Below are positions 1 to 24,381 of a stretch of 24,381 bases of DNA, in pieces. A program made the translations under genes and the position numbers. Numbering within the stretch: the first letter of the stretch is position 1; each line of letters begins with the position of its first letter. This DNA is from a virus. The stretch is from IMG/VR virus record IMGVR_UViG_3300021077_000040, positions 1 to 24,381 of that record. One strand, written 5' to 3'. The notes under the pieces were generated by a model. It ran no database searches. It saw nothing but the letters and a program-made list of their open reading frames with translations, and was not told where the DNA came from.

Positions 1-50
1 CCTTCGTCTTGCTTTATCCAAGCCTGAACACTTGGGTCAACATTTATCAT
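1..50 (-). CDS. Partial gene, possible phage lysozyme (endolysin) N-terminus
   Basis: An ATG at 50-48 on the minus strand is preceded by an AAGGAT ribosome site about eight bases upstream and opens a frame that runs off the left edge. The visible peptide is MINVDPSVQAWIKQDEG. The pattern of a short polar start, a hydrophobic/Trp segment and then a Glu-Gly pair resembles the N-terminus of T4-type GH24 phage lysozymes, where the Glu before Gly is catalytic. A lysis gene right after the tail genes would be typical. Only 17 residues are visible, so the family call is a guess; the existence of a gene is better supported by the ribosome site and by the terminator just upstream. Confidence 0.45.
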   Translation of the reverse strand, partial: MINVDPSVQAWIKQDE

Positions 51-64
51 TTTACAATCCTTGT

Positions 65-85
65 AAAAAAGGCCCCGAAGGGCCT
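65..85 (-). terminator. Intrinsic terminator of the leftward tail operon
   Basis: On the minus strand, AGGCCC - TTCG - GGGCCT forms a perfect 6-bp GC-rich stem with a UUCG tetraloop, and the following bases are a run of T (65-70 read on the minus strand). It lies directly after the stop codon of the fibre-like gene (92-946) and before the next ribosome site. This is a textbook rho-independent terminator; it should separate the tail operon from the downstream (lysis?) gene or lower its transcription. Confidence 0.9.
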
Positions 86-91
86 AGGAGA

Positions 92-946
92 TTAAGCTGG
101 TGTAACTACACGGTAACGTACATATAAAGTCGCTGTACTGTCGCCTGTTGCAAAGTCTGCAGTTTGGTTGGATAAATAAACCGCAGTGTTTAAGGATGCA
201 GATTTTAATACGTTCAATGATCCTGCAACGCCACCATTTGATAAGAAACTACTTGCAGCAACACCATTTAATGAGGCAGCGGCTAAAGTTCCTGATGCTA
301 CAGGGCCTGCGCCGTGTACGGTGTTACCGTATTGAGCCGCTAAAACACCACCTGCAGTATATTGGGTTGTGCCATAAGCAATATCCCAAAGAATACTATC
401 GATGATGATTAATTTTCCTGCGCCCGGAGCCGCAATCAATTGCACAGGAGTATCATAAAGTGCTTTGATTTGAGCAGCGGTTAAAGTAACGGTTGCGCTT
501 GCGCCCACATCTAGGGCTAAGTTTGCGTAATCAACGGCGTTAGCGGCAATCTTAGAGCCTGTTACAGCGCCTGCGCCTATGGTTAATGCGCCAGTATTGC
601 TGATAGTAGCATCGCCTGACATAGCAACACCTGTTGCTACGTTTGAGGCATTACCCACAAATACAAAGCCTGATGACAATGTATTAGACAAGCCACCGTT
701 AGCCGCTAGGGCTACGAATGCATCTGTTGCGGCGTCGTATGTGAAAAAGCCAATTTGATCGGCAGAGTAGAATATTAAGACTAGGTCTTCAGTTTCCCAT
801 TGCCAAACGCCGTTATTTAACAATTGCACTTGAGCACTTTGGGTTGAAAAGTAGCCTGCAGTGGTAATTGTTGCTAAGTTATCGCTGGTGGTTATTCCGA
901 CAATATTAGGAAACAGGTTAAATTCCCTTTTAATTGATAAAATCAT
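92..946 (-). CDS. Tail fibre-like structural protein
   Basis: A 284-residue protein rich in Gly, Ala, Ser and Thr with few charged residues, typical of trimeric beta-rich phage fibres. Around residues 85-140 it carries the low-complexity pattern seen in phage fibres (GDATISNTGALTIGAGAVTGSKIAANAV broken into short beta strands). The C-terminal part from about residue 150 (TLTAAQIKALYDTPVQLIAAPG onward, ending in LYVRYRVV) resembles a globular tip or decoration domain found in many phage structural proteins. The ATG is preceded by AGGGAG at good spacing. It is the last gene of the tail cluster before a strong terminator. It may be an accessory fibre or a head/tail decoration protein; the sequence does not decide. 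Confidence 0.65.
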   Translation of the reverse strand: MILSIKREFNLFPNIVGITTSDNLATITTAGYFSTQSAQVQLLNNGVWQWETEDLVLIFYSADQIGFFTYDAATDAFVALAANGGLSNTLSSGFVFVGNASNVATGVAMSGDATISNTGALTIGAGAVTGSKIAANAVDYANLALDVGASATVTLTAAQIKALYDTPVQLIAAPGAGKLIIIDSILWDIAYGTTQYTAGGVLAAQYGNTVHGAGPVASGTLAAASLNGVAASSFLSNGGVAGSLNVLKSASLNTAVYLSNQTADFATGDSTATLYVRYRVVTPA

Positions 947-964
947 TTTGTAATCTCCCTATAA

Positions 965-1174
965 TTATCTGGTTTTATGTTTAAGATTTTTACGTCTTAT
1001 CCTATCGATATCATCCATGCCTAAATAGCCTACGCCCTCAGCTGCCGCATCGGTTCGTACACCATATTTACCGGAGTCAACAGCGCTTTCAATAAGCTCA
1101 TCATGACCACGATAGCCCTCTTTTCTACCCTCTCGAACTTCTATTGGTTTCCTTGGAACATCATCGTAAGCCAT
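965..1174 (-). CDS. Small hypothetical protein, charged
   Basis: A 69-residue hydrophilic protein with a very basic C-terminus (RIRRKNLKHKTR). I do not recognise a family. The ATG has a strong AAAAGGAG site at 1182-1188, and this site overlaps the stop codon of the next upstream small gene (1187-1300), so the two are probably co-translated. It lies in a run of small genes between the HNH enzyme and the last fibre-like gene. There are no membrane segments or cysteines. Confidence 0.6.
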   Translation of the reverse strand: MAYDDVPRKPIEVREGRKEGYRGHDELIESAVDSGKYGVRTDAAAEGVGYLGMDDIDRIRRKNLKHKTR

Positions 1175-1186
1175 GACTCGCTCCTT

Positions 1187-1300
1187 TTAGTATTTACAGT
1201 CCTTTTTCATGGATTTTTTCTTATCCATTTTCTTACCGTCTTTTTTATCCATGTTACGAACGGTCTTTTCTTCCATCTTTCTTTTTTCTTTAGTAGCCAT
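1187..1300 (-). CDS. Lysine-rich 37-residue micro-protein
   Basis: This short frame reads MATKEKRKMEEKTVRNMDKK and ends in KSMKKDCKY, with about 40 % Lys/Arg, recurrent K-M-[DE] steps and one Cys near the end. The ATG (1300-1298) has an AAGGAT site at fitting distance in the gap after the 1311-1565 gene. Its stop codon overlaps the ribosome site of the next gene (965-1174). The tight fit between neighbours, 10 bp from the gene upstream, argues for a real gene. Such a short, highly basic protein could bind DNA or acidic proteins, but no function can be assigned. Confidence 0.6.
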   Translation of the reverse strand: MATKEKRKMEEKTVRNMDKKDGKKMDKKKSMKKDCKY

Positions 1301-1310
1301 GATACTATCC

Positions 1311-1565
1311 TTAGTTTGATGATTGAACCGCAGCGTTTACCGCAGCAGCTATAGCGTTATCAGCCACGGTTTCAGCGCTTGCTAATACAGGATTAACAAC
1401 GGCTGCGACACTGGGTGATTTGGTTGAAAGTAAATTTTCAATTTTGGATACTAATAGCTTTAGCTCGTTTTCAATGGCCGCCACTAGCTCAGGTTCATCT
1501 TTAATAAGCTCTTGCTCTGCAACGCTTAAAAAGTGATTGATTAATGCGCTTAACAAAATGTTCAT
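1311..1565 (-). CDS. Small helical hypothetical protein
   Basis: An 84-residue protein that appears almost entirely alpha-helical. The first half has a heptad-like pattern (LINHFLSVAEQ, LVAAIENELKLLVSKIENLL) and the second half is Ala/Val-rich (VADNAIAAAVNAAVQSSN). There is no clear signal peptide and no transmembrane segment of full length. A ribosome site AAGGAG lies 7 bases before the ATG. The neighbours are small late genes on the same strand. I recognise no family; a small structural or chaperone-like role in the tail region is possible but not shown. Confidence 0.55.
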   Translation of the reverse strand: MNILLSALINHFLSVAEQELIKDEPELVAAIENELKLLVSKIENLLSTKSPSVAAVVNPVLASAETVADNAIAAAVNAAVQSSN

Positions 1566-1582
1566 CCCTTGCTCCTTTTGTT

Positions 1583-2035
1583 TTAATCTCCTTCGTGATT
1601 TAGATAATCTAAAGCACTTTGTAAAAATAAGGGATTGTCTTTAAATAATCCTAAACCCTTATTGCACCGCTGACATAATAATCCTCTAACTATTTTACTA
1701 TTATGACAATGGTCAACATCTAAAACGTCATGAAAATTTTTACAAATTTTACATTTACCGTTTTGCTCAAGATACATTTTTTGATAATCAGTTAATCTAA
1801 TTCCATAATTTTGCATTAATCTTTTATCTTTAATACAAGAAAAATCTGAAGACTTATATTTGGCATTTTTCTTCTCTTTTATGATAGAAGAATTTTCCTG
1901 TTGATAAGCCTTCACACTAGATAAAACTTTTTCCTTATTGTTCTCATAATACGTTTTTTTGTATTTTTTATATTTCTCGGGAAATTTTTTCCTATCTTCC
2001 CTTTTCCAAATGGCAGCATAACTCTGACTTGGCAT
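1583..2035 (-). CDS. HNH nuclease, recombination endonuclease VII-like
   Basis: The C-terminal part carries the endonuclease VII signature: a CxxC pair at residues 95/98, the motif DHCH at 108-111, the second CxxC pair at 121/124 and Asn125 in RCNKGLGLFKDN. The four cysteines would bind structural zinc, and His109/Asn125 are the expected catalytic residues of this beta-beta-alpha-metal fold. T4 endonuclease VII resolves branched DNA before packaging; free-standing relatives often act as homing or nicking enzymes. The N-terminal 90 residues are Lys/Tyr-rich and probably bind DNA. I prefer the ATG at 2035, which overlaps the stop of the gene upstream (TGATG); a GTG one codon earlier is possible. 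A hand count gives about 26 % G+C over 1621-1980, far below the neighbours, suggesting recent acquisition. Confidence 0.85.
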   Translation of the reverse strand: MPSQSYAAIWKREDRKKFPEKYKKYKKTYYENNKEKVLSSVKAYQQENSSIIKEKKNAKYKSSDFSCIKDKRLMQNYGIRLTDYQKMYLEQNGKCKICKNFHDVLDVDHCHNSKIVRGLLCQRCNKGLGLFKDNPLFLQSALDYLNHEGD

Positions 2036-2241
2036 CACTTTCTCTTTAAAACTTTATCCGCTTTGGCGTCAATTTTACTCTTTTGAGAAGGACTTAGTCG
2101 ACCTTTATTTTCCATTTCAGACGCTCTACTTTTAGCGTTACGAGCATGAGATTTGTCTTCTAAAGGATATTTTCGTTCTCCGGGAAGTCCAAATTCCTTT
2201 TTAGGAATTGCTTTCCGCGTTTTCGTCGATAGCTTCGCCAT
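2035..2241 (-). CDS. Small basic phage protein with PGERKYPLEDKSHARNA motif
   Basis: A 68-residue basic protein. The stretch FGLPGERKYPLEDKSHARNAKSRASEM followed by an SPSQKSKIDAKADKVL tail matches a conserved motif that I recall from small proteins of many tailed phages and from the ends of some larger phage structural or scaffold proteins; the role is not established. The start is fixed by an excellent AGGAGG site eight bases before the ATG. This places the gene start 41 bases inside the preceding gene. It ends in a TGATG overlap with the HNH gene. Confidence 0.65.
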   Translation of the reverse strand: MAKLSTKTRKAIPKKEFGLPGERKYPLEDKSHARNAKSRASEMENKGRLSPSQKSKIDAKADKVLKRK

Positions 2242-2455
2242 TTCCTTGGCCTCCTAAATTTTCCTGAGAAAGAACGGCCGCTTTTGCAGCGTCATCTTCA
2301 TGCTTTTTAATCATTTCATCACAGGCAAAAATTGCACCTACTAATTGATTAAGGTTATTTTGAGCTAAATCTTTTTGATTCGCAAATTGGGCGCGTTGTA
2401 ACTTTAACTGATCTAACAAACTTAATTGAGGTGCTTCCTGTTTTGCTTCTGACAT
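2201..2455 (-). CDS. Small coiled-coil hypothetical protein
   Basis: An 84-residue hydrophilic protein whose residues about 10-55 form a predicted coiled coil (LSLLDQLKLQRAQFANQKDL and a following amphipathic helix), with a disordered, acidic Gly/Asn/Glu tail. The ATG is preceded by GGAGAG. It is the first leftward gene after the plus-strand SGNH gene, and 162 bp separate the two starts, so it may be transcribed from its own promoter, although I could not find a convincing one. It overlaps the next gene by 41 bp. No family is recognised. Confidence 0.6.
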   Translation of the reverse strand: MSEAKQEAPQLSLLDQLKLQRAQFANQKDLAQNNLNQLVGAIFACDEMIKKHEDDAAKAAVLSQENLGGQGNGEAIDENAESNS

Positions 2456-2543
2456 CGTGTCTCTCCATCATGGTTAAATAAAATCAAAATTATCTTATCA
2501 CATTAAGAAGTCCATGCAATTATTGGCCTCTCTCTTTGGAACT

Positions 2544-2564
2544 TGTAAATAAATATTATTTACA
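2544..2564. promoter_or_regulatory. 9-bp inverted repeat in divergent gap (possible operator)
   Basis: The arms TGTAAATAA and TTATTTACA are perfect inverted repeats separated by three bases. They lie in the AT-rich 2456-2617 gap between the divergent SGNH gene (plus) and the 2201-2455 gene (minus), 53 bases before the SGNH start. There is no T-run next to the stem, so an operator is more likely than a terminator. No clear -35/-10 pair was found beside it. Confidence 0.4.
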
Positions 2565-2617
2565 GATGCACACATATTTGATTTAATTTTCAAATTATAA
2601 CCATCGGAACATCATTA

Positions 2618-3259
2618 ATGATTAAATTTTTGTCAATTTTTCTCTTCATAGTTACATTAAATTGCTTTTCTTCCTCATGTGAGGTTGATTCAAACCGTCC
2701 GATACTATTTTATAAAACTATAAGCACTATAGGTGACAGCATTACATGGCAAGGAGACGCTCAATATTTACGCTGTTTAATGCGTGATAATGGCCTACAA
2801 TATGAGTTCGTTGGAACTCATACCGATCCTTTCTATTTTCAACATGAGGGAGAAGGGGGAAACACTACCCTCCAAGTCCTCGAACGAATCAATCAAATTC
2901 CTGTGACCGATGCCTATTTCTTATTAATTGGAATTAACGACATATTACAAAATGTTCCTGAATCAGTCATTGTTTCCAACATTATTACTATTTCAAATTC
3001 ATTATATCAGAAAAATAATAATGCAAAAATTTACATAAGTACTCTATTACCTGTAAATTACCCACAAAACATTAAAGTTCAAAAAGTTAACTTAATGTTA
3101 CTTTCTAAATCAAAAATATGCCCTACTTGTACAATTATAGATATTGGCAGTCAAATGTATCATCAATCAAATTGGCCATCTTATTTCATTGAAGGAATTC
3201 ATCCAAATAAAAATGGCTATGAATTCCTTTCAAAAACCATTGTTCCTTATATTAAATAA
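2618..3259 (+). CDS. Secreted SGNH/GDSL-family hydrolase
   Basis: A 213-residue protein with an N-terminal signal peptide (Lys3, then a hydrophobic run from Phe4 to about Leu14). The SGNH blocks are visible: block I TIGDSIT with Ser41; block III LLIGIND (Gly and Asn of the oxyanion hole); block V EGIHPN with His195. The usual Asp of DxxH is Glu192 here. The family comprises esterases, lipases and carbohydrate deacetylases. A Cys at 21 follows Ser-Ser-Ser, a poor lipobox, so a soluble exported or periplasmic enzyme is more likely. The gene lies on the opposite strand to all late genes around it, overlaps the fibre gene 3' end by 13 bp, and has about 32 % G+C (193 of 600 over 2641-3240). It is probably a moron, acting on host envelope or surface polysaccharide. 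The ribosome site (CGGAAC) is weak. Confidence 0.85.
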   Translation: MIKFLSIFLFIVTLNCFSSSCEVDSNRPILFYKTISTIGDSITWQGDAQYLRCLMRDNGLQYEFVGTHTDPFYFQHEGEGGNTTLQVLERINQIPVTDAYFLLIGINDILQNVPESVIVSNIITISNSLYQKNNNAKIYISTLLPVNYPQNIKVQKVNLMLLSKSKICPTCTIIDIGSQMYHQSNWPSYFIEGIHPNKNGYEFLSKTIVPYIK

Positions 3260-5454
3260 GTACCTGTAATATATATAGCCGTATTATTAGCAAAATTGGT
3301 ATCAGTAAATACGGTTAATGCTCCAGCTGAATTGTTTGCAATTAATTGTACTATAGAGGCACCACCGTCAATTGCCGCCAAAGGTTGTAAAGTAAATACA
3401 AGATTAGTGCTTCCATAAGAATAGAAACTATCAATTGGGCCGGCTCGTGATGCTACGGGCAATCCTGATATAGTTGCAGCTCCTGTTGACGAACCCTTAG
3501 AAGATAAAATAATGCTTATAGCAAACGTTAATGTATTACCATGAGTTGTATAATATCCAGTTTGCACACTATAAGTAATCCCTACAGATGCGCCACCAAA
3601 TCGTAATACAGGCACAAAGGTACCGCTTGATGTATAAGCCACTGTGCCACCTGCACCAAAGGCTATCGCTGCGCTATCTGTTCCTGAAAGAGTTAATGTA
3701 TTACTTGCGTTTAGTGTCTTTCCATCTGCAATAGTTAAGGTGGATCCGGTTGCAGGGGTTGTTATAGTCACCTTGTTAATGCTAGTTGCGGCAGCTACGC
3801 CAAGGGTTGGTGTTACAAAAACCGCGTTTGTGGTTAATGAAATCGCCCCGCTTCCATTGACATTTGCGGATAAAGCCGTTGCAACCCCTGTGCCGAGACC
3901 GGTAATTCCGGCTATGGGAAGTCCTGTTCCGTTTGTAAGGGTAATGGATGCGGGAGTTCCCATAGCCAAACCATTTGGTAATGTTGTGCTGATGCTTGGG
4001 ACACTGCCTGCGCTAGTAACCAAAACGCCACTTGCAGCAGTAGCTAGGCCGCTTAACGTGGTTCCGCTTGCAGCATACCATGCCATCTGATTAATTAGTC
4101 CGCTATTAACAATTCCCGAGGCGGTTGCTGTAGTAGCCAAAGTACCGCTGGTCGGGAATGTGACGTTAGTAGCTCCGGTCATGGTAAAAGTAGATGCAAA
4201 AGCACCTGAGGTGGTTAAAGACCCTCCCAAAGTAATTGTGGATGCGCCATTATTAACCCCTGTACCCCCGCGTGTTCCGGATAATGTTCCTGTCCATCCT
4301 AAGGTTATAGAGGTGGCTTGTAAAAGCGCTGTTGAAGGCGTTCCTCCTAATGTGATTGTTACGTTAGTGTCGGGCGAGACTGTAAGTGCTGCAGGTGATG
4401 GCAATTGTGATGTGGTGGCTAATGTGCCGCTAGTAGGAAAAGTGACACTGGTTGCTGCGGTCATAGTAAATGTAGATGAAAACGCGCCGGATGTGGCTAG
4501 ATTTCCGGCAAGAGTTAAAGTATTAGATCCGTTATTTTCACCCGTACCTCCTCGCGCAGGACTCAATGTTCCAGTCCATCCGGCTGTAATGCTAACCGCT
4601 TGTAATAAAGCGGTTGCAGGTGTGCCACCTAACGTTAAAGTAATATTGGTATCATTAACTTCTGTTAATGCAGAGGGTGTTCCTGCGGGTATATCGGAGA
4701 GAAATGCCACAGTTCCTGATGCATCTTTAAAGGTAACTGTTTGAGTGGCAGCAGTATTAGAAAATGAAAATAATGTGGAATGCTGCTGAGCGGTTCCATT
4801 AAAAACATTAAACCCAAGCGTTGTATTGCCGCCAATTAGACGAACAGGAGCCGCTCCTTTAGATACGATATCGATTGGAATATCAGTGTCAGATCCAAAA
4901 GCTGATAGCTCAACCGCAAACCCTGATGAGTTATTCGTAACTCCAATATAATTAACAGCGCTTGGCATGCTAAGAAATGCCAATACAATATTTCCGTTAG
5001 CATCTTTAATGCCTGTGGGGGCTTGAAAATATCCTGTAAATCCTGGCCCATAATAATCAACGCCATTTGCAGCAATATCAAGCGTAGCTACACCTGTCGT
5101 AATAGTTTGTTTTAATATACCATTTGCCAGTGCGCCTAAGTTTTGCGCATCAGGTAGGCTGGAATCAGCGGTATAAGTAATAAATGGGCCAACGGTGAAT
5201 GCGCTTTCTTGTATTTGAGTCCATAAACCTAAAACGGCATCATAATATTCATAGAGTTGATCGTCCGTATTAAATCTAAGACGATAATTTATTGCTGGTG
5301 AGGGCGTAGGACGTGTGGCTGTAGATCCGGGCGCTAAAAAAGTCCATGGGATATCAAACAGAACGTTAGCCCCACCCAACAACCCCGGAAACTCATTGCC
5401 GTTGGCTATATCGCCACCCGCCGTCATTTGACTAAATTTTATAGTATCGACCAT
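3247..5454 (-). CDS. Large repetitive tail fibre protein
   Basis: A protein of about 735 residues, almost free of Cys and rich in Thr, Gly, Ala and Ser. The N-terminus (VDTIKFSQMTAGGDIANGNE) resembles the virion-attachment segment of phage fibres, followed by a domain with NYRLRFNTDDQLYEYYD. The middle contains two copies of a 94-residue module (ALT..DTN.T.TLGGTP.TALLQA.SIT.GWTGTL...RGGTG) and then the common ATSINKVTITTPATGSTLTI ADGKTL pattern. The last 150 residues (FVPVLRFGGASVGITYSVQT onward) resemble a globular C-terminal tip domain and would be the receptor-binding part. I take the ATG at 5454, six bases after AAGGA; a GTG lies one codon upstream. The 3' end overlaps the convergent SGNH gene. 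Confidence 0.85.
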   Translation of the reverse strand: MVDTIKFSQMTAGGDIANGNEFPGLLGGANVLFDIPWTFLAPGSTATRPTPSPAINYRLRFNTDDQLYEYYDAVLGLWTQIQESAFTVGPFITYTADSSLPDAQNLGALANGILKQTITTGVATLDIAANGVDYYGPGFTGYFQAPTGIKDANGNIVLAFLSMPSAVNYIGVTNNSSGFAVELSAFGSDTDIPIDIVSKGAAPVRLIGGNTTLGFNVFNGTAQQHSTLFSFSNTAATQTVTFKDASGTVAFLSDIPAGTPSALTEVNDTNITLTLGGTPATALLQAVSITAGWTGTLSPARGGTGENNGSNTLTLAGNLATSGAFSSTFTMTAATSVTFPTSGTLATTSQLPSPAALTVSPDTNVTITLGGTPSTALLQATSITLGWTGTLSGTRGGTGVNNGASTITLGGSLTTSGAFASTFTMTGATNVTFPTSGTLATTATASGIVNSGLINQMAWYAASGTTLSGLATAASGVLVTSAGSVPSISTTLPNGLAMGTPASITLTNGTGLPIAGITGLGTGVATALSANVNGSGAISLTTNAVFVTPTLGVAAATSINKVTITTPATGSTLTIADGKTLNASNTLTLSGTDSAAIAFGAGGTVAYTSSGTFVPVLRFGGASVGITYSVQTGYYTTHGNTLTFAISIILSSKGSSTGAATISGLPVASRAGPIDSFYSYGSTNLVFTLQPLAAIDGGASIVQLIANNSAGALTVFTDTNFANNTAIYITGTYLI
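4108..4671 (-). repeat. Tandem duplication of a 282-bp fibre module
   Basis: Two consecutive 94-codon units (4671-4390 and 4389-4108) encode nearly the same peptide; about two thirds of positions are identical. Shared landmarks are DTN, TLGGTP, ALLQA, GWTGTL, RGGTG, NNG, TSGAF, STFTM, TFPTSGTLATT. It probably lengthens the fibre shaft and offers a site for recombination. Confidence 0.8.
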
Positions 5455-5478
5455 CACGAATCCTTGTGATTAAGACCA

Positions 5479-5814
5479 TTAACCCTGAATTTGCCTAAAT
5501 GAAATACCAAAATAAGCATTCGCATCAGGGGTACTAAAATTTAAAACATCTCCCCCTCTAACATAACGCTTTTTAGGTTTAAACTCTACAAAAGGCTGTG
5601 CTGAAACACTACCTGCAACAGGAGTGGTTGGCACTACATTCAATCCTACATAAACGTTTGAATCTTGGTTGTATTCAAAATAAGCTTGATACGCCATATT
5701 ATTCGCCCCCGGTACAGTTACGGATTGGGGCGCTCCTGTTTCAACACTTACCTGAGCACAGGTATCGCTTATAGGCATTGTTTCAATATAATTAGCATTG
5801 TATTGGCTGGTCAT
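5479..5814 (-). CDS. Small virion-type hypothetical protein
   Basis: A 111-residue protein with mostly beta-strand character (SVTVPGANNMAYQAYFEYNQ, VYVGLNVVPTTPVAG, RYVRGGDVLNFSTPDANAYF). Its composition (many Asn, Val, Tyr, Pro, few Lys) matches its fibre neighbours. The ATG has AGGGAT upstream. It lies between the collar-type fibre (5837-7501) and the large fibre gene, separated by about 22 bp on both sides, so it belongs to the same operon. A decoration protein, fibre adaptor or fibre chaperone would fit the place; none is shown by the sequence. Confidence 0.6.
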   Translation of the reverse strand: MTSQYNANYIETMPISDTCAQVSVETGAPQSVTVPGANNMAYQAYFEYNQDSNVYVGLNVVPTTPVAGSVSAQPFVEFKPKKRYVRGGDVLNFSTPDANAYFGISFRQIQG

Positions 5815-5836
5815 TTTATATCCCTATAGTTAGTTA

Positions 5837-7501
5837 TTATTCGTATCTTATAAATTTACTTACTAGCGCGGTAGGCTGAATAAGACTAAATCCTGTTGGC
5901 GGTGTCGTTAACGGAACATTGGCCAATGACTGCCCCCCATTTGATACTATGTTTGCAGTTGTAGTGGCTGTTCCTGCAGCATAACCAAATCCTCCACCGC
6001 TTCCTTGTACAGGTACGGTAGTTGTATGTGTATGTTGGGGGATATTTGCCGCTACTAATGCTATGGATGCAGCTCCTCCTTTGTTACCCAGACCATTAAC
6101 GGGTAGAAGCGATCCGTAAGCACCTGCTGTTACATATCCGGTTAATAAAGGAACGTTAAAAGTAGTTGAACCATCGCCATTTCCCCAAGGGAAAAATGTT
6201 ACAACCTGCGTTCCTGTAACAGTAGCATTATTTGATATGGTTACCGTAGTCCCAACGATGTTAGTAACGGTGGTGTTTGCAGGAATTCCCGTACCCTCTA
6301 ACGGTATACCTATATAGAGAAGGTTCGCGGTAGAAAGAACAAACGTATTTGTTGATGCAATTAATGCCACCGATTGCTTTAATGTTATAGCCGCCAACAA
6401 TAATTGAAAAGCGTTTCTTATAATAGCCGTACCATCGGTTGGTAAATAATGCAAAGGTATTGCATAAGCCGCTGAATCAATAATTGTCCCCACAGGAACT
6501 ATGGGGTAAGCCGTATTGTAGGTATGGTCTATTTGTCTATTGATTGAATCTTGTTCAAAGCTGGGCTCTACCGGAACATCTTCAACAGCTAATTGAATAC
6601 TGGTTACATAAATATCAATATTACTTGGGAGCATTAATTGATATTCAATATAAGCAGCAGGTGGGATATTGGTATTGGTTGTTGCAGGTAACTGCGCATA
6701 CCCCGTAAACTCATTAAATGCCGGAACCACAGGGCTTAATGGCAATACGGTGCCTAATACTGTGCTGTTTGAGTCCACCAATTGAGCGGATATATTTTGT
6801 GGTAACTCATCAGGCCCTAGGCTTGCTGTGATTGCAGATGATACAAATTTATTTGCCCAAAGCATCCCGTTTTGTTCAAATCGTTGCGATAAAAATACAG
6901 AACCTGCTGTCCATCCATTCATAGTAATGCGTAGGGCATAAGGCGCATTACTTAGATTTGTCTCAGCATTATTGAGTGGAACTTGAGTAACTGTTACCGT
7001 TCCTGTTCCTGCTAAATTAAGAAACCACCCTGGAGCAACTTTTATTTTGCCCGCAATTGGTAATGAGGCTGCAGGGCCTGTGTAAGTATAAGGCGATGTA
7101 AAGTTAATCAATGCAAATTGTGGATTTGTTATTTGGTTGCTTGAAATAGTAGCCACCGTATCAACAGGTGTGGATCCTCCCTCACCCGGCACGTAGTTTT
7201 CCACTAAATAGATTAAAGGATCGCTTTGTGATGGCGGTGCAAGACCATTATTTTGTCGAAATTCAAGGCGATAAACTGTGTTAGGCTCAAAAAAAATATC
7301 ATTCGGGAGCGTGCCATTTCCTAGGAATTGAATCGGATCAGTCCATGGAACATTTAAATCCGGATCGTGAAAAACAGGCGCAGGCACATAGGGAATTTGA
7401 TTTGATAAAACCCACATCCAATAAGTATCATCAAATAACTTTCCCGTTAAATTCACCATAACCCAAATCGGATTGGCACCTCGTATACCTAATGATGGCA
7501 T
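5837..7501 (-). CDS. Tail fibre with C-terminal tail-collar-like domain
   Basis: A 554-residue protein. Residues 1-110 form an N-terminal domain (IRGANPIWVMVNLTGKLFDD; VYRLEFRQNNGLAPPSQSDP). Residues 115-310 look like a jelly-roll/carbohydrate-binding type beta domain (NPQFALINF, GWTAGSVFLSQRF). From about 335 the tail-collar fold seen in short fibres starts (PVGTIIDSAAYAIPLHYLPTDG) and continues at 440 with WGNGDGSTTFNVPLLTGYV, ANIPQHTHT and a C-terminal LIQPTALVSKFIRYE. The collar domain is interrupted at about 376-437 by an extra beta module. The ATG has AAGGGAG upstream. In P22 this region holds the tailspike gene; here a collar-type fibre probably plays the receptor-binding role. Confidence 0.8.
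   Translation of the reverse strand: MPSLGIRGANPIWVMVNLTGKLFDDTYWMWVLSNQIPYVPAPVFHDPDLNVPWTDPIQFLGNGTLPNDIFFEPNTVYRLEFRQNNGLAPPSQSDPLIYLVENYVPGEGGSTPVDTVATISSNQITNPQFALINFTSPYTYTGPAASLPIAGKIKVAPGWFLNLAGTGTVTVTQVPLNNAETNLSNAPYALRITMNGWTAGSVFLSQRFEQNGMLWANKFVSSAITASLGPDELPQNISAQLVDSNSTVLGTVLPLSPVVPAFNEFTGYAQLPATTNTNIPPAAYIEYQLMLPSNIDIYVTSIQLAVEDVPVEPSFEQDSINRQIDHTYNTAYPIVPVGTIIDSAAYAIPLHYLPTDGTAIIRNAFQLLLAAITLKQSVALIASTNTFVLSTANLLYIGIPLEGTGIPANTTVTNIVGTTVTISNNATVTGTQVVTFFPWGNGDGSTTFNVPLLTGYVTAGAYGSLLPVNGLGNKGGAASIALVAANIPQHTHTTTVPVQGSGGGFGYAAGTATTTANIVSNGGQSLANVPLTTPPTGFSLIQPTALVSKFIRYE
6191..6376 (-). other. Inserted beta module inside collar domain
   Basis: Residues about 376-437 of the fibre protein (TNTF...GTGIPANTTVT...TTVTISNNATVTGT..VTF) interrupt the collar domain between its AFQLLLAAI helix and the GNGDGSTTFNVP motif. 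The same kind of module occurs in the gp4-like protein (13385-13576), sharing TNTF, GTGI, TTV and T-[IL]-S. Confidence 0.6.
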
Positions 7502-7551
7502 TTATTAACTCCCTTTAAATTTAGTGCTTCCTTTTTGTCCATTTCCATGAT

Positions 7552-7574
7552 TATAATCCGTTTTTTAAGAGGAG
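7552..7574 (+). promoter_or_regulatory. Possible promoter and ribosome site for a plus-strand micro-gene
   Basis: A perfect TATAAT at 7552-7557 lies in the short gap between two leftward genes, and a purine-rich AAGAGGAG (7567-7574) follows 9 bases later, 7 bases before the ATG at 7582. There is no good -35 hexamer (TTCCTT or TCCTTT at the right distance), and TG lies at 7548-7549, one base off the extended -10 spacing. The order of box, short leader and ribosome site fits a promoter on the plus strand. Confidence 0.4.
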
Positions 7575-7581
7575 TTTAATC

Positions 7582-7653
7582 ATGTTGCTATTTATACTTG
7601 TCTGTGTACTTTTTTGGGGATCTTGGTTGGTTGCTGGTGATTTACTTAAATAA
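7582..7653 (+). CDS. 23-residue single-span hydrophobic micro-protein
   Basis: ATG at 7582 to TAA at 7651-7653 encodes a 23-residue peptide starting MLLFILVCVLFWGSWLV and ending AGDLLK. Residues 2-17 form one membrane segment with two Trp near its end, and the only charges are Asp20 and Lys23. The ribosome site AGAGGAG at 7-base spacing is among the best in the window, and a TATAAT box lies upstream. It is on the strand opposite to its neighbours, and its 3' end overlaps the end of the 7642-9030 ejection gene by 12 bp. Similar phage micropeptides act as holin-like or superinfection-exclusion proteins or bind host membrane enzymes, but nothing here chooses among them. It is too short to exclude chance entirely. 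Confidence 0.5.
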   Translation: MLLFILVCVLFWGSWLVAGDLLK

Positions 7654-9030
7654 ATCATAAAGCAATTTACCACCTGATGCCGTACCCCCTGCAAGACCTG
7701 TGCTTAAAAATATTTTCTTTAAATCTTTTATAGCCTTTTCTTTTTCCTGTATGCCTTGTGCATGTTTTGCCGCTTCAGTATGTTTTCCTAAGAAGTCTTT
7801 CATAGGTGCAGAGTTTTGTTTAAACAGTTTCTCTGGATTTTCGGGAACCAATCTCAAATCGCTTTGAACCATCTTACCTATCCCCTTACGCAAATTAGGG
7901 GCATAGTAAGTATCCATTATCTGTTTGTGCGCTTTCTTTCCTTGTCTCAATACGTGGGCTACGTCGATATGACCTTCTTTTAATAAATGTTTTTCTAAAA
8001 AGTCATTCATACGGTCACGCAAATCCATAATATCCTCGCCTTCATTTTCTTTTACAAGATCATCTCCGGCTAATTGCTTGGTGCCTTTTTTATAGAGGCT
8101 GCTTTGAATTTTATGAATAGCGTCATAATCACCGTTTTTGGCTCGCTCAAATAACTCATTAACGGAGGTTTTATTTTTAGGAAAATACTCTCGCGCTTGT
8201 GTTAAAAACTTTTCTTGCATGGGTATTTTAATATCCCGTTTCTTAATGGCTTGCTTTACCTGACCATAAAATTCATCTGCGGTTGATTGCAAGCGGTCAT
8301 GCGGTTTTTGTACGGCCTCCACCAATGCCTCTGGAGTAGACTTATTAGACAGTCCACGTAAGAAAGCAGGCAGTTTTTCGCCCACCTTACCCGCAGCTTT
8401 TCCGGCTAATGTTCCGGCACCTCCTAAAGCTAGCGCACCACCCGCACCCAAAGCCCTGTCTGTAGCATTTCCGGGTGTAGCAATAGCACCTGTTTCCGCC
8501 AGTGCAAGCGGTGTTTGTAATGCTTTAGGCACTTTAGCTAGTGCATTAACGCTTTTAAGTCCACCCATAAGCTTACCTAATAAGCCACCAGCTCCTATTA
8601 ATTCTCCTGTCATTTGCACTGATTTTTGGCCTGTTCCATGAGCTTGCGGAAATAATTCACGCAAATCTTGGCTATTCGCTAAGTTCTGGGTGAATTCGGT
8701 AGGAATTAAGCCTGCTACTCCCCGAATAGGAATCGACGCACCTTGTAATAATCCGCCTGCAGCTGCGGGAATATAATCCGTAACGTCGGTTATTCCTTTA
8801 GCCGCTGACTCAAGCATAGGCGATTTATCTTTAGGCGTAATCTTTAGCATCAAATCGCGCATCCAATCAGGCAAATTTGGGTGATCTTTAGATATTTTTT
8901 GACGAGCTAATTCCATCACTTTTTCTTGATCTTCGGGTGAAAGATCGTCAAATTCCTTTTTGCTGGCGTCTTCATGTGGCTCGTCGGCAAGCAGGTCTAT
9001 AGGTTCATCTGCAAGTAAGTCAATAGCCAT
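7642..9030 (-). CDS. Ejection (DNA-injection) protein, P22 gp16 position
   Basis: A 462-residue protein. It starts with a twice-repeated acidic octapeptide, IDLLADEP, then a charged helix. Residues about 85-215 are Gly/Ala/Leu-rich and weakly hydrophobic (AAAGGLLQGASIPIRGVAGLIP; ALGAGGALALGGAGTLAGKAAG), like membrane-inserting regions of phage internal virion proteins. The rest is highly charged and helical up to a last hydrophobic segment (IFLSTGLAGGTASGGKLLYDLF). In P22 the three ejection proteins gp7, gp20 and gp16 leave the virion to form a channel through the host envelope; this gene is third in the corresponding order. The TAATG overlap with the gene upstream and the AAGGGG site support the start. 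I see no peptidoglycan-hydrolase motif. Assignment rests on position and composition. Confidence 0.6.
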   Translation of the reverse strand: MAIDLLADEPIDLLADEPHEDASKKEFDDLSPEDQEKVMELARQKISKDHPNLPDWMRDLMLKITPKDKSPMLESAAKGITDVTDYIPAAAGGLLQGASIPIRGVAGLIPTEFTQNLANSQDLRELFPQAHGTGQKSVQMTGELIGAGGLLGKLMGGLKSVNALAKVPKALQTPLALAETGAIATPGNATDRALGAGGALALGGAGTLAGKAAGKVGEKLPAFLRGLSNKSTPEALVEAVQKPHDRLQSTADEFYGQVKQAIKKRDIKIPMQEKFLTQAREYFPKNKTSVNELFERAKNGDYDAIHKIQSSLYKKGTKQLAGDDLVKENEGEDIMDLRDRMNDFLEKHLLKEGHIDVAHVLRQGKKAHKQIMDTYYAPNLRKGIGKMVQSDLRLVPENPEKLFKQNSAPMKDFLGKHTEAAKHAQGIQEKEKAIKDLKKIFLSTGLAGGTASGGKLLYDLFK

Positions 9031-10160
9031 TATTTCCCCTTAGCCATCAATTGATCGATAAGCTGCCCAATAGGAATTTTTCTTAATTTAGCTGTGTGTA
9101 AAAGATTTTCCTTAGTGTATTTAGGGTTTACCTTGATTAACTCAGGCCCGTATACAGCTAATATTTGATCGTCATCCTCGCCTGCTGGGGGAGACCCACC
9201 AGATTCTTCATTTTTAATTTCTTGCTTATTATCGCCAACAACAAAACTTCCCGTTTTATCATCAAAATCTAGTTTAAGCGGGGATGTTCCTGCCTTGTTA
9301 AAGGTATCAAGCTCCTGCTCGGTAATTTGTTTCAATTGATTAAATTGCTGCAAGGCCACCTCAGGATTCTTTTTCCACTCACTAGGGTTGGTTAATTGGT
9401 CAATCTTATCCGTTGCAGAGGGCTGGATTGAATCACCCCAAAACTGGCGTAATTGTTTTGATAAGGTTTTAGCACTCGTCAACGCTTTTTGATAGGCCAT
9501 AAATTCAGCAGGTGGTGTACCCAAAGCTGCCTTTATAGAGTCCATCATGAATTTACCCTGTCCTTGTGGCCCGGAATATTGGACTAAATCCTCAGGCTTA
9601 ATAGAGTCCATAGTAATTTTAACGTTTTTGGCATAGGGTATTTTATTACGGATAGCCGCATCAGTGGTCTTTTTTCCTAACGCCTGATTATAAACACGGG
9701 CCTCGTCCTCACTAATAACATGTCCATCATCCCCCGATACCATGCCAGCGCTAATTTTCTGGGCGCCTTCTCCTTTGCCACCTTGCGTGCCTCCAGAACC
9801 TTTAGTCCCTAAACCACCGTTGAGTACGCCGTTACCACGCGCCGCAGCTGCCAGTTTTTCTTCGGGCGTAGCGGCACGCCAAGGCGCTAAATTTGATAAT
9901 TGCGTCCTATAATCCATAAGAGATTGATGGCCTTGCATTGCCATCTCATGCGCAGCTTTGGCCTGTAAATAACGCGGATCGCTTTCGCCGTATTGATTTT
10001 TTAATTGTTCAACATACATAGCGTTTGCCACATCTCCCGATGGGTGCAATGAGCCATTGTATTTGGCGTTCATAATCTTGGCGAACATATCCGATCCGGT
10101 ACGCAAACCCTTTAACAGGCCCTCACCCGGGGCGTCAGGCAATGGAATATTTAAAGGCAT
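9030..10160 (-). CDS. Probable ejection protein, P22 gp20 position
   Basis: A 376-residue hydrophilic, mostly helical protein with a Gly-rich linker at about 105-135 (RGNGVLNGGLGTKGSGGTQG) and a Pro/Glu-rich acidic linker near 315-330 (NEESGGSPPAGEDDD). The C-terminus (VNPKYTKENLLHTAKLRKIP) looks like a small helical domain. No enzyme motif was found. It lies between two other ejection-type genes, with TAATG overlaps on both sides, and has AGGAGG six bases before the ATG. The role as the second ejection/internal virion protein is inferred from gene order. Confidence 0.5.
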   Translation of the reverse strand: MPLNIPLPDAPGEGLLKGLRTGSDMFAKIMNAKYNGSLHPSGDVANAMYVEQLKNQYGESDPRYLQAKAAHEMAMQGHQSLMDYRTQLSNLAPWRAATPEEKLAAAARGNGVLNGGLGTKGSGGTQGGKGEGAQKISAGMVSGDDGHVISEDEARVYNQALGKKTTDAAIRNKIPYAKNVKITMDSIKPEDLVQYSGPQGQGKFMMDSIKAALGTPPAEFMAYQKALTSAKTLSKQLRQFWGDSIQPSATDKIDQLTNPSEWKKNPEVALQQFNQLKQITEQELDTFNKAGTSPLKLDFDDKTGSFVVGDNKQEIKNEESGGSPPAGEDDDQILAVYGPELIKVNPKYTKENLLHTAKLRKIPIGQLIDQLMAKGK

Positions 10161-10780
10161 TACGCACCTCCTGATAAATTCCAGCGCTTCGCTAACGCGC
10201 CACCAATTGGGCCTCCTAACGCACTACCCGCAGCGCCTATGCCCGTTCCTAATAATTTCTCAAGCATACTACCGCCCGCATTTTGCTTGCCATAAGCCAT
10301 ATTGGCAGAGTTCTGCCCCATATTCATAGCGTTATTGCTTTGAGTACCCGCAGCGTTAGCCCCCTGCCCATAAATTCCTGATGAAAGCCCTACTGCTTGT
10401 TTGTATTTTTCCATCAATTGGTCAAGATAATTTTGTTTATCATCTGCCCCAATTTGCGACGTGCCACGCTGTATTGCGTTTAGGGCGGTGTTTGAACCCA
10501 TAAGACCCATAGAGCTTGCCGCGTCCAGTCCGTGCTCCTGTGCTATTCCCTCGGCGTTTTTAGCAGCCTCTGATTCTTTATAGCCTGATGCCCACTTGTC
10601 TTGTAAGGCTTGTGGATCCATCAAATTCTTAAGCATTTCTTGTAAATTAGCGTATTGGTCTTGGCCATTTTGATTGTAGGGCTGCAAAGCACCCTGAGCC
10701 TGCCCGTAGTACTTATCAAGCTGCTCTTGTCCTTTCTCATAGCCTTTGCCGGGGTTTAAAAAACTCGATAACCAGCTCAT
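10160..10780 (-). CDS. Ejection protein, P22 gp7-like position
   Basis: A 206-residue protein, starting MSWLSSFLNPGKGYEKGQEQLDKYYGQAQ, a start typical of podovirus internal virion/ejection proteins. The centre is Gln/Asn/Ala-rich with an amphipathic helical pattern, and the end is a Gly/Ala hydrophobic hairpin (LGTGIGAAGSALGGPIGGAL). That combination matches the DNA-transfer proteins of P22-like phages (gp7, which is made as a larger precursor). The ATG has AAGGAG at seven bases. It is the first of three linked ejection genes, just after the tail-needle slot, as gp7 is in P22 after gp26 and gp14. Confidence 0.65.
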   Translation of the reverse strand: MSWLSSFLNPGKGYEKGQEQLDKYYGQAQGALQPYNQNGQDQYANLQEMLKNLMDPQALQDKWASGYKESEAAKNAEGIAQEHGLDAASSMGLMGSNTALNAIQRGTSQIGADDKQNYLDQLMEKYKQAVGLSSGIYGQGANAAGTQSNNAMNMGQNSANMAYGKQNAGGSMLEKLLGTGIGAAGSALGGPIGGALAKRWNLSGGA

Positions 10781-10791
10781 ATCACATCTCC

Positions 10792-11085
10792 TTATGGATA
10801 AGCTGTAGTCGTAAATTTGACTAAAGCCCCGTTTTGCATCCCTACATAAACGTTATTCGTGGTGTCATACAGCAAAATCCCATTGCCATAATCACCTGCT
10901 GTAAATCCTGCAGCAATTTGAGTGGCTGTTAAATTGGGAGCGCTTAAAAAATTAAATGACTCTTCAACATCATTAATTATTTCGTTTAAAGTATCAATAA
11001 GAACCCAAAGCCATTGCAAAAATTGGGGATCGAAATTCTGGCTTACAATAGGCGCGGAATCTATTCTATCTAAAAATAAAGCCAT
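10792..11085 (-). CDS. Small tail protein in the tail-needle (gp26) slot
   Basis: A 97-residue protein. Residues 1-50 form a long amphipathic helix (FLQWLWVLIDTLNEIINDVEESFNFL) and residues 50-97 a small beta-rich piece (ATQIAAGFTAGDYGNGILLYDTTNNVYVG, then ALVKFTTTAYP). I recall similar short proteins next to gp10-like genes of other podoviruses; their role is not known to me. In P22 the trimeric coiled-coil needle gp26 (233 residues), which plugs the portal channel, is encoded at this position. A short trimer with a tip could be a reduced plug, but this is only inferred from place and shape. The start overlaps the gp10-like stop (TAATG) and has GGAGGAG. Confidence 0.6.
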   Translation of the reverse strand: MALFLDRIDSAPIVSQNFDPQFLQWLWVLIDTLNEIINDVEESFNFLSAPNLTATQIAAGFTAGDYGNGILLYDTTNNVYVGMQNGALVKFTTTAYP

Positions 11086-12884
11086 TAATTTGCTCCTCCA
11101 CTAACACGCCGTGTATTTCGTACAGCTCCCAATACAACAATAGGCGCTGAGCTTACACAAACAAGCCTGTAGCAACGATTACGGCTTATCCCTAACTCAT
11201 ACCAGCGCATACGCCATCGGTAGGCACCAAGAGGGCTAAACTCGCGATTATCAGCGGTTCCTAGCGTGTATGTTTCACCACCATCATCAGAATAATAAAG
11301 CTCAACGTGAGGTTTAAATAAAGCGTTGTAATGATTGTCGTCAAAAGTGGGTGTGTTTGAACCCTCAGCAATAATGTATTTATCATCCTCTGTAAGCATA
11401 TAAACAGGGTTTGTCGGCGTAGATGTCTCACCAACAATAAACACGGTATTAAGAAAGGGAGCATTGCTCTTATAAAAAGTCTTGTTACCGAAAACAAAAT
11501 CAATCTCGACGTATTCATCCATGAACTCCGAATAATCAGGTAAAAAGATTTGTTGCGTTACCAGCTCATAACGCATCGGGTATTTTAAAAACGCATCATC
11601 AGCCTGTGGGTTAGGTTGTTCTGGGTTTCTAAGCTCATTATGATAAATATTACCCGCCATTTCATAAATAGCCGGATCGCCAATCAACGTCACCAAATGC
11701 TTATTATTAAAATACACATGCTTTAAAATACGACTGCGCTCACCGTTAAGCTCAATACAACGCCCCCACGTCCCTGTGGCAAAGTTGTACTCTATCGAGT
11801 TCGCATTATCCTCAATATCCAAATCACCTATACTTAAAAACTTACCCGCAGATGCCCTATAAAAAATAGTATTCTCATATTGATATAAAAACCCGTCCAC
11901 CTCATTGGTTAAAAACGGGCTTAAATCATTGCTATGTGTGGAGTTTTCCAGCAATACGTTAATCGCCTGGGATGAGATAGGCTCAGGCTTTTGTCCCCCT
12001 GACATCATAAATGTTACAAGGCCCGTGGAATTACGCGCCAACCATACCATCATCCCAAAGTCGACCGACAAACTATTGGGGTCGGCTATCCCATAATCAA
12101 AGTTATAGGAGCTGTTTAATTTCCAAGGAAACTCAACCGTAACACCGCCTACCGTAATTTGGGTGATAATGTTTGCCCAAACGTCGGTAGTAAAATCGCA
12201 CATAATGTACAATTGGTTTTGTAAAACAGCAAATTGACCAATAACACCGGACGCTCTATTGTTTAGCGCGATGCCGTTAACGGTAAAATAGGTGTTTGGG
12301 TTTCCTGCTAAATTTGCTTGCGTTAAATAATAGTTTGGCGTATTGGCCTGACTTACGACGAAGCGGTTACCGAACGCTGCGACATAGAGAGGGGCGCCCC
12401 CGGTAGTGGAGCCACCGGGGGCATTTGGATCGGTAACCACTGCGGCTGTGACGTTAGTGCCGTTTTCCGTAATCACGAAAATACTGGTGCCATCGGTCAT
12501 CATATTGTAAACAATAGAGCCTACCGCAAGCGTGGCAAACCAAATAGGTCCACCTAACGCGACGTTAATAGGCAATATTTTAAAATTATAAAATCGGTCG
12601 TATTGATAAACGGTCGTACCGTCTACCACATACAAATAATTAATTGATTTATACTCAGCCCGAGGTTGAATATTGAAAACAAGCCTGTTTTGATTTTGAA
12701 AGCGCACGTGTTGGCGCCCCATAGCAGGGTATAGGGCTTGTTGTTTCTTGCCAGATTCTACCTTTATTCCGTAGAAATTGGCGCAATCCATAGAGCCAAA
12801 TTGGGTAAAGCGCTGGACGTCATAATAACAAAATATAGGCAATTCCTCTATTTTGGCAGAGGTTGGCCTGTTGGCCGCGACCAT
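11085..12884 (-). CDS. P22 gp10-like packaged-DNA stabilisation / tail hub protein
   Basis: A 599-residue beta-rich protein with few cysteines. The layout of repeated short beta strands with aromatic residues (YLYVVDGTTVYQYDRFYNFK, GNRFVVSQANTPNYYLTQ, QNQLYIMCDFTTDVWANI, FATGTWGRCIELNGERSRIL, HLVTLIGDPAIYEMAGNIYH) suggests a beta-propeller, as in P22 gp10 (472 residues), which binds gp4 below the portal and holds the tail fibres. The C-terminus (HVELYYSDDGGETYTLGTAD; GAYRWRMRWYELGISRNRCYRLV) is typical of this family in other podoviruses. It directly follows the gp4-like gene with a TAATG overlap, the same order as P22. The extra length relative to P22 gp10 lies in the propeller and C-terminal part. 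Confidence 0.8.
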   Translation of the reverse strand: MVAANRPTSAKIEELPIFCYYDVQRFTQFGSMDCANFYGIKVESGKKQQALYPAMGRQHVRFQNQNRLVFNIQPRAEYKSINYLYVVDGTTVYQYDRFYNFKILPINVALGGPIWFATLAVGSIVYNMMTDGTSIFVITENGTNVTAAVVTDPNAPGGSTTGGAPLYVAAFGNRFVVSQANTPNYYLTQANLAGNPNTYFTVNGIALNNRASGVIGQFAVLQNQLYIMCDFTTDVWANIITQITVGGVTVEFPWKLNSSYNFDYGIADPNSLSVDFGMMVWLARNSTGLVTFMMSGGQKPEPISSQAINVLLENSTHSNDLSPFLTNEVDGFLYQYENTIFYRASAGKFLSIGDLDIEDNANSIEYNFATGTWGRCIELNGERSRILKHVYFNNKHLVTLIGDPAIYEMAGNIYHNELRNPEQPNPQADDAFLKYPMRYELVTQQIFLPDYSEFMDEYVEIDFVFGNKTFYKSNAPFLNTVFIVGETSTPTNPVYMLTEDDKYIIAEGSNTPTFDDNHYNALFKPHVELYYSDDGGETYTLGTADNREFSPLGAYRWRMRWYELGISRNRCYRLVCVSSAPIVVLGAVRNTRRVSGGAN

Positions 12885-13828
12885 TAAATACCTGCCCTAA
12901 CGCGCCATGCGCCATTAAGTAAGCTTTGCTCATCGCCCATAATAGAAAGATTAACCTCGCTCGCAGACTCCATATTGTCCTTAAGCTCGCGGTATTCTGC
13001 CTCTAAATCATCCGTCCACGCGCTACCACGTCCTTTAAACTTAGAAACGTATTTAGCGGTGGCATACATAAAATAAAGCTGCCAATACTCAGGAACTGAG
13101 CTCATATCATCATTAACGGTAAGGCTTGGAAGTTGAAATTTTCCTCTACAATAAAATTGATAATATTGACTGGGCGCAGGATATAAGCGCATTGAAACAA
13201 AGTTTGTATTTGGAAATGTGATTACAAACCGGGGCAAGCCTTGAAGCGGCTCATATTTCCATGCGGATAAATAATCATCTCGTGATTTATCAATCAACGG
13301 ATAGGTAACGCCGTTTAATACAAGCCACGCATTGTCTAAATTAGCTAGACGCCCCATTTTAATATAAACGGTATTGTTAGCCGCGCTAAAGGTTAAAAGG
13401 GAGGATCCTGTAAATAAAACATTTTGAGATAAAGTAATAGTGTTATCCGCTATCGAAAATACGGTTGTCGGTGGAAAAGGTTGTATCCCCGTACCCGTAA
13501 CCACCTCTCCCACGGCATAAATACTGCCGTCTGCCACCGTAAACGTATTGGTTCCTGCCGTAAGAAGTACCGTTTCTGTTTGGGTGCCAAAAGCAGGAGT
13601 GGGATATGAGGGATCGCAAAATACAATATCTGTATTTCCAATATTAACAGCAGCGGTCACCGTTTGCGCTACGGTTAACATAAGTCCTGAGCTTGCATAC
13701 GATTGCATTATTTGATTAAGTACACGCACCGCTAGCGCCTCATCATCCCCGTGCAATGGCACCGTAGGGTTTGATGCGCTAATCAATCGATACATTTGAT
13801 AAACAAATTCTCGGACTGTTAAGAACAT
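12884..13828 (-). CDS. P22 gp4-like head-to-tail adaptor
   Basis: A 314-residue protein. The N-terminal helices (LTVREFVYQMYRLISASNPT ... EALAVRVLNQIMQSYASSGL) and the C-terminal helical part (PEYWQLYFMYATAKYVSKFKGRG; LEAEYRELKDNM) match the gp4 family, which forms a dodecameric ring under the portal. P22 gp4 has 166 residues; here an extra beta-rich insertion of about 150 residues separates the two helical parts, including a module at 85-148 like one in the fibre protein and a segment YIKMGRLANLDNAWLVLNGV that resembles common tail-adaptor beta domains. P22 gp4 also hydrolyses peptidoglycan; I see no motif that shows this here. TAATG overlaps on both sides couple it to its neighbours. Confidence 0.75.
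   Translation of the reverse strand: MFLTVREFVYQMYRLISASNPTVPLHGDDEALAVRVLNQIMQSYASSGLMLTVAQTVTAAVNIGNTDIVFCDPSYPTPAFGTQTETVLLTAGTNTFTVADGSIYAVGEVVTGTGIQPFPPTTVFSIADNTITLSQNVLFTGSSLLTFSAANNTVYIKMGRLANLDNAWLVLNGVTYPLIDKSRDDYLSAWKYEPLQGLPRFVITFPNTNFVSMRLYPAPSQYYQFYCRGKFQLPSLTVNDDMSSVPEYWQLYFMYATAKYVSKFKGRGSAWTDDLEAEYRELKDNMESASEVNLSIMGDEQSLLNGAWRVRAGI
13385..13576 (-). other. Beta module inserted in gp4-like protein
   Basis: Residues about 85-148 of the gp4-like protein (ETVLLTAGTNTF..., VTGTGI, TTVFSIADNTITLS, SSLLTF) align with residues 376-437 of the collar-type fibre. TNTF, GTGI, TTV and a final TF are at matching positions. Confidence 0.6.
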
Positions 13829-14196
13829 TATTTTCTCGCTTTTTTAGGTAGAAAATCATCTTCAGCCTTAACCTCAAACGCCAAATCTTGAGCAGGAGCG
13901 GCCTCATCCAAATCAATAAAATCCTCTTCAATAAGCGCAGGCTCTTCTTTAAGCTCTAAAGTAGTTTCACCAACCGATTTAGACGCAGGCTTTCGTACCC
14001 GTTTTGGCTTTTCAGGAGCTGCCACAGATTCTTGCGCGTCCTCGCGCGTTGCAAACCACAAACCTGTTTCCATATGCTTTTCATACGAATCCCAAGACTC
14101 CACAAGTTTTTGTGAGCCGTCTGGCGCGTAAATAAATACTCTAAAATTATTTTTTGATACGATTTGACCTAAATAAATTGCAGGCGCCTCTTTCAT
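13828..14196 (-). CDS. Hypothetical protein between coat and adaptor genes
   Basis: A 122-residue protein. Residues 1-45 form a compact domain (AIYLGQIVSKNNFRVFIYAP, ESWDSYEKHMETGLWFATRE) that may be a small beta fold. The rest is disordered, first Lys/Pro/Arg-rich, then strongly acidic (EEPALIEEDFIDLDEAAPAQ), ending KKARK. The open frame extends upstream to 14244, but that extension lies in a hairpin after the coat gene; the ATG at 14196, with AAGGATG seven bases before it, is the likely start. It stands where some podoviruses have head-completion or decoration proteins. No family is recognised. Confidence 0.6.
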   Translation of the reverse strand: MKEAPAIYLGQIVSKNNFRVFIYAPDGSQKLVESWDSYEKHMETGLWFATREDAQESVAAPEKPKRVRKPASKSVGETTLELKEEPALIEEDFIDLDEAAPAQDLAFEVKAEDDFLPKKARK

Positions 14197-14218
14197 AGCT
14201 ACCATCCTTGTAAAAGCT

Positions 14219-14242
14219 GGTGCCCTCATTTGCGAGGGCACC
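14219..14242 (-). terminator. Hairpin after the coat gene, probable partial terminator
   Basis: GGTGCCCTC and GAGGGCACC form a perfect 9-bp stem with a 6-base loop, starting eight bases after the coat stop codon. On the minus strand the stem is followed by AGCTTTTAC, a short T-run, so termination would be partial. It would let an abundant coat message end here while some polymerase continues into the tail genes. It may also protect the 3' end of the coat message. Confidence 0.65.
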
Positions 14243-14249
14243 AATAAGA

Positions 14250-15497
14250 TTAAGACATTATTCGAACAGCAAACTCAGGGTTAATAGCCACGCCGCATAT
14301 AACGTCAATACGGTCTAATTGCTCGTAGTTACGAATATCCGCACCTAATGAGTAAGTCATAGCTAATTTATATAAGTCTGAGTATCGAGTAACAGCCTCA
14401 ACCCCACCGCGCAATTCCTTGATAGGAGGTGCGGCAAATACTACGGCTTGAGTGTGGTATGCCAAAGACACATTATGTGATGCGTATAACAATATTTGAG
14501 CGCCGTTAGGAATGGCCGCAGAAATATTTTGACGCGCACCGTCAATGATAATGCCAGGGTTAATTGGAATGTTGGCAGTGCTGCCGTCTGTTGTTACGAC
14601 TTGCGCTGTAACTACAAACTGTGCAGGCGCCTCATACAATGAATCGTAAGTAAGCGGATTAACAAAATACACACCTGATGCAGGCGCTATTTGAATTACG
14701 TCCCCTACGTTAAACACTACAGTTCCGGGCGCTTGACCTAATCCTGTAACAGAAATCGTGTTACCGGAAACAATCGGGCCGTTAGTAACCGTACCTCCTA
14801 ACAACATCCCTGCAGGAGGTGTACCACCCGCCTGTCCCGCACCTGCAATTTGACGCTTCAAAAAGTTTGTTTTGAAGAAATCAAAACCTGACAAGTGACC
14901 TACGAACCCGTCAATCAACGCACCAGTGTTTACGGTGTTATTGAAAGTGGTGTACAAATCATTCGACAAGTTAGCAGCAATTCGTGGGCCAATACCGGAG
15001 TAACGCTTACCGTCCTCTGGAATCGCAAACTCGGTCATAAGCGCATCGGCACTTAATATAGTATTAAAATCAACCGGAACGCCTGGAGTTCCTACAGATT
15101 GATAAGTTTGTGTCTGGAATTGTTGGGCAATGAAATTCTCGACTAAGTTAGCTAATCGTTTAGCTCTTGGTGCGTTTGCCATTTCTAAATAAGGCTCATC
15201 GCGTGCTCTATCGAATGTCAGGTTGAACCCTGTGTATTCGATCATGGTGCGGAATTGCTTAGAAATAGTTAGCGGTCTGATAATCTGTACGCGCACCTCT
15301 GCAGTAGCCGATGCACCCTCGCCCGCTAGATATCTTTCCTCTAAACGGTAGTCTAAAGTTTGACCTGTTGCAAAGCGTAGGTTTTTGAAGTCACCTTCAA
15401 GGTTTCTGTTAGCGGTACGTGCGAAAGATAGGCTGTTCCAAAATCGGACGAAGACGTCATCAAGGACGTACTGCGTCTCGCGAAAGACGTTAGGCAT
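14250..15497 (-). CDS. Major coat (capsid) protein, P22 gp5 family
   Basis: A 415-residue protein, close to P22 gp5 (430). The N-terminus PNVFRETQYVLDDVFVRFWN and the following QTLDYRLEERYLAGEGASATA and RPLTISKQFRTMIEYTGFNLTFD read like the HK97-fold coat of P22-like phages. The central part (GNTISVTGLGQAPGTVVFNVGDVIQI; QFVVTAQVVTTDGSTANIPI) corresponds to the inserted beta domain of this family. The C-terminus (GVEAVTRYSDLYKLAMTYSL ... RIDVICGVAINPEFAVRI) is also characteristic. I take ATG 15497, six bases after AGGGAG; an upstream ATG adds six residues but has no better site. A dedicated promoter lies 140 bp upstream and a hairpin follows the gene, as expected for the most abundant virion protein. 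Confidence 0.9.
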   Translation of the reverse strand: MPNVFRETQYVLDDVFVRFWNSLSFARTANRNLEGDFKNLRFATGQTLDYRLEERYLAGEGASATAEVRVQIIRPLTISKQFRTMIEYTGFNLTFDRARDEPYLEMANAPRAKRLANLVENFIAQQFQTQTYQSVGTPGVPVDFNTILSADALMTEFAIPEDGKRYSGIGPRIAANLSNDLYTTFNNTVNTGALIDGFVGHLSGFDFFKTNFLKRQIAGAGQAGGTPPAGMLLGGTVTNGPIVSGNTISVTGLGQAPGTVVFNVGDVIQIAPASGVYFVNPLTYDSLYEAPAQFVVTAQVVTTDGSTANIPINPGIIIDGARQNISAAIPNGAQILLYASHNVSLAYHTQAVVFAAPPIKELRGGVEAVTRYSDLYKLAMTYSLGADIRNYEQLDRIDVICGVAINPEFAVRIMS

Positions 15498-15528
15498 TTT
15501 GTTCTCCCTGAACAAATTAATAATAAAT

Positions 15529-15543
15529 ACTCAATAATTGAGT
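15529..15543. promoter_or_regulatory. Palindrome in coat leader
   Basis: ACTCAATAATTGAGT has perfect 7-base arms around one A. It lies 32 bases before the coat start, in the leader of the message starting near 15632. It may be an RNA hairpin too short-looped to fold well, or a DNA-binding site; its role is unknown. Confidence 0.3.
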
Positions 15544-15638
15544 GCTCACTTTCATTTGTCCGACGGTCGACAATATCCAACTACGCGTCTTTTATGTGGT
15601 ACTACGTGGGTGATGGGATCCCTTACTCATCAATTTGA

Positions 15639-15668
15639 ATAGTAGACCCCATACCACACTTTTGTCAA
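15639..15668 (-). promoter_or_regulatory. Sigma-70-type promoter for the coat gene
   Basis: Reading on the minus strand, a consensus TTGACA (15668-15663) is followed after 18 bp by TACTAT (15644-15639). The start point would be near 15632, giving a leader of about 135 bases before the coat ATG. It lies in a 220-bp gap without genes, which would otherwise be unusual in this tightly packed cluster. A double-palindrome hairpin ends eight bp upstream of the -35 box. Confidence 0.65.
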
Positions 15669-15675
15669 ATTGTGC

Positions 15676-15706
15676 CCGAATTCGGTTTTCGATAAACCGA
15701 ATTCGG
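15676..15706. promoter_or_regulatory. 13-bp hairpin built of two CCGAATTCGG palindromes
   Basis: CCGAATTCGGTTT (15676-15688) and AAACCGAATTCGG (15694-15706) are perfect inverted repeats with a 5-base loop. Each arm contains the 10-bp palindrome CCGAATTCGG, so the site is also a direct repeat with a 21-bp period, two helical turns. It lies between the stop of the Acb2-like gene and the coat promoter. No T-run follows on either strand in the right form, so an operator or RNA-stabilising hairpin is more likely than a classic terminator. Confidence 0.6.
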
Positions 15707-15717
15707 TTTGGTTTCCC

Positions 15718-15966
15718 CTACTCGGTTATGCCTAACGCTTCTTTTTCAACTTTATATTTTTTATGACGAGATATTGCCGCACCAAAATGCATTAAGGCTA
15801 AATGCAACGCTCTAAATGCCAGCGTCTTATCTGGGCCATCAGGCGCTGCAGCATCCATACATTCAGCAATCAATTTCACATCTTTATAAGCTGTTTGATG
15901 AAGTTTGCGATCACTCTCATCAAAAACCACTCGATTAAAAATTTCATTCACTTGTTCTAAACTCAT
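15718..15966 (-). CDS. Acb2-like small protein (candidate cyclic-nucleotide sponge)
   Basis: An 82-residue all-helical protein. The C-terminal hairpin, residues 30-68, reads VKLIAECMDAAAPDGPDKTLAFRAL then LALMHFGAAISRH. From memory this matches the pattern of Acb2/Vs.4-type proteins: helix, P-D-[SG]-x-[DE]-[KR]-[ST]-L-A, then L-x-x-A-x-M-[WH]-x-x-A-x-I-[AS]-R. Acb2 proteins (about 90 residues, hexameric) bind cyclic di- and trinucleotides and block CBASS and related host signalling defences. Many tailed phages carry members near virion genes, some with unknown targets. I choose ATG 15966, in a TGATG overlap with the scaffold stop, after AGAGGA; a GTG lies one codon upstream. The N-terminal helix (1-28) diverges from the ones I remember. 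A structural role next to scaffold and coat is the alternative. Confidence 0.6.
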   Translation of the reverse strand: MSLEQVNEIFNRVVFDESDRKLHQTAYKDVKLIAECMDAAAPDGPDKTLAFRALHLALMHFGAAISRHKKYKVEKEALGITE

Positions 15967-16925
15967 CACCTATTTCCTCTTAAGCGTGTTTTAACCGTAG
16001 CCAAACGTTTAGCGTCCGCACGGGCCAATAAATCATCACCGTTAGCCTCTGTTTTCTTTTTAGGCGTTGCAGTATGTGCGTCCGCAGGGGTACGACCTAG
16101 GGGGCGTGGTGCTTTTGTAGTTGGCTTATTTTTGCGCATACGCTCCTCGAGCCTGCCCATTTCGGTCATTTTGGCGTAGGGGTCACGCAATTTAGAAATG
16201 CGCTCAAGCTCTTGGGGGTGGCGTTTCGCTGCGGCATATAAAAATGCTGCGGGGTTTTCCATGGCGCGCGTGGCTAGCGTCATCGGATCGTCAATCTTAA
16301 ACGGCAATGAGTTAATAACATCTCTAAAGTCACCAAACTTTTGCATGCCTGATGATAGTTTTTCCTCAAACTCCGCGTGTATTTCCTGCTCGCGCATTTG
16401 CTGGGCTTGCTGCTCGCGCTTGCTAGTCATATTACTAACGGTTTGCTCGATGAAACTTTCAAGCTGTTGCGGTAAGCTTTGCTCAGAGTCTGGATTAAAT
16501 TCAAATCCTGCTGTTTTATTTTGAAGCTGTTGCTGTGTAATTGCGGGCTTAATATCAGGGTTGTTACGCTCAAACCTCTCAAAGCGTTCACGAATAGCCT
16601 TACTTACAAGCTCTTTATGCTCGGCCTCGGTATACATACGCGGCTTAGATTTTTCATTACCATACTCGTCAAATTCTTTAGGCTCTTGTTTGCGTGGTTT
16701 TTCCTCTTGATCGTCATCACCGTAGGGATCGTCATCATTCTCGTCAGATTGATTGTCATCTGACAAGTCTTGTGACGAGTCATTATTATCGTCATACTCG
16801 GGCGCGTCCTGCTCTAGCTCTTGTATGGGTTCGGGTTCATCCTGATATTGGTTTTCAGGTGCGTCGGGCTGTAGCGAGTTACCGCCACCGCCCATTAATA
16901 GATCGTCAATACTGCTTATAGCCAT
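15966..16925 (-). CDS. Scaffolding protein, P22 gp8 position
   Basis: A 319-residue protein (P22 gp8: 303). The first 110 residues are disordered and very acidic (DDNNDSSQDLSDDNQSDEND, then DDDPYGDDDQEEK). The middle is helical and Gln/Glu-rich (PQQLESFIEQTVSNMTSKRE, EQEIHAEFEEKLSSGMQKFG), suited to oligomerise. The C-terminus is basic (KNKPTTKAPRPLGRTP... RADAKRLATVKTRLRGNR), as in the coat-binding helix-turn-helix end of P22 scaffold. It lies between portal and coat, exactly the P22 place. The ATG follows AGAGGG. The long acidic N-terminus may serve portal recruitment or release; that part is inference. Confidence 0.85.
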   Translation of the reverse strand: MAISSIDDLLMGGGGNSLQPDAPENQYQDEPEPIQELEQDAPEYDDNNDSSQDLSDDNQSDENDDDPYGDDDQEEKPRKQEPKEFDEYGNEKSKPRMYTEAEHKELVSKAIRERFERFERNNPDIKPAITQQQLQNKTAGFEFNPDSEQSLPQQLESFIEQTVSNMTSKREQQAQQMREQEIHAEFEEKLSSGMQKFGDFRDVINSLPFKIDDPMTLATRAMENPAAFLYAAAKRHPQELERISKLRDPYAKMTEMGRLEERMRKNKPTTKAPRPLGRTPADAHTATPKKKTEANGDDLLARADAKRLATVKTRLRGNR

Positions 16926-16946
16926 AGTTCCCTCTCTCTCGTTTTA

Positions 16947-19337
16947 TTAAACAACCTTGTGTGTCAAAATCTTAACCATGTTGTTGGCGTGAGATATCGC
17001 CGTGTCGCTCTCAGTCCTTTGTGTTTCTGACATGTACCGCATTTTTGCCTCCTCAACATTACCCGCTAGCTCCATTTGGGCAATCTCAAGTTTCATCTGT
17101 TCAATTTCAATTTCAGCCTGAGTTTCCCGCTCTTTAAGCGCTAGCTCTTGCTTTTTAATCATGATTTCTTGCTGCTTAAATTGTGCCTCTATTTGCATTT
17201 GCTGCTGTTGCATTTGCATTTGTTGCTGCGCCATTTGCTCCTCAGGCGATGGAGGCTGGTCTTTAGGCATCTCACCAGTTTTACCCGCCTCGATAATGGC
17301 CGGGGGTACACGCGTCTTAAGTCTATTTTTAATTTCAATAGTATTAGCAAGAGGCAAGTTATCAGCGTAGAGGTCGGCAATAAGATTAAATGCGGTTGGG
17401 TCGGCTTGTAATACTTCTCGCAATGACTCCAGTGCTTGTTCTTTTTGCCCCTCAAATGATGGCCCTGGCTTAAGCCTAACCTGATACGTTCCTTTACGGA
17501 TATCGTTCTCAATTTGCTCTCCATACTCATCATTTTGCTTGTTAATGGTGATATTTTTCATACCCTCATCAGGCATCATAAGCGTCATAACACGCTCGGT
17601 ATCATAAACACGCGGTATCATCTCGTTTACAATTTCCCCGCCGACCGCTATGGCACGATTGATAGCATTAAAGAACACATACGTTGTATATGACCCTTGA
17701 CGCGTTCGCGCATCGATTGCCTTACCGCTTGCCTCATCCCCATTGTTACCCATGCGAGCAGGATATAAGCCCGTACACGTGTATAAATCCTCAATAGCCA
17801 GCTGGTACTGTTGAAACAAGGACATTGAAAGCTCAGGCGGTCTGATTTGCTCGGGCTTATTTCCGTTTGGTGATTCGTCATAAGTAAGCATCCCCTGTAT
17901 TGCGGTTGGATCGCGCCAGTTACGTTGAGTATCCATACTGGCCACGTTTTTCTTTGAACCAATCCACTGATCGTAACGACTTACCTTCAAAATATAAGCA
18001 GACTGGGTGCGTAAATAGTTAATGTAACGCTGCGTATCACGGCAATCACCAAAGAATGAGCGACACACTTGCTTACCCGTCTTATCGTAATAACTATTGT
18101 TATCGACAAACACTAACGGCAATTGCTCAGATGGGAATTCTGATTTATCAAGAATGTAATTACCCGCTATCCGATAATGTACAATTTTATGTTTCTTACT
18201 AGGACGCTTGTCCTCTATACGCACCATGTCATCGCCATCCCAAAGCGTCATGGTTTCAAACGTATCCTCCTCAACCTCAACCGCCAAGTTTTGCGCTTTG
18301 TTATAACGGTCAACGTCCATCCCGTTTTCTTGCGGTAAAATATCGTGCTCACCAGTGATACCAAAACCATCCGGCGAAGGAGGTTGTTTATCGTCAACAA
18401 TCCTTGATTGCATTAGTGGTTGTTCTGGCATTTCTTGCCCAGGCATTCCCGCGGGATTCCCGCCGGGAAATTGGGGCTGCCCACCCATCAATTGTTGCTC
18501 GAACTCCATTTGTTGATTACGCGCATTAACATCTCGAGAGTGCTCAATAAGATCGTCCATTTCTTCTTGGTTTAAAACAGAACCATTTGATAGCTTATAG
18601 AGCATATCCTTTTCGTATTTACGCACGAAATGATCAATGATGGTGATTGACTCGTCATCAGACCAGGTGAACGGATCGTCTGCCTCGTCAGGTTGTACGG
18701 CTAGGGCTATTTCTTCTTGCGTTTGGGTAATGCTGGTGGTTTTAAGAATGTTTTGTTCGACGTCTTTCCCATAGGTATCTTTGAATTTAGCGCGTGTCAT
18801 ACGGGTAATGTAGCCGCATACTGTACCGTCTGTTTTATTGGGGGTTTCAGCGCCTATATCCCAATAACAACGGGTGGCGTCTTTGTTGTAACGATAAACA
18901 ATATCAAGATCGAACGATTTGCTATGGGTATATTCTGTATCTAACCAAAAGGCCCCGTGGCCGCCTATTGCGGCTTGTTTGGCGGCAATTTGTACGGCAG
19001 TATTCGCCCCGCTTGAAAACATAATATCTTTTGTAATGATTTCGCGTAAGTGGGCGACCTTTTGATCGCACTCCGTCATGGGGACTACTTGCAATTGGGG
19101 GGTATTTTGGAGCTGCTCGCCTAGCAGGCTATTGGACATGGTGCCAAGTTTATTGGCGGTAAGAGGCACCTTTCGGTACGTCTTAATCATGTCGTCCTCT
19201 TCCTCATCAGTCCATTGCTCTCCTAGAACAAACGTATGCATTAAATGGTAGAGGTCTATATTGTATTTGAAGTATTCGCGCCATTTTTCGCACGCAATAC
19301 GGGCTTCACGAGCTATTTTCTCATTCTTTATGGCCAT
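16947..19337 (-). CDS. Portal protein, P22 type
   Basis: A 796-residue protein (P22 gp1: 725). It begins with helices (ACEKWREYFKYNIDLYHLMH, then LGEQWTDEEEDDM) and the segment RKVPLTANKLGTMSNSLLGEQ, typical of P22-type portals. A flexible Gln/Pro/Gly-rich insert lies near residues 275-335. The core continues with SFFGDCRDTQRYINYLRTQSA and CTGLYPARMGNNGDEASGKA, the conserved part of these portals. Residues about 699-759 form a Gln/Met/Glu-rich coiled coil, corresponding to the long C-terminal helical barrel of the P22 portal, which helps to sense full packaging. The protein forms the dodecameric DNA gate at one capsid vertex and docks terminase. The ATG has AAGGGA upstream; terL lies 43 bp upstream. 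Confidence 0.9.
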   Translation of the reverse strand: MAIKNEKIAREARIACEKWREYFKYNIDLYHLMHTFVLGEQWTDEEEDDMIKTYRKVPLTANKLGTMSNSLLGEQLQNTPQLQVVPMTECDQKVAHLREIITKDIMFSSGANTAVQIAAKQAAIGGHGAFWLDTEYTHSKSFDLDIVYRYNKDATRCYWDIGAETPNKTDGTVCGYITRMTRAKFKDTYGKDVEQNILKTTSITQTQEEIALAVQPDEADDPFTWSDDESITIIDHFVRKYEKDMLYKLSNGSVLNQEEMDDLIEHSRDVNARNQQMEFEQQLMGGQPQFPGGNPAGMPGQEMPEQPLMQSRIVDDKQPPSPDGFGITGEHDILPQENGMDVDRYNKAQNLAVEVEEDTFETMTLWDGDDMVRIEDKRPSKKHKIVHYRIAGNYILDKSEFPSEQLPLVFVDNNSYYDKTGKQVCRSFFGDCRDTQRYINYLRTQSAYILKVSRYDQWIGSKKNVASMDTQRNWRDPTAIQGMLTYDESPNGNKPEQIRPPELSMSLFQQYQLAIEDLYTCTGLYPARMGNNGDEASGKAIDARTRQGSYTTYVFFNAINRAIAVGGEIVNEMIPRVYDTERVMTLMMPDEGMKNITINKQNDEYGEQIENDIRKGTYQVRLKPGPSFEGQKEQALESLREVLQADPTAFNLIADLYADNLPLANTIEIKNRLKTRVPPAIIEAGKTGEMPKDQPPSPEEQMAQQQMQMQQQQMQIEAQFKQQEIMIKKQELALKERETQAEIEIEQMKLEIAQMELAGNVEEAKMRYMSETQRTESDTAISHANNMVKILTHKVV

Positions 19338-19380
19338 GGCAATCCCTTGTTATTTAGTATAAGCAATCCGTACTTAAAAC

Positions 19381-20904
19381 TTAAATCAGCATACCTGCTG
19401 TACGCTCAGGGAGGACATTGACTTGATACCCTCCCTCGTTTACATACTCTCCACCAAAAAATGTTAATATAAATGCCTCTGCTGTATCGGGAGATAATAA
19501 CCCTCGTTTCTTGGCATCAATCTTGCTTTCAATTTGTAACTTGTCGCTTGAGTCGTACTTATAACCTAGGCCACAAAGGTCTGTTTGTAGCTCGTCACTA
19601 TCGGGGATCTCGACAGGCATATCCTGTATAAGCCACGCACGCCCCCTATCCCAAAGCTCGGCACGCGTATTTTTATAAATCTCAGGGTCTTCTGGCCTAC
19701 AGGCTACGTTCACCCCAATTACTATATCAGTGTAGCCTAACTCGTGAAGCCTATCGACTACCCCGGCTCCTATGCCAATACAGTCAATACAAACACGCTT
19801 AGGCTCTTCTCTATCAATAATACGTTTAATGATGCCTGCTAATTGCATCAAGTCAATATTGTAATGCGTTTCCAAACCGTAAGCGCGACGCCCTCGGCGT
19901 CTGATAATGGCAATGCGGTCATCACCCATGCGAGCAGGATCGACACCTATCACAAGGTTTGCCTTAGAGTCAACAGTGGTTTTCCTTGCCCGCTGTACGT
20001 GTTCTACCTGAATAAATGTATCAGTAATAGAGGAAAGAAACGCCTCGTCATCAGTAAAGGGGTATTCTTGGCGAAACTTTCTACACTTTTGCTCATAGTC
20101 GCCTTTAATGTCTTCCATCTTAATACGGCGCCAATTAAGGTGACCGGGCTTTAAACCGTTAGGCCCAAACTCCTCAAGCCATTTAATCTCGTCATCTTTT
20201 GGCACAAAACTTGCATCGTCAATACAATACTCGTCTTGCCAATACCACGGCACGAAAATAGCCTGATAGCGTGACTTGCCGTTCTTTGCCGCCTGCCAGT
20301 CCGCATAAAAGTCATTGCTTTGACCGTTTGCGGTTGACTCTTTGATGATTTCCGTGTCCTCAATTTCAGCCACGGTATTCATTAACCCCATACCAATCTT
20401 TGCGGCGTCTTTATAGAACGCATACTCGGAAAGGTGCAAATATTGGTTGGTCATCCCACGACCTACCTCAACAGAACCCGCCGTACCAACCCGGTAACCT
20501 GACGCAAGCTTCTCATACATAAGTGTGTTGTCGTTCTTTTTATCGGGCTGGGGGAACAATATCGGATCGACGTTTTCGCTATAGCGCTTAGTCATTTCAA
20601 ACAGAGCGCGTGTTGAGTCGGCGTGATGGGTTAGAATGAACGCTTTCTTGCCGCGCTTGGTCACAATCTTATGAAAGAAACGGGCTTGCACATAGGTAGA
20701 AACACCCTGTTGACGGCCCTTTAATACCAACGCACGGATTTTACCTGTAGCGGCAAGCTGTGCCTCTAGGCGCTCGTGAATGTATTGCTGGGCGCGATTA
20801 AGCTCAAACTTACGCTCGGCACCTGATTTGTCATGGATGATAAGAAAGTTTTTAGCAAACGACGGTAATGACTTTAAAATACGAATTAACTTTTCTTCAT
20901 TCAT
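19381..20904 (-). CDS. terL: Terminase large subunit (packaging ATPase and nuclease)
   Basis: A 507-residue protein (P22 gp2: 499). The ATPase P-loop is GRQQGVST at 63-70, with Val in place of the usual Lys position of this motif, as in several P22-type terminases where the preceding Arg takes part. Walker B ends in the acidic pair at HLSE (157-160). Motif III is KESTANG (188-194). The nuclease part has Asp322 in GVDPARMGDD, Asp374 in CIDCIGIGAGVVDRL and Asp473 in SPDTAEAF, the three metal-binding acids of the RNase H-like fold. It pumps DNA into the prohead and cuts the concatemer. It lies between terS and the portal gene, as in P22. The ribosome site AAGGA is somewhat far (11 bases). Confidence 0.95.
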   Translation of the reverse strand: MNEEKLIRILKSLPSFAKNFLIIHDKSGAERKFELNRAQQYIHERLEAQLAATGKIRALVLKGRQQGVSTYVQARFFHKIVTKRGKKAFILTHHADSTRALFEMTKRYSENVDPILFPQPDKKNDNTLMYEKLASGYRVGTAGSVEVGRGMTNQYLHLSEYAFYKDAAKIGMGLMNTVAEIEDTEIIKESTANGQSNDFYADWQAAKNGKSRYQAIFVPWYWQDEYCIDDASFVPKDDEIKWLEEFGPNGLKPGHLNWRRIKMEDIKGDYEQKCRKFRQEYPFTDDEAFLSSITDTFIQVEHVQRARKTTVDSKANLVIGVDPARMGDDRIAIIRRRGRRAYGLETHYNIDLMQLAGIIKRIIDREEPKRVCIDCIGIGAGVVDRLHELGYTDIVIGVNVACRPEDPEIYKNTRAELWDRGRAWLIQDMPVEIPDSDELQTDLCGLGYKYDSSDKLQIESKIDAKKRGLLSPDTAEAFILTFFGGEYVNEGGYQVNVLPERTAGMLI

Positions 20905-20932
20905 CCAACTTAAATCCTTTTAAGCTTAGGGG

Positions 20933-21025
20933 TGACGGCAAACGCCTTCAGGTGTCCTTCTTGTATGTAGGCTCTCTTAGAACTTTTTCATTCCTTCCCG
21001 TGCAGACTCTCACTGCTTGCCGTCA
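20933..21025 (-). ncRNA. Possible structured RNA element between terS and terL
   Basis: TGACGGCAA (20933-20941) and TTGCCGTCA (21017-21025) are a perfect 9-bp inverted repeat enclosing 75 bases. Inside, GCAG...CTGC (21001-21015) can form a small second stem. The element starts at the stop codon of terS and fills most of the 121-bp gap before terL, in an operon where other gaps are short. It could be a folded leader that sets terL expression, a small RNA, or a packaging signal. No frame with a ribosome site was found inside. Confidence 0.35.
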
Positions 21026-21373
21026 TTAATCTATTAACTTATCGATAATAGCCTCGACAATCTTGTCGCTTACGCTAGGCGTATCATCTTTTTCACGCCA
21101 TCTAGCGCGAGTTTTTAACCAAAATATTTGCGCCTTAATGTCGTCGCCGTCTATGGCTTTACGAAACAATTTAGCCGCCACCTTAGCGTTCGCACGTACC
21201 ACGCTGTTATCCAGCTCATCGCGGTAATGACGCTCTAAGGTGTCAATTGATATACCTATGTAGCCTGCGATCTCTTCTTGCGTATTGCCAAAGCTTACAA
21301 GAGCCGCAACCTCAGCCCTTGTTTTTTCGGTAGGCTCGTGAGGTTTGGTCTTCCCTGATTTCGGTGTGGCCAT
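21026..21373 (-). CDS. terS: Terminase small subunit
   Basis: A 115-residue protein. Residues 16-50 form a helix-turn-helix (TEKTRAEVAALVSFGNTQEE IAGYIGISIDTLERHYRDEL) with the pattern seen in many small terminases. Residues 55-95 (VRANAKVAAKLFRKAIDGDD, then AQIFWLKTRARWREK) form the oligomerisation helix; the WLKTRARWRE motif is very typical of this family. The protein would form a ring that recognises the packaging site and regulates TerL. It overlaps the methyltransferase gene upstream by 62 bp in another frame; GAGAGG six bases before the ATG supports the start. TerL follows after 121 bp. Confidence 0.85.
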   Translation of the reverse strand: MATPKSGKTKPHEPTEKTRAEVAALVSFGNTQEEIAGYIGISIDTLERHYRDELDNSVVRANAKVAAKLFRKAIDGDDIKAQIFWLKTRARWREKDDTPSVSDKIVEAIIDKLID

Positions 21374-22580
21374 CCTTAGCCTCTCTTACGGCTTTTTGGC
21401 CGCTGTAATTCTCATAGCGTTGTATAATAATATCGCAGTATTTTGGATCTAACTCCATCATAAGCGCACGACGCTTCGTCTTCTCACACGCTACCATAAG
21501 CGTACCACTACCCGCAAACGGATCGTAAACATACTCACCCGGGTTAGTATGATGTACTATAGAGCGTACAAATAACTCCACAGGCTTTTGCGTAGGGTGT
21601 GCCGTCTTATCATCCTTTGTGCCTGAGTTTGCCGCATTAGGTGCCTCGCAATCCCAAACCGTAGTTTGTTTGCGATCACCCTTCCAATTAGACTTAGCCC
21701 CCTTTTTAACCGCATACCAACAAGGCTCGTGCTGCCAGTGGTAATTAGCACGGCCTAAAACAAAATGGCTCTTACGCCATATGATTTGTTGTTTTGTTTC
21801 AAAGCCCGCATCACGCAAATTGGCCATGACAATATCAGTATAGGCGCTGGCGTGCCAAACGTAGGCAATAGAGCCGGGAAATAGCGAGTAAGTATCAAGC
21901 CAGTCGGCCCGATCGTCATTCATGACCACGTTTTCATTATTCTTGCCACCCCGCGCCTCATTGCGCCATGACATATCAAGCTTTACGCCATAAGGTGGGT
22001 CGGTAACCATAGTATTTGGGTGCTGGCCGTCTAATAAACGGTCGACGTCGCTTGAAACAGTAGAGTCCCCACATACCAACCGATGGTCGCCGAGCAACCA
22101 CACATCACCAAGAACAGCAATAGGCGCCACCGCCACCGGAACATCATCCTCACCACAAAATACCTCCGGCAGTTCATCAGGAAATATTTCGCATAATTCT
22201 TCAAGGTCAAACCCCGTTAATGTAAGGTCATAGTCAAATGATTTTAAATATTCAAATTGATTAAGCAAAATATCTTTATCCCACCCCGCATCAAGCGCAA
22301 TCTTATTGTCAGCAATAACAAGCGCTGCTTTTTGTTCGGGGGATAATCCGGGCAATACAATACAAGGCACATCAGGCATATTCATCAATAGGGCAGCAGC
22401 TAGGCGCCCATGCCCCGCAATGATGGTATTGTTTTCGTCAATAAGAAGGGGATTTGTAAAACCAAACTCGTTTATAGAGCGAACAATCTTTTCAATTTGC
22501 TCTACAGAATGTGTACGAGAATTGGCCTCATACATGGCCAATTCCCCTACAGAAACGCTTTTATAGTCCCGCAAAGCCAT
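21312..22580 (-). CDS. ParB-domain / DNA methyltransferase fusion
   Basis: A 422-residue protein of two parts. Residues 1-150 form a ParB/Srx-type N-terminal domain (VGELAMYEANSRTHSVEQIE; AGHGR at 55-59 replaces the GERR of ParB; then MPDVPCIVLPGLSPEQKAAL VIADNK). Residues 155-395 form a DNA methyltransferase with DPPY at 194-197 (catalytic), HPTQKP at 328-333 and DPFAGSGT at 353-360 (AdoMet binding). DPPY before FxGxGT is the beta-class order; the enzyme should methylate adenine N6 or cytosine N4. Such fusions are widespread in phages and prophages and probably protect phage DNA from restriction or mark it. No cognate restriction enzyme gene is visible. It is coupled to the small gene upstream (TAATG) and overlaps terS. 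Confidence 0.9.
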   Translation of the reverse strand: MALRDYKSVSVGELAMYEANSRTHSVEQIEKIVRSINEFGFTNPLLIDENNTIIAGHGRLAAALLMNMPDVPCIVLPGLSPEQKAALVIADNKIALDAGWDKDILLNQFEYLKSFDYDLTLTGFDLEELCEIFPDELPEVFCGEDDVPVAVAPIAVLGDVWLLGDHRLVCGDSTVSSDVDRLLDGQHPNTMVTDPPYGVKLDMSWRNEARGGKNNENVVMNDDRADWLDTYSLFPGSIAYVWHASAYTDIVMANLRDAGFETKQQIIWRKSHFVLGRANYHWQHEPCWYAVKKGAKSNWKGDRKQTTVWDCEAPNAANSGTKDDKTAHPTQKPVELFVRSIVHHTNPGEYVYDPFAGSGTLMVACEKTKRRALMMELDPKYCDIIIQRYENYSGQKAVREAKDGHTEIREDQTSRAYRKNKG

Positions 22581-22762
22581 TATGGGCCTGCTTGTTCGTT
22601 ACGATGAGCAGCTTTCATTGAATCGCCAGCTTCACCGGGTTCGCAGTATTTAGGCTGCATCTTGTTTTGCATTTCAACACGCTTGCCGTAAGCACTTGGC
22701 ACGCCTTGGTAATGCGTATTGCCCTCATCACCATCGCTAGTTGTATAATCTTTAACTTCCAT
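22580..22762 (-). CDS. Small hypothetical protein, first gene of the leftward operon
   Basis: A 60-residue hydrophilic protein without recognisable family (VKDYTTSDGDEGNTHYQGVP ... KYCEPGEAGDSMKAAHRN). The start has CGGAGA at 7-base spacing and the stop forms a TAATG overlap with the methyltransferase gene, which supports it as a real, translationally coupled gene. It is the first gene after the divergent control region, so it should be made early in the leftward message. Confidence 0.6.
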   Translation of the reverse strand: MEVKDYTTSDGDEGNTHYQGVPSAYGKRVEMQNKMQPKYCEPGEAGDSMKAAHRNEQAGP

Positions 22763-22783
22763 ATTAATTCTCCGTTTAAATTA

Positions 22784-22801
22784 TTATTAATCGATTAATA
22801 A
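22784..22801. promoter_or_regulatory. 18-bp perfect palindrome (possible operator)
   Basis: TTATTAATCGATTAATAA is its own reverse complement over 18 bp. It lies 22 bp upstream of the first leftward gene, between the hairpin and the ribosome site, in the divergent control region. A symmetric DNA-binding protein could block the leftward transcript there. There is no sign of a terminator. Confidence 0.5.
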
Positions 22802-22816
22802 AAGTGGTGACTCACG

Positions 22817-22863
22817 CGACTAAGATGTTTCATCCCGGCAAAAGTTTGAAAACATCTTAGTCG
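22817..22863. promoter_or_regulatory. 14-bp hairpin with 19-base loop in leftward leader
   Basis: CGACTAAGATGTTT (22817-22830) and AAACATCTTAGTCG (22850-22863) are perfect inverted repeats. A leftward message starting near 22882 would carry this stem about 20 bases from its 5' end. No T-run follows the stem directly on the minus strand (CGTGAGTCACCACTTTTA), so a pausing, anti-termination or RNA-stability element is more likely than a terminator. It could also be a protein-binding or replication-related site. Confidence 0.55.
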
Positions 22864-22888
22864 ATCTACGGAGTGCTTCCACACGCTA

Positions 22889-22917
22889 AATGTAGCACAA
22901 ACAATATTTATCCACAA
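22889..22917 (-). promoter_or_regulatory. Possible leftward promoter
   Basis: On the minus strand TTGTGG (22917-22912) and TACATT (22894-22889) are spaced by 17 bp. The match to consensus is moderate (three and four of six). The position suits transcription of the 22762-20902 operon and its leader hairpin. The -35 box overlaps a DnaA-box sequence. Confidence 0.35.
22908..22916 (+). promoter_or_regulatory. DnaA-box consensus TTATCCACA
   Basis: A perfect match to the bacterial DnaA box lies at the edge of a very AT-rich stretch (22940-22977). A near match, TTATCAACA, occurs at 23021-23029. A replication origin or DnaA-sensitive promoter is possible; a single perfect 9-mer can also occur by chance. 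Confidence 0.3.
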
Positions 22918-22977
22918 AATAAGTCAAAGGTATGGAAATGATCGCATTTCATTATTTATTTATTGTGTAATTATTTT

Positions 22978-23009
22978 ACGTCAACTATTGACGTATACGT
23001 CAACTATTG
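22978..23009. promoter_or_regulatory. Overlapping dyad/direct-repeat operator
   Basis: ACGTCAACTATTG occurs at 22978-22990 and again at 22997-23009, a 19-bp period. Read as half-sites, ACGTCAA (22978), TTGACGT (22988) and ACGTCAA (22997) form two overlapping dyads, of which TTGACGTATACGTCAA (22988-23003) is a perfect 16-bp palindrome. It covers the -35 box and part of the spacer of the plus-strand promoter, so a bound repressor would block it. Confidence 0.7.
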
Positions 23010-23016
23010 CTATAGT
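22988..23016 (+). promoter_or_regulatory. Sigma-70-type promoter of the acidic three-gene operon
   Basis: TTGACG (22988-22993) and TATAGT (23011-23016) are spaced by exactly 17 bp. The start point near 23023 gives a 26-base leader with TAAGGA seven bases before the first ATG. The -35 box is part of the palindromic operator. Confidence 0.75.
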
Positions 23017-23048
23017 CGCTTTATCAACAACAACGTAAGGAAAACAAC

Positions 23049-23276
23049 ATGAAAACATTAAACGACGTAACATTGTATGACTTGATGGCAGAGGACTTAG
23101 ATGTTTGGTTAGGTAAAAACAAAGAGTTTGGTTTTGTATTACAAATTGATGATGAGAACGGCGAAGAGCTTGTTGATGAGAAACAAATACACCCCGCAGC
23201 TGCCGAGTCATTTGCTGATTTTTGCCGCCGTTATTTACACTCTTATGACTGCATTACAAATAAAGAGGCCGCATAA
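23049..23276 (+). CDS. Small acidic protein, first gene of divergent operon
   Basis: A 75-residue protein with 17 acidic and 7 basic residues. A central acidic patch (QIDDENGEELVDEKQ) follows a VWLGKNKEFGFVLQ strand-like piece, and the end is helical (ESFADFCRRYLHSYDC). No family is recognised. It is transcribed from a strong, apparently repressible promoter, opposite to the packaging genes and to the genes on its right. Small acidic early phage proteins are often inhibitors of host enzymes or restriction systems, but nothing here proves that. The start is supported by TAAGGA at 7-base spacing, and the stop overlaps the next gene (TAATG). Confidence 0.7.
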   Translation: MKTLNDVTLYDLMAEDLDVWLGKNKEFGFVLQIDDENGEELVDEKQIHPAAAESFADFCRRYLHSYDCITNKEAA

Positions 23277-23512
23277 TGGCTATTGAAAAAAGCAGTTGCT
23301 ATGAGTATGAGGTACGTTGTCATGACGTACCCGGATGGGATGAAAATGTAAATAAATGGGTAAAAGGGTATTATTACGTGATTTTTGATACCTATTACAA
23401 GCCATGTGATGCGACAATTATTCGGGAGTCTGATGAATACTTTGATGCTGAACAAGAAGCACGTTTTGCGGCTATAGGTCATATTGATTTATTAGAAAAT
23501 GGAGAGGGTTAA
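23276..23512 (+). CDS. Small acidic protein, second gene of divergent operon
   Basis: A 78-residue protein rich in Tyr, Trp and acidic residues (about 17 acidic, 7 basic). The part YEYEVRCHDVPGWDENVNKW then VKGYYYVIFDTYYKP suggests a small beta-sheet, followed by a helix (FDAEQEARFAAIGHIDLLEN). Three cysteines are present. No family is recognised. It is joined to both neighbours by TAATG overlaps, so the three proteins are probably made in fixed ratio. Confidence 0.7.
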   Translation: MAIEKSSCYEYEVRCHDVPGWDENVNKWVKGYYYVIFDTYYKPCDATIIRESDEYFDAEQEARFAAIGHIDLLENGEG

Positions 23513-23706
23513 TGACAGAAGAACATATGTTATCGTGCGTTTCGTTTTTGTTAGGTAAAACGCACGGGGGAATTATGAATATTATTCACACAGCTATAGA
23601 CGAAGATGACTTTCGGGACTTATTAATAAAATTTGAAGCCGAGCTCAGAAAAGATATAGAACGGCTTTATTATCCGGATATTATTCGTGACCCAGCTTTA
23701 AATTAG
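23512..23706 (+). CDS. Small protein, third gene of divergent operon
   Basis: A 64-residue protein, mainly helical, with 13 acidic and 7 basic residues. The C-terminal half (DEDDFRDLLIKFEAELRKDI) is an amphipathic helix. The ATG overlaps the stop of the previous gene and has GGAGAG upstream inside that gene. Its last 26 bp overlap the end of the convergent cold-shock gene on the other strand, so the two transcripts collide or share termination there. No family is recognised. Confidence 0.6.
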   Translation: MTEEHMLSCVSFLLGKTHGGIMNIIHTAIDEDDFRDLLIKFEAELRKDIERLYYPDIIRDPALN

Positions 23707-23884
23707 TAGCAACAGCACCTTTTGGGGATTGTGAGGGGGTGAAATGAACCTGATCGCCCTCTTTTAAGCTTTTAAATCCCTGTGTTTGAATTTCTTTGAA
23801 GTGTATGAAGTAATCTTTGCCTTGACTCTCAACAAACCCAAAACCTTTTTGATCGTTAAACCACTTTACAATTCCGTTTTGCAT
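23681..23884 (-). CDS. Cold-shock-domain protein (CspA family)
   Basis: A 67-residue protein of normal family length (about 67-70). It has the N-terminal GIVKWFNDQKGFGFVES with RNP1 KGFGFV at 13-18, and RNP2 DYFIHF at 24-29, where most family members have [DV]xFVHF; Trp8, Phe15, Phe17, Phe26, His28 and Phe29 are the nucleic-acid-stacking residues. These small OB-fold proteins bind single-stranded RNA or DNA and melt RNA structure or prevent termination. A phage copy may tune translation or anti-termination, or aid replication. The ribosome site (GGATG) is modest. Its 3' end overlaps the convergent operon by 26 bp. Confidence 0.93.
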   Translation of the reverse strand: MQNGIVKWFNDQKGFGFVESQGKDYFIHFKEIQTQGFKSLKEGDQVHFTPSQSPKGAVATNLKLGHE

Positions 23885-23919
23885 TTAATCATCCGTAACT
23901 AGTTAATAAAAATCAAATC

Positions 23920-24219
23920 CTACCGCTTAAATCTCTTCACAGTCGCGTCTTTGCCTATCCCCCTATACCTTTGCATAGGTAATTCAGGATCGGGCTTATA
24001 GCGCTGAGTATTGCCTATAGAGTAGTTCGGCATCCCAGCCTCCATCCAGCACTTAACAGCACACTCCAGCGCCTCGTCCGGTACCAACCCGTTTAACATA
24101 TCGTTTTTGTCGTCAATACTCAAGAGCCTTGTTGAGATAAGTTTAGGTGAGACACCAAGTTTGATACCGATGTGGAACAGTTTTTTCTGGCATTCTTCTC
24201 TGGTAAGGAGTTTTGACAT
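23920..24219 (-). CDS. Hypothetical protein, early-region type
   Basis: A 99-residue protein. Residues 1-65 are helical (LTREECQKKLFHIGIKLGVS; EALECAVKCWMEAGMPNYSI), and the tail is basic with Tyr/Arg (NTQRYKPDPELPMQRYRGIG, ending TVKRFKR). No family is recognised. GGAGG seven bases before the ATG is a strong site. The gene starts 100 bp inside the upstream gene in another frame, and 35 bp separate its stop from the cold-shock gene start. Confidence 0.6.
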   Translation of the reverse strand: MSKLLTREECQKKLFHIGIKLGVSPKLISTRLLSIDDKNDMLNGLVPDEALECAVKCWMEAGMPNYSIGNTQRYKPDPELPMQRYRGIGKDATVKRFKR

Positions 24220-24380
24220 TTGGGTGCCTCCATGGCTTTCATGCGTTCTTTAACGGCAAAAGCGAATTCCCTTCGCTCTTTATTGGGCATATGAACCTCA
24301 ACGGTCGATCCCCACTCGGCCATTTTTAATGCATGGTTCAATTCTTGTACCGCCTCAAGCTCATCTTGTGTAAATGGCCC
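24120..24380 (-). CDS. Partial hypothetical protein, 5' end beyond window
   Basis: The frame is open up to the right edge (first visible residues GPFTQDELEAVQELNHALKM), so the real start lies outside the window; an internal TTG is not needed. The visible 86 residues include MAEWGSTVEVHMPNKERREF and FAVKERMKAME, helical and plausible. The last 33 residues overlap the next gene and are Ser/Asn-rich, with lower coding character. Either the overlap is real or the original stop was lost. No family is recognised. Confidence 0.5.
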   Translation of the reverse strand, partial: GPFTQDELEAVQELNHALKMAEWGSTVEVHMPNKERREFAFAVKERMKAMEAPKCQNSLPEKNARKNCSTSVSNLVSHLNLSQQGS

Positions 24381-24381
24381 A

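Follow-up and report, generated by a model that had tools for sequence, protein, structure and literature searches.

The DNA of a soil phage analysed here, an IMG/VR virus record of 24,381 bp taken in full and referred to below as the window, belongs to a podovirus-like phage, judging by a P22-type portal identified among its proteins, coat protein relatives of the P22 type (about 25% identity) and terminase relatives with identities of up to 43%. On the plus strand, at 2618..3259, lies a gene with an ATG start for a 213-aa SGNH/GDSL hydrolase with predicted export, which was recognised from its ORF, from matches to PF13472 (Lipase_GDSL_2; E 4.7e-15, score 57 bits with a cut-off of 32.9) and phrog_14008 (E 5.5e-18), from a family alignment and from a structural model. 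Its convergent neighbour (3247..5457, minus strand, ORF call) encodes a fibre-like protein of 736 aa. The two genes lie tail-to-tail with an overlap of 13 bp that includes the stop codons, in agreement with the opposite orientation and 3' overlap described in an earlier, sequence-only reading of this DNA. On its other side, the SGNH gene is separated by a divergent, AT-rich intergenic stretch of 162 bp (2456..2617) from p84 (2201..2455, minus strand), which gene order in relatives identifies as the right-hand boundary gene of the slot described below. The sequence-only reading had placed the gene inside the fibre region; it does adjoin the fibre gene but its position is better put as the 3' edge of that gene, before a run of small genes. 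The same reading had taken low G+C content as a sign of cargo. G+C content is indeed low, at 31.0% compared with 42.7% for the window, but it does not mark out the SGNH gene because the endonuclease VII gene nearby is lower still (28.1%; p68/p84 about 39%), which also weakens low G+C as a sign of foreign origin. Elsewhere in the window (21312-22580, minus strand), a gene for an N6/N4 DNA methylase with a fused ParB-N-like stretch was noted.

Comparison with related phages indicated that the SGNH gene occupies a slot of accessory genes. A search with the coat protein yielded 286 related records, of which 80 were kept and the 50 largest searched, the 30 smaller ones being left out. None of these 50 relatives matched PF13472 (control genomes were positive in 9 of 14 cases), and none matched the window SGNH protein itself in a search that had no positive control of its own. 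Gene order was conserved among relatives, running from the fibre gene across the slot to p84/p68 and, further on, to p284. Of 31 slot loci surveyed, 29 had both boundaries readable; among these 29 relatives, 13 had no slot ORF of 100 aa or more, 15 had same-strand ORFs in the slot, and an opposite-strand ORF of 102 aa was present in two, one of which had same-strand ORFs as well. In relatives such as L107, L109, L110, L115, L116 and L121, the selection of ORFs of at least 50 aa gave none between the fibre gene and p84. A Pfam scan of nine slot ORFs from seven relatives identified the late-strand slot proteins of L108, L113 and L122 as pectate-lyase-like (PF12708) with a weak endosialidase N-terminal match, and the slot gene of L131 as tail-fibre-like. 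By these domain matches, the slot hosts receptor-side genes, some of them putatively polysaccharide-active, and the window SGNH gene fills it backwards and with a leader. The flanking gene order, being the same as in relatives, argues against an assembly chimera. Judged by this comparison, the gene is a genuine accessory (moron-like) insertion, and the proposal that it behaves as cargo is supported in this respect, with the gene carried by none of the 50 relatives searched and the genes on either side of the slot adjoining in relatives.

The N-terminus of the window protein, residues 1 to about 21 (2618..2680, plus strand), has the properties of a putative export signal. Thus, the 12-residue Kyte-Doolittle mean reached 2.57 and the pLDDT of the AlphaFold model fell below 50 at residues 1-4 and 7-19. 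A hydrophobic N-terminus was noted in all six proteins examined, i.e., the window protein and those of phage records L139, L140, L145 and L146 and of Legionella gresilensis (L149). The first alternative in-frame Met, Met56, lies within the catalytic domain. The hydrophobic N-terminus is compatible with the signal peptide of the sequence-only reading. Directly after the leader, Cys21 was nearly invariant in a 10-member family alignment, in which Cys53 was invariant. A lipobox is expected to carry Leu, Val or Ile at position -3; since Cys21 is preceded by S-S-S, with none of these residues at -3, a lipoprotein is not favoured. Taken by its leader, the window SGNH protein is apparently exported.

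Homologues were found in a small number of phage records and in Legionella. Scanning IMG/VR and the genome collection with a single sequence revealed no homologue. Alignment-based scans identified five in phage records (L139, 58% identical; L140 and L141, 46%; L146, 40%; L145, 39%), and a further scan for phage homologues added none. A distant GDSL gene was also noted in a Vibrio phage (L082, PQ189289; 5677-6438), where it adjoins RepA-like and ParA-like genes. The L. gresilensis protein, 52% identical, was among the matches listed in the genome scan, and a profile search of 143 Legionellales genomes found four two-domain copies, distributed over three genomes; of 369 gammaproteobacteria sampled, the remaining 368 gave no homologue. 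An additional domain at the N-terminus, about 90-100 residues long and modelled at low confidence as all-beta (pLDDT 69.7), is present in the Legionella proteins and in L140 and is lacking from the proteins of the window, L139, L145 and L146. The two-domain proteins of L. gresilensis and of two Legionellales genomes resemble the window protein in their SGNH domain (49-53% identity), their leader and their Cys pattern but differ from it in the additional beta domain and in the Asp of block V, which is Glu in the window protein. A phylogenetic tree joined the window protein to L139 (90/89) and did not resolve the remaining phage and Legionella branches.

The occurrence of these homologues suggests Legionella, or bacteria close to it, as a candidate source or host. 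In a search for prophages, portal-like proteins were found in 2 of 143 Legionellales genomes and were just 24-28% identical, and a DNA search gave matches of 70-89% identity in many Legionellales genomes, located almost only at the phage cold-shock gene. This gene (23681-23884, minus strand) encodes a cold-shock protein recognised by PF00313 (E 1.3e-21). A separate 35-bp stretch of the window (13178-13212) was 89% identical to Legionellales genome G068 (E 5e-4), which may reflect chance or a spacer. The four cellular homologues found, all from Legionellales and all with hydrophobic leaders, are compatible with a Legionella-type exoenzyme carried as lysogenic-conversion cargo that benefits the host bacterium (inside amoebae, for example) rather than the infection cycle, and a ParA-like partition protein in 5 of the 50 relatives (G013, G023, G026, G028 and G035) hints at plasmid-like persistence of some relatives. 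We consider this explanation unlikely, however, as a scan of 10 ORFs of G013, part of its total, recognised no integrase, and the window spans just 24 kb.

Comparison of the window protein with the nine other members of its family, which are about 38-58% identical to it, indicated that the putative catalytic residues are conserved. The sequence is G39-D-S41-I-T-W in block I and E192-G-I-H195-P-N in block V. The GDS motif of block I (G39-D40-S41) was invariant in 10 of 10 members, as were the putative nucleophile S41, the putative oxyanion residues G80 and N107, and H195. The codons of E192-G-I-H195 (3191..3202, plus strand) carry Glu in place of Asp, at the usual distance from His. Because the spacing between W186 and block V is the same in the window protein and the Legionella relatives, Glu192 occupies exactly the position of their Asp, and the claim of the sequence-only reading that Glu replaces the catalytic Asp was thereby confirmed. 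At this position, Glu was seen in the window protein and L139 only, the other eight members having Asp, which was also present in all 29 other readable Legionellales SGNH proteins and in six more distant phage SGNH proteins.

The rarity of Glu192 fits a loss of function, with the gene as a decaying or inactive passenger, but other evidence makes this very improbable. The reading frame is open, and Glu192 is common to two proteins, those of the window and L139, that are 58% identical and that have also kept Ser, Asn, Gly and His; its retention at this distance argues for function. Moreover, passages of a review of SGNH enzymes (PMC9487903) give the acid of block V as Asp or Glu and describe active dyads that have no acid. 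In SGNH hydrolases, the block V acid is located three residues ahead of His, an arrangement present in E192-x-x-H195 if Glu is allowed but not if the acid is restricted to Asp. As far as these passages go, Glu is thus unusual rather than the mark of a dead enzyme. If the enzyme acts on an O-acetyl decoration of LPS, it would provide SGNH enzymology with a natural Ser-His-Glu example.

Further indications of function were obtained from the AlphaFold model (pLDDT 87.3), which was compared with known structures by Foldseek and VIA-align. Among the structural matches listed, the best were CE3 acetylesterases (5b5s, Z 23.0, rmsd 1.8 A for 175 aligned residues; 2vpt, Z 21.1), which are fungal or clostridial enzymes of about 20-22% identity. 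The sialate O-acetylesterase of the gut bacterium Phocaeicola (Bacteroides) vulgatus (7pzg/6njc) came close to them (Z 19.9, 164 residues aligned at 28% identity, phmmer E 1.1e-5). The matches spanned the whole catalytic domain, and the predicted structure has the alpha/beta/alpha fold of SGNH hydrolases. PAF acetylhydrolase, TesA and similar enzymes scored a little lower, at Z about 18, and acetylesterases are therefore not distinguished from lipases or thioesterases by fold alone. These results, together with the PF13472 match, support the assignment of the protein as an SGNH hydrolase with a fold like that of carbohydrate esterases, nearest to those of CE3 and sialate esterases.

NanS-p proteins belong to another SGNH subfamily (SASA). 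Their reported occurrence in Stx prophages as sialate O-acetylesterases (PMC10462455) is a further instance of such enzymes carried by prophages. Another paper (PMC13123978) describes SGNH fibres of Klebsiella prophages as active esterases and those of coliphage G7C as deacetylating LPS, i.e., as phage acetylesterases that act on surface polysaccharide. These are domains of virion fibres, whereas the window protein is a stand-alone product with an export-type leader, encoded as a 213-aa ORF on the strand opposite the fibre gene and not as a domain within a fibre polypeptide. The viral models with this fold that were named as phage proteins were mostly large and fibre-like, and the stand-alone, apparently exported form is the odd one among these matches.

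The location of homologous genes in other phages differed from that in the window. In L139, the SGNH gene closes a series of plus-strand genes, among them Sak4-like and SSB-like ones, and its L146 counterpart has a RecT-like gene on one side and a helicase gene on the other; these DNA-metabolism neighbours suggest that the protein is probably not a virion part. In L145, the gene opposes early genes, whereas that of L140 comes after the fibre gene and shares its strand, as is probably also the case in L141, truncated at its start. These varied contexts indicate that the gene moves about, mostly outside structural operons. The sequence-only reading held that the same gene in the orientation of the fibre operon in relatives would speak against its proposal, and the arrangement in L140, probably also in L141, is of this kind, although both proteins are distant (46% identical) and no close relative has the gene. 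That arrangement, the position of the slot beside the fibre gene, and the SGNH domains of many phage tail fibres, seen among the fold matches and described in PMC13123978, agree with a receptor-binding or virion-associated esterase that is encoded on the other strand by happenstance. Such a role is nevertheless improbable for a stand-alone protein of 213 aa whose gene runs antisense to every structural gene in the window and which has an export-type leader, a feature shared with L139, L140, L145, L146 and L149.

With regard to expression, no sigma70-like promoter was found on the plus strand in 2456-2617, and the number of sigma70-like sites in 2200-3500 (7) was close to the 6.4 expected from shuffled sequences. 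Since late transcription would cross the SGNH gene antisense, we infer early or persistent expression, and since the gene of L145 runs opposite early genes, timing is probably not uniform across the family. The antisense position relative to the late operon also bears on a role as lysis helper, in which the exported enzyme would de-O-acetylate peptidoglycan or attack phospholipids and so aid the phage lysozyme. Periplasmic export would be compatible with this role, relative G013 has a gene for a phage lysozyme (PF00959) after its p284 gene, and Ape1 peptidoglycan O-acetylesterases were among the fold matches of a two-domain Legionella relative, which were obtained with the low-confidence model mentioned above and carry little weight. 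Against it, besides the antisense position, stand the neighbours of the gene in L139 and L146, which belong to DNA metabolism rather than lysis, the best fold matches of the window protein itself, which are to CE3 and sialate esterases, and the dispensability of the gene in all 50 relatives searched; we regard a lysis helper as rather unlikely.

In contrast with these alternatives, the reading to which we give an even chance is that of an exported, probably active carbohydrate O-acylesterase, encoded by a moron, that edits glycans of the host envelope. De-O-acylation of envelope glycans is favoured by the leader and conserved cysteines, by the sugar-acetylesterase-like fold and by the slot. 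The gene, related to a small two-domain Legionella family, would have been inserted in reverse orientation, with the fibre gene on one side and the small genes of the late operon on the other, and would have a transcript to itself, produced most probably at an early stage or during persisting infection. The product would be exported by Sec and lose its leader ahead of the conserved Cys21, after which Ser41 and His195, with Glu192 as the acid, would take O-acetyl or other small O-acyl groups off host envelope glycans. The benefit to the phage would lie in an altered receptor, be it through unmasking, through exclusion of rivals or through release of progeny from debris. The block to superinfection suggested in the sequence-only reading is possible. 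A 2026 paper on Legionella (PMC13306086), citing work of 2025, reports that O-acetylation of LPS by lag-1 accompanies resistance to attachment of phage LME-1, and a deacetylase might accordingly open cells to phage as well as close them.

A broader version of this reading, which we put forward as a long shot, is that a family of exported O-acetylesterases is carried by phages that infect Legionella-like bacteria and serves to edit how the host LPS, with its legionaminic-acid-type O-antigen, is acetylated. Such enzymes would resemble the haemagglutinin-esterases with which animal viruses destroy receptors but would be made inside the infected cell and not on the virion, would include one lineage with Ser-His-Glu and would be an answer to resistance conferred by O-acetylation. 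A literature search of partial coverage found no paper on Legionella-like phages with a stand-alone SGNH protein that is exported. Known phage SGNH esterases are mainly parts of tail fibres, whereas the one described here is stand-alone and apparently exported and has its nearest cellular kin in Legionella; the novelty lies in this form, in the slot, in the Legionella link and in the Glu. Should the enzyme act on O-acetylation of Legionella LPS, it would offer a simple, testable case of a phage that edits the receptor of its host from inside.

Two further arrangements of the gene and its fibre neighbour were considered. An invertible fibre cassette was rejected for now, as no inverted repeats surround the gene of L139 and those of the window are short and imperfect. 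Co-transfer of a fibre tip and the esterase was also rejected, as the 58.6% match between the L139 and window fibres covers residues 119-263 and not the C-terminal tip. L139 has a DNA invertase gene (6944-7564, phrog_125) near its SGNH and fibre genes, with no inverted repeats in 6500-9471. In L145, the region from about 4369 to 7331 contains several small ORFs in both orientations that have MNDFTKEEL near their starts and that make up near-identical inverted repeats.

Follow-up and report, generated by a model that had tools for sequence, protein, structure and literature searches.

The window, i.e. the whole 24,381-nucleotide stretch of viral DNA that was analysed, encodes between its head scaffolding and major coat protein genes an 82-residue protein that is very probably a divergent member of the Acb2/Tad1 hairpin superfamily, within the actinophage-type PHROG 1454 branch, and its gene belongs to the exchangeable accessory (moron) cargo of a slot in the head operon. 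The likeliest reading of the protein's function, with about an even chance of being right, is that of a sponge for nucleotide signals. The explanation as a whole, combining the swappable accessory gene, the divergent Acb2/Tad1 hairpin protein and a likely sponge role, is held tentatively, at a shade under even.

The first-pass annotation had placed an 82-residue open reading frame here between scaffold and coat genes, and both the place and the neighbours were confirmed, with the gene lying on the minus strand and starting at an ATG (Table 1). Along that strand the order is terminase, portal, scaffold, Acb2-like gene and coat. The scaffold stop codon overlaps the ATG in a TGATG junction, so the translation of the two genes is likely to be coupled; a GTG at 15969 offers an alternative start that would add one residue, and a promoter scan found no strong site directly upstream of the gene, a promoter of its own being a usual though not strict feature of a moron. 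The family comprised 10 distinct members, all located between scaffold and coat (the window, L002, L004, L005, L007, L088 and L097-L100), with the nine others sharing 41-60% amino acid identity with the window protein at the same genomic place. No relative was found in a search of 84,980 bacterial and archaeal genomes. Eighteen columns were invariant across the 10 members (F10, R12, D16, D19, V30, K31, A34, P42, L49, A50, R52, L54, H55, L58, M59, A64, K70 and Y71), and codon changes among the relatives were biased to third positions, with a dN/dS of about 0.04 for the pair L097/L100 (dN 0.02, dS 0.53) and about 0.1 for L098/L099 (dN 0.03, dS 0.29). The open reading frame is a real gene under purifying selection.

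Table 1. Positions in the window of the Acb2-like gene, its flanking elements and other genes
Feature	Position	Strand	Basis or remark
Acb2/Tad1-hairpin-like gene (82 aa + stop)	15966..15718	-	ATG at 15966, stop 15718-15720
Shine-Dalgarno-like AGAGGA	15975..15980	-	8 nt 5' of the Acb2-like ATG, within the scaffold gene 3' end
Head scaffolding protein gene	15966..16925	-	PHROG 8865, E 9.9e-12; upstream border of the slot
P22-like portal gene	16947..19337	-	same strand and order
Terminase large subunit gene	19381..20904	-	PHROG search
Segment exchanged relative to L028	15709..15962	-	homology stops at 15961 and resumes at 15708
Perfect 13-bp hairpin at cassette end	15676..15706	-	no T-run on the strand of the Acb2-like gene
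Promoter-like TTGACA-18-TACTAT of the coat gene	15639..15668	-	promoter scan
P22-type major coat protein gene	14250..15497	-	PHROG 283, E 6.8e-41; PF11651; downstream border of the slot
N6/N4 DNA methylase gene, ParB-like N-terminal domain	21312..22580	-	adjoins the terminase genes
GDSL/SGNH hydrolase gene, signal-like N-terminus	2618..3259	+	opposes the surrounding minus-strand genes

Family membership was assessed by Pfam, PHROG and profile-profile comparison. The Pfam search suggested by the first-pass annotation returned PF24729 (Acb2_Tad1_hairpin) as the sole match of the window protein, at E 0.002 and a score of 18.7 bits, below the gathering cut-off of 27 bits; eight of the 10 family members matched the model (best 8.7e-5), and none of those scored reached the gathering score. 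PHROG 1454 matched the window protein at E 1.5e-7 and likewise eight of the 10 members, and was the only PHROG at E <=0.01 among them. This PHROG carries no annotated function and contains Gordonia and Arthrobacter proteins matching PF24729 at about 1e-21, such as Gordonia phage Battleship gp52 (PHROG 1454 at E 1.8e-37, PF24729 at 2e-21); proteins of the same actinophage type were also retrieved by tblastn with the window protein. Alignment by hhalign of the family profile to three undisputed actinophage proteins gave a score of 51.9 (E 1.3e-9), whereas none of 100 column shuffles exceeded 15.9 and reversing the profile gave 11.1, and two other small helical families of the same slot gave no alignment to the profile. 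Direct sequence searches of the PDB, with either the protein or the family as query, retrieved no Acb2 chain, and no PADLOC model matched the protein. Accepted Acb2 proteins are themselves highly divergent, with T4 Vs.4 and PaMx33 Acb2 finding each other only at E 0.02-0.03.

The AlphaFold2 monomer model, built from a ten-sequence alignment (pLDDT 80.8), comprised helices at residues 3-10, 17-40 and 45-66; as in the Acb2 protomer, a short helix is predicted to accompany two long ones. The antiparallel hairpin anticipated by the first-pass annotation at residues 30-68 was thus predicted, albeit over a longer extent, and the P-D-G-x-D-K-T-L-A ... L-x-x-A-L-M-x-x-x-A-A-I-S-R spacing on which the resemblance to Acb2 had been based was matched letter for letter within residues 42-67. 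A Foldseek search of the BFVD viral models gave seven best matches at probability 1.00, all of them Acb2/Tad1 hairpin proteins, as were all named matches through rank 22. This result is not generic to any hairpin, since the model of a second family from the same slot, described below, gave no such matches. Against the PDB, Foldseek was weak, with Tad1 (7uaw) second at E 3.9 and Acb2 not listed, and Foldseek together with VIA-align remained at noise level, as expected for small helical hairpins.

Among known proteins, those of PHROG 1454 (Battleship gp52 and Arthrobacter phage Talia1610 gp187) were of similar size (76-82 residues), gave a full-length profile match, and shared with the window protein a P-x-x-x-E/D-K-x-L-A motif between two helices. 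Identity was about 33%, the N-terminal loop of the window protein was four residues shorter, and the actinophage Gly-Arg-Glu-Lys was replaced by Cys-Ala-Glu-Lys or Gly-Pro-Asp-Lys in the window family. The genomic settings also differed, with the actinophage genes adjoining genes for nucleotide metabolism or RNA repair and the window gene adjoining head genes. Acb2 proper, represented by T4 Vs.4 (7uq2) and PaMx33 gp24 (8h2j), shares the PF24729 kinship and a similar predicted protomer layout, but was only 15-17% identical to the window protein and matched PHROG 717, which none of the ten family members did. At the I-K-G-Y-R/K loop of Acb2, which includes T4 Tyr8, the window family appears to carry a four-residue deletion, the alignment being uncertain at such low identity; the Y8A variant of T4 Acb2 is binding-deficient (PMC12657230). 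The Gly-Arg preceding helix 2, common to PaMx33 and the actinophage proteins, was Gly-Pro or Cys-Ala/Asp in the window family. Given these differences in PHROG 717, the tyrosine loop and Gly-Arg, the window protein is termed a divergent relative of Acb2 rather than Acb2, so that the resemblance proposed by the first-pass annotation stands as kinship with the Acb2/Tad1 hairpin family, by sequence profiles and fold, but not as membership of Acb2 proper, from which the missed Pfam cut-off also sets it apart. The actinophage proteins likewise lack the Acb2 tyrosine, and their P-x-G-R-E-K type is also seen in a solved six-chain structure, 'Acb2 homolog 43' (9ptq). Tad1 (7uav, 7uaw and the 8kbe series) shares the C-terminal helical hairpin but also contains an N-terminal beta-sheet portion (PMC12043709) that the window protein lacks.

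To define the genomic context of the gene, the scaffold-coat junction was surveyed in the best 80 of 175 coat matches (coat proteins 81-99% identical), the window and its relatives being mostly metagenomic fragments. The 77 distinct gaps ranged from 158 to 5747 bp with a median of 422, and 24 were <=260 bp, which leaves no room ahead of the coat promoter for a gene this long. A TTGACN, 15-19 nt, TAnnnT element lay about 150-230 nt upstream of coat in 74 of the 77 loci, whatever the gap length, and was followed by a conserved leader; the slot is therefore taken to extend from the scaffold stop to the coat gene's own promoter. Filled gaps carried the Acb2-like family (10), a 62-residue family beginning MSIL (12) or an 80-residue family beginning MALDIRLDFI (4), and other cargo included C5 and N6/N4 DNA methylases, a Phd/Doc pair, endonuclease VII, DnaB N-terminal domains and DUF6378, among others. 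The commonest cargo, the MSIL...DLKHGLDLIFELK..LDKLHPIA family of about 62 residues (L028:4078-4281, L029:1571-1759, L047:4136-4318 and nine more), yielded nothing in PHROG when one member was searched. In L007, a 5.7-kb stretch of the slot whose genes are mostly on the reverse strand (L007:6288-11525) separates the Acb2-like gene from coat.

The nearest coat relative among the matches listed, L028 (98.6% identical), holds an MSIL gene in the slot. Homology with the window (87%) continues up to position 15961 and resumes at 90.6% from 15708, in the 13-bp perfect hairpin, which is common to L028, L029 (imperfect), L004 and L075, loci whose cargo partly differs. An initial reading of this hairpin as a terminator was not kept, as a T-run is absent from the strand of the Acb2-like gene; the hairpin may signal exchange or termination. 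On a 75-tip coat tree with modest branch support, presence of the Acb2-like gene required 7 parsimony changes, compared with a mean of 8.7 for shuffled labels, a pattern close to random. The pattern by which a moron is recognised, presence or absence among syntenic relatives with variable length and content, was thus observed, and with the slot variable and its cargo swapped in L028, the gene is an accessory one and not a part of head assembly. The 'ant moron' of P22 phages similarly comprises variable non-assembly genes within a morphogenetic operon. However, in classical P22-like phages the moron precedes the tailspike gene, with none seen elsewhere in the morphogenetic cluster (PMC2629481), and coat directly follows scaffold in five named P22-like phages, whereas the slot described here lies between scaffold and coat. 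The setting also differs from that of PaMx33 acb2, the last gene of a replication operon that runs convergent to the structural genes. As acb2 closes the replication operon in PaMx41 as well as in PaMx33, the notion that Acb2 genes typically lie among late genes was dropped.

The MALDIRLDFI family, of about 80 residues, represents a second PF24729-like cargo (L043:4049-4285, L051:4035-4280, L075:4025-4264, L082:4037-4288, L180-L183 and L184:5506-5778). Its PF24729 matches were below threshold (L082 1.5e-4, L043 0.0019, and L183 8.4e-6 at 26.3 bits, just under the cut-off), and its R-x-x-A-L-x-R-T motif resembles R67-W-L-A-I-G-K-T of PaMx33 Acb2. It did not align to the window family. Although its model is a predicted two-helix hairpin, the named matches of the fold search included no Acb2/Tad1 proteins, so the family was rejected as an equally clear Acb2 relative and the evidence for its kinship is that of the PF24729 sequence matches. 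Two Acb2-like families alternating in one slot would fit counter-defence, the second assignment being the weaker. The family also occurs outside this type of slot, in the portal-scaffold interval of L182 and in the replication module of another phage in L183, while L184, a phage contig within a gammaproteobacterial assembly, has it in the slot. Separately, PF24729 gave a sub-threshold match to a protein of 136 residues encoded in the terminase-portal gap of another phage (L175:4854-5261).

As a sponge, the Acb2-like protein would oligomerise as Acb2 and Tad1 do and sequester a nucleotide messenger of CBASS or a comparable immune system; its pocket would differ from that of T4 and PaMx33 Acb2, as probably would its range of ligands. 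The invariant charged or polar residues R12, D16, D19, K31, R52, H55, K70 and Y71 are compatible with ligand or subunit contacts. A sponge works by stoichiometry, so that co-translation with the abundant scaffold, if coupling and timing are as supposed, would be a plausible arrangement for one. Nor need a sponge made with the head proteins arrive too late, since CBASS is reported, in work cited in PMC11312562, to be triggered by capsid-related proteins. The slot companions, which include DNA methylases, Phd/Doc and the second PF24729-like family, were counted in favour of counter-defence. A search for an SMODS cyclase in the sole bacterial assembly to contain a related phage contig of known class gave none; that assembly may be incomplete, and the contig may derive from free phage. 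A more extended proposal is rather unlikely, namely that the family forms a pocket-altered class of sponge, co-translated with scaffold shortly ahead of coat protein synthesis and hence alongside the head proteins that can trigger CBASS, and that at least two Acb2-like families interchange at the scaffold-coat junction of these P22-like phages, which would then serve as a slot for counter-defence.

Several other explanations were weighed against this one. A protein of the same superfamily may have lost signal binding or turned to another target, whether nucleotide, protein, DNA or RNA, and serve as an accessory or regulatory factor, which is a genuine possibility though not a probable one. Consistent with such a change of role are the missing T4 Tyr8 loop, the missing Gly-Arg and Thr-Lys-x-Glu-Glu positions of the actinophage branch, and the lack of a known function for PHROG 1454. 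However, many polar residues are strongly constrained, the gene shares its slot with defence-related cargo, and the actinophage members, although also without the tyrosine, are still classed with Acb2, the six-chain homolog 43 being of their type.

The first-pass annotation had suggested that the protein might be packaged as a sponge or that the fold had been reused structurally. A scaffold or coat co-factor of this kind, made or packaged with the head, would accord with a start that overlaps the scaffold stop, with the position before coat, and with the PF24729-like genes at the portal-scaffold (L182) and terminase-portal (L175) junctions. Neither suggestion is supported, given that cargo is what occupies the space between scaffold and coat, which is often empty or filled with unrelated genes: the gene would not fit in nearly a third of the gaps surveyed (24 of 77), an unrelated gene takes its place in L028, the five named phages have coat directly after scaffold, and the second-family relative L183 lies in a replication module; a structural role is accordingly very unlikely. 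Equally improbable is a chance resemblance, in which an unrelated small two-helix protein happened to give a sub-threshold Pfam match. The single-sequence Pfam score, 8 bits under the cut-off, the commonness of two-helix hairpins and the noise-level PDB matches would all permit this, but the PHROG, profile-profile and fold searches agree independently and were set against shuffled, reversed and same-slot controls.

With the divergent Acb2/Tad1 hairpin protein retained as the preferred assignment, the superfamily would be extended to P22-like phages in a form without the known binding tyrosine, the loss of which makes ligand specificity a testable question. The survey also points to a compact exchange slot in the capsid operon of these phages, running from the scaffold stop to the coat promoter, and its small genes, such as the 62-residue MSIL and 80-residue MALDIRLDFI families, are candidates for counter-defence screens. 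If the sponge function is true, the reported triggering of CBASS by capsid-related proteins would explain the place of the gene.
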